Of a stretch of DNA of 64,000 nucleotides, positions 1-64,000 are shown one piece after another. The notes under the pieces are model-generated. The model did no database searches and was not told the DNA's origin. It worked only from the letters and a program-made list of their open reading frames with translations. The stretch is from a candidate division BRC1 bacterium HGW-BRC1-1 (lineage in GTDB: Bacteria; Sumerlaeota; Sumerlaeia; Sumerlaeales; Sumerlaeaceae): NCBI GenBank assembly GCA_002842095.1, contig PHCB01000012.1:1-64000 (forward strand), given 5' to 3'. The position numbers and the translations under genes were made by a program. The number at the start of each line of letters is the position of its first letter. Position 1 is the stretch's first letter.

Positions 1-11
1 CACCTGGCTGC

Positions 12-137
12 CATCCTTAAGCCCGGAAGGGTCCAGCCATTAAAGGAACGGTACATCCTTTAACCCGGACAGTCCGCACCATCGGGCAAACGACCCATCC
101 TTGAACCCGGAGGGTTCAAAGCTCATTAGCCGGTGGT
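12..137. repeat. Three tandem copies of a 42-bp imperfect repeat
   Basis: The 7-mer catcctt begins at 12, 54 and 96, exactly 42 bases apart each time, and each copy continues as a cccgga-containing block with some mismatches. The later part of each unit is more diverged. No gene can be supported in 1-219, so the repeats sit in noncoding DNA at the window edge, and the array may continue to the left. Confidence 0.7.
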
Positions 138-196
138 TGAGCGAAGCGACACCACCGGTCCACAGCCCCATTAACGTTCGCATCCCGGCGGGATGC
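130..196. terminator. Two adjacent hairpins downstream of the minus-strand membrane protein gene
   Basis: Two clear inverted repeats follow one another. ccggtggt at 130-137 pairs with accaccgg at 151-158, and gcatccc at 180-186 pairs with gggatgc at 190-196 across a 3-base loop. They lie just 3' of the minus-strand stop at 220, so they could end that transcript, but no strong U-tract follows. They may equally be a dispersed REP-like element. Confidence 0.4.
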
Positions 197-219
197 CAGA
201 ACCTTTCGGCTGCGCGGTG

Positions 220-1401
220 TCAGCTTTCTTCCACGGGCTCCGGGGTTTCGGCAAGGGTCTCCGGAATTTCAACAGCCGCTTCCATTGTTTCAGCGGGAGC
301 AGGAACAGGAACAGGAACAGGAATATCCGTCCTCACCAGCGTGATGGGTTTTTCATCGGTGCGCTTGCGTTGGTCGCGGATTTCGCGAATCAGATGCAGT
401 AGCACCCCGCGGTTGCGGATAAAGCGCCGTGTGGAGAAGAACGTTTTCTCTGCCCCGTCGCGACCGATGCGCGCCTCGATGCCCAGCTTGTTACCGTTTG
501 ATCGCATCCCGCTGATCGCTTCGATGGGAGCTTTGCGCAAAACCATGCTGTTCAGCATGACATAAACGTTATGGCGGTCGATGCCGACCTGATAATAAAA
601 GAGTTTCCGGACGAACAACAACCCGAAGAAAACCGCCGCGTACAACGTCCACAGGCGATAAGGCTCGAACGTGGGCGAGAGCCAGAGCTTGTCCAGCAGA
701 AAGGCCATCACGAGGGCCACGATTGCCGCGAGGTACAGCACCAGTCGGAGGTTGGTGCCCGGTTCGCGCTGGGAGAAAAACAGGGGGCGCCGGCGCCGGT
801 CCATCTCGGCCATCTTGCGCCGGCAAATGGCGGGCACTGAAATCTGCACCGCGAGCCGTTCCACCTGATGAAAGCCTTCAAACTGCCGGTTGGTGATGCG
901 CATGCGCCGGCGTCGCAGGTCGAAGAACCGCCGCACGGCGTACACCTTCAACTCGCGCATGGCCGTGGCCTTGCCTTCCCAGATGCGCTCGACATGCTCG
1001 ATGAGAATCTCGTCGGCATCGTTCCATTTAAGTTCGCGGGCGGGCAGCAACGGCATCTTGCGAATGATCGAGACGGGAGTAACGGTGAGCGTTGCCAACT
1101 CGCGCCAGAACCAGACCAGCATGAGCGCCAGCCAGACCCACGCGACAATCACCGTGCGATGTTGCAAAATCCCGTGATCAGCAAGCCAGACCACGCCGGA
1201 CTTGATGACCGCGACAGCCGGATGACCGGCCGGGATGCGGCTGATGTAATCCAGCACCAATGGCACAATCCACACCACCCCCGCCAGAAACAGGGGGAGC
1301 AGTTTGCGCCACAGGGGCGTGCGGAATACGTATCGGACTTGATCTTTCACGCGGGTAGAGATGATTTCCGTGGCGGGGGCATTTTGTTCGTATTTCCGCA
1401 C
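220..1401 (-). CDS. Conserved membrane protein, possibly with a PH-like domain
   Basis: A protein of about 393 residues starting with GTG at 1401, without a convincing ribosome binding site. Hydrophobic segments pair near residues 32-52 and 84-104, and again near 222-242 and 250-270. The stretch after the second pair (a short beta-rich region with 'GIDRHNVYVML') resembles the arrangement of bacterial PH-domain (YdbS/YdbT-like) membrane proteins, but I cannot assign it firmly. The C-terminus is a Pro-Val-Ala-Glu-rich tail (PVPVPVPAPAET), probably disordered. It diverges from prfA over a gap of about 118 bases. Function unknown; an envelope or stress-membrane role is only a guess. Confidence 0.6.
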   Translation of the reverse strand: MRKYEQNAPATEIISTRVKDQVRYVFRTPLWRKLLPLFLAGVVWIVPLVLDYISRIPAGHPAVAVIKSGVVWLADHGILQHRTVIVAWVWLALMLVWFWRELATLTVTPVSIIRKMPLLPARELKWNDADEILIEHVERIWEGKATAMRELKVYAVRRFFDLRRRRMRITNRQFEGFHQVERLAVQISVPAICRRKMAEMDRRRRPLFFSQREPGTNLRLVLYLAAIVALVMAFLLDKLWLSPTFEPYRLWTLYAAVFFGLLFVRKLFYYQVGIDRHNVYVMLNSMVLRKAPIEAISGMRSNGNKLGIEARIGRDGAEKTFFSTRRFIRNRGVLLHLIREIRDQRKRTDEKPITLVRTDIPVPVPVPAPAETMEAAVEIPETLAETPEPVEES

Positions 1402-1519
1402 GAGATGATTCTGCGGTCAAGGCAATGTAGTGGGCTGCGCCGGTGGCTTCACAAAGGTTCCCCGTGCGGCAACTCCCCATCAATAACCCATGGACCGCCA
1501 CGGTATAGCAATCGCGGCC

Positions 1520-2605
<1,086 letters not shown>

Positions 2606-2641
2606 CGGCCGACAAGCGCCGGTCCATCAGACCCGCCGCTC

Positions 2642-5600
2642 TCACGGTTTTTTCGGAGCCAGGTATTCGAGACATCCCTTGAGTAAAGCCGTGCGCTCGC
2701 CCGTCGTATCGCTCACGCATTCAAGGGGGAACGCCAGCACGATGCGTCGTCCGCCGCCCGCATCGCTTGCCACGGCTGCGCCCATGGACGCCTCGCGGTA
2801 GCGCAACACTGCCGGGTCTGCCTTGGCCAGACCTTCGATGACACCGGGGTTTTCCGCGTGGTACGCACCGTCGGTTCCGGCCCCATTGGCTATGAAAGGT
2901 TCGAGTCGCGTGAAGGGCGACGTCGTTTCCGATGACTCCACCAGGGCAAAACGCGGCCCGTGCCCGCTCATGTAGCGGGTGCAAAGAACATCCTTCAGGA
3001 AGCTCGCATCGGCCGCACTCGCCGTGGCCGGTTCAATCAGATCTGTGGCCACGTAACTCCCGTTGGCGAGCAGCGCGCCGCCCTGCTCGATATAAGCGCG
3101 AACAGCCTGCTGATGCTCGGGCGGCCAGCAAACGAACTCGGGCTTCATCCGATCCGCGGCACCCTTGGTGGCATCGCGGGCCGGTGGGGGTGGCGTGGTT
3201 CTCTCCTCACCGAGGAGCCAATCCACCACGGGATAATCTTTCAGAGGCACGAGACCGGCGCTAACGGATTCGTCGGACACGGAATCAAAAGCCCAGCCCA
3301 GCTTTGCGAAACTCTCGCCATGAAGCAGTGCAAAGTCGCGGGTGTTGCCCGCCTCCTGACCGCGCTCCATTTGGGCATAGCTCGCGCCATGGCCGGGGTT
3401 GTCGTTGGTAAAGGGTGTGTCGTTGCCAGACCAGGCGTGACTGCGATCGAAGTCGTACTGAGAGCCAACCAGACCGACGTTCCAACCATCGCCAACACCG
3501 TTGTCCTCGGAGCGGTCCGCACCCTCGCGATCGCCTGTAACCAACGTGGGCGGTGCCAATCGATCGAAGGCATTCACGATGAGCGCGCGCGGGGCTCCGG
3601 CCTCTCCTGTTCGTACAGAAAGAATTTCGCCGGGCAGACTCTCGCCGCCGGCGTTCCAGGCCGTCACACGGAAACTCACCACGGCATCGGGGTCACTCAC
3701 CTTCATCTCCAGCGAAGTGTTCTCCGCGCCCTTTACAAGCGTTCCATTGTCAAAACCACCGGTGGCCGTGCGAGCATACACAACGTAGCCATCGGGAGCA
3801 GCGCTGGTCTCAAGCGGATCCAAAACGGGTTTCCACCGCACACGAATGCGACCCGGCGCTATTGTGCGAACCTGCAGGTGGTCGGGAGCCAGAGGCATCA
3901 CGATGGGCGTAAAACCGTGCTCACTTGCCAGGAAGCGCAGCATGCCCTTATAAATGGACCGGGCCACATCGAAGCGGAAACGGGGGTCGAGGGCAAACTT
4001 CATGTCGTCGTAATTCTGATGCGACAAAAGCTCCACCAGCACTGACGGCGTGTTGGGTCGGCGCGCCTCGGCATAGCTGGCGTCGCGCAGATCGCGGCGG
4101 GTCCAGTCGGAGGAATATTTCGCACGCACATCATCCACGATCTGCGTTTGAATGAGGTCCGCCAGATCGCGATTCATCATGCGGTCGCGTCCATTGGGGA
4201 AAACATCGCGCTTGTTCTCGCCGCGACTCGTGAAAATCGCCAGCGTGCCGACGACTCCGGTGGAGATGCCGGCATCGGTGTGCAGCGCAAAACTGAGATC
4301 GACGGGCACACCCATCCCCGCAAACTCGGGCTTATGATTGGGCCCGGTGGGAGCGCCAGTCAGAATGTTTGCGTACTCGGAGCGGCTCATAAAATCTTCT
4401 GTATATTCGTCGCCAGCATGGCGGCCATAGGCATACGCCAGAGCCGGATCAATGCCCGCGTACTGGAACCAATAGCGTGCAGCTTCGGCATAACGTGGGT
4501 AGCCGCTCACGCCCTCGCCCCGCTGCACGTTGCCCATACCCCCGCCAATTTTCACAGCGTCGGCGCTGACCGTTGCGTTGGCGTCGACGGATTGATTGTC
4601 CAACTCCACCACCGCGTCACCACGGGTGGAGAAACTGAAGGTGCCCAGATAAACCCAGGTATTGCCTACCATGCGCTGGTTCACCCGAAACTCCGTGGCT
4701 CCCCCACCATGGCGAATGGTGTAGTGCGCATCGGTGGCCGATTCGGGTGTGCTCGCATACGAGACATAAACCGCGTAGTCGCCATCGGCGGGAATTTTCG
4801 CCTGCCAGCGGGCGGAACCCGTGGCGCGACCCGTGGTTGTCAGGGCATAGCGCGTGGTGCCCTCGCGGTGTGGATTCAATCCATCGGGGAAAGGCGCCAG
4901 TCCGTTTTTGAAACCAGCGGTGCTGGTCGTGCGGAAACCGCGCCCACTGGTGGAGAAACCAGTGTACTCGCGCCGCGACCTGGAATCTCCGTCATCGACC
5001 ACCACCTCGTTCAACTGCGGATCACGTTCGCGGCAGGTGAACACCGTGGCCCCGGCCCTCTCGAGCATGGGGATGAGGTACGGATTAATGATGCTCATGG
5101 TCAGGAGATCTTCGACGGTGGTGAACATGCGCGGACGCTGCCACTCCCAGCGCTGGGTGCCTTGGTTGGCAAAGTACACGCCGTGACTGGGCCACACTAC
5201 AATATTACGGCGGTCGAGTCCGCCGCTGGGCACCGGCGATGCAGCACTTACATTTCGCGCGAGCGGCACAGTGGCCAGCGAGGTGACCGGAGATTTTCCC
5301 GCCCGCACGGGCGCACCGACGCAGTAGGCCGGCGGCACATAATCCATGAGGGAGCGACCCGCCACGGCCAGCGCCACAGGCTGGGTGGTGGCGGTCGACA
5401 ATGCGGACGTCACGCGAGCCAAAACATCTGTAACCTCGGATTCCCTCCAGGGACGCCGGACAGCTTCGGGCGAGAGATCAATGACGGTGGCCGTGGTGGT
5501 AACATCCACTGCCGCAACCTTGGTGGAAGGAGGGAAAAGCGCGCGTTCCGAGGACCCGCTGTTAGCTCGGATGAATCGTGCGGCCTCATTCCGAAGAGCG

Positions 5601-5728
5601 GACGACTCATCCGATTTCATTTCATTTGAAAGAGGAGCGCTGGTGTCTTGGGCGAGGCTGATATTAGCAGGGAAAGAACAAAAAACGACGAGCACAAAAA
5701 TACTACGCATGGCGGTGAATCGGGGCAT
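2642..5728 (-). CDS. Secreted N-acetylmuramoyl-L-alanine amidase with golvesin-like and FnIII domains
   Basis: Exported protein of about 1028 residues with a signal peptide (MPRFTAMRSIFVLVVFC..., ending near SLAQ). It looks like a zinc-dependent Amidase_3-type enzyme that cuts peptide stems from peptidoglycan: 'WPSHG' (His182), 'ALHTDAG' (His483) and 'LVELLSH' (Glu566) match the expected ligands and catalytic Glu. Between the first and second motif, residues about 275-400 form a beta-rich golvesin/CBM-like domain, so the catalytic fold is interrupted. An FnIII domain follows at about 612-705, and the last 320 residues resemble a GATase/ThuA-like fold. This architecture recalls Bacteroidetes proteins often mislabelled xanthan lyase. 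AAGGAA lies 9 bases before the ATG at 5728; a GTG at 5731 is the alternative. Confidence 0.8.
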   Translation of the reverse strand: MPRFTAMRSIFVLVVFCSFPANISLAQDTSAPLSNEMKSDESSALRNEAARFIRANSGSSERALFPPSTKVAAVDVTTTATVIDLSPEAVRRPWRESEVTDVLARVTSALSTATTQPVALAVAGRSLMDYVPPAYCVGAPVRAGKSPVTSLATVPLARNVSAASPVPSGGLDRRNIVVWPSHGVYFANQGTQRWEWQRPRMFTTVEDLLTMSIINPYLIPMLERAGATVFTCRERDPQLNEVVVDDGDSRSRREYTGFSTSGRGFRTTSTAGFKNGLAPFPDGLNPHREGTTRYALTTTGRATGSARWQAKIPADGDYAVYVSYASTPESATDAHYTIRHGGGATEFRVNQRMVGNTWVYLGTFSFSTRGDAVVELDNQSVDANATVSADAVKIGGGMGNVQRGEGVSGYPRYAEAARYWFQYAGIDPALAYAYGRHAGDEYTEDFMSRSEYANILTGAPTGPNHKPEFAGMGVPVDLSFALHTDAGISTGVVGTLAIFTSRGENKRDVFPNGRDRMMNRDLADLIQTQIVDDVRAKYSSDWTRRDLRDASYAEARRPNTPSVLVELLSHQNYDDMKFALDPRFRFDVARSIYKGMLRFLASEHGFTPIVMPLAPDHLQVRTIAPGRIRVRWKPVLDPLETSAAPDGYVVYARTATGGFDNGTLVKGAENTSLEMKVSDPDAVVSFRVTAWNAGGESLPGEILSVRTGEAGAPRALIVNAFDRLAPPTLVTGDREGADRSEDNGVGDGWNVGLVGSQYDFDRSHAWSGNDTPFTNDNPGHGASYAQMERGQEAGNTRDFALLHGESFAKLGWAFDSVSDESVSAGLVPLKDYPVVDWLLGEERTTPPPPARDATKGAADRMKPEFVCWPPEHQQAVRAYIEQGGALLANGSYVATDLIEPATASAADASFLKDVLCTRYMSGHGPRFALVESSETTSPFTRLEPFIANGAGTDGAYHAENPGVIEGLAKADPAVLRYREASMGAAVASDAGGGRRIVLAFPLECVSDTTGERTALLKGCLEYLAPKKP

Positions 5729-5843
5729 CACGAGATTTCCTTAATAAGTGCGATGCCAGTTTTTTGAATCCCGTCGAAACTAAAGACAATGCCTAAGTGG
5801 TGTGTTGCCGTCCGAGTATCAGGATTAACGATTATCCCATCCG

Positions 5844-8800
5844 CTATGGTGAAGCTACCCGCTGGGCCGAGCCCTTGAGAAACACCTGATAGGAAAACGC
5901 CACGGGTTTGTTTTCCTCGCCCGGTTTGATTTTGTATTCCATGAGCGCGTCACGTGACTGCCCCGCTGGAATTTCGTCGATCATGGTTTCGCCAAGCAGA
6001 GCCTCCGGGGTGGGTTGGGCGCTGGTATAAAACGCCACCTTCACACCTCGGGCTGCGCTTTCCCCCGTGTTGCTTACCGTGGCCACCATGCGCACGCGAC
6101 GCAGGCGACGGTCCTCGTCGTCGAAGGGCAGCGCGTGGATACCCAGCGGGGTCAGCTTGTGCTTCGTCCTCACGCGCACTTCACGCTGCACCATGTTGTC
6201 AGCCGGGCTGCGCTCGGCGTCATCCTCCACGGGCACGGCGCGAAATTCCACGCGACGCAAACCCGCGTTGCGGAAGGGGTCCCACCGCAGCGTAACGGTG
6301 GTGATTTCGCCCGCATCCAGCATGAAGAGTTTCCCACTGCCGGGCACGCGCGATTCCATCTTGATGGGAACCGTAGTGGTTATATCATACGCTTCGAGCC
6401 TCGCCCCACGACTGCGACGGGCACCGCTGTTGCGCACGGGCACATCAAAAACGATCGTCTCACCATCGGCCGGTGAAACCGGCTCCATGCGAATCCCCTC
6501 TCCCATCACCTGCAAGTCGGGCTGCACGTCACGCCCCACTTGCACAGACATGCGCGGCCATTCATCCGACCCCTCCACGCTGCTCAACGCATCAAGCCGC
6601 AAATGCAAAGTCCGTTGGGCCGGCACCGGCGACAACGTCAGGGGCAGCGTTATCCGCTGGGATTTGCCGGGGAACAACGGCTGAAGCGTTACCATGCTCT
6701 CCATCAGATTCACACCATCCTCACCCACCAGCGCCACCCGCATCTCCGGCGAGGTGAGGTCCGAAACATTGTGCAAGGTCACGCCGATTGCCAGGGTCGC
6801 CTGCGGGCCATCCTGCCTGCTGGCAATCGTCACAGATTCCGGATCGGGTTGCACCGTCTGCGCACCCGGCAGAAGTTTGCTGACCGCTGCCAGTTCAATA
6901 ACGCGGTTGCCCCGGGGTGATTGCAAAACCTCCTCAGCCTCGCCACGCGCACGCCACTTGAAGAGGAACCGGTTTACTCCGGCAAGAAGGCGCGGACGCA
7001 CTTCCACATCGCGCTCCTCGCCCGGCAGAAAATTGACCGCCGCCGATTCAACCACCGGCTCCTCACCCGCAGTTTTCAACAGGCTCAAAACGACCTCGCG
7101 TCGGGCCGAGGGCGCTGGGTTGCGGACCCTCACCACGATTACAGGGACATCGCCCTCGTTGAGCGGTTCCTCATCGGTGGCCGCCACGTTGGCCAGTCTC
7201 CACGACACGATTTCCATGTCGCGCGGAGCTGCAGTGACCGCCGGACGCTCCATCAGCAAATCCGCGGGGATGGCGTTGGGCGGCTTTCCATTGACGGGGT
7301 GCAGGTCCAGCGCCGGGTCTCCCAGCAGCAGGAACATCCGCACCAGGTCCGGTGGTCCGCCCAGTTCCAGATAGCGCAACGCGGCCAGCGTTGCAGCGGC
7401 GCCAACGGGTCTCGTTTCATCCGTGAGCAGTGCGTGGTTCAGTTGCGCGGCGAAAGTCTCATGGTTGCGCGTAAGGCCCGGCCCCGTGGGCACGAAGCAC
7501 CCCACCGCACCGCCGTTGGGCGTGCGCATGAAATCCTCGCTGATGCAGACGTTCCATCGCGGTTGGGGGTAATCGATGGCGCCACTGTTGCAGGTCATGT
7601 TCACGATGAACGGGAGGCGCGCGCCATTGGTTAGCATGAGGTTGTCCGAGTTCTCGCTGTCGCCCCCGAACCAGATGCGTTCGCTGCTCCAGATGTTGGG
7701 CGAGCCGTGACCGAAATAGGTCACCATGGCCACACCACCGTTTATCATGTCGCGGATGCGGCGCGTGGCTTCTGCGCTCACCTTCGCCTTGCTGCGTTCG
7801 GCCACTTCTGCCGGGAAATAGAAATTGTCGCTCCAGGGCTCGTCATCCAGAAAGATTCCGGTGCAGTCGAATTGAGGCGGCACGCTGTCGCGCATGACGC
7901 GCTCGACAGTCTCAGAAAAATCCGAGTGGTCGGCCACGAAACCCAGGCGTCCGCGCCATGGGTCGCTGGTAGGGGCACCGGCAAAGGCCAACTGTTTGGA
8001 AACCACCTGCTTGAGGTCGTCGACATTGTTCACCGAGAAGCGACCGAGCATCAAATCAGGCACCACGTCATCACCAAAAAGGGTGGCGTACCACTGGTCG
8101 CTGGCCCAGCGTTCGCCGGGATTTGCGGGGTCGAGAACCGTGTAACTGGGCACGTAATTGACGACATCGTTTCGGAACTCGTTGCGATAGGCGCTGGTCG
8201 CATCGCCCACGAGCAGCACATAGCTGGCTGCGGGCTCACTACTGGTGCCGCGCCAGTGGTCTGCGGCATGGCGCAGGAACGCCTTGATGGCCAGCGGGGT
8301 CTCCTCGCCCTCGGCAAACTGGTCGTATACATCGCGCACATCAACCACCGCAACGGCATGCCCCTGATCACGCCTGGCCTTCGCAAAGGGCTCGATGCCC
8401 GCGATAAAATCGCTGTGAGAAATGATGATGTAATCCGCATGCTGCTTCGCCTTGCGCAAGTCAGGCCGCCCGCGCACGGCCCCCAGCGCCACCGTGGAAG
8501 CGGCATCGGCACGGGCGAGGATCAGACGGGTCGACAAACGTGGACCGATAAAATCTGCCGTCGTCTGCCCCGGCTCACCCAACCACAGCAAGGCGGGTGA
8601 GGTGCTTGTCATGTCCAAAACCAGGCTTCGCCCACTGGTTGTGATTTCGGTAATTTGGTAATCCGTTTGGTCTTTGGAAGAAATCGAATTGATCGGTGGT
8701 GCAAACTCCAACTCGCCATCCACCGCACGATACGCCCGGGGGTAGTTTACCTCCAACTTGTCGAGGTGCACCTGCGTGCGAAAAACTCCCGCGCGCAACG

Positions 8801-10232
8801 GCTCGCCGCCACTCGTTTGGATGTCTCCCAATGCAATCGTCAACACGTTGCCGTGCTCTTTTAACAAGTCGCGCGGAATACGGAATTGATGTGTGGCGTC
8901 ATCCTCCGCCGACACTTCGAAGGTTTGAGGAGACGACCCGTTCACACGAAACCGCACCGGGGCCTTCGCACCTTTCAACCAGTTGTGAATGTACAACGTA
9001 AGCGTGGAGTCGGCGTCTTGCACGCCTTTCACAAGGCCCGGCATGTCGAACTGCACCTCCACCGGCGCGCTGGTTGTCAGTTCTTTCCACGCCCAGCGGA
9101 ATCCGAGGATCGACAGAAACTGATCGTTGCGGATGAGCACCTCGTGGTCTTCCTCCACGGTCAGCGAACTCTCAAACATGGCGCCTGGTTGTGGTTCGCT
9201 CCATCGCGAAAGCGCTTCCCCCGAGAGACCCCACCGCAGGGCGGAGCCGGTGGCGTCGACCACAAGCCAGTAGGGATTCACCAGCGTGAAGCGCGAATCA
9301 TTCCGACGCCCATAGAACAGGAACAGATCGTCATCCGCCCACCCCACCGCCGGCGTTGTGGATTCATCCCAGCCACTCGTTGCGCGAAGCAGCAACATCG
9401 GTTGCTGCTCACCGCGAAGAAACAATTTCACATGGGACGGATCAAGCGCAGCGGTGTCCACGCCGGCTTCGCGCAGATCGCGCCCCGAAATCTGCACAAG
9501 ACTGTTTGTCGTAACCGGCACCCGCATGACATGGGCCGCGCCGGGAAAACGGGCTGCACGGGAATCAAAATTTCCAAGACCCGGACCCGGCGCAATAGTC
9601 CCACGATCGACCACGGCGAACCGGTCGAGGTCTTCCGGATTGGCGACAAAGGCCTCCAGCACACGTCGCAAGGCTCCGGTCGATGCGGTGTCATCGACAG
9701 CCTCCAATTTAATGAAAGTTGGCAGCGACTGAAAAAAAAGTTCCACGCGGCCTTCCACTATCCTGTTCGCGGGTGCCTCACGCATGGCCAGCGGGATGAA
9801 AACCTGCGCGAGATGATGACCGCGCATCCACCCCAGCGACTTCATCTCCACCGCCACCGGCACACCCCCCTCCAGCGGCGTTATAGGCGGGGCTGCAAGA
9901 GCTGCATCTGCCATGGGCACCATGGCTGTCGGCGTAAGTTCTGCTTTCAAAAACCCGCCTGCAGGCACACACAGAGCCACCGTGGAGTAGCTCTCCTCCC
10001 CGGGCCGGTTGACATGAAAACGAAACGAGATGCGCCCCCCGGTTGACTCATAATCCGAGATGCTTGTGGAGGGTTGGGCAGCCAGATCAACCGACCGGCG
10101 GGCAGCGGCCGCGTGCCAGGCAGACTCCGACATATCACGCGGCAGGGAATCCAATGGATGGTCGCCGGCCGCACAAACTCCCGCCAAACCCGCCATGGCC
10201 ATCACGACAAACCGCCGCAACCGGATCATCAT
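5844..10232 (-). CDS. Secreted C25 (gingipain-type) cysteine peptidase with C-terminal CARDB-like domains
   Basis: Very large exported protein, 1462 residues, with signal peptide MMIRLRRFVVMAMAGLAG. The centre matches peptidase family C25: 'YFGHGSPN' gives the catalytic His842 and 'NMTCNSG' the catalytic Cys881, 39 residues apart and in the family's order; the preceding part contains 'LLVGDAT' and 'WYATLFGDD', typical of the gingipain-like subdomain. The first 550 or so residues resemble a pro-region plus beta domains. The C-terminal 430 residues look like repeated CARDB/Ig-like modules ('VSNTGESAARGVKVAFY'). Start chosen at 10232 because GGAGG lies 9 bases upstream; the open frame extends further without support. 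I see no obvious type IX sorting tail. The amidase gene follows after about 110 bases. Confidence 0.88.
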   Translation of the reverse strand: MMIRLRRFVVMAMAGLAGVCAAGDHPLDSLPRDMSESAWHAAAARRSVDLAAQPSTSISDYESTGGRISFRFHVNRPGEESYSTVALCVPAGGFLKAELTPTAMVPMADAALAAPPITPLEGGVPVAVEMKSLGWMRGHHLAQVFIPLAMREAPANRIVEGRVELFFQSLPTFIKLEAVDDTASTGALRRVLEAFVANPEDLDRFAVVDRGTIAPGPGLGNFDSRAARFPGAAHVMRVPVTTNSLVQISGRDLREAGVDTAALDPSHVKLFLRGEQQPMLLLRATSGWDESTTPAVGWADDDLFLFYGRRNDSRFTLVNPYWLVVDATGSALRWGLSGEALSRWSEPQPGAMFESSLTVEEDHEVLIRNDQFLSILGFRWAWKELTTSAPVEVQFDMPGLVKGVQDADSTLTLYIHNWLKGAKAPVRFRVNGSSPQTFEVSAEDDATHQFRIPRDLLKEHGNVLTIALGDIQTSGGEPLRAGVFRTQVHLDKLEVNYPRAYRAVDGELEFAPPINSISSKDQTDYQITEITTSGRSLVLDMTSTSPALLWLGEPGQTTADFIGPRLSTRLILARADAASTVALGAVRGRPDLRKAKQHADYIIISHSDFIAGIEPFAKARRDQGHAVAVVDVRDVYDQFAEGEETPLAIKAFLRHAADHWRGTSSEPAASYVLLVGDATSAYRNEFRNDVVNYVPSYTVLDPANPGERWASDQWYATLFGDDVVPDLMLGRFSVNNVDDLKQVVSKQLAFAGAPTSDPWRGRLGFVADHSDFSETVERVMRDSVPPQFDCTGIFLDDEPWSDNFYFPAEVAERSKAKVSAEATRRIRDMINGGVAMVTYFGHGSPNIWSSERIWFGGDSENSDNLMLTNGARLPFIVNMTCNSGAIDYPQPRWNVCISEDFMRTPNGGAVGCFVPTGPGLTRNHETFAAQLNHALLTDETRPVGAAATLAALRYLELGGPPDLVRMFLLLGDPALDLHPVNGKPPNAIPADLLMERPAVTAAPRDMEIVSWRLANVAATDEEPLNEGDVPVIVVRVRNPAPSARREVVLSLLKTAGEEPVVESAAVNFLPGEERDVEVRPRLLAGVNRFLFKWRARGEAEEVLQSPRGNRVIELAAVSKLLPGAQTVQPDPESVTIASRQDGPQATLAIGVTLHNVSDLTSPEMRVALVGEDGVNLMESMVTLQPLFPGKSQRITLPLTLSPVPAQRTLHLRLDALSSVEGSDEWPRMSVQVGRDVQPDLQVMGEGIRMEPVSPADGETIVFDVPVRNSGARRSRGARLEAYDITTTVPIKMESRVPGSGKLFMLDAGEITTVTLRWDPFRNAGLRRVEFRAVPVEDDAERSPADNMVQREVRVRTKHKLTPLGIHALPFDDEDRRLRRVRMVATVSNTGESAARGVKVAFYTSAQPTPEALLGETMIDEIPAGQSRDALMEYKIKPGEENKPVAFSYQVFLKGSAQRVASP

Positions 10233-10347
10233 TGTCCTGTTCCTCCGCATCAATATTGTGCCACATTCATGAAACAGCCAGACATGCCCCGTGCAAGTTC
10301 TCTTGCATTGCCCGTTGCCCATCTTTGAAACATAAACCTGCTAAAAC

Positions 10348-11508
10348 ATGAATACCTCTCCAGCCCTTCGCATTCTCCATCTCGTGGCCACATACCGTTG
10401 GACCGGTGTCGCCGAGCCCGCCACAAGCCTTGCGCTGCACCAGTTGCGCGCCAGCTGCATGGTGGAGATGGCTGCCCTGTGGGGATTTTCGTTTGAGCAA
10501 GTTCTCCAACAACGCGAAGTACCGATGGCCCGCGACCTCATCATCGAGCGACACATCAATCCCATCAGCGAATGGGCCGACATTCGGAAATTGCGCGTAT
10601 ATCTCGAAGAGCATCATTTCGACATCGTCCATTGTCATCTGATCCACGACCACTGGGTGGCCGCCATGGCCATCCGCGGCATGGCCCCCGACAAACGTCC
10701 CCGTCTCATTCGCACGGTTCATCGTTTTGAAAAGATGCGACGTGACCCGTTCCACCACATCCTCTTCGAGCGCATGACAGATCTGGTAATCACAGTGAGC
10801 GAGGCCCAGAAAAAAATTATTGAAACGGCCCTCCCTAAATTGAGTGAACGCCTGCGCGTTATCCATGGCGGCGTCGATCCCGAGCGGTATCGTCCCGACC
10901 TCGACGGCGCATCCGCAGTGCGTGCCGACATGGGCGAAAAGCCCGCGACCCAGGTGGCCGCCATCGTTGCGCACCTCGGCTACAAGCGCGGCCACCACTG
11001 GTTGCTGAAAGCCGCACCCGCAGCGATGGCCAAACTCCCCCACGCAACCATCTGGATAGTCGGCAGCGGCGAGATCGGCGAGGACCTGCGCAAAGAATTG
11101 CGCGACGAACGCTACCGGAAGCAGGTCGTAATGGCCGGTTATCGGAAGGATGACCTCCCTGAATTGTATGCTACCATCAATGTCGGATTACTTCTCGCAT
11201 TGGGCAGCGAAGGAAGCGCACGGGCCGCGCTGGAATGCATGGCCGCCGGACACCCCGTGATCGCAGTAGCCAAAGGCGCGCTTCTGGACACCATCACCCA
11301 CGGCCACGATGGTTTACTCGTGCCCGAAAACGATGTGGAAGCGCTGACCCGCGCGCTCATCGATTTGCTGGGCGACCCAGAGAAATCCAGGCAGATGGGC
11401 CTGAATGCCCGACAAACAATCCTCGCGCGTTTCACCGAGGAACACCGGGCCGAGAAGACCCTGCAGGCGTATCGCGAAATCCTCGCTGCTCCACGGGCGA
11501 AAAGTTGA
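10348..11508 (+). CDS. GT4-family glycosyltransferase
   Basis: Cytoplasmic or membrane-peripheral GT-B glycosyltransferase of 386 residues. The N-terminal Rossmann half begins 'RILHLVATYRWTGVAEP' and includes 'FDIVHCHLIHDHW'. The C-terminal donor-binding half carries the family E-x7-E element in 'EGSARAALECMAAGHPV' and ends with 'GHDGLLVPENDVEAL'. The donor and acceptor sugars cannot be read from sequence; lipid A, glycolipid or surface polysaccharide roles are all possible. It diverges from the C25 peptidase gene and lies 31 bases before the glycerophosphodiesterase gene, probably as one transcript. Confidence 0.88.
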   Translation: MNTSPALRILHLVATYRWTGVAEPATSLALHQLRASCMVEMAALWGFSFEQVLQQREVPMARDLIIERHINPISEWADIRKLRVYLEEHHFDIVHCHLIHDHWVAAMAIRGMAPDKRPRLIRTVHRFEKMRRDPFHHILFERMTDLVITVSEAQKKIIETALPKLSERLRVIHGGVDPERYRPDLDGASAVRADMGEKPATQVAAIVAHLGYKRGHHWLLKAAPAAMAKLPHATIWIVGSGEIGEDLRKELRDERYRKQVVMAGYRKDDLPELYATINVGLLLALGSEGSARAALECMAAGHPVIAVAKGALLDTITHGHDGLLVPENDVEALTRALIDLLGDPEKSRQMGLNARQTILARFTEEHRAEKTLQAYREILAAPRAKS

Positions 11509-11539
11509 AATTTATGATAAAACACTCGAAAGGCACACC

Positions 11540-12379
11540 ATGCACTTCTCTCTCACTCACCTCGCAGCAGGCGTTGCGGTGGCTCTCCTGATGACCGCCG
11601 CCAATGAAACTCAAGCCGCCGGTCCTCCGCTCGTTGTCGCTCACCGCGGCTTCTCCTATGTCGCTCCCGAAAACACTCTCGTGGCCATGCGCGAAGGCTG
11701 GAAAAGCGGCGCATACGGCGTCGAACTCGACGTACACATGACTGGCGACGGTCAGGTCATCGTCATCCACGACGATACCACCTCGCGCACCACCGGCGTG
11801 GATCTGCCCGTTTCCGCCACGAAAACAGCCGACCTGCAAAAGCTCGATGCCGGCACGTGGAAGAACCCGAAATACAAGGGCGAGAAGCTGCCCCTGCTGA
11901 AAGATGTCCTCGCGGAAATGCCGGAAGACGGTCACATCTTCATCGAAATCAAAAGCGGCCCCGAGACGGTGCAACCGGTAAAGAAGATCGTGGAATCGGG
12001 CCCCTGGGAAAAACGCGTCACGATCATCGGCTTCGGTTTAACAACCATGGCCGATGCCAAGAAGGCGATGCCCGAGCGTCAGGTGTATTGGCTGCGCGGC
12101 GCGGATAAAGATAAGAAAACCGGCGAGTACATCCCGCGGGGCAAAGACATCATCGAGCCGGCAGTGGCCAACGGCCTCGACGGGCTGGACGTAAGCTGGG
12201 CGGGCATCACCCCCGAATTTATCAAAGAAGCCAAAGCCGCAGGCTTGAGCGTTCATGCGTGGACGGTGGACTACGACAAAGAAGTCAACCGCCTCATAGA
12301 AGCCGGCGTCGACAGCATCACAACAAACCGGCCAGACGTGGTGCTGGAGTTAGTAAACAAAGCCACCGCAGCAGAATGA
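11540..12379 (+). CDS. Exported glycerophosphodiester phosphodiesterase
   Basis: A 279-residue GDPD-family hydrolase that splits glycerophosphodiesters into glycerol-3-phosphate and an alcohol. The start at 11540 gives a signal peptide (MHFSLTHLAAGVAVALLM..., cleavage near TQAAG) and has AAAGG upstream. Active-site elements in order are 'AHRGFSYVAPENT' (His-Arg and the PENT motif), 'VELDVHMTGDGQVIVIHDD' (Glu-x-Asp metal ligands, catalytic His) and 'FIEIKSG'. The C-terminal barrel strand 'SVHAWTVD' is also typical. Its TIM barrel is complete and of usual length. Position behind the GT4 gene suggests phospholipid or glycolipid turnover. A strong terminator follows. Confidence 0.92.
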   Translation: MHFSLTHLAAGVAVALLMTAANETQAAGPPLVVAHRGFSYVAPENTLVAMREGWKSGAYGVELDVHMTGDGQVIVIHDDTTSRTTGVDLPVSATKTADLQKLDAGTWKNPKYKGEKLPLLKDVLAEMPEDGHIFIEIKSGPETVQPVKKIVESGPWEKRVTIIGFGLTTMADAKKAMPERQVYWLRGADKDKKTGEYIPRGKDIIEPAVANGLDGLDVSWAGITPEFIKEAKAAGLSVHAWTVDYDKEVNRLIEAGVDSITTNRPDVVLELVNKATAAE

Positions 12380-12413
12380 TCTGATCGGCAAACAGGTTTC
12401 AGAGGTAACCCCA

Positions 12414-12443
12414 AGGGCAGGCCCCCAAGCCTGCTCTTTTTTT
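12414..12443 (+). terminator. Rho-independent terminator of the GT4-GDPD unit
   Basis: agggcaggc (12414-12422) pairs with gcctgctct (12429-12437, one G-T pair) over a 6-base loop, followed by a T7 run. It lies 35 bases after the GDPD stop on the plus strand. Confidence 0.85.
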
Positions 12444-12444
12444 A

Positions 12445-12476
12445 TGCGGGACCGGCACCTTCGCCGGTCGCCACCG
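12445..12476. repeat. REP-like hairpin, copy 1
   Basis: The block around gggaccggcaccttcgccgg forms a hairpin (gaccggc with gccggtc). A similar block lies at 43229-43257 behind another plus-strand terminator. Two copies in one window hint at a dispersed palindromic repeat; evidence is thin. Confidence 0.35.
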
Positions 12477-12514
12477 GATGAACTACGGCCAGAAAACGGT
12501 TTCTCCGGCCCCAA

Positions 12515-14440
12515 TCAATCTTCCAGCTTCACCCCATCGGGAATAACCTCGTCCAATTCCACACGCGGGATGGCGCCTTCGCGCAGGACCTGCCATTTGC
12601 TGTCGAGCACCGACACCACCGTGGGGGCAGGCAGTTTGCCCGCTTGCCCGGCGTCGACGATCAAGCCTATTCCCACGGGATACGACTCCCCGACCTGCTG
12701 GGCTGTGACCGCCGGTTCGCCTGTTGTCAGGTCGGCGGTAACAGCCGCGAGGGGGCGCCCGATAAGGCTCAACAGCGCCAGCGCTAGATAGTTATCCGGG
12801 ATGCGTATACCCAGCGTGGAGTCGCGCGATACGCCGGGAAAACTCCGCGGGTGGCGCTCCATGACCACGGTCAGCGGACCCGGCCAGAACCGCTCGGTCA
12901 GGTGCATCAACTGCGGCGTGAAACCGCGCACCATGTGACGCAGTTGTTTGGTGGAGTGAACAAGCACCCCCACGGGGGCACCGGGGTCGCGATCCGTGAG
13001 CGTGAACAACCGCCGGATGGCATCGCGGTTCGTGGAGTCCACGGCCAGCATGTAACTCGTCTCGGTGGGCAGCGCCACGATGCGCCCCTCGAGCAGCGCG
13101 CCCATGGCCACCTCCAGCACATCGAGCTGCGGATTTTGTGCATCCGTCACAACCCGCTGCGGCGCGTCTTCGTCCAGCGGTTGCAGACGCTCCAGCGGCG
13201 GCTCAAGCTCCGTTGGCCGGGGCGGCACGGAAGTCGCCTCGACCTCCGCCGATGCACCCTCCGCCGTCAACCCGCCGCCCAGCTTTTCGCGCAACATCGC
13301 CTCGGTGCGTGTGAGCTGTTCCTCGTCGTATTCCGTCGGGGGTTCCGGCTGGTTCGAAACCGGCTCGGCTTCCTCCGCCTCGTGGATTTCATCCGGCAAA
13401 CGGCCATCGCGCACCAATGCCTCCAGTGCATGGGCCTGAATCCCATGAGCACTTAAAAGCGCCCCACCGCGATCGTCCACTGCGCGCAACATCGATGACA
13501 GCAAATCCGTCGTGGTCACCCATCGGCGTCCTGCGTTTCGTGCCGAATCCTTCGCGCGTTTCAACATTTCCTCGGCCCCATCGCCCAATGCCAGAACGCC
13601 ACCGCTGGAGGTTCGACGCGCGGGCAACATGCGCTCCACCTGTTCCAGCATCAACGCCGGCTTCACCCCCATTTCGCGGAGTGCCGTATAAGCGGCCGTG
13701 ATCGGGGATTTCAAAATTCCGCCCAGAAAATGGATCGCACCTACTTCCATGCCCTCGCGCGATTGTGCCAACTCTCGCGCCGCGCCGAACACCGCCTGCG
13801 CCGAGGGGGTGTAGCGCAGTGACTGCGGGAGTGTCGGTTTTTGCTCGTGCGCCGCCGAGTTTTTATCTTTCTCCGCAGTCGCACCACTCCCCTTGCGGGA
13901 GCGCTTCCGCGACGCTGAGTTCTGCGCAAACTCGCGCTCAAGACGCGCAAGTTCGGCCATGTCGGCGTCGTCATTACTTGCCGATTCTTTGGGCACCGAC
14001 ACCTTAATTTCTTTCCGTGACGTCGGGCTTTTTTTTGCTGCGGAAGGTTCAACTTCTCGCCCGTCCTCCGCACCCATCTGCGCACCCCGGGCCTTGCGCC
14101 ATGCAACCAGACGGTCGGCAAGATCCGGATCGGCCATTGCGAGAATTCGCAACGCCCGCATCGCAGCGACTTCCACCGCAGCATCCGCCTCCACCACCGG
14201 AGCAGCCGAGAACGCTTCCGCCATGACGGCGGCCACGGGCGATGCACCCACCGTCACAATCACTTTTGCGCCGCTCTGTTCCAGCTCGCGCAACCGCGCT
14301 CGCCAGGCCTCCGGTGGAAAGAGCGCGTTGACCACCGCTGTTTCGTGCCCCACCTGCATCGAATTCACCAATTCCAAAGCAGTCTTCAAAGAGGCCGTTG
14401 CGCCCCCCTCAGCCATCAGGAATCCTATTTTCAATTTCAT
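12515..14440 (-). CDS. Three-part fusion: PurE-like, double Clp_N-like and YrdC/Sua5-like domains
   Basis: A 641-residue protein I cannot match to a known full-length architecture. Residues 1-120 resemble the C-terminal part of AIR carboxylase PurE ('ALRILAMADPDLADRLVAWR') but lack its GSxSD phosphate motif. A charged Ser/Lys linker follows to about 205. Residues 208-272 and 284-345 look like two Clp_N repeats ('YTPSAQAVFGAAREL', 'HFLGGILKS'). After an acidic linker, residues 437-641 form a YrdC/Sua5 (threonylcarbamoyl-AMP synthase) domain with 'ALPTETSYML', 'FWPGPLT' and 'LGIRIPDN'. At the conserved K-x-R and S-x-N positions it has T482-D-R484 and T568-A-D570, so normal activity for tRNA t6A is doubtful. 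Start at 14440 from the PurE-like beginning; ribosome binding site weak. It stands alone between terminators and rpoD. Confidence 0.8.
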   Translation of the reverse strand: MKLKIGFLMAEGGATASLKTALELVNSMQVGHETAVVNALFPPEAWRARLRELEQSGAKVIVTVGASPVAAVMAEAFSAAPVVEADAAVEVAAMRALRILAMADPDLADRLVAWRKARGAQMGAEDGREVEPSAAKKSPTSRKEIKVSVPKESASNDDADMAELARLEREFAQNSASRKRSRKGSGATAEKDKNSAAHEQKPTLPQSLRYTPSAQAVFGAARELAQSREGMEVGAIHFLGGILKSPITAAYTALREMGVKPALMLEQVERMLPARRTSSGGVLALGDGAEEMLKRAKDSARNAGRRWVTTTDLLSSMLRAVDDRGGALLSAHGIQAHALEALVRDGRLPDEIHEAEEAEPVSNQPEPPTEYDEEQLTRTEAMLREKLGGGLTAEGASAEVEATSVPPRPTELEPPLERLQPLDEDAPQRVVTDAQNPQLDVLEVAMGALLEGRIVALPTETSYMLAVDSTNRDAIRRLFTLTDRDPGAPVGVLVHSTKQLRHMVRGFTPQLMHLTERFWPGPLTVVMERHPRSFPGVSRDSTLGIRIPDNYLALALLSLIGRPLAAVTADLTTGEPAVTAQQVGESYPVGIGLIVDAGQAGKLPAPTVVSVLDSKWQVLREGAIPRVELDEVIPDGVKLED

Positions 14441-14937
14441 GTCCGCCACCGTGCGATGTCTTGCTGATTGGTGCAAATAATAGTTACACCAGACACAAAT
14501 TCCACTTGCATGCGCCAATACATTGCACCGGCCCATTGTAGGGTTTCCGTGAATACACGCGCATTTTGCATTGTTTGAAAGTGGCGTAACCGGAACCGAT
14601 CTCAACACCGGAGCCGGACAAGCGGTGTCGCCCCGCGCAGGGGTTTCTTACACAAATATGCGCGGGATGACGAACATAATAATCTGGGAAGGAAGCTTCG
14701 AGAGAAGAGCCCGACTGACCGCTCAAGACAACCCATAACGGCCACGCCCCCACATTCTTCCACTGGTTCCCGGCTCGCGACGCTTTGTGCGCCCAATGCC
14801 CCCGAAATCATGAAGACGGTGAAACCCTTCACCACTATCCGGCGAAAATGCCCCACGGAATCTTGAACAACATGTCATCGGCGCCATGACTCCCTCGGAA
14901 CGGACGTCTCGGTTGAGGAAGGGTTTGGGGAAGGCTT
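14441..14937. other. Intergenic region between the YrdC fusion gene and rpoD
   Basis: About 500 bases without a supportable gene, separating divergent transcripts, so both promoters must lie here. Near the fusion gene, tggtg at 14469-14473 and cacca at 14487-14491 flank an A+T-rich core (aaataatagtta) and could be an operator or a -10 element. I find no convincing -35/-10 pair for rpoD and no tRNA or other RNA gene by eye. Confidence 0.5.
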
Positions 14938-16734
<1,797 letters not shown>

Positions 16735-16760
16735 CTCTCCCGGCGCATCAGGGTGTGCTA

Positions 16761-16830
16761 AAAAAAGACCCCCGCGAAGGAGGCGATCGGATGAAAGTCC
16801 GGAAGCCCACCATCGCGGGGGATTTTTTAT
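16761..16830. terminator. Bidirectional terminator between rpoD and pnp
   Basis: cccccgcga (16769-16777) pairs with tcgcggggg (16813-16821) across a 35-base loop. A-rich aaaaaag precedes it and attttttatttt follows, so it can stop transcripts arriving from both rpoD (plus) and pnp (minus). Confidence 0.85.
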
Positions 16831-16859
16831 TTTCTGAACCCTCTCGTCGAGAGGATCAA

Positions 16860-16910
16860 CGTTTCCGGCCACCCGCCCGATGTCACCATCGGGCGAGGGC
16901 CGCGGAAACG
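16860..16910 (-). other. Stable stem-loop at the 3' end of pnp
   Basis: cgtttcc and ggaaacg form the base and gcccgatg/catcgggc the top of a long hairpin starting 8 bases after the pnp stop. No U-tract follows directly; the shared terminator lies further on. It may protect the 3' end of the mRNA or be a processing site. Confidence 0.55.
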
Positions 16911-16917
16911 TGCGGGG

Positions 16918-19437
16918 TTACTTGTTGAATTCGTCCTCGACTTCGTTCTTCCAGGGACGCTCGGCGGGCTCAGTCGACGGCCGCTCATTGCGGTCACCGG
17001 ACAGGATGCGGGGCGTATCGCCCGAAGCCTGATCGCCAGAATGATCCGAGACTTCAGGGGCCGGGCTGGGATTCGGTGAAGCTTCGTTGGAAACGCCGGG
17101 CTCACCGCCACGGTCGCTGCCACTACGGCCTCCACGGTCGCTTCTCTCGCCGCCACGACCACCACGGTCGCTACCGCCGCCACGGGAGCCGCCACGGCCA
17201 CCACGATCGCCGCCACGGCCACCACGATCACCACCACGATCACGGTCGCGGTCACGTCCACCACGTCCACCGCGATCACCACGGTCGCCCTGGTCACTGC
17301 TGCCGCCGCCGCCTTCTTCCTCGCCCTGCTTCGTGGCGGGGTACATGGCCTGCTTGCGCGACAACCGGATTTTGCCCTTCTCGTCGATGCCGATGACTTT
17401 CACCATCAATTCGTCGCCGAGGCGGCAAACGTCTTCCACGCGCTCCACACGGCGGGGCTCAAGCTCGCTGATGTGCACGAGGCCGTCCCTGCCCGGGAGA
17501 ATCTCCACGAAGGCACCGAACTCGGCAATGCGTGTAACCTTGCCCGTGTAAATGGCGCCCATGTCGGCTTCCGCCGTCAGGTCCTGAATCCACTTGATGG
17601 CGCGGGCCATGGCTTCGCCGTCGGCTGAGGCGATAAACACCTGACCGTTGTCGTTGATGTCAATCTTCGCGCCGGTCTTGGCCACGATCTCCTTGATGAC
17701 CTTGCCGCCCGAACCGATGACGTCTTTGATCTTCTCGGGGTTGATGGTGATCATCTCGATGCGCGGTGCATAGGGCTTCAGTTCCGAGCGGGACTCCGGC
17801 AGCGCCTCGAGCATCTTACCGAGAATATGCTGACGGCCTTCCTTGGCCTGATGCAGAGCCTTTTCCATAATCTCGAAGGTGATGCCCTCGATCTTGATGT
17901 CCATCTGAAGGGCCGTGATACCGTCCTTCGTGCCGGCCACCTTGAAGTCCATGTCGCCGAGGTGATCTTCGAGGCCCATGATGTCGCTCAACACCGCGAA
18001 CTTCTCACCCTCGAGGATGAGGCCCATGGCGATGCCCGCAACGGGAGCCTTGATCGGCACGCCGCCGTCCATAAGCGCCAGGGTGCCACTGCAAACGCTG
18101 GCCATGGAGCTGGAACCGTTGGACTCCATGATCTCGCTAACGAGGCGGATCGTGTAGGGGAACGTTTCGTGATCAGGAATGATGGGCTTGATGGACCGCT
18201 GCGCCAAATGGCCATGGCCAATCTCGCGACGGCCGGGGCCGCTGATGCGGCGGCACTCGCCCACGCTGAACGACGGGAAGTTGTAGTGCAGGTAGAAGTT
18301 ACGCTCGTCGGTCGATTCCAGATAGTCGACGTTCTGCGTATCGTCGCCGGTGCCAAGCGTCAGCACACCCAGCGATTGGGTTTGGCCGCGCGTGAACAAC
18401 GACGAACCGTGGACGCGGGGCAGAACGCTGGTCTCGATCCAGATGGGGCGAACTTCCGTCAGCTTGCGGCCATCGGCGCGCACGCCCTTCTCCAGAACGC
18501 TCTCGCGCATGCTCTGGGAGTATTCGTCCTCCCACACCTTCTTAACCACGTCTGCGGCATCCGGATATGCGTCCGTCAGCGCAGCGGTGATTTCCGCACG
18601 CGCTGTGTCCAGAGCGGTTTGACGCTCCTGCTTATCGAACAAATCGTTGATCTTCGCGAAGTGGGGCTTGGCCAGATCGCGAATCTTGGAGACCAGCTCT
18701 TCGTTGCGCTCGGGCGCGACGAAGACGAACTTCTCCTTGCCCACCTTCTCACGGAGTTCTTCTTGCAGCTTGCAGATTTTCGCAACGGCTTCGTGGCCGA
18801 AACGCAACGCCGCGAGCATCTGCTCTTCGGTCAGCATATCGGCGCCACTCTCCACCATGGTGATGGCCTTCTGCGTGCCCGCCACCACCAACTCCAGCTT
18901 GCTGGTTTCGAGCTGATCGGTCGTGGGGTTGAGAATGTAATCGGTGCCGTCGAAGCCGACGCGCACGCCCGCCACCGGTGTGTTGAAGGGGATGTCAGAA
19001 ATATAAAGCGCCGTGCTGGCTGCACACAGGGCCACGATGTCGCCCGAGTACTTGCCGTCGTAAGACAGCACGTTGATGTAAACCTGAACCTCCTGCTTGA
19101 ACCCTTTGGGGAAGAGCGGACGCAGGGGGCGATCGATGAGGCGGGCGCGAAGGATTTCGTCCTCCGTGGGGCGACCTTCACGCTTGAAATAGCCACCGGG
19201 AATGCGGCCAGCCGCGTAAAGCTTCTCGCGGAAATCAACCGTCAGCGGGAAAAAGTCCAGCGGCTCGGGGCGCGGCCCCGCCATCACTACGGAGGCGAGA
19301 ACAACGGTGCCTCCCATTTGGGCCCATACGGAGCCATTCGCCTGGCGGGCCACTTTGCCCGTGCTCAGGATTAATTCTTCGGCGCCGAATGAGGCGCGCA
19401 CCTCGGTTGCTTGGGGACTGTTGTCTGTCATGACCAC
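16918..19437 (-). CDS. pnp: Polyribonucleotide nucleotidyltransferase with RGG-rich tail
   Basis: PNPase, the phosphorolytic 3'-5' exoribonuclease, about 839 residues. Two RNase PH domains come first ('[20 protein letters not shown]', later '[20 protein letters not shown]' and '[13 protein letters not shown]'), then KH ('[17 protein letters not shown]') and S1 ('[18 protein letters not shown]'). The last 135 residues are unusual: many RGG/DRGG repeats (about 17080-17320) followed by an acidic-polar end, likely disordered and RNA-binding. GTG at 19437 has AAGGA five bases upstream; ATG at 19431 is the alternative. rpsO, which precedes pnp in many bacteria, is missing. Upstream is a long gap with an 11-bp repeat. 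Confidence 0.96.
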
Positions 19438-20215
19438 TTGAATCCTTTCGTGTGGCCACGGGTCTCATTGAGGAGCCGCTTCCCCTCCCCCAGAAGGGCA
19501 AGGCAAGCAGCCATATACATAGGCGAAGACAGAAAGGGAACGGTCGGGGTTTTAAACTCCGGCAGAACCGCAGCGGCCCACTTCGCGCCGTTTCTGCCGA
19601 TCCTTAAAAACCCGATCGCCGCCTGCCTCTCAGGCAGGAGAATTCCCTTATTGCCGCGACTCCCCCGTGGAAGCCGTGACCTCTCATTTCTTTCGATTTG
19701 TGGGCTGCATCAAAGCTGGGACATAAACACCATGATGCAACCCAGCATAACGTACACGCCCTCCCGCCCCTCATTCCCCACTATAATAAAGCACTTCTGC
19801 CCGGTTGGCCATGGTAGAGCCTGACCAGCGCTCCGAAGCCAGCCACCCCAAACCCGCCAGAGAGTTTTCGATTCAAATGATTACAGACTCGTGGTGCGCT
19901 TGGATGTCGAATTGTGACCGCCCATCCCTGTGGTAGGTTGCTACCATGACCTCGCCCGTGCGCCCGATTCCACCGCCTCCCACTTGCCCACTTGCTGGCG
20001 GATGGCAACTCCGGTGCAACCGGTGTGCAACCGGTGTGCAAGCGGTGTGCAAGCAGTGCAACTAGCGCGCAATCGGCAAGCCATTATCCGCACAGAGCTC
20101 TGCCTCAGGCCTCCACGCGGCCTCCAGTTTTGCCCTGCACGCATAGTCGCCCCGAACCCAATGCTTCAACTATTTCCAGATTGCAGGATCCTTTAACACT
20201 TACATCAAAACCGGT
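19438..20215. other. Long intergenic region upstream of pnp
   Basis: Almost 780 bases without a gene that I can support. It should hold the pnp promoter and leader. cctgcc (19622-19627) and ggcagg (19633-19638) form a small hairpin. The distal part carries the 11-bp tandem repeat at 20009-20072. Open frames crossing it are low-complexity products of that repeat. No tRNA is visible. Confidence 0.5.
20009..20072. repeat. 11-bp tandem repeat (ccggtgtgcaa), about six units
   Basis: Two perfect units of ccggtgtgcaa at 20020-20030 and 20031-20041, a one-mismatch unit at 20042-20052, and weaker units on both sides (20009-20019, 20053-20061, 20062-20072). The same unit occurs three times at 48756-48788. 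An 11-bp period is close to one helical turn, as in iterons or operators. Confidence 0.75.
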
Positions 20216-21571
20216 CTAAGCGAAGATCGCAAAAAGAAGATAGGCATTCAAAACCACAATAACCGCCGCCACAAACCAGGCGACACCCTTCATCCATGCA
20301 CCATTGGCAAACTCCCCCATTTTTGCCTTTTCACTGGTGAACTGCACCAGCGGGATGACGGCGAAGCCCAGTTGCATGGAGAGAATCACCTGACTCAACA
20401 CCAGCAGTTTACCCACACCCCGCTCGCCGGCCACAACCGCCACCACAACAGCCGGCACGATGGCGATAAGACGCGTAACCAGCCGCCGCAACCAGGGTTT
20501 CAGCCGAATGTTAAGGAATCCCTCCATCACGATCTGGCCGGCCATGGTGCCCGTGAGTGTGGAGTTAACGCCCGACGCCAGTAGCGCCACCGCGAACAGG
20601 GTGCTGGCCAACCCCGCCCCCAGCGTGGGCGACAGGAGCTTGTAAGCATCCCCAATGTCGGCCACATTGCTGTGCTCCGTCCCGTGAAACGCCGCTGCAC
20701 TTACCACCAAAATAGCGCCGTTGATAAAAAACGCGAAAAGCAAAGCCACTGTGGAATCGATGGTCGCAAACCGGATGGCGGATCTCTTGCCGAGTTTGCT
20801 GACCTCGAACGCGCGTGTCTGCACGATGCTCGAATGCAGATATAAGTTGTGGGGCATAACCGTCGCGCCCATAATACCGATGGCGATATAGAGCATCAAC
20901 GGGTCGCTGACTATCCGGGGCGACGGGATCAGGCCGGCCCCCACCGCGATCCAATCCGGATGGGAGGCAATGAGTTCATAACAGAAACAACCACCGATGG
21001 TCAGGATCAGAGCCACCACGATCGCCTCGATCCACCGGAACCCGTGGTTTTGAAGAACAAGAATTATCAGAACATCGGCGGCAGTGAAGAGCACTCCCCA
21101 AACCAAGGGCAGGCCAAACAGAAGATTTAACGCGATGGCCGAGCCGATCACCTCCGCCAGGTCACAAGCGGCAATCGCTATCTCGCAAAGCACCCAGAGC
21201 ACCATGGCCACCGGTTTGGAATAATGGTCGCGACACGCCTGCGCCAGATCGCGCCCTGTTACGATGCCCAGCTTCAACGCGAGATGCTGCAGCAACATGG
21301 CCATGAAGTTGGAAATCAACACCACCGAGAGCAGCGTATAGCCGAACTTCGCGCCCCCCTCCAGGTCCGTGGCCCAGTTGCCCGGATCCATGTAGCCCAC
21401 CGCCACCAGCATCCCCGGCCCGGCAAAGGCCCACATCATTCTCCAGAAGCTCTGCCCTTTGGGCACGGGGATGGTGCGGAAGGATTCCGGGAGCGACGGA
21501 GAAGGGGCGTCTCGCAACCATCCCCCGGTTTCTTGTTCTTCCAGCGGGAGTGGTTCTGGTTGCGTTGTCAT
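20216..21571 (-). CDS. mntH: Nramp-family divalent metal (Mn2+) transporter
   Basis: Polytopic inner-membrane importer of about 451 residues with some 11 hydrophobic segments. It has both Nramp signatures: 'YMDPGNWATD' in TM1 and 'TVMPHNLYLHSS' in TM6, which form the metal site. The N-terminal tail of about 45 residues is Pro/Glu-rich and longer than usual. ATG at 21571 is preferred; a TTG lies one codon upstream. No clear ribosome binding site, so the leader may be very short. It is divergent from an MntR-type repressor gene across a 110-base gap, which supports Mn2+ as the substrate. Confidence 0.93.
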   Translation of the reverse strand: MTTQPEPLPLEEQETGGWLRDAPSPSLPESFRTIPVPKGQSFWRMMWAFAGPGMLVAVGYMDPGNWATDLEGGAKFGYTLLSVVLISNFMAMLLQHLALKLGIVTGRDLAQACRDHYSKPVAMVLWVLCEIAIAACDLAEVIGSAIALNLLFGLPLVWGVLFTAADVLIILVLQNHGFRWIEAIVVALILTIGGCFCYELIASHPDWIAVGAGLIPSPRIVSDPLMLYIAIGIMGATVMPHNLYLHSSIVQTRAFEVSKLGKRSAIRFATIDSTVALLFAFFINGAILVVSAAAFHGTEHSNVADIGDAYKLLSPTLGAGLASTLFAVALLASGVNSTLTGTMAGQIVMEGFLNIRLKPWLRRLVTRLIAIVPAVVVAVVAGERGVGKLLVLSQVILSMQLGFAVIPLVQFTSEKAKMGEFANGAWMKGVAWFVAAVIVVLNAYLLFAIFA

Positions 21572-21581
21572 CAATTTAACT

Positions 21582-21626
21582 CAATGCTTGTTAGTCATTG
21601 CTCAAATAGTAAGCATTGTCTAACAA
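21582..21626. promoter_or_regulatory. Candidate MntR operator in the mntH-mntR gap
   Basis: The A+T-rich gap contains two interleaved inverted repeats: caatgctt (21582-21589) with aagcattg (21611-21618), and ttgttag (21588-21594) with ctaacaa (21620-21626). Such symmetry between a metal transporter and its repressor suggests repressor sites controlling both genes. It does not match the E. coli MntR box closely. Confidence 0.5.
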
Positions 21627-21682
21627 AATTCGTAATCGTTAACATAGATGCTAATGGCTAATAAAGTGTATAGGGTATGGAC

Positions 21683-22129
21683 ATGGCCTCCTCAAAGACA
21701 CACCAACCACCAACCGTCCGGACCCGGCTTCAACACGCCGAGGAGAACACCCTCGACTACGTGAAGGTCATTGCGGAGTTGATCGAACGTCGCGGAGAAG
21801 CCCGCGTGATCGACATCGCAGACGCGCTCCATGTCAGCAAAGCCACGGTCAGCAAGAAACTGCTCCAGTTACAGCGCGAGGGATTGGTGCGCAGCGAACC
21901 GTATCGTTCAATATTTCTCGAACCGCAGGGCGCGAGCATGGCCTCGGCGGGAAAGATCCGCCATGCCCATGTGCTGGATTTCCTCCTGGCCATCGGGGTC
22001 CCCCGGGAAATTGCCGAGGATGATGCCGAGGGAATCGAACATCACGTCAGCCCTCAAACCGTTCGGGCGCTTCGCGAGGTAACTCGGAAACTATCCGAGG
22101 AATCCGAAAAACAATCCGGGAAGAAGTGA
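21683..22129 (+). CDS. mntR: Manganese-responsive regulator, DtxR/MntR family
   Basis: DNA-binding repressor of 148 residues in the proteobacterial MntR style. A winged helix ('VIDIADALHVSKATVSKKLLQLQREGLV') is followed by the metal-binding dimerisation part 'HAHVLDFLLAIGVPREIAEDDAEGIEHHVS', whose Glu-His-His cluster matches the Mn2+ ligands. The family's optional SH3-like third domain is absent. ATG at 21683 has AGGG 7-8 bases upstream; the ATG at 21677 is too close to that site. It most likely represses the divergent mntH when Mn2+ is plentiful and may regulate itself. Confidence 0.9.
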   Translation: MASSKTHQPPTVRTRLQHAEENTLDYVKVIAELIERRGEARVIDIADALHVSKATVSKKLLQLQREGLVRSEPYRSIFLEPQGASMASAGKIRHAHVLDFLLAIGVPREIAEDDAEGIEHHVSPQTVRALREVTRKLSEESEKQSGKK

Positions 22130-22315
22130 GCGCCGCCCCGGCCTATGCTCAAATTTCACTCCCCGGGACCAGGAACATTTAACGAGGTATAAACTCAAAG
22201 CCTGTCCCTTTTCGCGAACCCGCCCCAACCCTCGAACACCCCTTGCCATTTGATTTTCCTCCCTCCATTGTGTTTTTTCGGATCATCTAAATGGAATCAC
22301 TGGGGAGTGATACTT

Positions 22316-23623
22316 GTGCGTTTTCTTTCAGCTTCTTTAACCATCTGCACCATACTGCTGTCCACTTTGGGCATGGCTCAACTGCCCGTTATCACTTCAA
22401 CTCCACTGCCCGTTACAAGTTCAACCCCGGCCCCGTCAGCCGCACCCACCCACGAATTCCGCGGCTTGTGGGTTGCCACGGTTGCCAACATCGACTGGCC
22501 CTCGCGACGGGGGTTGCCATCCGATCAGCAACAAAAGGAGATGGTCGAACTGCTCGACCGCGCTAAGGCTCTGAACTTTAACGCCATCGTCTTCCAGGTG
22601 CGCCCCGCATGCGACGCCTTATACGATTCGAAGTTGGAACCCTGGAGCGTCTACCTGACCGGCAAAACCGGCCAGCCTCCCACGCCCCTTTACGATCCGC
22701 TCACCTTTGCGGTAAGTGAAGCCCACAAGCGCGGCATGGAATTGCACGCATGGTTCAACCCTTACCGCGCAGGACTGGCGAACACCACGAGCACTCTGCC
22801 AGCCAACCATGTGGCCATCAGCGACCCCCAGATGGTGCGCCAGTATGGCACCAAGCTCTGGCTCGATCCCGGCATGCCCGAAGTGCAGGACTACTCGTTG
22901 CGCGTTGTGATGGACGTGGTGAAACGTTACGACATCGACGGCGTTCACTTCGACGATTACTTCTATCCCTACGTGGAACGCGACGCCAACAAGAACGCCA
23001 TCCCCTTCCCCGACGAATCGTCCTATCAGGCATATCTCAAGCGGGGGGGGAAATTGGAACTGAACGACTGGCGACGCGACAGCGTGAACCGCTTCATCAA
23101 GAGTGTCTACACCTCCGTGAAAGCCACGAAACCCCATGTCAAAGTCGGCATCAGTCCCTTCGGCATTTGGAAAAGCGGCACACCCCCCGGAATCTCCGGA
23201 CTCAGTTCCGTGAACGAGCTTTATGCAGATTCGAAACTGTGGCTGAATGAGGGATGGGTCGACTACATGACCCCGCAACTCTATTGGAAAATTTCCTCGA
23301 AGCAACAGAGCTACCCCACGTTGCTCGCCTGGTGGGTGAGCGAGAACACAAAAAAACGCCACATTTGGCCCGGCTTGCACACGAGCCTGACCGGCAACGG
23401 AAGCAAAGCCTTCTCTCCCACAGAAATCGTGGAGCAAATCGCCCTCACCCGGGAACAACCGGGTGCCACGGGAGAGGTTCATTTCAGTGCAAGAGCCATC
23501 ATGAGAAATCAGGGGGGAGTCGCCGACGCTCTGCTGGCGGGGCCGTATGCAAAACCCGCTCTCATCCCCGAATCGCCCTGGCTGCCACCGCCTCCCGCCG
23601 GGTCCGGACCACAGGCTCAATAA
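22316..23623 (+). CDS. Secreted family-10-like glycosyl hydrolase (DUF187/GHL10)
   Basis: Exported protein of 435 residues. GTG at 22316 is chosen because GGGGAG lies 8 bases before it and it opens a good signal peptide (RFLSASLTICTILLSTLGMA). After a Ser/Thr/Pro linker with short repeats, the TIM-barrel domain begins at 'EFRGLWVATVANIDWPS', a DUF187 hallmark also seen in YngK-like proteins. 'HAWFNPYRA', 'DGVHFDDYFYPY' and 'GWVDYMTPQLYWK' carry likely catalytic acids. Related proteins act on glycans, sometimes on denuded peptidoglycan, but the substrate here is unknown. The dihydropyrimidinase gene follows after 29 bases. Confidence 0.87.
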   Translation: MRFLSASLTICTILLSTLGMAQLPVITSTPLPVTSSTPAPSAAPTHEFRGLWVATVANIDWPSRRGLPSDQQQKEMVELLDRAKALNFNAIVFQVRPACDALYDSKLEPWSVYLTGKTGQPPTPLYDPLTFAVSEAHKRGMELHAWFNPYRAGLANTTSTLPANHVAISDPQMVRQYGTKLWLDPGMPEVQDYSLRVVMDVVKRYDIDGVHFDDYFYPYVERDANKNAIPFPDESSYQAYLKRGGKLELNDWRRDSVNRFIKSVYTSVKATKPHVKVGISPFGIWKSGTPPGISGLSSVNELYADSKLWLNEGWVDYMTPQLYWKISSKQQSYPTLLAWWVSENTKKRHIWPGLHTSLTGNGSKAFSPTEIVEQIALTREQPGATGEVHFSARAIMRNQGGVADALLAGPYAKPALIPESPWLPPPPAGSGPQAQ

Positions 23624-23652
23624 CCCCCAGGATGGAAAGGTCGGAAACAACC

Positions 23653-25056
23653 ATGAGCATCCTCATTCGCAACGGACGCATCGTCACCGCAACGGATGAT
23701 TACATTGCCGACCTGTACGCCGAGGACGAAACCATCTCCCTCATAGGGCGCGACCTGAAGGTAAAGGCCGACCGCGAGTTCGATGCCACCGGTCGCCTTG
23801 TCATCCCCGGCGGCGTGGACCCCCACGTGCACCTCGACCTGCCCGTGGCTCCCGGCGTGGTGAGCAGCGACGACTTCGAAACCGGCACGCGGGCCGCGGC
23901 ATTCGGCGGCACCACCTGCGTCATCGATTTTCCCACGCAGGATCGCGGCGGTTCCATGCTGGACGCATTGGCCACGTGGCACGACAAAGCCGCCGGACGC
24001 GCATGCATCGACTACGGTTTCCACATGATCGTCACCGATCTGCCCGAGTCGCGATTACCCGAAATGGATCGCCTCGTGCAAGACGAGGGAGTGTCCACGT
24101 TCAAGCTCTTCACCGCCTACCCCGACCGCCTCTACGTGGACGATGCCGTGTTGTACCGCGCCATGCGCCGCGCGGGGCAGTTGGGTGCCATGGTAATGAT
24201 GCACGCAGAGAATGGCATTGTGATCGACGAGATCATCCGCGAAGCCCTGCGCAATGGCCACACCGGGCCAGGCTGGCACGGGCGAACGCGCCCCGTGGAA
24301 ATGGAAGCCGAGGGAGTGTACCGCTCCATCGCCATCGCCCGCGTGGCGGAGGCGGCGGTCTACATCGTGCACCTGAGTTGCGCCGCCGCGCTGGAGGAAG
24401 TGCGCCGGGCCCGCGAAACCGGACAGAATGTTTACGCCGAGACCTGCCCCCAGTATCTCTTCCTGGACGACAGCCGCTACGACGCTCCCGATTTCGAAGC
24501 CGCCAAATGGGTGATGACCCCGGCGCTGCGTCCCGTGGCAAACCAGCAGGCGCTCTGGCACGGTCTGCGACTCAACCACCTGCAAGCCATCGCCACCGAC
24601 CATTGTCCGTTTTGTTTCGCCGATCAAAAACATGCCGGACGCGACAACTTCACCAAGATCCCCAACGGCGCCCCCGGCATCGAAAATCGCATGAGCCTCG
24701 TGTACAACGGCGGCGTCGTGGCCGGGCGCATCGACGTGAACCGCTTCGTCGAACTGACCAGCACTGCGGCGGCGAAACTGTTCGGCCTCTTCCCGCGCAA
24801 GGGCACCATCGCCGTGGGCAGCGATGCCGATCTGGTGATTTTCGATCCCGAGCGGCGCGAGACGATCAGCGTGAACAACCCCCTCATGCATCACATGCGC
24901 GTTGATTACAGCGCATACGAAGGGATGGAGGTGCAGGGTTATCCCGAAACCGTGATCTCCCGCGGACGCGTCCTCTGCCACGCGGGACAATGGCACGGCG
25001 AGTCTGGCGCGGGTCGCTTCCTGAAGCGCGCCCCGCTGGGCGCTCAGCGAAGCTGA
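23653..25056 (+). CDS. Dihydropyrimidinase / D-hydantoinase
   Basis: Cytoplasmic cyclic amidohydrolase of 467 residues that opens dihydropyrimidines or hydantoins to N-carbamoyl acids. The binuclear metal centre is intact: 'DPHVHLDLP' (HxH), the lysine in 'STFKLFTAYP' expected to be carboxylated, 'MMHAENG', 'YIVHLSCA' and 'IATDHCPF'. The tail 'GSDADLVIFDP' is typical for the superfamily. ATG at 23653 has GGAA 8 bases upstream. Other pyrimidine-degradation genes are not nearby. Its end overlaps the convergent membrane-protein gene by 13 bases. Confidence 0.92.
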   Translation: MSILIRNGRIVTATDDYIADLYAEDETISLIGRDLKVKADREFDATGRLVIPGGVDPHVHLDLPVAPGVVSSDDFETGTRAAAFGGTTCVIDFPTQDRGGSMLDALATWHDKAAGRACIDYGFHMIVTDLPESRLPEMDRLVQDEGVSTFKLFTAYPDRLYVDDAVLYRAMRRAGQLGAMVMMHAENGIVIDEIIREALRNGHTGPGWHGRTRPVEMEAEGVYRSIAIARVAEAAVYIVHLSCAAALEEVRRARETGQNVYAETCPQYLFLDDSRYDAPDFEAAKWVMTPALRPVANQQALWHGLRLNHLQAIATDHCPFCFADQKHAGRDNFTKIPNGAPGIENRMSLVYNGGVVAGRIDVNRFVELTSTAAAKLFGLFPRKGTIAVGSDADLVIFDPERRETISVNNPLMHHMRVDYSAYEGMEVQGYPETVISRGRVLCHAGQWHGESGAGRFLKRAPLGAQRS

Positions 25057-26759
25057 TATTCGAGGATGAACTGGGCCTCGGCCCGATCGTCGTCAAACAA
25101 CTTTACACCCAAAGTCCCCACGAAAAAGTCGGCGTTGGCCCGCAGCCAATCCGCACGCGCCGGCTTCGAGGTGAGAAGCGCTACATCCTCCACCACAGCC
25201 ATGCGCGGAGGGGCTGATGTCGCGTCGGGATTTTTTGCCCGGACCTCGTCAACACACGCACTCAACAGATAACTGAGAGAGCGCTCATACCAGGACCCAC
25301 TCAGGTGATCCAACCGACCATGACCCACGCCCGCCTCCGCCAGCCGACAGGCCAGTTCGCGCTGAACCTTCAACGCAATGTAATACGGCCCCGGCACGAC
25401 CTCGGTCCGATCCACGATGCGCATACAGTTCACATGCTGCGTGGCATAACCCGCACCACCAATGATGGCGGCGAAAATTGCCACCCGCAACGCCAGCCCA
25501 TCGCGACCCGCTTCCACAAGCCTTGAAACGGGCAGACCTGCCAGCAGAAACAGCGCAGGCATACCCAGTGCAAAATAAGTCGAGTTGGGGTGTGACACCA
25601 GTGCCCCTCCCACTACCGCGGGCAGGGCCAGCCACAAGAGCAGCAACAATTCCTGACTGCGAAAGTGCGATGCGCTTTCCCTCCGTAATGCCTTTGCGAC
25701 CCACTGCGCAACGCCCCACGCGACCAACGCCACGCCCACACCACCCATGGCCAGAAAAAGAAAATCCAGAACATGGGACCAGGTCCGTTGCTCTTCTGTG
25801 AGCAGAAAACCCAAGCCGCCCAACGGCCCGCCGCTCGCAAAGGGTTCGAACACCGAGGCCAGACTCTCCTGCATACGCTGCCAGACAGGATCGGGAGGAG
25901 GAATCTTTTCCACGAAATTACGAACGAAATCTGGCTGCGCCTCCAAGGGCGTACCACGCCGAGCCCACCAATCTGACGCACTGGGCAACAACGCTGAACC
26001 AAACGGAATGAAGCTTAACATCGCACCTCGCAGCAATGCCCCCCCCGACAAATCACGCCGCCGGGCGAGCCACACAAACCACGCCGACATCATGATCAGC
26101 CAGAGGGCCGACGCCGGATGCACCAACACCGCAAGCGCAATCATCCCGAGACAGAAGGCCCCGTACCGCGCACGACGGACTGCATCGGCCGACCCATCCA
26201 ACGCCCATCCGGCACCCCACAAGGCCCACGCTCCCAGCATGGGCAGGAAATTTTGCGCCCAAATGTTGCGGCCTCCCATCACCATGACCGGCAGAAACAG
26301 ATAGAGCACCACGGGCACCAACCACGCAGGCCCGGCCAGTCGGCGGCGCGCGAACCAATACAACGGCGTAACGCCAGTCAGCACGAGCAACGCCTGCCAG
26401 GCCGCTGTCACCTCAGGCCACGGCGATGCCAGACCCGCCGGCAACAGCAGCCAGATCAACCCCGGCGGATTGCGAAACCCCATCGAATTAATAATGCCGG
26501 TCGGCGGAGGAAACCCGAGGTTAAGCGTTTCCCGCGTACGCTCCAACGCTGCCGCGGAGTCGTATGTAAACGGAATGAGATCCAGCCGCCACAGCCGCAA
26601 AAAAACGGCGACGGCCGTCAGAGCCAATAGTACCAGTAGTGACAGCGAAACCCTCCCACTCTTTTCATGGGCATGGCCTGTGGCCTCCACATCGGGGGTG
26701 GTTTCGGTCACGCCGACATCACGCTCAGGATTCAAGAAACGAAAGTTTAGGTTCCACAC
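25044..26759 (-). CDS. Polytopic GT-C (ArnT/GT39-like) glycosyltransferase
   Basis: About 571 residues with roughly 11 hydrophobic helices, a long first loop containing acidic residues ('PFTYDSAAALERTRE') and a soluble C-terminus, as in GT-C enzymes that use polyprenyl-phosphate sugars. No substrate can be read from sequence. The GTG at 26759 would overlap the upstream epimerase gene by 35 bases; a GTG at 26711 avoids this. Neither has a clear ribosome binding site. Last gene of the minus-strand cell-wall locus, so it may be translationally coupled to it. Confidence 0.7.
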   Translation of the reverse strand: MWNLNFRFLNPERDVGVTETTPDVEATGHAHEKSGRVSLSLLVLLALTAVAVFLRLWRLDLIPFTYDSAAALERTRETLNLGFPPPTGIINSMGFRNPPGLIWLLLPAGLASPWPEVTAAWQALLVLTGVTPLYWFARRRLAGPAWLVPVVLYLFLPVMVMGGRNIWAQNFLPMLGAWALWGAGWALDGSADAVRRARYGAFCLGMIALAVLVHPASALWLIMMSAWFVWLARRRDLSGGALLRGAMLSFIPFGSALLPSASDWWARRGTPLEAQPDFVRNFVEKIPPPDPVWQRMQESLASVFEPFASGGPLGGLGFLLTEEQRTWSHVLDFLFLAMGGVGVALVAWGVAQWVAKALRRESASHFRSQELLLLLWLALPAVVGGALVSHPNSTYFALGMPALFLLAGLPVSRLVEAGRDGLALRVAIFAAIIGGAGYATQHVNCMRIVDRTEVVPGPYYIALKVQRELACRLAEAGVGHGRLDHLSGSWYERSLSYLLSACVDEVRAKNPDATSAPPRMAVVEDVALLTSKPARADWLRANADFFVGTLGVKLFDDDRAEAQFILEYQLR

Positions 26760-27831
26760 CCAGGCCCGGTTTTTCAGGCAGCGTGAGAGACCCGTCCGCC
26801 GCGCAAAGCACGCCCGTGAAGGGATTATTTTTCACCAGCAGGTTCCCGTCGAGATCGAGGTTGTCCGCATAGGCGCCCAGATGCGCTGCGGCGGTGATGG
26901 CCACGCTGGTCTCGATCATGCAGCCGATCATCACGCGCATATCGTACACCCGCGCCAGCGCCAACATACGCCGCGCCTCCACCAACCCGCCACTTTTCAT
27001 CAGCTTGATGTTAATGCCATCCACCGCCCCCACCAGACCGGGTAGATCGGCGGCCGTCATGGAGTCTTCGTCCACGAAAATCGGCAGCGGCGCGTTCTTC
27101 TTCAATTCGCGCAGGGCCGCGATCTCGCCCTTTTCCAGAGGCTGCTCAACATACTCCACGCCGAGGTCCGCGAGCACCGACATTGCCTCACGCGCTTCGT
27201 CCAGCGACCAGCCACCATTGGCATCCACGCGCAAAACCTTGTCGCCGGCCTCGCGCCGAATTTCGCGCATGATATCCAAATCAAACTTCAACTCGCGACC
27301 CAGCTTGATCTTCAAAATGGCGTAGGCCCGCGCCGTATCTACCTTGCGCAGCATCACCTCCGGCGTATCCAAACCGATCGTAAATGAAGTCGTCAGAAGC
27401 CCCACCGGTTTACGACCAAACAAACGGTAAAGAGGCATCTCCAGTTGTTTGCCGAGCCGGTCGAAAAGCGCCATGTCGATGGCCGCCTTGGTTGCTCCTC
27501 GAAAAGTTTTGTGCGGATGCGACGCGCGCTCGGGCATCGCGTCAATGGCCGACCAAACCGCTTCCTCTACATCATCGATGAAATCCAGACGGCCGGCGTC
27601 TCCCGCCGTGTACTGCTCAAGGGCGCGGTCGGCAACTTCCATCGCCCGGGCGATGTCGTCCGCAGTCTCGCAATAATAGCGCGAGCAGGCTGCCTCGCCC
27701 CATCCGCCGTCCACTTGCACGAGCATGGTGTTTTGAGTGCTCTGGGTCCCCCTGGATATTCCAAAGGGATCGATCATCTCCAGCTTGTACAGGTGTGTTT
27801 TAATCACGGAATAGACTTGTGGCGCCCGCAC
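26725..27831 (-). CDS. Dipeptide epimerase, enolase superfamily (paralog 1)
   Basis: About 368 residues; likely L-Ala-D/L-Glu-type epimerase that converts wall-derived dipeptides. The muconate-lactonizing barrel has the K-x-K pair ('ILKIKLG'), metal ligands in 'RVDANGGWS', 'YVEQPLE' and 'FVDEDSM', and the opposite lysine in 'NIKLMKSGG'. 'NLDLDGNLL' matches the DxD that binds the dipeptide amino group. The start is GTG at 27831, or GTG at 27807, which fits the family N-terminus better. Closest in the window to the gene at 32026-33072. Side-chain specificity is unknown. Confidence 0.87.
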   Translation of the reverse strand: MRAPQVYSVIKTHLYKLEMIDPFGISRGTQSTQNTMLVQVDGGWGEAACSRYYCETADDIARAMEVADRALEQYTAGDAGRLDFIDDVEEAVWSAIDAMPERASHPHKTFRGATKAAIDMALFDRLGKQLEMPLYRLFGRKPVGLLTTSFTIGLDTPEVMLRKVDTARAYAILKIKLGRELKFDLDIMREIRREAGDKVLRVDANGGWSLDEAREAMSVLADLGVEYVEQPLEKGEIAALRELKKNAPLPIFVDEDSMTAADLPGLVGAVDGINIKLMKSGGLVEARRMLALARVYDMRVMIGCMIETSVAITAAAHLGAYADNLDLDGNLLVKNNPFTGVLCAADGSLTLPEKPGLGVEPKLSFLES

Positions 27832-27897
27832 CCGAGTTGCTCAGAGGCGGCACCTTGCTCCTTCGTTTAGAAATTTATTAACGACCGACCAACGACC

Positions 27898-28965
27898 TTA
27901 CGGCTGATAGATGATACCCGTGCCGGCGCCAACACCCTCAACCGAGAAAACCGGTCCTACTTGATGATAGCCACCCTCACACTCGAAGGGCTGGAGCAGG
28001 TAAACCGAATCGAGGTCGCAGTGCGTGAAACAACCCAAACCGCAGGCGAGATGCACCGACGCGGCCAGACCAATCTTGCTCTCCATCATGCAGCCGATCA
28101 TCAGGCTGATGTTCGCGGCCCGCGCGATGCCCGCGATGTCGAGCGCCCCCACCAGGCCGGCCTTGGCCACCTTGATGTTGATGACGTCTGCGGCCTCCTC
28201 GCGCACCACGCGAATCGCATCCTCCGGCGTGAAAACCGTTTCGTCGGCACCCACCAGAAAACCGCAATGCTCGCGCACATAACGCATCCCCGCCAGATCG
28301 TCGCGGCGCACGGGTTGCTCCAGAAGGCTCAGTTCAATACCCGCCTTTTCAATGCGACGCGCCAGTTCCACCGCATCCTTGGGCGAGAAACCCTGGTTCG
28401 CGTCGAGCGCCAGGTCCGCATCGGGACACACCTCATGAACCGCCTTCACCCGGGCGAAATCCACCGCCACCGTCATGCCAACCTTGATTTTGATTTTGTT
28501 GAAACCCTGCTTCACAGCCTTCGCCGCCGACTTCGCGGTTTCCTCCGGCGTGCCCAGCGACAGTGTGTAGTCGGTCTCCACCTCGGTTTTCACGCCACCA
28601 AAAAACTGGTGCAAACTAACACCCGCCATCTTGCCCCAGGCATCCAACACGGCAATCTCCACTCCACTGTGGGCCGCGAACTGATGCCGCAGCGCCTTGC
28701 GCGTATCCACCAGCAAAGTCCGCCACGACTCCACATCGCGCCCCTCAACAACTGATCGCAAGTGGTTGATGGCCGCAATGGACGTGGCCTGCGTATCGCC
28801 CGTGGTATAAGGCGACGGAGCCACCTCACCAAAGCCCACCGTTCCGTCCTCCAGTTCCACGCGCACCAACACATTGTTGGCGGCATCCTTGCGCCCCGTG
28901 GCGATAATAAAAGGCTCGATCAGCGGAAGATCAAACGGCTCGGCAGAAAGCTTGGTTATACGCAT
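27898..28965 (-). CDS. Dipeptide epimerase, enolase superfamily (paralog 2)
   Basis: A 355-residue second epimerase with intact active site: K-x-K in 'KIKIKVG', ligands in 'ALDANQGFS', 'LLEQPV' and 'GADETVF', lysine in 'NIKVAKAG'. It differs from the other two by DANQ instead of DANG and by 'HCDLDSVYLL' at the substrate end, so it probably prefers other dipeptides. GAGGA lies 11 bases before the ATG. It is 66 bases from paralog 1 and about 100 bases from murE, all on the minus strand. Confidence 0.88.
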   Translation of the reverse strand: MRITKLSAEPFDLPLIEPFIIATGRKDAANNVLVRVELEDGTVGFGEVAPSPYTTGDTQATSIAAINHLRSVVEGRDVESWRTLLVDTRKALRHQFAAHSGVEIAVLDAWGKMAGVSLHQFFGGVKTEVETDYTLSLGTPEETAKSAAKAVKQGFNKIKIKVGMTVAVDFARVKAVHEVCPDADLALDANQGFSPKDAVELARRIEKAGIELSLLEQPVRRDDLAGMRYVREHCGFLVGADETVFTPEDAIRVVREEAADVINIKVAKAGLVGALDIAGIARAANISLMIGCMMESKIGLAASVHLACGLGCFTHCDLDSVYLLQPFECEGGYHQVGPVFSVEGVGAGTGIIYQP

Positions 28966-29065
28966 GGCGGAAAAGGTCCTCTTCTAAAATGATTAAACCG
29001 GCCGGGCCAACCCGCGCCCGGCCACAATGCTAAATTTCGATCAATGTTGACCGGCTGATTCAGCC

Positions 29066-30547
29066 TCACCCACGCCCCAGACGCGTTGCCACTGCGTCGT
29101 CGGCCACGAGGAAGTCATTGAACTCTAGCGTGCGGTCTTTCAGGGTCTGCGTCGTTTCGTGACCCTTGCCGGCGATGAGCACCAGATCGCCCGGCTGGGC
29201 GATTTCCACGGCCTTCAGAATCGCTTCGCGTCGGTCGTGAATCACCTGGGCCTTCGTGCGATCTTTCAGACCCGCCAGCACGTCTTCGACAATCTTGCCG
29301 GGATCTTCCGTACGCGGGTTGTCGTCGGTCACGATGACCAGATCGCTGCCTTCTTCGGCAATGCCCGCCATGATGGGGCGCTTCGTCGCATCGCGATCAC
29401 CGCCACAACCGAACACGGTGATGATCCGCTTCGGGTTGGCTGCCTTTGCCGCCGCCAGTACTTTCACCAGACCATCGGGTGTGTGGGCGTAGTCCACGAT
29501 AACGGCGTAGTCCTGCCCGCGCTCCACCGGCTGAAACCGACCGGCCACCACGATGCTCCGCTCGAGACCCGCCACCAGCGTTTGCAGATCCTCGCCCAGG
29601 ACGTAACAGCACGCCGCGGCAACCAGACTGTTGTACACGTTAAACTCGCCCCGCAGCCGGCTTTTCACATGGGCCTCGCCCTTGGGCGTGACCAGCGTGA
29701 ACTCCGTGCCCGACACTGAAAATTTCACATCCTTGGCAGAAATTTCAGCCGGATTCACCAGACCGATGCGAATGACCTTGGCCCGCGCGGCCTTCTCAAA
29801 ATGCTCCACGCTCGGATCGTCGGCGTTCACAATCACGTATTTGTCCGGCTCCAGCCAGCGGAAGAACTCCAGCTTGCACTCGCGGTACGCTTCCATCGTG
29901 CGGTGATAGTCGAGGTGATCCTGCGTGAAGTTCGTCCACGCGCCCACTTCAAACTGGATGCCATCCACGCGGTGGAAATTTACACCGTGCGACGAAACTT
30001 CCATCACCACATGGGAGCATTCCTCCTTCACCATCTCCTGAAATATTTCCTGAAGATCCGGCGGTTCGGGCGTCGTGTCCTTCGACTTGCGGATGTCTCC
30101 CGCCACCTTGTAATATAGCGTCCCCATCAGGCCAATGCGGTGCTTCAGGGCCAGGATACTCTCCACGATGTGCGCCGTGGTCGTTTTGCCATTCGTTCCC
30201 GTGATTCCGATTACTTTCAGTTTGCTCGAAGGATGGCCATAAAACTCACCGGCCACATCGGCCAGCACGTCGCGGGTATCCTTCACGAGGATCTTCGTCA
30301 CGTTGGCCGGCACCGGCACATCGCGCTGCAACATCACTGCCACAGCCCCGTTGGCGACGGCCTCTTTAACATGATCATGGCCATCGGGGATCTCGATTTT
30401 GTCGAGCTGCGTATACATGTCGATAGCCACAAAAAGAAATCCGGGCTTCACCCGCAGCGGATCGTAAACAACACCCGTAATGTCGAGGTCCGGATTGCCG
30501 GTAACCTGCGCGTCGGGAGCAAGGCTAATCAATTTGCTGAGCTTCAT
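29066..30547 (-). CDS. murE: UDP-MurNAc-L-Ala-D-Glu:meso-diaminopimelate ligase
   Basis: Cytoplasmic Mur ligase of 493 residues that adds the third stem residue to the peptidoglycan precursor. N-terminal UMP-binding part, ATP P-loop 'GITGTNGKTTT', 'VSSHG' and the C-terminal DNPR motif (D409-R412), which marks meso-diaminopimelate rather than lysine as substrate. Length is normal. GGAG lies 12 bases upstream of the ATG. Unusually it is not in a dcw/mur-fts cluster but between an M20 dipeptidase and two epimerases, a setting that suggests a link to recycling of wall peptides. Confidence 0.95.
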   Translation of the reverse strand: MKLSKLISLAPDAQVTGNPDLDITGVVYDPLRVKPGFLFVAIDMYTQLDKIEIPDGHDHVKEAVANGAVAVMLQRDVPVPANVTKILVKDTRDVLADVAGEFYGHPSSKLKVIGITGTNGKTTTAHIVESILALKHRIGLMGTLYYKVAGDIRKSKDTTPEPPDLQEIFQEMVKEECSHVVMEVSSHGVNFHRVDGIQFEVGAWTNFTQDHLDYHRTMEAYRECKLEFFRWLEPDKYVIVNADDPSVEHFEKAARAKVIRIGLVNPAEISAKDVKFSVSGTEFTLVTPKGEAHVKSRLRGEFNVYNSLVAAACCYVLGEDLQTLVAGLERSIVVAGRFQPVERGQDYAVIVDYAHTPDGLVKVLAAAKAANPKRIITVFGCGGDRDATKRPIMAGIAEEGSDLVIVTDDNPRTEDPGKIVEDVLAGLKDRTKAQVIHDRREAILKAVEIAQPGDLVLIAGKGHETTQTLKDRTLEFNDFLVADDAVATRLGRG

Positions 30548-30636
30548 TTTAAGAAATATCTCCGTGGATGTTTGGGTGATAAATACGATGCGGATGCAAC
30601 AGCGCTAACATGGCGTCGCCAAGCCGGTTTGCAATG

Positions 30637-32016
30637 CTAAACTTCCCTGCCCAACTCGCCCATCAGGTATGCGCTTGTGCGAATGCCAGCCATGAAATCC
30701 GACAGACTGAACTTCTCGTTGGGGCCGTGGATGTGGTCATCAGGCAGACCAAAGCCCAGAAGCAGGCAAGGCATTCCATAATCCTCAACGAACCGCGTGA
30801 CGATGGAAATACTGCCGCCCTCACGGATAAAAACGGGCTTGGCCCCAAACCCTTTTTCAAGCGCCGCCACGCTGGCGGCCACCCAGCGGCTGTCGGTGGG
30901 AATGGACACCGGCGGTGTGCCGTGCCCCCCCTCAACTTTCACCTTCACGCTGGCGGGAGATGCCGCTTCGATGTGGCGTTTCACCGCTTCGATCACCTTG
31001 GCGGGAACCATTCCCGGCACCAGACGCATGCTGCACTTCGCCCACGCCTTCGCGGGAACGATCCCCTTGTGGCCCGGCCCCTGGAAGCCGCCACCGATGC
31101 CAACAATTTCCAGCGTCGGTCGCGCCCAGATGCGTTCCAGCGTGTGGCGGTCCGGCTCGCCGCCCAGAGTCTGCGCGCCGGCCGACTGCAAGAATTGCTT
31201 CTCGGAAAAAGGCAGCGCCTTCCACGACGCCATTTCCTCATCCGAGGGCGCCTTCACGTCGTCATAAAAACCGGCCACAGCCACGCCACCGTCGGGCGTA
31301 TGCAACCCCGAAACAATCCGCGTCAGCACGTCGATAGCGTTCGGCACCGCACCGCCAAAACTACCCGAGTGCAAATCCGTCGACGATGTTTCCACATGAA
31401 TCTCGAACGCCGCAATTCCCCGCAGGCCCGTGCAAACCGACGGCAACCCCGGCCCGAACTGCGAGGTGTCGCTGATCACCACCACGTCCGCCGCCGCCAG
31501 ATCGCGATGTTCCGCCAACCATGCGGGCAAGTTCGGACTGCCTATTTCTTCTTCGCCTTCCAGCAAAATTTTCACGTTCACCGGCAGGCACCCCGCACCT
31601 TTGAGCCATGCCTCCACGGCCTTCACATGGGTGAATGCCTGGCCCTTGTCGTCGGCGGTGCCGCGCCCCACAATATTGCCGTCGCGCTCCACCGGCTCGA
31701 AGGGGGGCGAAGTCCACTCATCCAGCGGCTCCACGGGCTGCACATCGAAATGGCCGTAGAACAGAATGGTCGGCTTGCCCGGTGCATCGCACTTCTGCGC
31801 GAAAACCAGCGGATGGCCCGGCGTCTCGTGAATCTCCGCCTCCAACCCCATGTCCGCGAGATGCTTCCGCACCCACTCCGCCGCCACTCGCACGTCTCCC
31901 GCATGCGCCGGATCACTGCTCACACTGGGAATCCGCAACAGATCCTTCAACTCACTTATGAACCCCTCACGCCCCGATTCGATTGCCGCCAGAACCTTTT
32001 CCATAACTTCAGCCAT
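30637..32016 (-). CDS. M20-family metallodipeptidase
   Basis: A 459-residue zinc peptidase of the M20 (CNDP/ArgE/DapE-like) group, cytoplasmic since it has no signal peptide. 'FYGHFDVQP' holds a metal His and the catalytic Asp, 'GRGTADDKGQ' the bridging Asp, 'LEGEEEIGS' the catalytic Glu and a metal ligand, and 'DDHIHGPNE' the last His. A lid domain lies between. Probably cleaves dipeptides, which fits the neighbouring dipeptide epimerases: epimerise, then hydrolyse. GGAAGG directly abuts the ATG; an ATG at 32004 is better spaced and possible. Confidence 0.9.
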   Translation of the reverse strand: MAEVMEKVLAAIESGREGFISELKDLLRIPSVSSDPAHAGDVRVAAEWVRKHLADMGLEAEIHETPGHPLVFAQKCDAPGKPTILFYGHFDVQPVEPLDEWTSPPFEPVERDGNIVGRGTADDKGQAFTHVKAVEAWLKGAGCLPVNVKILLEGEEEIGSPNLPAWLAEHRDLAAADVVVISDTSQFGPGLPSVCTGLRGIAAFEIHVETSSTDLHSGSFGGAVPNAIDVLTRIVSGLHTPDGGVAVAGFYDDVKAPSDEEMASWKALPFSEKQFLQSAGAQTLGGEPDRHTLERIWARPTLEIVGIGGGFQGPGHKGIVPAKAWAKCSMRLVPGMVPAKVIEAVKRHIEAASPASVKVKVEGGHGTPPVSIPTDSRWVAASVAALEKGFGAKPVFIREGGSISIVTRFVEDYGMPCLLLGFGLPDDHIHGPNEKFSLSDFMAGIRTSAYLMGELGREV

Positions 32017-32025
32017 CCTTCCGTC

Positions 32026-33072
32026 TCACCATCCGGCAAAGTTGCCGGCGAATTCGTTTCGCAATAATACACCAAGCCCGGGTCTTTGCGGCATGGATAA
32101 ATTTCCCTCGTCGTCGCATTGCACGCCCTCGAAGGGATCATTCTTGATAAGCAGCATGCCATCGAGATCCAGCGAATCGGCCCACGGCGCCAGATGCGCT
32201 GCCGCCGTCACCCCCACGGAGCTCTCGATGCGACCGCCCAACATGACCTTCAAACCCAGTCCGCGTGCCACGGCAATCATCCGCCGCGCCTCGGTCAGGC
32301 CGCCGCTCTTCATCAACTTGATGTTCACCCCGTCACAGGCATCCGCCCAGCGCACCACGTCGGCAGAGGTCATGATGTCCTCATCGGCGTAAAGCGGAAG
32401 CGGCGAAACTTTGCGCAGTGCCCGCATTTCGTCAAGGCTTCCCCGCGCGAGGGGCTGTTCGACGTATTCCACGCCCAGATCGGCCAGCACCGCCACAGCT
32501 CGCACCGCATCGTCGAAGCTCCATCCGCCGTTGGCATCGATGCGCAGCACGCGCTCGCCGCCCACCTGCTTCCGAATGGCCGCCATCACCTCAAGGTCGC
32601 GGTCGATATTTCGTCCGAGCTTGATTTTCAGAATGCGAAATCCTGCCGCCGCCTCAACCTTGCGCAGCATCTCCGCCGGCTCCGCAATACCGATCGTGAA
32701 AGAAGTAACCGCCGGTCGCCACGCCCGCCCGAACATCTGGTGAAGGGGCACCCCGGCCCGGCGTGCGGCGCGATCCCAGAGCGCAATATCCACAGCAGCA
32801 CGGACGGCACCGGATGCTTCCGGACAGCGCGTTGCGAGCGCGTCGGCCATATCTTCAGGAGAATCCAACGCAGGCAAGCCATCCATCCCGGCCACGGTTT
32901 CCAGCAGTTCCAGAACCGATTGCTCCGTTTCCCCGAAAAACCCCGACGACGTGGCCTCGCCCCATCCCCCATTGATGTTCACAAACACAGTATCACTTTC
33001 AGAATAGGTCGACCGCGAAATACCAAACGGCTCCCTCAAAGAAAGATAATATAAAACCCTCCGCATCTCCAT
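32026..33072 (-). CDS. Dipeptide epimerase, enolase superfamily (paralog 3)
   Basis: About 348 residues. Active site complete: 'ILKIKLG', 'RIDANGGWS', 'YVEQPLA', 'YADEDIM', 'NIKLMKSGG', and 'SLDLDGMLL' for substrate binding. Very like paralog 1 over the whole barrel ('[16 protein letters not shown]' against 'IDPFGISRGTQSTQNT'), indicating a duplication now separated by three genes. Start at 33072 (or 33066); both weakly supported. First gene of the minus-strand locus, 9 bases from the dipeptidase, so the two are almost certainly cotranscribed. Confidence 0.87.
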
Positions 33073-33358
33073 GGCCAACCAGCCAACCCCGCCCGAAACC
33101 AAAGCGCCAGATAAAACCCTGCCGAATGGGGCTACCTTTGGTTTTCTTTGCGTCTTTGCATCTTTGCGTCAAATTTTTTCTTTCTCCCCGAATGCACCTC
33201 CTCCCCGAGCGTATCAACCCGTTGGCATTGGGTTTGTCCTCAAAACCGTTGCCCGCACCATTTTCGCGCCCTGCTTCGGCCGGGCGGAGGGTATGTGTCC
33301 CGCTGTGTTTCATGCGGCCGACACCTCTGCCAAACATATGCAGAAGGAGCTGCCGACC
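33073..33358. other. Divergent promoter region, epimerase locus and rplS
   Basis: About 290 bases without a supportable gene. Promoters for both directions should be here. The only recognisable element is AAGGAG at 33343-33348, the ribosome binding site of rplS. Confidence 0.5.
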
Positions 33359-33769
33359 ATGAGCAGCCAGATTATTACCGACTTCGTGTCGGGCATGTTG
33401 AAGACGGATGTTCCCGATTTCCAACCGGGTGATACCATCAAGGTGGCCGTGCGAATCATCGAAGGCGACAAAGAGCGCATTCAGGATTACGTGGGCGTTT
33501 GCATCCGCCGCAAGGGTAGCGGCATCAGCGAATCATTCACCGTACGCCGGGTCAGCTATGGCGTCGGCATGGAGCGCGTTTTTCCGCTGCATTCCCCCAA
33601 GGTCGACAAAATCGAAATCGTTCGCCGCGGCCGTGTTCGCCGTGCGAAACTGTACTACCTGCGTGATCTGCGCGGCAAGAAAGCCCGCATCACCGAACGG
33701 AAAACTCTCACCGCCTCGGCCAAGGCCGCCCAGCGGGCAGAGAACGACGCGAAGTCTTCCGCGAAGTAA
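33359..33769 (+). CDS. rplS: 50S ribosomal protein L19
   Basis: Large-subunit protein at the 30S-50S interface, 136 residues. Core motifs '[16 protein letters not shown]', '[13 protein letters not shown]', '[23 protein letters not shown]' and '[17 protein letters not shown]' are all present. It is some 15-20 residues longer than usual because of an Ala/Lys/Ser-rich C-terminal tail. Start set by AAGGAG ten bases upstream; an ATG at 33338 lies before that site. The usual neighbours rpsP, rimM and trmD are missing. Confidence 0.96.
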
Positions 33770-33807
33770 CACCGTTTAAACCAGCAACACCCCAATTGCA
33801 CCCCCCT

Positions 33808-33850
33808 CAGACCCGCCTCCCCACCCGGGATGGCGGGTCTGCTTTTTTTC
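33808..33850 (+). terminator. Rho-independent terminator of rplS
   Basis: cagacccgcc (33808-33817) pairs with ggcgggtctg (33832-33841) over a 14-base loop, followed by a T-rich run. It lies about 40 bases after the rplS stop. Confidence 0.9.
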
Positions 33851-33950
33851 ACCCGTCTGAATGGTCCCACCCCACCCATTGTCACTCTATGGCAACAAAC
33901 CACGCGAGGAAGGAAACCCTTTCTTGCCGTTCCCGCTGGAGAATAACCCT

Positions 33951-35153
33951 GTGCTGAAATTGCTTCGTTCGCTCCTCCTGCTGTTTATCTTTGCCGGTAT
34001 TTTCTTTGCCGCCTTCGTTGGATTCAAGACCTACCTTGGCGCACGTCCCGAGGCTGCCCTTTTCGCCGCAGATTCCGAAACGGCCACCGGTGCACCCGAC
34101 GCCTCAACCACCGGCTCAACCGAGCGCACCTCCATCGCAGCCGAATACCGTCGTGCCGAGGAACTGGCCCGCAATGCCCCCCGCGCCGCCGCCGGTGCGT
34201 CCTCCTCCACGCTCACCGCTGCTTCCGCCGAACCCATCTCCACGCCGCCCCTGAAGAAGATTGTCCGCGAATGGAACACCAACCGTAAACTGGTGGCTCT
34301 CACGTACGACGACGGCCCAAACACCAAACTCACGCCGAAGTTTCTCGAACTACTAAAAGCCGAAAACGTGCGAGCCACGTTTTTCCTCATCGGCCCGAAC
34401 GTGAAAACCCATCCCGAACTGGCCCGACAGATTGCCGAGGCTGGATTTGAAGTGGGCAACCACTCGTGGACCCATCCCCAGTTCAACCGCATCGGTCTGG
34501 AAAAGGTGCAGGATGAGGTGCAGAAAACCAGCGCAGAGATCCTTGCCGCTACCGGCGTTGAACCCGCCGTGCTGCGCCCGCCCTACGGTGAGGCAAACCA
34601 GAAGGTCCAGGACCTCATCGGTGACGCCAACCTCCACATCATCAACTGGAGCATTGATTCCAACGACTGGAAAAAGGGAATCTCCGCCAAGGACATCGCA
34701 GATAACGCCATCAAAAATATACGCGACGGCTCCATCATTCTGATGCATGACCGCTTCGACAAATCCCTCGAAGCCACCGAGGCCATCATCAAGGCCGGCA
34801 AAGAGAAGGGTTACCAATTCGTCACCGTCAGCGAGCTTCTCGGCACTCGCGCCATCGGTGATGTGCCCAAGCCCAGACCCGTAGTGGCGGCATCTCTCCC
34901 CGCCTCGAACGAATCCGCCGAAGACGCTCCCGTGCAACCAAACCTCGAATTGTACAATGAAGCCTCCCAAGATGTGGAAGTCACTCCCACCAAGCCCGAG
35001 GGGAAACTTCCCACTCCCGGTGGCGGCGATGCAAACCTGCGCCACGACGAAAACCATGCGGCCCCCGCGCCTTCTGTCAACATCGCGCGCCAGCAATTGC
35101 TGCCCAACATCAGCGATAACCGCGTCACCCAAATACCCGCCACGGCGCGCTGA
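33951..35153 (+). CDS. Membrane-anchored polysaccharide deacetylase (CE4)
   Basis: A 400-residue protein with an N-terminal membrane anchor (LLRSLLLLFIFAGIFFAAFVG), a Ser/Ala/Thr linker and a NodB domain. Motifs are 'ALTYDDGPN' (catalytic Asp and metal Asp), 'GNHSWTHPQF' (H-x3-H metal ligands), 'LRPPYGEAN' and 'IILMHD'. It probably removes acetyl groups from peptidoglycan or another envelope GlcNAc polymer. The tail of about 110 residues is Pro/Glu-rich and unassigned. GTG at 33951 has GGAGA 8 bases before it. The GT2 gene follows after 5 bases, so both may act on the same glycan. Confidence 0.9.
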   Translation: MLKLLRSLLLLFIFAGIFFAAFVGFKTYLGARPEAALFAADSETATGAPDASTTGSTERTSIAAEYRRAEELARNAPRAAAGASSSTLTAASAEPISTPPLKKIVREWNTNRKLVALTYDDGPNTKLTPKFLELLKAENVRATFFLIGPNVKTHPELARQIAEAGFEVGNHSWTHPQFNRIGLEKVQDEVQKTSAEILAATGVEPAVLRPPYGEANQKVQDLIGDANLHIINWSIDSNDWKKGISAKDIADNAIKNIRDGSIILMHDRFDKSLEATEAIIKAGKEKGYQFVTVSELLGTRAIGDVPKPRPVVAASLPASNESAEDAPVQPNLELYNEASQDVEVTPTKPEGKLPTPGGGDANLRHDENHAAPAPSVNIARQQLLPNISDNRVTQIPATAR

Positions 35154-35158
35154 GGCCC

Positions 35159-36097
35159 ATGCCCCCCGAACCCGAATCCATCTCGGCGGCAGTCGTCCAA
35201 CCAAGAGTTTCCGCGCCGTCGGCAGATATCGTAATTCTTTCCTATAACAGCGCGGATTATCTGCCCGCCTGCATCGCCTCCGTCGCAGCCCTGACCAGCC
35301 CGCCCCTTCCCGTGATCATCGTCGACAACGCCTCCCGCGACAACTCGGTGGCCGTAGCCCGGGAAGCCTGCGACCACTCCGGCCTCACCGCCGACATAAT
35401 CGCCCTCGACCGCAACCTCGGCTGCGCCGGTGGCAACAACGTGGGATGGCATGCTGGCAGCGCCGAATTCGTCATCTTCCTCAACCCCGACACCGAGGTC
35501 ACCCCCGACTTCGTCACGGAACTCCTGAGACCCCTTCAGAACGACACCACCATTGGCATCACAGGTGCCCGTATCCATTATCCCGGCGGGTACACCCTCC
35601 AGCACGCCGGCGGTTTTATTTATCCCAACGGCATGACGGGCCACTTCGCCGCGGGCGAGGAGGACACCGGCGCCCCCCACCAGATCACCCCCCGCGATTG
35701 CGACTACGTGACCGGTGCCGGCTTTGCCATTCGCCGCAGCCTGCTGGACCAACTCAACGGGTTTGATGAAGATTACTTTCCCGCCTACTTCGAGGAAACA
35801 GATCTCTGCACCCGTGCCCGCCGCCTCGGGGCGCGCATCCGCTACGTGCCCGAGGCACGCCTCATCCACCACGAATCCGTTTCCCTCACCGTGAACAGCC
35901 CGGCCTTTCACCGCCTTTATCAACGCATGCGCATCCGCTATTGCCTGAAAAACTTCACCCTTCGCGACTGGCTGCGCGGCTTCATTCCGTTCGAAGCCCG
36001 CTGGATGCTCCGCGAACCTGCGGCCCGGGGCCACCGCCTCGAACAATTCCGGGCCTACGGCGAGGGATTGTGGTGGCGCATTACCGGAAAAAGATAA
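35159..36097 (+). CDS. GT2-family glycosyltransferase (rhamnosyltransferase-like)
   Basis: A 312-residue GT-A enzyme. 'IVILSYNSADYLPACI' and 'VIIVDNASRDNSV' form the nucleotide-sugar fold, 'RNLGCAGGNNVGW' and 'FLNPDTE' the DxD-type metal site, and 'GFDEDYFPAYFEETDLCTRAR' the acceptor/catalytic region. The set matches WbbL-like transferases, so a deoxyhexose donor is plausible but unproven. No membrane segment. Tightly linked to the deacetylase upstream; the cyclophilin gene follows. Confidence 0.9.
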   Translation: MPPEPESISAAVVQPRVSAPSADIVILSYNSADYLPACIASVAALTSPPLPVIIVDNASRDNSVAVAREACDHSGLTADIIALDRNLGCAGGNNVGWHAGSAEFVIFLNPDTEVTPDFVTELLRPLQNDTTIGITGARIHYPGGYTLQHAGGFIYPNGMTGHFAAGEEDTGAPHQITPRDCDYVTGAGFAIRRSLLDQLNGFDEDYFPAYFEETDLCTRARRLGARIRYVPEARLIHHESVSLTVNSPAFHRLYQRMRIRYCLKNFTLRDWLRGFIPFEARWMLREPAARGHRLEQFRAYGEGLWWRITGKR

Positions 36098-36182
36098 AAT
36101 CCCCAGCCTTGACCACGCCCGTCTTTTGATTCAAAGTACATGCCTCTCCCGTCGTAAACTTTCCCGGAGGCTTTCCCCCACA

Positions 36183-36953
36183 ATGAAATTACTGATCACC
36201 ACCCTGACCGCCGCGCTGGCTGTATGCTTTGCCGCCGCCGCCACTGCCGCCGAAATCCAGCCGATCGAGTTGGCACCCGGCAAATATGCCGCGTTCCATA
36301 CCACCGAGGGCGACTTTGCGGCCCGTCTTTTCGCCGAGGATGCCCCCGCCACGGTCGAGAATTTCATCGGTCTGGCCACCGGACGCAAGTCGTGGACGCA
36401 TCCCGTCACCCTCGCCCGGCTCGAAAAACCCATTTACGACAACACCACCATTTACGAAACCCTACCCAACTTGCTCATTCGTGGTGGCGACCCCATCAAC
36501 CGGGGCAGCGGCCATCCCGGCTTTACCCTGCCGCTGGAAACCACCGCAAAAATCGACTTCACCACCGTGGGCTTGCTCGCCATGGAAACCTCCGGTCCCA
36601 CCGGCAACGGCTGTCGCTGGTTCATTACCCTTTCTCCCATGCCCGATCTGAACGGCAAACAGAGCATCTTCGGGCAGATCGTCGGTGGCCTTGAAGTCGT
36701 GCGTGAAATCTCGAACAAACCAACCCGCCGTCCCCGCATCCCCTTGGAACCAGTGCTTTTGACTTCTGTGGAAATCTTTGAGGTGGAACCCGGCACACGA
36801 GCCCAAGCCTCATTCTCCCAGGAAAACGATCGCTCCGTGATGTCGGTCATACGCCTCACGCCTCCCCCACCGGTCTCGCCGCCCCCGGCTCCCATAACCC
36901 ACGAGATCATCTCGGTGGATGAAATGACCTCGGAAACCTCGTCATCGTTATGA
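36183..36953 (+). CDS. Exported cyclophilin-type peptidyl-prolyl isomerase, divergent active site
   Basis: A 256-residue protein with signal peptide (MKLLITTLTAALAVCFAAA, cut near TAAE) and a cyclophilin fold. Recognisable parts are 'TTEGDFAARLFAEDAPATVENFIGLA', 'LIRGGDP', 'GLLAMETSGPTGNG' and 'SIFGQIVGGLEVV'. The catalytic arginine in F-H-R of normal cyclophilins falls in 'TIYETLPN', where no Arg is present; G-S-Q-F-F is G-C-R-W-F. Isomerase activity is therefore uncertain and a binding-chaperone role is possible. The last 45 residues are Pro/Ser-rich. GGAGG lies about 12 bases upstream of the ATG. Confidence 0.85.
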   Translation: MKLLITTLTAALAVCFAAAATAAEIQPIELAPGKYAAFHTTEGDFAARLFAEDAPATVENFIGLATGRKSWTHPVTLARLEKPIYDNTTIYETLPNLLIRGGDPINRGSGHPGFTLPLETTAKIDFTTVGLLAMETSGPTGNGCRWFITLSPMPDLNGKQSIFGQIVGGLEVVREISNKPTRRPRIPLEPVLLTSVEIFEVEPGTRAQASFSQENDRSVMSVIRLTPPPPVSPPPAPITHEIISVDEMTSETSSSL

Positions 36954-37060
36954 TGTATGGTTGCCGCCCCACAAGCCGCCGGATATTTCGGGATGAAATC
37001 TCGCTCCTTGCAAAGGCGGCCATGGTTGCGCTGTAGTGCCTTGAGGGTGTCGCATGTCTT

Positions 37061-38935
37061 ATGAGTAACATTATTGAGTTCGCCAATCGCCTCCGGGACC
37101 AAATCGACATCGTTCAGGTGATCGAGGGATACCTGCCGCTGCGCCGCGGTGGCATCAATTTGAAGGGGCTCTGCCCTTTCCACCGCGAAAAAACGCCGTC
37201 GTTTACAGTCAACCCCGCCAAGCAGATGTTCCGCTGCTATGGCTGCGGCGAGTTTGGCGACGTGATCAAGTTCGTCCAGAAGGTCGAGCGCGTGGAGTGG
37301 ATGGACGCTCTGCGGCTATTGTGCGACCGCTTCAAAATCCCCATGCCGGAACTGCGCGGCGGCACGCGCGCCCCCGGCCAGGATGAGCTGCGCGAGAAGC
37401 TGCACCAGGTGAACCATACCGCGGTCGAGTTTTTCATGAAGACCCTCGCCACCGCACTGGCTGATTCCAACTGCGAAACCGCCCAATATTGCCAGCGGCG
37501 CGGCCTCGATGCGGAAACCGTGAAACGTTTCCATCTGGGTCTGGCGCCCGATTCCTGGACCGCCTTCCACGATTTCGCGCGCTCCTCCGGCTTCGAACGC
37601 GACACGCTGGTCACCGCCGGGTTCGTGATCCACAATCAGGAGTCGAATCGTTTTTACGACCGATTCCGCCGACGCCTCATCTTCACCATCTGCGATAACC
37701 TCGCGCGACCCATCGCCTTTGGCGCCCGCGTTTTCCACGCCGGGGCGGCCCCCGAGGAACCCAAGTACGTCAACTCGCCCGAGACGCCCCTTTATCGCAA
37801 GGGTCAGCAGTTGTACGCCCTCCACCTTGCCCGCGAAACCATCGCCCGCGATGGACGCGCCCTGATCATGGAAGGCTACATGGATGTCATCCGCGCCCAC
37901 CAGCACGGGTTCACCAACGCAGTGGCGACGTGCGGCACCGCCCTGACCGACGAGCAGGCGCGCGGCCTGCGCAAACTTTGCACCGAGGTGGTCTTCGCCT
38001 ACGACGGCGACGAGGCCGGGCAAAAAGCCATGCTGCGGGGCAGCGAAATTCTCCTCGAACATGATCTTAAAGTTCGCATCATGGCCCTCCCCCCCGACCA
38101 TGACCCCGACTCCTTCCTGGCCGCCGAGGGACCCGATGCATTCCGCGCCCTGGTTGATGGAGCAAGTGATCTGATCGATTTCTTCCTCCGAGTTAACATC
38201 GCCCGCTACGACCGCCGCACCGTGGAGGGGAAGGTGCAGATAGTTGAAGCGCTCCTGCCACTGCTACGAAAGGTGCCCAACGCCGTCGCCCGCTCGGAAT
38301 ACATTCGCCACACCGCCCTGCTGGCAGGTGTGGAGGAGGCCAGCGTGCTGCGGCGACTGCGCGATCTCGACGAACGCGCCTCGGGCCGCCTGCGCGAACA
38401 GGTGGCTGCGGCTGCGCCCACAAACCAGGGCGGCGAAGGCGCTCCCCGCGAACGCTACCTGCTGAAGCTTGCCGTCGAAATGCCCAAACTGCGCCCGTTG
38501 CTGAATCAAGTGGACCCCGAATGGCTCACCGATCCCTGCGTGCGGCGATTGTTCTGCTCCCTGTGTGGCGCCGAATATGACCCCAACGCCCCGGCGCCCA
38601 CATGGAATGCTCTCATCGATGGTTGCGAAGATGAGACAGACGCCCAGACCCTGAGCGCCATTGCCCTCGATGATAATTATCCCATCAGCGATTGCACAGA
38701 GGAACTGCAGAACATCCTCGCCAGACTCGAACACCGACACCAACGCAAAAAACGAGATCAGCTCCGAATCCTCGTTGGAGAATATGAACTGATGCCTCCT
38801 CAAACCGGGGAGGAAGATCCATCCACACCTCTCTGCAACCAGATGGATGAAGCCCGTCAGACCATGCGTGATCTCGGACACTTGTACCACGCGACCAATC
38901 CCACACCCTCGCTTTTGCGAAAACCCCGTCGATAG
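37061..38935 (+). CDS. dnaG: DNA primase
   Basis: Replication primase of 624 residues. CHC2 zinc finger with C38, H41, C59 and C62 ('LCPFHREKTPSF', 'MFRCYGCGEFGD'); primase core; TOPRIM with 'ALIMEGYMDV' and 'VVFAYDGDEAG' (acidic metal ligands). The C-terminal third is helical, as expected for the helicase-binding domain, but poorly conserved. GAGGGTG lies 11 bases before the ATG. Not linked to rpoD or rpsU, its usual macromolecular-synthesis partners; the neighbours are an exported cyclophilin and a PP2C phosphatase. Confidence 0.96.
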   Translation: MSNIIEFANRLRDQIDIVQVIEGYLPLRRGGINLKGLCPFHREKTPSFTVNPAKQMFRCYGCGEFGDVIKFVQKVERVEWMDALRLLCDRFKIPMPELRGGTRAPGQDELREKLHQVNHTAVEFFMKTLATALADSNCETAQYCQRRGLDAETVKRFHLGLAPDSWTAFHDFARSSGFERDTLVTAGFVIHNQESNRFYDRFRRRLIFTICDNLARPIAFGARVFHAGAAPEEPKYVNSPETPLYRKGQQLYALHLARETIARDGRALIMEGYMDVIRAHQHGFTNAVATCGTALTDEQARGLRKLCTEVVFAYDGDEAGQKAMLRGSEILLEHDLKVRIMALPPDHDPDSFLAAEGPDAFRALVDGASDLIDFFLRVNIARYDRRTVEGKVQIVEALLPLLRKVPNAVARSEYIRHTALLAGVEEASVLRRLRDLDERASGRLREQVAAAAPTNQGGEGAPRERYLLKLAVEMPKLRPLLNQVDPEWLTDPCVRRLFCSLCGAEYDPNAPAPTWNALIDGCEDETDAQTLSAIALDDNYPISDCTEELQNILARLEHRHQRKKRDQLRILVGEYELMPPQTGEEDPSTPLCNQMDEARQTMRDLGHLYHATNPTPSLLRKPRR

Positions 38936-39076
38936 AAAAACTCCAATGTATATCAATCCCCATTTCAGCGAAGAAAAATCGTTGCCAGCGGCACCACAAA
39001 GCTCAAGCTTCTGTCCCAATTACTATGCCCTGCCCCGACATAATCCATTCCACATCAGACGCGAGGTCGCTCCCAG

Positions 39077-39835
39077 ATGAAGCTTGAGTCTTTCGGCTTA
39101 TCCGACGTCGGTTTGCGTCGAACCCATAACGAAGACAGCTTTCACCGGTGCGACGACACCGGACTCTATCTCGTAGCCGACGGCATGGGTGGCCATGCTG
39201 CGGGTGAGGTGGCCAGCAACAACGCCATCGAGGCCATCGTCGAATTTTCCCTTCAACATCAAGGCAACGATGCCACCTGGCCCTTCGATTTTGATCCCGC
39301 TTACAACCGCGCCATCAATGTTCTGATCACCGGCGTTCGCGCCGCCAATCAACGCCTTTACAACATGCAACGCGAGCAACCCGAACTCAGCGGCATGGGC
39401 ACCACCATTGCCGGCATTCTGATTCAGGATAGCGCTGCAGTGGCGGTTCATGTGGGCGACAGCCGGGTCTATCGCTGGCGCAACGAAGAACTGAAACAGG
39501 TAACCAGCGACCATTCATGGGTGAACGAGCAACTCATGAAAAAGATTATCACGCCCGAAGAAGCGCGCAATCACCGATACAAAAACGTCATCACCCGCGC
39601 CCTCGGAAACCGTGTGGATATCGAAGTAGAAGTGGGAATGGACGACCTGAAGCCGGGCGACATTTATATGATTTGCAGCGACGGGCTCTCGGGCATGGTG
39701 GAAGACAGCGTCATGACGGAGATTCTGAAGACGACTCCCGGGCTACGGGAAGCCGCCAATCGTCTCGTAGCCGCCGCCAATGAAGCCGGTGGCCACGACA
39801 ACATCACGGTGGTACTGATCCGCGCGGTGGAGTAA
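39077..39835 (+). CDS. PP2C-type Ser/Thr protein phosphatase
   Basis: Soluble PrpC/Stp-like phosphatase of 252 residues, complete. Metal-binding and structural motifs in order: 'DVGLRRTHNEDS', 'LVADGMGGHAAGEVAS', 'GMGTTIAG', 'HVGDSRVYR', 'DHSWVNEQ', 'CSDGLSGMV' and 'GGHDNITVV'. Such enzymes reverse Hanks-type kinase phosphorylation; no kinase gene is in the window. GAGG lies about 11 bases upstream. The 140 bases between dnaG and this gene could hold its promoter. Confidence 0.93.
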   Translation: MKLESFGLSDVGLRRTHNEDSFHRCDDTGLYLVADGMGGHAAGEVASNNAIEAIVEFSLQHQGNDATWPFDFDPAYNRAINVLITGVRAANQRLYNMQREQPELSGMGTTIAGILIQDSAAVAVHVGDSRVYRWRNEELKQVTSDHSWVNEQLMKKIITPEEARNHRYKNVITRALGNRVDIEVEVGMDDLKPGDIYMICSDGLSGMVEDSVMTEILKTTPGLREAANRLVAAANEAGGHDNITVVLIRAVE

Positions 39836-39903
39836 GGCGCAGCAATGGGAGGGATGGGAAGAATGGAAACCATTGAGGATCAACGGGTTCCACCGCTCTC
39901 TTC

Positions 39904-41370
39904 TTAAGAAACCGTTGGTTCCTCATCTGGAGGTGTTGCCGGATCGGCGGCTTCTGATTGATCCGCCACTTCGGTTCCCTCTGCGGGACCTTGACCGTCA
40001 TCACCATCGAAGAACGGATCGTCGTCCTCGCCATGCGGCGAGAATTCACCACCCTGCCCGTCTTCGTAACCTTCATCGCCAAACTGCGATTGGGTCATTT
40101 CCGTAAGTTGCTCGAGGTATTCGCGAGCATCCTGAATCATGGTTCCGGCCAGTTCGCGGTTGCCGCGCAGAAAATCGACCAGCACCATCTCGTCGGCCTC
40201 GGCGATGGCCTGAACACTGTTGAATGATGATTCGTACAGCGCCTCCTGCAAGCCGTCGGGCCAACCATCCAGTTGCATCAGGAAGTCGTCGAGATACTTG
40301 CGCGCCACCTCGTCGGTGTCGCCGCCGCGCTGCTCTTCTTCAGCTTCGCTATGGATGTCCAGCTTCCACCTGGTCAGCATCGCTGCCAGCCGGGCGTTCT
40401 GTCCGCGCTTGCCAATGGCCAGCGACAAATTGCCGCGCTTCACGGTGACCAATACCTTGCGGGGTTCCTCGCTCACAACCTCGATGCGCTGAATCTGCGC
40501 AGGCACCAGCGCCGAGGCGATGAAGTGGCGCGGGTTTTCATCGAAGGGAACGATGTCAATTTTCTCGTTTTCCAATTCGCGCACGATCATCTGAACGCGC
40601 GAACCCTTCACGCCCACACACGCCCCCACGGGGTCCACATCGTTGTTGGTGCTTTCCACCGCAATCTTCGTGCGCGAACCCGGGTCGCGGGCCACGTTAA
40701 CCACACGCACGGTGCCATCGGCAATCTCGGGCACTTCCTGCTCGAAAAGCTTGGACACCAGTTGGGGATGTGTACGCGAGACAACGACGATGGGGCCCTT
40801 CGACTCCAGATCGAGTTTCAGTACAAGAACCTTCATGCGGTCGCCGGTGCGATAGTGCGACGTGGGTGATGTCTCGATGCGCGGCAACAACACTTCGCTT
40901 TTGCCCACCAACAAAACCATGTCGCGCTTGTCGAAACGCAGAACTTGGGCCGAAACCACCTCGCCCAGTTTCGAGTCGAATTCTTCGTAGGTCTTCTGGC
41001 GCTCGGCATCGCGCAACTTCTGCATGACGACCTGTCGCGCGCTCTGGGCGGCGATGCGCCCCAGCGCCGAGGGAGGAATCTCGATCTCCACATCCTCGCC
41101 AATCTGTACGCCGGGTTGAAGCTTCACGGCTTCGCGGAGAGAAATCTGAGTGCGGGGATTGGAGGAGATGTTCACCACGGATTTTTTAACGAAAAGACGC
41201 AACTCTCCCGATTCAGCGTCCAGGTCGCAGCGGGCGTCAAGGAACTGGGACAGGTTCTTCTTGGACGCAATAACGATGGCCTGCTCGATGGCATCCTTCA
41301 CCACGGACACCTCAAGCTCTTTTTCTTTACTGATTAGCCGGATGAAAGCCTTCAGTTCGCCTGCGTTCAC
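39904..41370 (-). CDS. nusA: Transcription termination/antitermination factor NusA
   Basis: RNA polymerase-binding elongation factor of 488 residues: N-terminal domain, S1 ('EFDSKLGEVVSAQVLRFD'), KH1 ('DPVGACVGVKGSRVQMIVREL') and KH2 ('NLSLAIGKRGQNARLAA'). After a helical segment with 'MVLVDFLRGNRELAG' it ends in an acidic tail rich in Asp, Glu and Gly. Starts with GTG at 41370; GGAAGG 6 bases upstream supports this. The usual rimP-nusA-infB order is absent; nusA stands alone, convergent with the PP2C gene. Confidence 0.96.
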   Translation of the reverse strand: MNAGELKAFIRLISKEKELEVSVVKDAIEQAIVIASKKNLSQFLDARCDLDAESGELRLFVKKSVVNISSNPRTQISLREAVKLQPGVQIGEDVEIEIPPSALGRIAAQSARQVVMQKLRDAERQKTYEEFDSKLGEVVSAQVLRFDKRDMVLLVGKSEVLLPRIETSPTSHYRTGDRMKVLVLKLDLESKGPIVVVSRTHPQLVSKLFEQEVPEIADGTVRVVNVARDPGSRTKIAVESTNNDVDPVGACVGVKGSRVQMIVRELENEKIDIVPFDENPRHFIASALVPAQIQRIEVVSEEPRKVLVTVKRGNLSLAIGKRGQNARLAAMLTRWKLDIHSEAEEEQRGGDTDEVARKYLDDFLMQLDGWPDGLQEALYESSFNSVQAIAEADEMVLVDFLRGNRELAGTMIQDAREYLEQLTEMTQSQFGDEGYEDGQGGEFSPHGEDDDPFFDGDDGQGPAEGTEVADQSEAADPATPPDEEPTVS

Positions 41371-41388
41371 GTTGCACCTTCCTTTCGC

Positions 41389-41429
41389 CGATTTTCCGCA
41401 GAAGCAGGATTTTCATCCTGCCCCAATCG
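41389..41429 (-). other. Stem-loop in the nusA leader
   Basis: gcaggat (41404-41410) pairs with atcctgc (41415-41421), with an outer cgatt/aatcg pair (41389-41393, 41425-41429). It lies about 20 bases upstream of the nusA start, next to the ribosome binding site. No U-tract follows. It may be a regulatory structure in the leader. Confidence 0.45.
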
Positions 41430-41439
41430 AAACCATTGC

Positions 41440-41471
41440 ACAAAATAAAAAGTGGGCTGCATAGCCCACTT
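41440..41471 (-). terminator. Terminator of the secreted PGM-repeat protein gene
   Basis: On the minus strand aagtgggct pairs with agcccactt over a 4-base loop and is followed by tttttatttt. It lies about 135 bases after the stop at 41606 and insulates nusA from that gene. Confidence 0.8.
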
Positions 41472-41605
41472 GAAAATTAAACAAAAAACATCCACTTACT
41501 CCGAAACAATCTACATGATCAGAAGGTTTTATTCATTCCTGTGATCTGCGGTCTGATGTCGGAAATCCTCACTGCAAAAACAGTCTGCCATGCCGAAGGT
41601 CTGCA

Positions 41606-42319
41606 TCAGATAAGCGGAGCCCCTTGACCCGGCCCAGGCATTCCCGGCTGATCCATGCCCGGTATCATGCCCGGCTGTCCCATACCAGGTATCATACCCG
41701 GTTGTCCCATGCCCGGCTGGATGACAGGCGTCGCATAGGGATTCACGCCAATCATGGGTGTGAGGGCCGGCGTGGGTGCAGCTGCTCCCGGAGCGCCTTC
41801 AGCGGGCGCAGGGGTTTCCTCTACAGTGGCGATCTCTTTGTTGAGAGCCATGACGAAGGCGCTGCCCAAGGCCTCGCGCTTGTTGTCACGCTGCACCAAC
41901 TGGCCCTGCTCTTCCATGGCAATGCGCAGCCGGTTCTGTACGTCACGGATAAAACTGTCGCTCATCTCAGCATGGCGCAGCACATTACCATACGACACAA
42001 TGGCCGTGTCGTAATATGGCTGGGCCTCGGCGGCTGGTTTTTTACGACCCATCTTCAGCGCAACCGCCGCCGTTATCAGATTCAAACGCAGGGCGTCGGG
42101 TTCCAACTGCGCCGCTTTGGACAAATTAATGTAACCGTTGAGATGGTCGATGCGGTCCAGAGCGTTCACGCCCGCCATATAAAACTGCATGGCATCCGGC
42201 GAGAAGGTGGAAACTTCCTGAGCATCGGGCAGTTTGAACTCCTCGGCATGCACCGTCGCTGCCGTAAATATCATCGCCGCCGCTGTCAGCACGACCATGA
42301 AGGCTTTTCCTGCGAGCAT
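41606..42319 (-). CDS. Secreted TPR-like protein with Pro-Gly-Met repeat tail
   Basis: I do not recognise this family. The ATG at 42319 has GGAGG 6 bases upstream and opens a clear signal peptide (MLAGKAFMVVLTAAAMIFTAATVHA); longer forms have no such site. The mature protein, about 210 residues, starts with helices resembling TPR units ('FYMAGVNALDRIDHLNGYINLSKAAQLEPDALRL'). The C-terminus repeats GMGQPGMIP-like units (41620-41730), probably disordered or surface exposed. Function unknown; it may be a periplasmic scaffold. Confidence 0.75.
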   Translation of the reverse strand: MLAGKAFMVVLTAAAMIFTAATVHAEEFKLPDAQEVSTFSPDAMQFYMAGVNALDRIDHLNGYINLSKAAQLEPDALRLNLITAAVALKMGRKKPAAEAQPYYDTAIVSYGNVLRHAEMSDSFIRDVQNRLRIAMEEQGQLVQRDNKREALGSAFVMALNKEIATVEETPAPAEGAPGAAAPTPALTPMIGVNPYATPVIQPGMGQPGMIPGMGQPGMIPGMDQPGMPGPGQGAPLI

Positions 42320-42554
42320 ACCGCGCCTCCGACTTCCGTTTTTCATTGGGTATAATTCACGCAACACCGGCATCACTCGGAACACATTCATCCCGCGCGA
42401 AACCGCCTTGCAGCATTCAACATCCATAGGCTTGCGAACTTCGGGGTTGTAAATACTTTTTTGGATGGGGAAGTTACGTTGCCTTTGTGGTGTAGTGCAA
42501 GGGGGACCGCAATCCTGCGGCATCCGCCTAAATGACAATAAAGAGAGCCGACGC

Positions 42555-43154
42555 ATGCCCAAGGACAAAGACCTCAAGACCCCGCTACTCAACGCCGCTC
42601 AAGGAATTTTCGCCCGCAAAGGCGTGGCAGCCACCACCTTCGAAGACATCGCCAAGGAAGCAAAGGTGGACGTAAAATCCGCCAAGACCGTCTTCCCCGA
42701 CCTGAACGCCCTCACCGAGGCGCTCATCGGGCGCGACATCGAGGAAACCACCGATCTCTTCACCAAGGTTATCAACGACCGCGGCAAGGCCGACATCAAG
42801 CTGACCCGCCTCGTGCGCGATCTGCTGACCCGCTACCAGAAAAGTTTCGCGCTGTTTAACGTGGCCAGCGCGGGATTCGAGGAAGGCGTGGAGGACGAGA
42901 ACCTTCTCAAGTCGCGCCTGACGACCGACCACACCGACCGCTACCGCCAGAACACCGCCATTCTCGGCCGCCTCGTGGCTCAGGGCCAGAGCGAAAACCT
43001 GTTCAGTGACGTGGACCCGCTGGAAGCCGCCTACATCCTGCGCGGCATGATCGGCGCCGCCATCCGCTACCGCCGCATGGCCAAGAAAGACGACGACATG
43101 CGCGACCACGCCGACGTCATCATGCGCGTATTCCTCAAGGGGTTGCTGCGATAG
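42555..43154 (+). CDS. TetR-family transcriptional regulator
   Basis: A 199-residue regulator. The N-terminal TetR helix-turn-helix is 'LLNAAQGIFARKGVAATTFEDIAKEAKVDVKSAKTVFPDLNALTEALI'; the recognition helix is less typical than usual (VDVKSAKTVFPD in place of S-x-G-x-Y-x-H-F). The C-terminal ligand domain is helical with no recognisable ligand. ATG at 42555 begins the homology; AGAGAG upstream is weak. It diverges from the secreted PGM-repeat protein and may regulate it. A terminator follows. Confidence 0.85.
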   Translation: MPKDKDLKTPLLNAAQGIFARKGVAATTFEDIAKEAKVDVKSAKTVFPDLNALTEALIGRDIEETTDLFTKVINDRGKADIKLTRLVRDLLTRYQKSFALFNVASAGFEEGVEDENLLKSRLTTDHTDRYRQNTAILGRLVAQGQSENLFSDVDPLEAAYILRGMIGAAIRYRRMAKKDDDMRDHADVIMRVFLKGLLR

Positions 43155-43180
43155 TTTAACGCCTCGCATAACGTTTTCAC

Positions 43181-43213
43181 CAAGCCCAGGGCCCCGCGCC
43201 TTGGGCTTGTTTG
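43181..43213 (+). terminator. Terminator of the TetR gene
   Basis: caagccca (43181-43188) pairs with tgggcttg (43202-43209), extended by a few more pairs, followed by a short T-rich stretch. 27 bases after the stop. Confidence 0.65.
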
Positions 43214-43228
43214 TTGGGCTTCTAAGTG

Positions 43229-43257
43229 TGGGACCGGCGCCCCCGCTGGTCACCGCC
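43229..43257. repeat. REP-like hairpin, copy 2
   Basis: The block tgggaccggcgcccccgctgg resembles the block at 12445-12476 and can form a hairpin with G-T pairing. Like copy 1 it follows a plus-strand terminator. Confidence 0.35.
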
Positions 43258-43312
43258 AAGACCTTATAGTTAATACCCAACGGTTTTCTTGGAACGTTCC
43301 CCCAGATTGAAA

Positions 43313-43349
43313 AAACAAAACCCCGCAAACTTTATCAGGGCGGGGTTTT
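43313..43349. terminator. Bidirectional terminator
   Basis: aaaaccccgc (43317-43326) pairs with gcggggtttt (43340-43349). A-rich sequence on the left gives a U-tract for minus-strand transcripts from the gene at 43380; it also backs up the TetR gene. Confidence 0.8.
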
Positions 43350-43379
43350 GATTCAACTATGGTTGGGCTGACGGTCCAC

Positions 43380-44105
43380 TCAGTGATTGAGCGCTCCCGG
43401 ACGACTCCCCGAGGGGGCCATCATGCCGGGGGCGTATAACATTCCCGACTGCAAATAACTATGGCTGGCACCCGAACGCAAGCCGGCGTCGCTGGAGGTG
43501 CGCACCTGGGGTGTATAGCTGGCCCCGCGCTCATAAAAATGGGGATTCTTCTCAGTACCCGGGACCATGTAGCCGCGCTCGAACGATGCCGTGTAGCGCG
43601 GACCCACATACCAGGGCGTGCCCGCATAAGCCCGCGGCCCCGCTGCGGTGTACATCGGATCGCCAAAGCGATCCTGCACAGGTCCCGCCATCACCGTCTG
43701 GCGCGCATACTTGCCCGCCTCGTAATCCATGGCGCGCTGAGCCGTGGTGGCGTTGTGCTCCACCACATTCTGCAACCCGCGATAGTGGTCGCGCAAGCCG
43801 CCCTTGGACAAGCGGTCGGACACTTCTCCCGACACGCACGTGGGAATCGCCCCCGACAAATCGAAGCACGGCGCCGTAAACGGCTGCACCATGGGGGCCA
43901 CGGCCACGCACGAAACCGGCGCTGACGCCACCGGTGCACACGGGTTAATCGCATTGGGTCCGTTAACAGCCGGGGCCGAGCATGAGCGACAACCCGAGGC
44001 CATAACCGGCGCGGAAACCTGCACTTCAACCGAACCACCGGCCCAGGCCGTGGTGGCTGCCAACCCTGCCATTAAACCTAAAGCTGCAATTTTTGGGATC
44101 ATCAT
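43380..44105 (-). CDS. Secreted cysteine-containing hypothetical protein
   Basis: Not recognised. Start taken at 44105 (MMIPKIAALGLMAGLAATTAWA) because this gives a clean signal peptide. About 220 mature residues. The N-terminal third has several cysteines ('SGCRSCSAP', 'NPCAP', 'PVSCVA', 'APCFD', 'PTCVS') that may form disulfides or anchor the protein; the remainder is rich in Gly, Tyr, Pro and Ser ('TASFERGYMVPGTEKNPHF'). An exported surface or wall protein is plausible. The small lipoprotein gene lies 90 bases upstream on the same strand. Confidence 0.7.
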   Translation of the reverse strand: MMIPKIAALGLMAGLAATTAWAGGSVEVQVSAPVMASGCRSCSAPAVNGPNAINPCAPVASAPVSCVAVAPMVQPFTAPCFDLSGAIPTCVSGEVSDRLSKGGLRDHYRGLQNVVEHNATTAQRAMDYEAGKYARQTVMAGPVQDRFGDPMYTAAGPRAYAGTPWYVGPRYTASFERGYMVPGTEKNPHFYERGASYTPQVRTSSDAGLRSGASHSYLQSGMLYAPGMMAPSGSRPGALNH

Positions 44106-44195
44106 GGTGTGACAAAAGCTCCGTGTGAAAAGTTTAAGAAAATCCATGCCTGCCGCTCACAGGGGCATTCCCCCCTCGTCGTGGCGGCAGACCGT

Positions 44196-44483
44196 TCAGG
44201 GAAGCGTGTGAACTTTCCGCAGACGATAAATCGCCTCGTTCGCTTCGCATTCACGCCACTGCAACTCCTCGCGCAGGTAGCGATGCGTAAGCGCCAGCGT
44301 GCCCCAACGGGCGTAGGCTTGGTCGGCAAGGATGAACCATTCATCCTCGATGTGGCACCGGTCACCGGCGCACACGCCGGAGGGATCGGTGGGAATTCTG
44401 CAAGTGGAGCATCCCGGCGCAAGGAGCATGACAAAAGCAAACGCCGCAGCGGGTAATAGGTTTCGAACCGAGGTCTTGATCAT
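44196..44483 (-). CDS. Small lipoprotein
   Basis: A 95-residue protein with signal peptide and lipobox 'LLAPGC', so lipid-modified at Cys25. The mature part has several more cysteines ('STCRIP', 'GVCAGDRC', 'WREC') and a helical C-terminus. Family not recognised. Same strand as its downstream neighbour, another cysteine-containing exported protein, and possibly cotranscribed with it. Confidence 0.72.
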   Translation of the reverse strand: MIKTSVRNLLPAAAFAFVMLLAPGCSTCRIPTDPSGVCAGDRCHIEDEWFILADQAYARWGTLALTHRYLREELQWRECEANEAIYRLRKVHTLP

Positions 44484-44565
44484 GGCCTCGAATCAAACGC
44501 CGCTGCGGCGTGGAATTCAAAGAAAATATCGCTTAAAAGAAAAAGCGTGAAAATCGGCTGAAACC

Positions 44566-44832
44566 TCAGGCTTCGGCGGCCTTGTTCGCGCGCTTCATCA
44601 GGCGCGACTGCAAACGCGACGCCTTGCTCTTGTGAATGATGCCGCGCTTGGACAGACGGCCGATCAACGACTGCGTGTCGTGAACCAACACACCCTTCGT
44701 CTCGGCGTCGGCGGCAATAGCTGCGTTCGTCCGTTTGATGGCCGAGCGCATCGTGGCTTTAGCGGCGCGGTTGCGCACCTCGTCACGGGCATTCGTCTTT
44801 ACGCGCTTCTTGGCTGATTTAATATTTGGCAA
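44566..44832 (-). CDS. rpsT: 30S ribosomal protein S20
   Basis: Basic small-subunit protein of 88 residues. The start 'MPNIKSAKKRVKTNARDEVRN' and the end 'HKSKASRLQSRLMKRANKA' are typical. It starts with TTG at 44832; AAAGGTG lies about 10 bases upstream. The E. coli rpsT also uses UUG, where it is linked to autogenous control, so this may be meaningful. Solitary gene. Confidence 0.95.
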   Translation of the reverse strand: MPNIKSAKKRVKTNARDEVRNRAAKATMRSAIKRTNAAIAADAETKGVLVHDTQSLIGRLSKRGIIHKSKASRLQSRLMKRANKAAEA

Positions 44833-44957
44833 CGTTCCAACACCTTTGCATAGTTATGAATCGAGAAATTGGGTTGTGGCGGGCGGCGTGTCAAGCCCGC
44901 AGCGCAACAATAAAACCCACTGCACCCGACCGCTTTACCATCCCCACCGGGAATTGT

Positions 44958-44995
44958 TCGCGAAGCATTGCGGCTGACACCGAAGCTCTTCGCGA
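44958..44995 (-). terminator. Hairpin directly after the exported repeat-protein gene
   Basis: tcgcgaag (44958-44965) and cttcgcga (44988-44995) form an inverted repeat that begins right at the stop codon of the minus-strand gene ending at 44996. No clear U-tract, so it may be a weak terminator or an mRNA-stabilising end. Confidence 0.5.
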
Positions 44996-47900
44996 TCAGG
45001 GTGCCACCGGCAACAACTGCAGCGTGATCGGCGGCGCCTCGCCGTTGGGTGGGACCTCCACTGTTTCGGTTTTGGATTTTACGTTGGAAAAGTGGCGAGC
45101 GAAGACTGAATAGGTTCCACCCGCCAAGCCTCGAAGGAAGAAGGTCCCTGTATTATCTGACCTCGCCGATCTGACTTCCCGAAGCACCCCCGCTCCTTCC
45201 CGCGCATTGCTGCCTGTTAAGGAAATATCTGCACGATCAACGGGATTGCCATCGGCATCAACCACGCGTCCCGTTAAACTTCCGCTGGGCATATTTATAT
45301 CCAGCTTCTGCTCCCCCTCCCCTTTAATGTCGAGCGGCAGTGTTCGATAGAAAGAATTACCCGAATTCAAATCTCGCATGTGATATGATGCCGTGACTTT
45401 GTACGACCCGGCTGGCAGGTCGTTTATCGTATAGCGCCCTTCCCAATTTGTCTGGACACCAAAATTAAGTTTTTCATCCGCACCCTCGCCCTTAGTCGAC
45501 AGGGTAATCTGGCATTGGGGAAGTGGTTCCCCCTCGAAGGTAACCAAGCCACTTAACGTGCCTGTTCCCAGGGCCATGACGTATTCCGTAACCTCGCCCT
45601 CCTTCACCGTGCATGAACCGTATACACTACCACTTTGATTCCTGACAGAATAGGGCCCTGCTGGTAAGCTCTCAAAAAGGGCCAGGCCATCCCCGTCAGT
45701 ATTGGCAATATGACGTTCCATCGAACTACCTGAATTTGGACTATTCTGACTCAGCGAAATATTGACCGGGACACCCGCCATGGCTTGTTCTCCGGGGTTA
45801 CGCAAAAACTTCACCCGCAGGGTTCCACCCGTGCCCACCTCGATGTCTCCCAGATCGTTGACCTTGTGGTCTTCCACCTTCACCGATTTTGTAATCGCTT
45901 CGCGCCCGTTGCCAGACTTCGTTTCTAACAACTGGTCCCCGCCGGTCACCTGCGGGAAGACGAATTGTCCGTCGGCCTGGGAGGTGGCCCACTTCGTCGC
46001 ATTTCGAATATGATCAGGCACATGCCCCTGATAGGGTGAGGGAGGGGCCAGCGATATTTTAAGCCCCTCAAGCGGTGCCTTGTCGCCCTTGGAAACGACG
46101 CGCCCAATAACCGACGCACCCGGGCCCATGAGAAACTCGACTTCCTTGATCGCAGGCCCACCTCGCTCGGCAGAGACTGTCTTTTTCTCCGGCGTATATC
46201 CATCCGCCATAACCGTCATCTCAAACAGCGTATGCGTTTTACCCTCAAATCTGAACGTCCCGGGTTCAGCGGGATCCCTTGAAATTTCCCAATTGCACGG
46301 TGCCACCTCAAACGTCCTCACGAGTTGACGGGTCTTGGCATCCAACACCTTGCAGACAAAAGTAACGTTCGCATCAAGGTTCGCTTTTTCTTTCGCTTCC
46401 TCAAAAACGAAATCCACATCGGCGCGATCTACTTTGATCTGCTCTATCGACATGTGCATCCAGGAGGATTTTTCCACCGAACAGTTCCCGATATAGCGGT
46501 CATCGGCCAGACCCTCAATGCGGTAATTCCCGTTCACATCAGATTTGGTCGAATCAAACGTCCCGGATGAACCACTAAACGAAAGCTCGGCCCCGCCAAT
46601 GGGGTTCTTCCGCGAGTCGAGCACACGCCCCGCTATAAAGTGCGCTGTGCGCAACGACAGCGTGAGGCCCTTCCGGGTCTCTCCCTCCCCCACCGAAACG
46701 TTCATCCTCTCGGCGGGTGCAAAACCCTCCTTTTCCGCGCCCAACAAAACGTCATTTGACGGAACATTCAGAAGCGCAAAAAGGCCTTCTTCATTACTGA
46801 GTGCTTCCGCCGTCCAATCCCCCAAACCCATGTTGGCGAAATATACGAACTTGATGGCTTTCACCTTGGCACCCGGCGCAGGCTTACCTTTCGGGTCCAG
46901 CACCACCCCGCTCAGCGTTCCGCCGGCCTTCAAAATAAAGTCGATGCCTGTTACGGGACTATCGCCCACTTCGAGGGGATCGGAATAGACAGGCGGGTAA
47001 CCCGGCGCCCAAGCCTTCACCCGCACACTGGTGTTGCGAAAAACTCTGATCCGATAACTCCCATCGGCGGAAGTCTTGATGGTTGGAGTGCCGCGGCCTC
47101 CGGTTGATAGCGTTTTTACTTCGCCCCCCGGCACAGCGTCGCCGTTTGCCAGCGTCACCTTGCCCGAGACCGTCAGTTCTTCTCTCATCGTGAAATCGTG
47201 GGTGGCCACGAGCTTATCGCCCAGCTTCACGCTCATGCTGCTTTCGCCCCGGACAGGATTAAACATATTGCTCCCACCCTCGCCGCCACCCAGCACCCAA
47301 CCCTCTTTTTTCACGGTCAGCATTTCGTAGCCAACGGGGAAAAGTTTGTAGCGCCCGTCAGAATCCGTCAGCGCCGAGACCTCGTTCCGCCCCCCCCGTT
47401 GAGAAACCTTAACACCCTCAATGGGCGCTCCCAGTTCTTCATCCGTCACGCGACCGGAAACTGTGTAGCCCGGGAAGAGAAACAGTTCCGGTTTTAAGTT
47501 GGCGACGCCACTGGTGACAGTTACTTCCGCGGACCCCTTGCCGCCCCGGACGGGGAAGAGATCCTCCGCGTTTGAATAACACCGATACGTGCCGTCGCTG
47601 ACTCCGTTGATGCGAAAATGTCCTGATGAATCCGAAATCGCCGAACTGCCCGATTCCCTGTTTTCGGGATTCTTGCGCAGAAGGCTCACACTTGCGCTGC
47701 TGACGCCCTGACCAGTTGCCAGCAACAGGACCCGGCCTTCGATTGTTGCCCCCTCACCCAAGCGAATTTCCACCCCGCTGGTGGGGGCGGTTAACTTTCG
47801 CCACACAGGGGCATACCCATCGGCCCACGCCTGCAGTTTTACCTCGCCCTTGGGAACGGTTATCGAAAAACCATCCTTCTCGGTGGCACGTTCATGGGCA

Positions 47901-48577
47901 CCCACACCCATGGAAGATGAGCCGTCATTTTTCGGAGAATTTGCCTCCACCCATCCCGACAGCGGCGCTCCGTCAGCACTCACCAATCGACCGGAAATTT
48001 CAGCGCCGCGTACCAATACAAAATCCTGCGTGATGACGCCCGCAGTCAAAGGTTTGGCAGATTCTTCGGATGCGAGAGAGCGCCTTTGAACGAGGAAACC
48101 TTTAGCTGCGGCGAAAACCTCTCCACTGGCGGGCGGTGCTACTTCAACGCGGTAAGTTTGATCGGTGCCAAGCGTTGTCGTGGTGACATCGAACAGAGGC
48201 CTTCCCTCCACTTGCGGGGTTGAGGAGAAAACAGAAACCACCACCGTTGTGCCGAAATCGGCCCCATCGTCCGTGGTCACTTTGCCCGTCACCACCAGCT
48301 TGTCGGCGGCACCGACGGTTGCGGATGTGGCGCTGCTGTTTTGAGACGGAACCACCGGCACAGTCGGCTTTTCCGACGGCCCCGAAACCACCGTCCCCTT
48401 GGTCGCATTGATGCGGGTCGCGGGCACCGAGGCGTCCTGAGCACGCGAGCCGGATTCCTCCGCCCCCGCCCCCCCATCTTTCACCGCCTCACCACACCCC
48501 GCCAGCGCCAGCAACATCGCGCTGCAAATCACGCCCTGCGTAAACCATCTACCAAAACCAAATCCGCATCGCGCCAT
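44996..48577 (-). CDS. Giant lipoprotein with carboxypeptidase-regulatory-like repeats (copy A)
   Basis: 1193 residues; signal peptide with lipobox 'LLALAGC', so lipid-anchored. The rest is a string of beta-sandwich modules of the carboxypeptidase-regulatory/transthyretin-like type, with recurring 'SGKVT', 'DSDGRYKLFPV', 'GAPIEGVKV' and 'AGGTLSGVVLDPKGKPAPGA' motifs, about ten modules. No enzymatic motif. Such modules act as stalks, adhesion or carbohydrate-binding scaffolds; role here unknown. Ends 'PPITLQLLPVAP', almost the same as copy B. The upstream gap holds the 11-bp repeat. Confidence 0.85.
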   Translation of the reverse strand: MARCGFGFGRWFTQGVICSAMLLALAGCGEAVKDGGAGAEESGSRAQDASVPATRINATKGTVVSGPSEKPTVPVVPSQNSSATSATVGAADKLVVTGKVTTDDGADFGTTVVVSVFSSTPQVEGRPLFDVTTTTLGTDQTYRVEVAPPASGEVFAAAKGFLVQRRSLASEESAKPLTAGVITQDFVLVRGAEISGRLVSADGAPLSGWVEANSPKNDGSSSMGVGAHERATEKDGFSITVPKGEVKLQAWADGYAPVWRKLTAPTSGVEIRLGEGATIEGRVLLLATGQGVSSASVSLLRKNPENRESGSSAISDSSGHFRINGVSDGTYRCYSNAEDLFPVRGGKGSAEVTVTSGVANLKPELFLFPGYTVSGRVTDEELGAPIEGVKVSQRGGRNEVSALTDSDGRYKLFPVGYEMLTVKKEGWVLGGGEGGSNMFNPVRGESSMSVKLGDKLVATHDFTMREELTVSGKVTLANGDAVPGGEVKTLSTGGRGTPTIKTSADGSYRIRVFRNTSVRVKAWAPGYPPVYSDPLEVGDSPVTGIDFILKAGGTLSGVVLDPKGKPAPGAKVKAIKFVYFANMGLGDWTAEALSNEEGLFALLNVPSNDVLLGAEKEGFAPAERMNVSVGEGETRKGLTLSLRTAHFIAGRVLDSRKNPIGGAELSFSGSSGTFDSTKSDVNGNYRIEGLADDRYIGNCSVEKSSWMHMSIEQIKVDRADVDFVFEEAKEKANLDANVTFVCKVLDAKTRQLVRTFEVAPCNWEISRDPAEPGTFRFEGKTHTLFEMTVMADGYTPEKKTVSAERGGPAIKEVEFLMGPGASVIGRVVSKGDKAPLEGLKISLAPPSPYQGHVPDHIRNATKWATSQADGQFVFPQVTGGDQLLETKSGNGREAITKSVKVEDHKVNDLGDIEVGTGGTLRVKFLRNPGEQAMAGVPVNISLSQNSPNSGSSMERHIANTDGDGLALFESLPAGPYSVRNQSGSVYGSCTVKEGEVTEYVMALGTGTLSGLVTFEGEPLPQCQITLSTKGEGADEKLNFGVQTNWEGRYTINDLPAGSYKVTASYHMRDLNSGNSFYRTLPLDIKGEGEQKLDINMPSGSLTGRVVDADGNPVDRADISLTGSNAREGAGVLREVRSARSDNTGTFFLRGLAGGTYSVFARHFSNVKSKTETVEVPPNGEAPPITLQLLPVAP

Positions 48578-48994
48578 GATCGCACGTCTCCCGAACGTTT
48601 AATCGATATTGCCTGCTGCATCTCTGGGTTTCCTCGCGCGGGAAACGGGTTGCGTCAAGGGATTGGTTTTGGGCCGCTAAACCCACACTTTATTAAACGA
48701 GTCTCATCACCACTTCCGCAGTCTCTCCATGCCCCATTTTTTCGTCGAATTCCAACCGGTGTGCAACCGGTGTGCAACCGGTGTGCAAGCCCCCAAAACA
48801 CCAACCAGAGCCACCCTGATATAGCATTCCCCCGTGTCTCTGCGGCAACAGAAAAACATCCGGTTTCAGGCAGAACAGTCTCCCGCCTATAATGGCCGTT
48901 CAATCTTATTTCAGTGTCCGTTGAATCCTTGGAAGTACGGCGCAACAAATTCGGCACTGCGCAAACCGTCTCCCGAAACCCGGCCCGCTTCTCA
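48578..48994. other. Intergenic region between copies A and B with 11-bp repeat
   Basis: About 417 bases without a gene. It should hold the promoter of copy A and the 3' end of copy B. Its notable content is three perfect tandem units of ccggtgtgcaa at 48756-48788. Confidence 0.6.
48756..48788. repeat. 11-bp tandem repeat (ccggtgtgcaa), three perfect units
   Basis: Three adjoining identical units at 48756-48766, 48767-48777 and 48778-48788. The unit is the same as in 20009-20072. Located about 180 bases upstream of the start of copy A. Confidence 0.8.
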
Positions 48995-51900
48995 TCACTC
49001 CTCCACCGGCAACAGTTGTAACGTAATCGGCGGCGCCTCGCCGTCGGGTGGCACAATTACTGTTTCGGTTTCGGATTCTCTATCGGGGAATCCATCAACG
49101 TAGAGTGTGTAGCTGCCCCCCTCCAAACCGTGCAGGTTGAAGGCTCCGGTTTTGTCTGATTCCGCCGTCCTGCCTATCCGGTTAAAGTGTGGTTCATTCG
49201 GGGCCTCGTTGTAGGCTGAAGTGACATAAGTATTCTCAACCGGATTGCCGTCGGCATCAATTACGCGCCCCGCTATTCTACCGCTGGGCATGCTTATATC
49301 GAGCTTCTGTTCATCTCCCCCCTTTATGTCGGTTGTAACCGTTAGAAAAGAAGCTTGCCCCGGACCGGCATCCCGCATGTGATAAGATGCGTCGACTTGA
49401 TACGACCCCGCTGGCAGGTCGTTTATCGTATAGCGCCCCTCCCCATTTGTCTGGGCAATAAAATGAATGTTTTCTTCCGCACCCTCACCCTTAGTCGACA
49501 GGGAAATCTGGCACTGGGGAAGTGGTTTCCCTTGGAAGGTAAGCAAGCCACTTAACGTGCCGGTGCCCAGGGTCATGACAAATTCCGTAACCTCCCCCTC
49601 CTTCACCGCGCATGAACCGTATAGCTTCGCGGACTGTTCACGCACATAATAGGAACCGGAAGGAATGTTTCCGAAAAGGGCCAGGCCCTCACCATTGGTT
49701 TGTGAATCAAACGTTATTATATTCCCGTCAGCGATAGAGGATATATCTGGACTCAGCGTGATCTGGATCGAGGTACCCTCCACCGGTTCACCCCCCGGAT
49801 CGCGCACCACCTGCACCCTCACGGTTCCGCCGGTGCCAGTCAGCATGTCGCCCATGTCGTGGACCTGATCATGGCTCACCCTCAGTCTCTCACGGCAAGG
49901 GGCCTTCCCCTCAATCTTCGCTTCCACCACCTTCACACCCGGAGGCGTTTTCTGAAACACGAATTCACCCTTTTCGGTGGTGATGGTGTTCAGCACCTTG
50001 ACGCCCAACTGGGGCATCACGAACCCCTGCATGGCGCCTTCACTTCCCACTGCCACCTTTACGCCAGCCAGGGGAGTCTTATCGGAACGGTTCAAAACTC
50101 GTCCGATAATGGTTCCGCCCGGACCCATGGGGAAATTATATTCCGGAGGTACACCACCGGGCCATTCGCTGGCGGTCATTTGCTGCGTGTAGGGCAAACA
50201 TCCCTCGGCAAGAACCGTGACGGTGTTGCTCTCGTTGGGACGCATTTGCAGTTGGAACTCACCCGGTTTGTCGGGCGATTGTTTGGCAAACCCCAACGCC
50301 CGAACCTCGAACTGAGAGATCGGCTTGAGGGTTTTCCAATCGGTGACCTTGCCGACAACGGTGATGAAATCCAACTTCGGTATGTTCAGAACGAAATCCA
50401 CCCCTTTGCGATCCACCTCCACGTTTTCCAAGCGGGCACTCGCCACATCGGGCACCCTGCACTGGCCCATGTAGAGACCTTCCTTCAGTCCCTCCACGCG
50501 GTATTTGCCCTTCTCATCGGACTTAGTGTTTCTGAGATAAACGCCGGAAGACCTATCGTTGTTGAAGAATGAAACGGTCGCCTCCGGCACGGGTTTTTTG
50601 TTCTGGTCCATCACGCGCCCCTCGATGAAGTGGGACTTGCGCAGTTGGAGGCGAATGTCGGAGCGCGTCTTCCCGTTTTCCACGACCACGCGCTTCAGTT
50701 CACAATTCGCAAATTGCGCGTGGGCGGCGTTCAGAACGATTTCGCCCGAGGGCAAATTGAAGAACACGAACTTACCGTCCGCGTCAGATTTCGTCTCCCA
50801 AAAACGGTTTCCCTCTGGCGCCTTACCCTCCTCCGGGGGGACGCTCGCACCGACATCGGCTCCGAGCACGGGCTTTCCCGCGGGATCAACCACCACGCCT
50901 GCAAGAGTTCCCCCGGTTTCCATGAGAATCACGACTCCCGTTACAGAATCGTCGGCGATGTTCACAAGGTCAGACCAGGCATTGGCGTATCCCTCAGCCG
51001 TGGCTTTCACATTAAGGTTGGTATTGGGCTCCACGTCGAACCTGAACGTGCCATCGGGTTGAGTCTTTTTAGGATTTGGAGACTGTCTCGTATAACCGTA
51101 ACTTTCCAAACTAACCGTCGCATCAGGTACCGAATCGCCGTTTTTCAGCGACACCCGGCCTGAGACGGTGAGACTTTCCACCATCTCGAAATCGCGGGTT
51201 ATCTCGGTCTCCTCGCCGAGCTGGAGCCAGAGATTTTCCCCTTCCGAGCTTCGCGGGCGGATGTCACCGGGCGTCTCGGAAACAACGTCGGAAAGCCGGA
51301 AGCCTTCTTTGTAAACGATCAACTCGTTCCTGACGACCCCCGTAATGGTGAAGCGCCCATTGGAGTCCGTAAGGGTCGGTTTGTTCTTATCCCACCATTG
51401 CTTGAGTCTCACGTCCGGCATGGGGGCGCCGGTCATCTTCTCGGTCACCTGCCCCCTCACCGTGTGACCCGGATAAACAAATAGCGTGTGGCCGGATGTG
51501 CTGAGGCCGTCGGACAGATTAAGCTCCAGGTTGCCTTTGGGGCCGGGCATCGGAAACAATTTTTCGCCGCTCGCCGAGAGGGAGAAGCTGCCCTTGGGCA
51601 CGCCTCGGAACATGAAATTACCCAGACGGTCCGTTACGGCGGAAGCCTTTGTGCGGTCGAAGAGGCGATTGTCCGGGACCCCAATAGTCTCACCGTTCAT
51701 GAATACCGTCGCGCTACTCACGAGGTCATTCGAGCCGACCTGCAACACGCGCCCTTCCACCAGCGCGCCGTCGCCAAAGCGAAATTCCACTCCGCGGGCG
51801 GGCGCGGTTACCTTCTTCATCAAGGCCCCATAACCGGGTGAGGCAGCCATAAGCGTTACTTCTGTGGCACTGGTTTTTAGACGGAACTCACCGCCGGGAC

Positions 51901-52570
51901 CCGCCTCGGTCGTTGAGTCGTTCACAGGAAAACCGCTGGCGACATCCTCCTTCGTGGCCAATCTTTCATATTCCCACACTGCGGTGACGATGCCGGACAG
52001 CGGCGCGCCGGTCGTATCGACCAGCCGCCCTGAAACCTCCGCACCCCTCTGCATGGCAAAGTCGCGCACCACGACCCGTGGGGTCCCACGAAGGGGCGCT
52101 TCTTCCCCTTCCGGCGAGGTATCCGCCGCCATGGAGATAAACCCCGCGCCGCCGGCGTTCACCATGGCCGAATCCACCGGGTCCACTTCAAAGCGGTACT
52201 CACCGCCACCGTGACCGACCAGCGTGGTCGTTGTGAGATCCAAAGTCACCGCGCTGGCCGTGGTCACGCTGGCGTTAAGGGCCACCGTCACGGTAGTATC
52301 CAGCGACCCTCCATCGGCAGCGTAAACCAAACCGGTGTAAACGCTCTTGCCGCCGGGCGCAGCGGCGATGTTTTTTCGACGCTCAGCCCGCGCCTGCGGC
52401 GAGGAGGCTTTGGCATCCGATCCACGCGATCCCGATGCGGTTACTTCCCCGGTCGAGAAACCTTCCTCGTCCAAGATCTCACCCGGTGCCAGGCCGCCCC
52501 GCTTCCATGCAAACAGCACGACCAAAGCCAACGCCACGACCACCAACATCCACGACCAACGTTTACGCAT
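48995..52570 (-). CDS. Giant membrane-anchored repeat protein (copy B)
   Basis: 1191 residues. Unlike its three relatives it has no lipobox but an uncleaved-looking anchor (WSWMLVVVALALVVLFAW), after which the same carboxypeptidase-regulatory-like modules follow ('SGRVSLKNGDSVPDATV', 'AGVVVDPAGKPVLGA', 'KGKYRVEGLKEGLYMG'). The C-terminal 250 residues match copy A closely, with near-identical DNA, e.g. around 45412-45450 and 49402-49440, showing recent duplication or gene conversion. GGAGA lies 11 bases upstream of the ATG. Function unknown. Confidence 0.85.
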   Translation of the reverse strand: MRKRWSWMLVVVALALVVLFAWKRGGLAPGEILDEEGFSTGEVTASGSRGSDAKASSPQARAERRKNIAAAPGGKSVYTGLVYAADGGSLDTTVTVALNASVTTASAVTLDLTTTTLVGHGGGEYRFEVDPVDSAMVNAGGAGFISMAADTSPEGEEAPLRGTPRVVVRDFAMQRGAEVSGRLVDTTGAPLSGIVTAVWEYERLATKEDVASGFPVNDSTTEAGPGGEFRLKTSATEVTLMAASPGYGALMKKVTAPARGVEFRFGDGALVEGRVLQVGSNDLVSSATVFMNGETIGVPDNRLFDRTKASAVTDRLGNFMFRGVPKGSFSLSASGEKLFPMPGPKGNLELNLSDGLSTSGHTLFVYPGHTVRGQVTEKMTGAPMPDVRLKQWWDKNKPTLTDSNGRFTITGVVRNELIVYKEGFRLSDVVSETPGDIRPRSSEGENLWLQLGEETEITRDFEMVESLTVSGRVSLKNGDSVPDATVSLESYGYTRQSPNPKKTQPDGTFRFDVEPNTNLNVKATAEGYANAWSDLVNIADDSVTGVVILMETGGTLAGVVVDPAGKPVLGADVGASVPPEEGKAPEGNRFWETKSDADGKFVFFNLPSGEIVLNAAHAQFANCELKRVVVENGKTRSDIRLQLRKSHFIEGRVMDQNKKPVPEATVSFFNNDRSSGVYLRNTKSDEKGKYRVEGLKEGLYMGQCRVPDVASARLENVEVDRKGVDFVLNIPKLDFITVVGKVTDWKTLKPISQFEVRALGFAKQSPDKPGEFQLQMRPNESNTVTVLAEGCLPYTQQMTASEWPGGVPPEYNFPMGPGGTIIGRVLNRSDKTPLAGVKVAVGSEGAMQGFVMPQLGVKVLNTITTEKGEFVFQKTPPGVKVVEAKIEGKAPCRERLRVSHDQVHDMGDMLTGTGGTVRVQVVRDPGGEPVEGTSIQITLSPDISSIADGNIITFDSQTNGEGLALFGNIPSGSYYVREQSAKLYGSCAVKEGEVTEFVMTLGTGTLSGLLTFQGKPLPQCQISLSTKGEGAEENIHFIAQTNGEGRYTINDLPAGSYQVDASYHMRDAGPGQASFLTVTTDIKGGDEQKLDISMPSGRIAGRVIDADGNPVENTYVTSAYNEAPNEPHFNRIGRTAESDKTGAFNLHGLEGGSYTLYVDGFPDRESETETVIVPPDGEAPPITLQLLPVEE

Positions 52571-52616
52571 CGGTTCTATGTCTCCACGGTTGAGCGGGTC
52601 TCAAACGAAAGTGAGG

Positions 52617-54527
52617 TTAGGGTAGTTGGAGGCGGACATCGCTGCGAGTTTTCCCCTCATCCACTGCTTCTTTCTGATTGGCTGAGGAGGCAAAACCCTC
52701 CTTTTTTGCTATCAAGGTTACCTCTCCAACGGGAAGGTTCAGCAACGTGAAGCGTCCTTGGGAGTCGCTTATGGTAGTTCCCACGTCAGTGTTCGAATTG
52801 AGGGTTCCCACCCTGACAATATGGCTTGCGAGGACTTCTGCCTCGGGCACCGGCTTACCCTGGGGGTCCACAACCACGCCACCCAGCGCACCTCCAGCTT
52901 TGAGAATGACATCCACGCCAGACATAGAGGTTCCTTTCACCTCGACCATGTCTGAAAGGCCGGGAGCATAACCGGGAGCAAAGGCCTGGACACAGCCGGA
53001 AATGTTGGGAAGAACTTCCAGTTTGAAGGTGCCATCATTCTTCACCTTGACCATATAATGAGTGATTCCGGCATCACCGGAAGTAATGAATGAGATCGAT
53101 GCATCCGGGATGATATCGCCGTTTTTCCGCATAACCTTGCCAGAAATCGTGATGGTATCCGCCATTTCGAAATCCCGAGTGACATCCAGTGCATCACCCA
53201 AATCCACTTTCAGAATGGACGCCATCGCAGCGCCGGATGGAAAAAACATCTGGACCCGCTGTTGCGGATTGTCATCAGCGGCACGCAGTCCCTCCTTCGC
53301 CACATACAATTTGCCGCTGGTTACAGGAAACAACCTGTATCTTCCGTCCGCATCGGTTTGCGCCTCAACCTTTGGAAGACCATAGCTATGTAAAATGTCT
53401 ACGCCTGCAATCGGTTCGCCAGTTCCTTTTTTCGTCACGCGACCCGTGACGGTGTGGCCGGGGTAGACCATCAACTCTATCCCAGACGTACTGACGCCAT
53501 CGACGATAGGCACCCAGTCGTTTCCTGTTCCTTTACTATAGGGAAAGGGGAAGAGTTTCTCACTGCTGGCCATGAGAGCATAAACGCCATCACTCATGCC
53601 GCGCAGATGGAAAGCGCCCTGGGGGTTGGTCACAACTTCAGAAAACTTGGCCCCGGGAACTTCTTCCATACGGCGGTTTAAATCTTTGGCATTTACCACC
53701 ACCGTGACGCTGGAAACTCCCTCGCGGGTCCCATGCATCAAGACCATTCCCTCTATGGAGGCCCCTTCGCCTAACCGGATTTCCACACCACTTGCCGGTG
53801 CCGTGGTGAGTTTATCCACCGGCCCGTAACCATCCGAAGAACCCACAAGCTTAATATCACGGGAGGCCACCGTCAGCGAGAAACCCTCGCTGGCGAATGA
53901 CCTGGCCTGGAAATAAGGCATAACCCTGACAGCATCCGGCTTTGCGTTGCGCCAGGAGTCCAAGTCCATGGGCCAGGTGGCAATGACTCTCCCGTCCACC
54001 GGCGTTCCGCTGGCATCCAGCAACCGACCGGAAACCTCCAACCCGCGCTCCATCTCAAAATCGCGCACGACGGTTTTCCCTTCGGAAGGAATGCCGTTTC
54101 CCTCACCGATAAACGTAGCCATGGTAAGAAGCCCTTTACCGCTGGCACTCAGTCTCGCCATCGGCGGGGAATCCATTTCAAATTTATAGCGGCCATCATC
54201 ACCCACCAACACCGCGGAAGTATTGGTCTCATCGCTCAGTCCTCGGACCACACCCAAATGCAAAGATAGGGTAACCGACGTGCCCAAGGGTTGCCCGTCG
54301 GCGGCGGTGACTTCGCCCATGAAGATCGTTTTTTCCGGCGCGGCTTTGGGAAGATTCGATTTGGGTACCACGCCCGGCGAGGCTTGTCCGCCCGCCTTGC
54401 CGAGTTCTGGTGGCGCGGCAACCTTGCCGCCATCCTCCGAGGAACCGCAACCCGCCAGAACCAGCATCACGCTGCAGAATGCTGCCGCCACAAAACCCGA
54501 ACCAAATCCGCGCACCTGAATCATCAT
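52617..54527 (-). CDS. Truncated giant lipoprotein (copy C)
   Basis: 636 residues; lipobox in 'VLAGCGSSE'. Nearly the same N-terminus as copy D (MMIQVRGFGSGF against MMIQLRGFGSGF) and the same module order, but it ends at 'KTRSDVRLQLP' where D continues 'RLELRPPHFIAGRV'. The DNA just past the stop still resembles D for about ten bases, so a deletion with a small frame change most likely removed the second half. Modules are intact up to there, so a shorter functional protein is possible. Copy B starts only 46 bases further. Confidence 0.75.
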   Translation of the reverse strand: MMIQVRGFGSGFVAAAFCSVMLVLAGCGSSEDGGKVAAPPELGKAGGQASPGVVPKSNLPKAAPEKTIFMGEVTAADGQPLGTSVTLSLHLGVVRGLSDETNTSAVLVGDDGRYKFEMDSPPMARLSASGKGLLTMATFIGEGNGIPSEGKTVVRDFEMERGLEVSGRLLDASGTPVDGRVIATWPMDLDSWRNAKPDAVRVMPYFQARSFASEGFSLTVASRDIKLVGSSDGYGPVDKLTTAPASGVEIRLGEGASIEGMVLMHGTREGVSSVTVVVNAKDLNRRMEEVPGAKFSEVVTNPQGAFHLRGMSDGVYALMASSEKLFPFPYSKGTGNDWVPIVDGVSTSGIELMVYPGHTVTGRVTKKGTGEPIAGVDILHSYGLPKVEAQTDADGRYRLFPVTSGKLYVAKEGLRAADDNPQQRVQMFFPSGAAMASILKVDLGDALDVTRDFEMADTITISGKVMRKNGDIIPDASISFITSGDAGITHYMVKVKNDGTFKLEVLPNISGCVQAFAPGYAPGLSDMVEVKGTSMSGVDVILKAGGALGGVVVDPQGKPVPEAEVLASHIVRVGTLNSNTDVGTTISDSQGRFTLLNLPVGEVTLIAKKEGFASSANQKEAVDEGKTRSDVRLQLP

Positions 54528-54555
54528 CGTATCCCCATGATTTTCTGACTATGCA

Positions 54556-54576
54556 CATTCACTGTCACCGTGAATG
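54556..54576. other. Short hairpin between copies C and D
   Basis: cattcac (54556-54562) pairs with gtgaatg (54570-54576) over 7 bases. It lies in the 90-base gap between the two minus-strand genes. No U-tract; possibly an operator or processing site. Confidence 0.35.
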
Positions 54577-54618
54577 AACGAGTTTCATGCGAAGTTCCAG
54601 TTCAATCCACTGCACCAC

Positions 54619-57600
54619 CTACGGCACGCTTACGGTCACCTCGACGACTTCGTGGGCTACGATGGTCATTTTCGCGGTGGCGGTTTTTCCGTCGGCCAGT
54701 TTTACGGTGGCGGTATAGTTGCCGGGGAAGAGGCCGCGGGCTACCCACAGGCCGTTGGGGTCGGCCTTGCCGCTTTGGGGTTTCTCGATGCTCTGGGGGT
54801 CATCGGGGGCGATGGAGCACGGGGCACCGGGGATGGGTGCGCCACCGGCGCCGGTTACCGTCAGACGCAAGGCTCCGGCGTCGTACAGCACGTCGTCGAG
54901 GCGCACGGTTTCGCCGGCCTTCACTTCGATGTCGTGATAGCCCATGGAGAATCCCCACGAGCCGACCTCCACGCGGTATCGGCCGATGGGGATGTCGGGG
55001 ATGGTCATCAGGCCGTCGGGGCCGCGTTTGCCGGAGTGGTCATAGCGTCCGCCCGTTTCGACGGAGGTCAGGTAGCACCAAGCCTCGGGGATGGGCGCGC
55101 CGGAGGTGTAGTTGAGCGCCGACGACACGACGGTGCCGGCGTTGCCTTTCTCCAGTTTAAGCGTCACCGAGCGCGAGTTTCCCTTGGCGGGTACTTCAAC
55201 CTTCTCGGGTTTCGAAACACCCTCTCCGGTCTTTTTGGCCGAGATGGTGTAATCTCCGGGGGTTATTCCGGCCAGGTCGAACTCGCCCCTGTCGCCGGAT
55301 CTGAAAGTGTTGCCATAGCTGAACATCGAAGCGTAGGCCGACCCGGGGTCCAAGGGAACGACCGTGATGGTAGCACCAGAAACCGGGTTGCCCGCCTCGT
55401 CCGTCACGCGCCCCACGAGGTGCCCCGCAGGAAACTCGAAATCTTTTACCTGCACACCGGACCCGCGAACCTCCAGGGTTTCTTCGATCCGAGACATTCT
55501 GCCTGCCTGTTGCTCCTCGTAGGACATAACCGTTGCCCGATACGTTCCGGCGGGAAGATTTTTGATTTCATATTTTCCCTCCCCCTCCACCTGGGCACTC
55601 ATGTTCACGCGTTCGGACGCCTCGCCCCCCTGACGGCTGAGCGAAATACCTCCGGCGCTGATGGGTTTGCCTTCTTTGGTAATCTTGCCGGTTAATGTTC
55701 CCCCTCCAAGGCGGAGAACCACTTCCACGGTAGCCTCGCCGTTCACGACGGTGTTGCCATGGATTTTGTTGTTTTGGTCGCTAACGCTGTAAGGTCCGGG
55801 AGCAAGATTTTCGAAGAGGGCTGTTCCCTGGGCGTCGGTTTTTTTAGAACCACGAGTCCCACTGCCGGGTGCCATTTGGGACATGATATTAATGTCGGCC
55901 CCTTCCACGGGGGAGTCGCCCGGATCGCGAACAACTTTCACACGGATGGCACCGCCGGTGCCAATCTCGATGTCGCCGGCGTCGGCAATCTTGTCGTGTT
56001 CCACCGTGATGGTTTTACTGGCGGGAGCTTTCCCTTCGCCGACTTTAACTTCTATCTGCACGGAACCGGCGGGTGCCTTTTCGAAAACGAACTGCCCGTC
56101 GGCCGTGGTGGTGGCGTTGCGCATGGTGGCTTTCAATTCGTCGGGCACCCATCCGAAATTAGAACCGCTCGACATCATGGTCAGTTTCGCCCCCGGAATG
56201 GGGGCCTTGTCTGCCTTATTGACCACCCGCCCGATGATGGTACCGCCGGGCCCGAGGAGGAAGGTGATCTCCTTGGTAGACCCCATGCCGGTGTCGGCCG
56301 AGAAGCTTTGAATGGATGGTTGGTAGTCCGGTGCGGAAACGGTCAGGGTGTAGGTAACATTCGCCTGAGCCTGGAGGGTGAATTCGCCAGGTTTGTCAGG
56401 GGATTTTTTCACCTGATTGTATTCGGGGGTCACCTTGAAATCTTTGATGGGGTCGCGCGATTTCCAGTCGAGGACCTTGCCGATGACGGTCAAATCGCCC
56501 TTCTTCTCCTCGCCGAGGATGAAATCGACGTCGTCGCGATCGACTTTGACACCCTGCTTCTGGGCGTTACCCTGGGGTTGCTTATTGCAATTGCCCGTAT
56601 AGGTTCCCTCGGCAAGATCATCCACCCGGTATTTCCCATCCTCGTCGGTGGTAGCCCTTCCCGAACCTCCGGATTGGCTGTAGAAGCTCACGGACGCCCC
56701 CGCGATGGGCTTTTTATTTGTGTCCGTTACCCGCCCGGCAATGAAGTGAGGAGGGCGTAGTTCGAGCCGCACATCGCTGCGGGTTTTATCCTCTTCGATT
56801 TCTTCCTTTTGATCAACGGAAGAGGCGAAACCCTTCTTGTGGGCCGTCAATGAGTTGCTTCCGACCGGAAGGTTTAACAGTGCAAACCGTCCCTCGGCAT
56901 CGCTCACGGTATCTCCCACCGTTTCGCCCATACTTGACATTCCCAAACTGACGTAGGCTGTTGCGTTAACTTTTGCCTCGGGCACCGGCTTGCCCTGGGG
57001 GTCGACCACCACGCCACCCAGCGAACCACCCGCGTTGAGAATGACCACCACACCAGACACGGAGGTGTCCAACACCTCGACCATCTCTGAAATGCCGCGG
57101 GCATAACCGGGGGCTACGGCTTTCACGCGACCGGTGATGTTGGGGACCACCTCCATTTTGAAGGTGCCGTCGTTATTCACTCTTGTGAGATTTGCTGAGT
57201 TCATTCCACCCCCACCAGAAGAGAAAAGAGAGACCGACGCATCGGGGATGATGTCTCCATTTTTGCGCGTCACCTTGCCTGAAATGGTGATGGACTCCGC
57301 CATCTCGAAATCCCGGCTGACATCAAGTTCGTCGCCCAATTCCACCGTCAGTCTGGATTTCATAACAGGCCCGGCGGAAAACATCTGCGCCCGTCGACTG
57401 GACGCCGAGTCCACCATTCGAAAACCTTCCTTCGCCACAACCAACTGGACGTTGGTTACCGGGAACAACCGGTATCTTCCGTCTGAATCGGTCTCCGCCT
57501 TGACCGCGTTGGCATAAACATTCTGAGAAATTTCCACACCCGCGATGGGTTCGCCGGTCTCTTTGTTCGTCACACGACCGGACACCGTGTGCCCGGGATA

Positions 57601-58719
57601 AAGCATCAGTTCGATCCCGGAGGTGCTGGCGCCGTCGGCGATGCTCACGCTGGCTGTTCCCAACCCTTTATTGCCGGGGAAGGGAAAGAGTTTTTCGCCC
57701 TTGGCCATGAGAGCATATTCGCCGTTGCTCATGCCGCGCAGATGGAACATGCCCTGTGGGTCAGTCACTACCGCCGAAACCTTGGCGATGGGCATCCTTC
57801 CACCACGGGGGGTCATGTCTTTGCCGCTCACCTGCACCGTTGCGCTGGAAACACCCTCACGGGTGCCTTGCATCAGCACCATGCCCTCAATGGAGGCGCC
57901 TTCGCCCAAACGGATTTCGATGCCGGTGGCAGGGGCCGTGGTGGTTTTTTCCACGGGACCATATCCTTCTGCGGAACCCACGAGAGTGACCTCACCGGAG
58001 GCAACGGTGAGCGAAAATCCATCGGTAGCAGAAGATTTGTCCTGAACAGAAGGAATAACCCTGACATCATCCGGTTTTGCGTTGCTCATAGCGGCCATGT
58101 CCACGGGCCAGGTCCCCGTTACACTACCGGTTAAGGGCGCACCGCTGACGTCCACCAGTCGGCCTGAAACCTCAACTCCACGCTCCATCTTGAAATCGCG
58201 CACGACGGTTTTCCCATCATAAGAACCGCCGTTCGGATCATATACGGCGGTCACCATCATGAGGAGACCTTTGCCGCTGGCGGTCAGGCTGGCAAATTGC
58301 GGTGTATCTATTTCAAAGCGATAGCGACCGTCGGCACCCACGGTCACGCTGGTGGCATTGGTGTTATCGGGCATTCCTGTGGAAACACCCTGATTCAAAC
58401 CAACCGTAACCGACGTGCCCAGCAGTTGCCCGTCGGCGGAGGTAACTTCGCCCATGATGATCGTTTTTCCGGGTGCGGCTTTGGGATGATTAGGGGTGGC
58501 CTCCACGCGCGGTTTCGCGGGCGCGGGGGTTGGCGCGGGCGTGGCATCGGTGCGTGTGATGCGCGTGGCCGGGGTGGCTTGTTCGGCCACATTGCCGGGT
58601 TCTCGAGGCGCGGCGGACTTGCCGGCATCATCCGCGGAATCACAACCCGCCAGAGCCAGCATCACGCTACAGAATGCCACCGCTGCAAAACCCGAACCAA
58701 ATCCGCGTAGCTGAATCAT
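54619..58719 (-). CDS. Giant lipoprotein with carboxypeptidase-regulatory-like repeats (copy D)
   Basis: About 1366 residues, the longest member. Signal peptide with lipobox 'LALAGC', then a Pro/Ala-rich spacer ('TPAPTPAPAKP'), then about twelve beta-sandwich modules with 'GKVTRKNGDIIPDASV', 'DSDGRYRLFPV', 'GGVVVDPQGKPVPEAKV' and 'LVGRVTDEAGNPVSGATI'. It has two extra modules at the C-terminus lacking in A and B ('PIPGAPCSIAPDD'). GAGGA lies 7 bases before the ATG at 58719. Probably the ancestral form from which C was made. Surface or periplasmic scaffold by family; ligand unknown. Confidence 0.85.
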   Translation of the reverse strand: MIQLRGFGSGFAAVAFCSVMLALAGCDSADDAGKSAAPREPGNVAEQATPATRITRTDATPAPTPAPAKPRVEATPNHPKAAPGKTIIMGEVTSADGQLLGTSVTVGLNQGVSTGMPDNTNATSVTVGADGRYRFEIDTPQFASLTASGKGLLMMVTAVYDPNGGSYDGKTVVRDFKMERGVEVSGRLVDVSGAPLTGSVTGTWPVDMAAMSNAKPDDVRVIPSVQDKSSATDGFSLTVASGEVTLVGSAEGYGPVEKTTTAPATGIEIRLGEGASIEGMVLMQGTREGVSSATVQVSGKDMTPRGGRMPIAKVSAVVTDPQGMFHLRGMSNGEYALMAKGEKLFPFPGNKGLGTASVSIADGASTSGIELMLYPGHTVSGRVTNKETGEPIAGVEISQNVYANAVKAETDSDGRYRLFPVTNVQLVVAKEGFRMVDSASSRRAQMFSAGPVMKSRLTVELGDELDVSRDFEMAESITISGKVTRKNGDIIPDASVSLFSSGGGGMNSANLTRVNNDGTFKMEVVPNITGRVKAVAPGYARGISEMVEVLDTSVSGVVVILNAGGSLGGVVVDPQGKPVPEAKVNATAYVSLGMSSMGETVGDTVSDAEGRFALLNLPVGSNSLTAHKKGFASSVDQKEEIEEDKTRSDVRLELRPPHFIAGRVTDTNKKPIAGASVSFYSQSGGSGRATTDEDGKYRVDDLAEGTYTGNCNKQPQGNAQKQGVKVDRDDVDFILGEEKKGDLTVIGKVLDWKSRDPIKDFKVTPEYNQVKKSPDKPGEFTLQAQANVTYTLTVSAPDYQPSIQSFSADTGMGSTKEITFLLGPGGTIIGRVVNKADKAPIPGAKLTMMSSGSNFGWVPDELKATMRNATTTADGQFVFEKAPAGSVQIEVKVGEGKAPASKTITVEHDKIADAGDIEIGTGGAIRVKVVRDPGDSPVEGADINIMSQMAPGSGTRGSKKTDAQGTALFENLAPGPYSVSDQNNKIHGNTVVNGEATVEVVLRLGGGTLTGKITKEGKPISAGGISLSRQGGEASERVNMSAQVEGEGKYEIKNLPAGTYRATVMSYEEQQAGRMSRIEETLEVRGSGVQVKDFEFPAGHLVGRVTDEAGNPVSGATITVVPLDPGSAYASMFSYGNTFRSGDRGEFDLAGITPGDYTISAKKTGEGVSKPEKVEVPAKGNSRSVTLKLEKGNAGTVVSSALNYTSGAPIPEAWCYLTSVETGGRYDHSGKRGPDGLMTIPDIPIGRYRVEVGSWGFSMGYHDIEVKAGETVRLDDVLYDAGALRLTVTGAGGAPIPGAPCSIAPDDPQSIEKPQSGKADPNGLWVARGLFPGNYTATVKLADGKTATAKMTIVAHEVVEVTVSVP

Positions 58720-59063
58720 CACCGTGTCCTCTTGAGCATCTGATTGCGCCGATCCGTATGGACGGCGTTTTTTTCCGAACTGGCACCGCTGAAATACTTA
58801 AAAACTTCTGACCGGAGAAACCGCATCGTGTGCGCATTCGCCTTACGGGGCCAATCAGGAGATTGGCGTTCCCGGACAAAAGCGAACCATTCCTCGTTAC
58901 GGATTTCCAGACATTAAATAAGACGAGAGGGGGGCCAAGATGGATGACAGGGAATCTCAAAATAATTAAAATTGATGGTTTGGTAAAGGCCTGTCATCGG
59001 TGGGGGCAGTCGGTGCGTCTAAATGCGCAGGTGCATCGAATCTACCCCGTAGGAGCCTTCCCT
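58720..59063. other. Divergent intergenic region, repeat-protein array and prepilin genes
   Basis: About 340 bases between the minus-strand array and the plus-strand prepilin gene, so promoters for both must be here. An open frame runs through the right part in phase with the prepilin but has no ribosome binding site and no pilin-like leader. Only the AGGAG at 59051-59055 is clear. Confidence 0.5.
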
Positions 59064-59723
59064 TTGTCGAAAATACGCGGCGCGTTTACGCTCATCGAAT
59101 TGCTGGTGGTGGTGGCCATCATCGCCATACTGGCGGCCATAGCGGTGCCCAACTACATGGATGCGCAGGCCCGATCCAAGGTGAGCGTGGTGCATAACGA
59201 TCTGCGTGTGACCACGCTGGCGCTGGAATCTTACCGCGTGGATTTCAACCGGTATCCCTCCGCAAGGGGCGCGACGGCCAGTACGGTAATGCCGTTTGTG
59301 AATCCTCTCAGCCTGCGACTTCAGCCCCTTACGACGCCGGTGGGTTATGTGACGAGCGTGCCCAAGGATGTGTTCCGCTGCAACGCCGCATGGGGTAATC
59401 CCGACAAGTCGATCATGGACAGCTTCGATTACGTCTGCGCCGAGGACGTGCCTACGCGCGGTAGCGGGCTCACTTCGGGCGGCTGGTGGCGGTTGAACAG
59501 CAGCGGGCCGGATCTTTACCAAGCGTTCGGCGGGCGGCCCCATGATGATTTCGATTGCAACGAGAAGGGCGTGGACTACGACCCGACCAACGGCACTCGC
59601 AGCGTGGGCGATATTGTGCGGGTGGGGCCACTGCACACGCGGCTGGGCAACCCGCTGGACCCTTCCAACCCGAACCGGCCTGGGATCGTGCGGGTGCCTA
59701 AGTATATGGAGCAGTATCAATGA
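59064..59723 (+). CDS. Prepilin-like protein 1 (type II secretion/type IV pilin-like)
   Basis: A 219-residue protein with a class III signal: short basic leader SKIRGA then 'FTLIELLVVVAIIAILAA', cleaved before Phe with Glu at +5. TTG at 59064 is taken as start because AGGAG lies 8 bases before it and the leader is then of normal length. The rest ('SKVSVVHNDLRVTTLALESYRVDFNRYP', then a Gly/Asn/Asp-rich globular part) follows the pseudopilin-like family common in planctomycete-type genomes, where many copies exist. Likely an exported filament component or surface protein. Confidence 0.87.
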   Translation: MSKIRGAFTLIELLVVVAIIAILAAIAVPNYMDAQARSKVSVVHNDLRVTTLALESYRVDFNRYPSARGATASTVMPFVNPLSLRLQPLTTPVGYVTSVPKDVFRCNAAWGNPDKSIMDSFDYVCAEDVPTRGSGLTSGGWWRLNSSGPDLYQAFGGRPHDDFDCNEKGVDYDPTNGTRSVGDIVRVGPLHTRLGNPLDPSNPNRPGIVRVPKYMEQYQ

Positions 59724-59907
59724 ATTCGCGAGGTTTGCGTTGGGCGGGGGCGGGAACTGGTACTGGCACAGGGCATCGCTACACTTGAGGGGTGCGCTGG
59801 TTCGATCGGGGGTAGGAATGCCCCCGCACCTGTATTAGGGTTCTTGTCCCCATATTTATAGCGCGGGGCTTGACGTGGCCGTTTATTGTGTTTCCATGCA
59901 GGGTACT

Positions 59908-60507
59908 ATGATCGAAACTCTTCGGAACTCTTCTGCTCGTCGCGCTTTTACGCTTATCGAATTGCTTATCGTGGTGGCCATCATCGCCATCCTTGCGGCC
60001 ATCGCGGTGCCGAACTTTCTGGAGGCTCAGGTACGCAGCAAGGTGAGCCGTGTGAAGGCGGACCTGCGGAGTATGGCGACGGCCATCGAGAGCTACGTGG
60101 TGGACAATAATAAATACCCGCCGGAGAACTGGGCCAGCCCACACCTGATAACGGTGTTGGGTGGGCAGCACATCCCCAACATCATGCGGCTGACGCGGCT
60201 CACCACACCGGTCGCGTATGTGACGGCGATTCCGGCGGACGTTTTTGCGCCGAATGATGACCCCATCAATCTGATGCTGCCGCACACGTTCCATTACGTT
60301 TCGATCAACGATCCTCTGCATCCCGGCGATCAGGTTTTTTTCCTGGGCCAGAATGATGAAAAGCGCCAGATGATGTGGATGCTGCAAAGCTGCGGACCGG
60401 ATCGCGGATCCGACGGACCGGCTTCCAGCACCTATTGGCAGTTCCCGCAATACGACTCGACCAATGGCAGCGTCAGCATCGGCAACATTCTGCGCAGCGG
60501 TCCGTAG
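59908..60507 (+). CDS. Prepilin-like protein 2 (type II secretion/type IV pilin-like)
   Basis: A 199-residue relative of the preceding gene: leader MIETLRNSSARRA, then 'FTLIELLIVVAIIAILAA', then 'VRSKVSRVKADLRSMATAIESYVVDNNKYPPE'. The C-terminal globular half differs from protein 1 but shares 'LTTPVAYVTAIPADVF' with its 'LTTPVGYVTSVPKDVF'. ATG at 59908 is preferred (AGGG just upstream); ATG at 59896 also in frame. No prepilin peptidase or assembly ATPase is in the window. It is followed at once by a membrane protein gene. Confidence 0.87.
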   Translation: MIETLRNSSARRAFTLIELLIVVAIIAILAAIAVPNFLEAQVRSKVSRVKADLRSMATAIESYVVDNNKYPPENWASPHLITVLGGQHIPNIMRLTRLTTPVAYVTAIPADVFAPNDDPINLMLPHTFHYVSINDPLHPGDQVFFLGQNDEKRQMMWMLQSCGPDRGSDGPASSTYWQFPQYDSTNGSVSIGNILRSGP

Positions 60508-60513
60508 GATTTG

Positions 60514-62508
60514 GTGGCAGCCACCATCTCTTTCGCTCTCTTTTTTCTTTCCGCCGTTGCACTGCTCGGCACCGGTGCGCTGGTGGCGCGCACGGTGGCG
60601 GTGCGGCGTGATGAGCGGTTTTTGTGGATGTCGGTTTGCGCGGGCCTGCAACTGGGGCTTCTGCCACAGCTGCTCTCGGCGTTTCATGCGCTGAACCGAC
60701 CGACCTGGCTGGGCGCGCAGATGGCTCTGCTCGTGGCGACCGCGTTAATCGTACGCTTCATGCCGCGATCAAAGTTGCGGCTACTCTCCACGAACCCACG
60801 GCCCGCGCTGCGCCAGCCTCCCGTGATGCAGATGGCGACCGCACTGGCGGCGATGTTCGTGGGGGTTGCGCTGGCAGCGTCGTTTTATCGCCTCACCACG
60901 CGCCCCGTTCATGCCTTCGACGATCTGATGTATCACGGCTCGCGAGTGCTTTATGCCATTCAGGAGCAGACCATCTTTTTCGCGCCGACGCACAACGAGC
61001 GTCAGACGGCATTCGGCTGGATGGGCGAACTGCCTTTTCTGTGGGCGCTGCTTTTCACGCGGCACGAGTTGTTCGCCCGCGTGGTGGAGTGGTGCTGTTT
61101 TCCGCTGACATGTGTGGGGATGGCGCTGACGGCGGCGCGACTGGGACTGCCGCGGGTAGCGCAATGGGGCACGGTGGCGCTGTGGTGCGCCACCCCGGTG
61201 GTGTTTCGCTTCTCACCGCATATGAAACCAGACCTCTGGATGGCCTTCTGGACCCTTGCGATGTTCTGGGGGATCATCGCCGCAGTGCGCCAGCCTCGTG
61301 CGGCGGGGGTGCGGTGTTTGGTGCTGGCGGGTCTGGCGCTGGGTCTGGCCACGGGGGTGCGCCACATTTCGCTGGCGATGCTGCCGGGAGCGGCGCTGGT
61401 GGCGCTACTCGTATGCCCGCCCCGCGCCTCGCGGCAGGCCTCGCGGCAGGCCTTGCGGCGGTTTGCGGCCAGTACGAGTTTTGTTCTCGCGCTAATCATC
61501 GGCGCGGGGGCGTCGGGTTTGTACAGCGTGATGGTTCTGAACACGTTGCAACTGGGCGGGCCCATCGGGTCGCCGGGTTTCGTGGCGTTTCATTCGTCGC
61601 CGTTCATCCCTTTAAAACCGATCGTTCACGCAGGACGGTTGCTCTTTGAACTGGCCGAACTGCCGGTGATGCCGGTGGGCGCCGAGGCGTTGGAACAGGC
61701 CCAAGCGGCACTGGCCCACAAGCTGACACTCGACCATCCGCTGCCTTGGGAAGTGGGTCGGGTGCAGGAAAAGATCTTCCAGATTGCCGTGCCTCACCGG
61801 GCGTTGCGACTGGGCCTCGGGGGGATGCTGTGGCTGGTCGTTGGCTTCGTAATTTTGATCGCGGCCACCAGGGCCCGGGGACGGCGCGGACGGCTTCGGC
61901 TTGCATCCGCGGCCACTGCATTTGTGAGCCTGAGCGGCCTCGCCGGAATTGTTTTTCAACTGGCCTGGCGATCGGGCAACATGACGCGCTATCTGGTGGG
62001 GCCTTTTGTAGCGGTGCCGATCATGGCATTTTGGGCGGTGCGAAATCGCCCGCGATGGATGCTGGTGCTGCTGGCCGTGGCGCTGCTGCAAGGCGGCGCT
62101 CTGGTGGCAGGCGACATCTTTGCCAACCGGTGGCCAATGCCCGAAGAGCGCCCGTGGGTGGATCAGGTGAAGGCGGTGGACGCCGCCCTGCCACCCGATG
62201 CGCGCCTTCTGTTATTCTGCCATCAGGATTGTGCCGATTACCTGCTCTTCGGACCGTCGACCGGGCTGCGCCGCCAGGTCATTCCGTGGGGCAACGCTGC
62301 CATCACCACAGCCACTCTGGCGCACATGGTTATCGAGAGCGACGTCGATTATGCCTTCTTCGAAAGCACGACGCGGGTTAGCCGCCATTGGGATCCGGAG
62401 TTCGTGGTCTCCCCCGCCGCTGAATGGTTTCGCGAAACTGCCGGATGGCAGCAGGTGCCGGTCGACGGCGTAACCACCGGCGCGCTTTTCCGCCGGGCTC
62501 AGCGGTAG
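60514..62508 (+). CDS. Polytopic membrane protein, GT-C glycosyltransferase-like
   Basis: About 664 residues with some 12 hydrophobic helices and a soluble C-terminal 100 residues. The first extracytoplasmic loop 'VHAFDDLMYHGSRVLYAIQEQ' has the paired acidic residues usual in GT-C enzymes; assignment to a family is not possible by eye. GTG at 60514 is four bases after an AGGA that overlaps the stop of the prepilin gene, so translation is coupled to it. It may glycosylate an exported product, perhaps the prepilins, which is inference. Overlaps the convergent phosphatase gene by 10 bases. Confidence 0.68.
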   Translation: MAATISFALFFLSAVALLGTGALVARTVAVRRDERFLWMSVCAGLQLGLLPQLLSAFHALNRPTWLGAQMALLVATALIVRFMPRSKLRLLSTNPRPALRQPPVMQMATALAAMFVGVALAASFYRLTTRPVHAFDDLMYHGSRVLYAIQEQTIFFAPTHNERQTAFGWMGELPFLWALLFTRHELFARVVEWCCFPLTCVGMALTAARLGLPRVAQWGTVALWCATPVVFRFSPHMKPDLWMAFWTLAMFWGIIAAVRQPRAAGVRCLVLAGLALGLATGVRHISLAMLPGAALVALLVCPPRASRQASRQALRRFAASTSFVLALIIGAGASGLYSVMVLNTLQLGGPIGSPGFVAFHSSPFIPLKPIVHAGRLLFELAELPVMPVGAEALEQAQAALAHKLTLDHPLPWEVGRVQEKIFQIAVPHRALRLGLGGMLWLVVGFVILIAATRARGRRGRLRLASAATAFVSLSGLAGIVFQLAWRSGNMTRYLVGPFVAVPIMAFWAVRNRPRWMLVLLAVALLQGGALVAGDIFANRWPMPEERPWVDQVKAVDAALPPDARLLLFCHQDCADYLLFGPSTGLRRQVIPWGNAAITTATLAHMVIESDVDYAFFESTTRVSRHWDPEFVVSPAAEWFRETAGWQQVPVDGVTTGALFRRAQR

Positions 62509-64000
62509 CGCGCCGCCAGCAGGGTGATGTCGTCACTCTGGGCGGCGCCCTCGGTGAAATTGTGGATGGCCGCCAGCACACCGTTTACCGTTTCGGCGGG
62601 CGTGGTGGTCCTGGCGGTTGCGACGAAATTCAACAGCCCATCCTCGGTGAACATTTCGCGGCGGGCGTTCATGGCTTCGGTCACTCCATCGGTGAAGAGC
62701 AAAACCGTGTCGCCGTGGGTAAGCCGCAACGCGGCCGCCGTGAAATCCTGATTGGGCACGGCTCCCAGCGCGATGTTGGCCGAACCCGTCAGGCGTTCGT
62801 GGGTGCCATCGGCGTGGATGATCACCGGTTCATCGTGGCCGCCGTTGCAATACTCGATGAGGCCCGATCGCAAATCGATGATGCCATAGAACGCCGATAC
62901 AAACATGGTCGGGGCCGTGCTTTCCTCCAGCAGGTTGTTCACGTGTCGCAGCACATCGGCGGGGCCAATGCCGCTCATGGCCGCGGAACGAAGCATGGCG
63001 CGACTGGCTGCCATGAGGATCGCCGCCGGAACGCCCTTGCCCGAAACATCGCCGACAAGGATTCCGAACAGATCGTCATCGATGAGGAAGTAATCGTAAA
63101 AATCGCCGCCGACTTCCTTGGCGGGAATCATTTCCGCGTGAACGTCGAACTCTTCACGGCCCGAGAAGCGCCCGTCGGCGCGGGGCAGGATGGCATCTTG
63201 AATCTGGCGGGCGACGGACAGCTCGCTATCCATGGCCAGAAGACGGGTGCGCGCGTCCAGGGCCGCCTGGCGCTCGGTCAGATCGCGCACGAAAACAGTC
63301 ACGATGTGGCGGCTTTCGAGGTGCGCCGGCGACACGGCCAGTTCCACCGGCAGCGTGGTGCCATCGCGGCGCACGGCGATGATCTCCAACCGCTGCGCTG
63401 TGATGCCGCCATCCACCGCCGCAAGCCTGTTCCAGGTGGACGTATTGAATGTCCCGCCTTCGGCCTTCTTAAACAGGGTGTCGAAGTTACGTCCGATGAT
63501 TTCGTCCGGCGTATAGCCGAACGTGCGCTCGGCCTGTCGGTTCCATGCGAGAATATTGCCGTGGGCATCAAGGACCACGAGGGGGTCCAGAGCGGTCTGA
63601 AAAACCGCGCGATAACGCTCCTCGCTTTCGCGCAGGGCAACCTCGGCTCGACGCCGCTCAACTATCTCCGTTTCGAGGCGGGTCGCATGGCCGGCGAGTT
63701 GCGCGGTCTTGCGTCGCACCTGCATGCGCAACAGCACCGCAATGAGCAACGCCAGAATCAAAGCGCCACCACCGCCGACCAGGGCCCACACCGCCCACCA
63801 CGGGAACCAGTTCGTGCGTGTGTCGGGCAGCCAGCGGGCCAGCGCACGATTCAACGCCGAGTCGGGCGACTGCTTCATGGCCTCCAGATGCCTGTCGATG
63901 GCCTCGCGCAGATCGGCGTTTTTATCTTTGGGAAATGCGAAATGAACGCGGATCGGGTCGAGAATCATGGGACTGCGCTTGATCTTGAAGCGTCGCTCAT
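62499..64000 (-). CDS. Sensor phosphatase: solute-binding domain, PAS and SpoIIE/PP2C (5' end beyond window)
   Basis: The frame stays open to the right edge, so the N-terminus is missing. The first visible residues ('PIRVHFAFPKDKNADLREAIDRHLEAM') look like the end of a periplasmic SBP_bac_3 domain. Then one membrane helix ('WAVWALVGGGGALILALLIAVLL'), a short coiled coil, a PAS domain ('YRAVFQTALDPLVVLDAHGNILAWN') and a SpoIIE/RsbU-type PP2C phosphatase with 'GGDFYDYFLI', 'VGDVSGKGVPAAILMA', 'LLFTDGVTEA' and 'SDDITLL'. It should sense an external solute and dephosphorylate an anti-sigma antagonist or similar target; the partner is not in the window. Confidence 0.88.
   Translation of the reverse strand, partial: ERRFKIKRSPMILDPIRVHFAFPKDKNADLREAIDRHLEAMKQSPDSALNRALARWLPDTRTNWFPWWAVWALVGGGGALILALLIAVLLRMQVRRKTAQLAGHATRLETEIVERRRAEVALRESEERYRAVFQTALDPLVVLDAHGNILAWNRQAERTFGYTPDEIIGRNFDTLFKKAEGGTFNTSTWNRLAAVDGGITAQRLEIIAVRRDGTTLPVELAVSPAHLESRHIVTVFVRDLTERQAALDARTRLLAMDSELSVARQIQDAILPRADGRFSGREEFDVHAEMIPAKEVGGDFYDYFLIDDDLFGILVGDVSGKGVPAAILMAASRAMLRSAAMSGIGPADVLRHVNNLLEESTAPTMFVSAFYGIIDLRSGLIEYCNGGHDEPVIIHADGTHERLTGSANIALGAVPNQDFTAAALRLTHGDTVLLFTDGVTEAMNARREMFTEDGLLNFVATARTTTPAETVNGVLAAIHNFTEGAAQSDDITLLAARYR

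Follow-up and report, generated by a model that had tools for sequence, protein, structure and literature searches.

TsaC/Sua5 enzymes are near-universal, and their evolution is usually framed as TsaC versus Sua5. In the window analyzed here (the whole stretch of 64,000 nucleotides from Sumerlaeota bacterium HGW-BRC1-1), a 641-residue open reading frame (ORF) joins a YrdC domain of this type to segments resembling the purine-synthesis enzyme PurE and the N-terminal domain of the protein-unfolding Clp machines. The question raised by this locus is whether its product is still a threonylcarbamoyl-AMP (TC-AMP) synthase contributing to t6A formation and, if not, what the protein has become.

Domain architecture of the ORF

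The ORF (12515-14440, minus strand) is one unbroken frame from an ATG at 14440 to a stop at 12515, with codon-position GC typical of a normal gene, and lies in a genome (coded G000) of 3,768,617 bases in 34 contigs. From the N-terminus, the PurE remnant-Clp_N-YrdC fusion comprises a PurE (AIRC) remnant (residues 1-118; 14087-14440), a charged, low-complexity linker (residues 119-203; 13832-14086), a ClpC-type N-domain (residues 204-356; 13373-13831), an acidic, proline-rich linker (residues 357-429; 13154-13372), and a YrdC (TsaC-like) domain (residues 430-635; 12536-13153), all on the minus strand. Frameshift, chimera or assembly artefact was ruled out as the origin of this ORF because the architecture recurs in its relatives of family f1. 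The original prediction had described three unrelated folds in one frame; the three domains were indeed found, whereas the protein is not a one-off, as it belongs to a class-wide PurE-TsaC fusion to which Clp_N was added in one family.

The N-terminal segment was matched by the Pfam AIRC/PurE model at residues 6-83 with an E-value of 2.3e-4, which alone is below the Pfam cut-off, and profile-profile alignment of the N-termini of six f1 relatives with canonical PurE gave a probability of 97% (E 8e-11). It had been taken for a PurE C-terminus; the same alignment instead identifies the first (N-terminal/core) half and the final helix of the fold, with the middle deleted. The GSxSD motif was correctly predicted to be missing, and a motif check revealed that SAHR is missing as well. 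Thus, the window copy resembles PurE (N5-CAIR mutase; PF00731) by profile and by position, the fusions of relatives holding canonical PurE at the same place, and differs from it in lacking GSxSD, the catalytic His and the mid-domain.

For the middle region, Pfam yielded a weak single-sequence Clp_N match (residues 221-272, E 0.06) and NCBIfam a ClpB model match (residues 211-356, E 3.9e-8). A profile of the middle regions of seven sequences matched solved ClpC N-domains (B. subtilis ClpC) with an E-value of 2e-16 over profile positions 6-143. This match spans both of the Clp_N-type repeats that had been proposed at residues 208-272 (13625-13819, minus strand) and 284-345 (13406-13591, minus strand), and Pfam Clp_N was also matched by six of the seven f1 members (best E 6.7e-16). 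Compared with proteins of the same genomes, the fusion Clp_N scored higher against ClpC (53-76 bits) than against ClpB (32-46 bits). AlphaFold, run on residues 202-360 alone in single-sequence mode, produced a poor model (pLDDT 52), for which Foldseek returned no match under E 0.8 and a list mixing globins with ClpC N-domains; the Clp_N fold assignment stands on the sequence profiles. A Clp_N tree retained only 4/7 fusion rows, with one branch of length 8, and was dropped in favor of profile scores.

The fusion therefore shares both repeats with the ClpC N-terminal domain (PF02861 pair) and differs from ClpC in having no AAA+ modules and in having most of its phosphoarginine (pArg)-binding glutamates replaced. 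In ClpC, E32 and E106 are the two glutamates that bind phosphoarginine (PMC12583610); the corresponding sites are mostly hydrophobic in the fusion profile, while the genome's own ClpC retains GxEH at both, which makes recognition of pArg-marked clients by the fusion Clp_N unlikely. Of the earlier suggestion of a protein-quality sensor acting through Clp_N, the domain itself is real, while client recognition through pArg is improbable. Mycobacterial ClpC2 (PMC10030653) likewise has an N-domain of the ClpC type and no AAA+ domains; unlike the fusion, it has neither PurE nor YrdC, and it binds cyclomarin and, for self-repression, DNA.

The YrdC active site and separate Sua5 genes

The YrdC domain was recognized with high significance (Pfam, residues 448-622, E 3.9e-37), and the protein passes the TIGR00057 cut-off (132 versus 123 bits). 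Seven residues of P. abyssi Sua5 served as the reference for scoring the active site of every copy. According to PMC10321239, K56, R58, S143 and N145 of this enzyme bind ATP and T33, S181 and R195 bind threonine, and mutants of yeast Sua5 show that the equivalents of K56, S143, N145 and S181 are required (Wan et al. 2013, via PMC10321239). Alignment placed T482-D-R484 (12989-12997, minus strand) in the K-x-R columns and T568-A-D570 (12731-12739, minus strand) in the S-x-N columns of the ATP site, as had been proposed. The window copy keeps R484 of KxR and has substitutions at K56, S143, N145 and S181. Its threonine site retains T459 and R620 (the equivalents of T33 and R195) and has P606 in place of S181, and its PTxTVYG loop reads PTETSYM. 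The scaffold residues W519-P-G, R546 and R562-P are invariant while the pocket residues are lost. The protein is like TsaC/Sua5 (PF01300, TIGR00057) in its whole-domain YrdC fold and in that the orthologous locus is motif-intact in two relatives (G001 and G004); it is unlike them in lacking the KxR/SxN tetrad, S181 and a SUA5 domain, and in its fusion to a PurE remnant and Clp_N. Since it is the ATP-binding residues that were lost, the nucleotide sensor suggested earlier is improbable.

YrdC also occurs in other architectures and roles, such as HypF/TobZ, where it is fused to a Kae1-like domain, and YciO, a stand-alone TsaC paralogue. Membership of the window protein in either group was rejected, as the fusion YrdCs form a clade of their own apart from YciO-like rows and have no Kae1 domain. 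A separate 210-residue YrdC paralogue in another genome (G008, contig C107, about 201-833) has KGV/SAS for KxR/SxN and groups with the short YrdC of G040, far from TsaC; it is YciO-like.

Three YrdC genes were found in HGW-BRC1-1: a canonical Sua5, a HypF and the window fusion. The Sua5 (contig C2, 347 residues) has 7/7 active-site residues, which provides the second canonical enzyme that the original prediction had proposed searching for. Separate purE and purK genes lie side by side on contig C30, and TsaD is also present. Across the class, TsaD was detected above cut-off in 33/39 genomes, and a source of TC-AMP is therefore needed in these organisms. Among the 16 genomes in which the tetrad is intact (7/7; the set includes G009 and G011, which belong to the clade but in which no fused PurE was detected), none has a separate Sua5. 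A separate canonical Sua5 is present in 12 of the 14 genomes with a degenerate tetrad; the two exceptions (G006 and G036) are assemblies that are 66% and 80% complete. The association between tetrad state and Sua5 gives a Fisher p of 1e-6 for 30 genomes that are related to each other. When the motif columns are excluded from tree building, each of the two traits switches twice and the branches coincide; with only two independent transitions, a phylogenetically corrected test is unable to reach significance. The proposal that the protein may no longer make t6A thus receives good support at the sequence level, from the genome's own canonical Sua5 and from the class-wide pairing of tetrad loss with a separate Sua5.

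It could be argued that the window protein is still a TC-AMP synthase that works through non-canonical residues, with Sua5 as a redundant second enzyme. The YrdC fold, R484 and the equivalents of T33 and R195 are kept; however, the four substituted positions are those described as required in the yeast enzyme, and tetrad loss tracks the presence of Sua5. We consider this explanation very improbable. For comparison, the in vitro activity of YciO is very weak.

The PurE-TsaC fusion family in Sumerlaeota

A search of 60 relatives detected long frames ending in YrdC throughout the class, and their N-termini proved to be PurE domains. The survey of the architecture across related genomes that had been proposed thus finds the PurE-YrdC fusion to be class-wide, with Clp_N, between PurE and YrdC, restricted to f1 members. 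The fusion YrdCs, including that of the window, form one clade (SH-aLRT 82). The outgroup of this tree consisted of general TsaC/Sua5 genes from a wider scan of genome contigs, which yielded such genes only and no member of the fusion family. In six genomes (G010, G012, G019, G024, G028 and G030), the fused PurE carries both GSxSD and SAHR and is the sole PurE apart from putative LarB-like proteins, so labelled by their length; the fused YrdC is motif-intact and is the sole one apart from long HypF-like frames. It appears that the PurE-TsaC fusion supplies both functions in several Sumerlaeota lineages. No purK was found above cut-off in these six genomes, and the second PurE histidine is absent in G019, G028 and G030, so that these fused proteins may carboxylate directly, in the manner of class II PurE. 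In one of the six, G012, a TsaD match was also observed inside a 1063-residue open frame (contig C199, about 5622-6716), a possible TsaD fusion.

Outside the class, no PurE-YrdC fusion was present among the matches listed (193 genomes). No paper on a PurE-TsaC fusion was found in the literature library searched. Adjacent purE and tsaC genes on the same strand were detected in G039, G044, G058, G070, G123 and G192, overlapping in three of them; these genomes belong to other phyla and to another class of the same phylum. An adjacent purE-tsaC pair is the simplest and probable origin of the fusion.

Within f1, the locus can be traced by synteny. The divergent neighbor of the fusion is an rpoD-like sigma factor gene (14938-16734, plus strand), and the fusion adjoins the same rpoD in G000, G001, G002, G004 and G005. 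The window gene therefore occupies the locus that encodes a motif-intact protein in G004 (3,289,105 bases, one contig; probably Ca. Sumerlaea chitinivorans BY40, PMC8092238). A glycosyltransferase-like gene (10348-11508, plus strand) is syntenic in G001, G004 and G007. The locus holds no operon partner, the gene standing alone between divergent neighbors. Nearby, a 1492-residue protein (5844-10322, minus strand), presumably a C25 (gingipain-type) peptidase as judged by reading its sequence, keeps its position close to the fusion in several f1 genomes, and a PNPase-like protein of 839 residues (16918-19437, minus strand) carries a long RG/RGG-rich low-complexity tail past its S1 region. In G003, no fusion is detectable, though rpoD and Sua5 are present; a 358-residue Clp_N frame in that genome was considered as a fusion remnant and rejected, being a ClpC truncated at a contig end.

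Clp_N occurs together with an intact YrdC in three f1 fusions (G001, G004 and G007) and with a degenerate one in four (that of the window, G002, G005 and G006). Most simply, the Clp_N insertion would therefore be older than the loss of activity.

Selection, erosion and the proposed role

Degenerate fusions also occur in f7/f13, where three same-genus pairs gave whole-protein dN/dS values of 0.16, 0.22 and 0.07 and YrdC-domain values of 0.056, 0.16 and 0.08; the active pair G016/G022 gave 0.15 and 0.067, respectively. These estimates cover f7/f13 and the active pair, as f1 offers no close pair of degenerate copies and its synonymous sites are saturated. In f7/f13, the T33/S181/R195 set is kept at 30/30 positions and the PTxTVYG loop is nearly complete, while S143 is replaced by N in 10/10 copies and N145 is lost in 10/10. 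With purifying selection acting and the threonine site kept while the ATP site is lost, these copies look repurposed. One form of repurposing would be a threonine-responsive regulator that binds threonine without adenylation and thereby alters the Clp_N or PurE-like part. The retained threonine residues, the uniform changes at S143 and N145, and the YrdC dN/dS of 0.06-0.16 agree with it; it fits f7/f13 best, however, and the window protein less, given P606 at S181, the PTETSYM loop and a gene without an operon partner. We regard such a regulator as unlikely.

The f1 copies show another pattern, in which the whole pocket, ATP and threonine sites alike, is eroding faster than in f7/f13. The branches of degenerate f1 copies measure 0.64-2.15, versus 0.13-0.33, and their pockets differ per genome (TDR/TAD, LGL/RMR, AGR/SAR and RAQ/DSG). 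The gene is absent from at least one relative (G003), and constraint on the window copy is probably weaker than on its active counterparts. The main rival explanation goes further and holds that the f1 fusion became a functionless relic once Sua5 and purEK were present and is drifting to loss. The long branches of all four degenerate copies, the different loss of the pocket in each genome, the decay of the threonine site (S181 kept in 1/4) and the apparent gene loss in G003 all agree with decay. On the other hand, four genera still have uninterrupted frames of some 600-660 codons, the scaffold residues of YrdC are retained along with both Clp_N repeats, and the homologous degenerate fusions of f7/f13 are clearly under selection. 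A decaying relic is thus a serious possibility, if a less than probable one.

We favor, with a probability of roughly 0.7, the reading that the ORF encodes a formerly bifunctional PurE-TsaC protein whose chemistry has moved to Sua5 and PurEK and which most likely now acts as a non-catalytic binding protein. The ancestor would have been a bifunctional enzyme of Sumerlaeota with the order PurE-linker-YrdC. In f1, a ClpC-type N-domain lies within the linker and the PurE part is eroded, and the sub-lineage with a separate canonical Sua5 and purE-purK has lost the YrdC tetrad as well. The window protein would then make neither TC-AMP nor CAIR, both being supplied by Sua5 and PurEK, and its YrdC scaffold may present Clp_N to partner proteins, possibly those of the Clp system. 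A more specific proposal is that the degenerate fusions arose by two independent pseudoenzyme conversions as non-catalytic regulators, forming a ligand-responsive adaptor that links tRNA-modification or amino-acid status to Clp proteolysis. Such an adaptor would consist of a dead TsaC pocket and a dead PurE, with a Clp N-domain added in f1, in lineages that have a separate Sua5; we hold this proposal to be doubtful.

It is worth noting that automatic annotation, with TIGR00057 above its cut-off, would label the window protein as an active t6A enzyme. In lineages with a separate Sua5, the fusion seems to have turned twice into a pseudoenzyme, and may thus provide a natural test of what a tRNA-modification enzyme is retained for after other proteins have taken over its chemistry.
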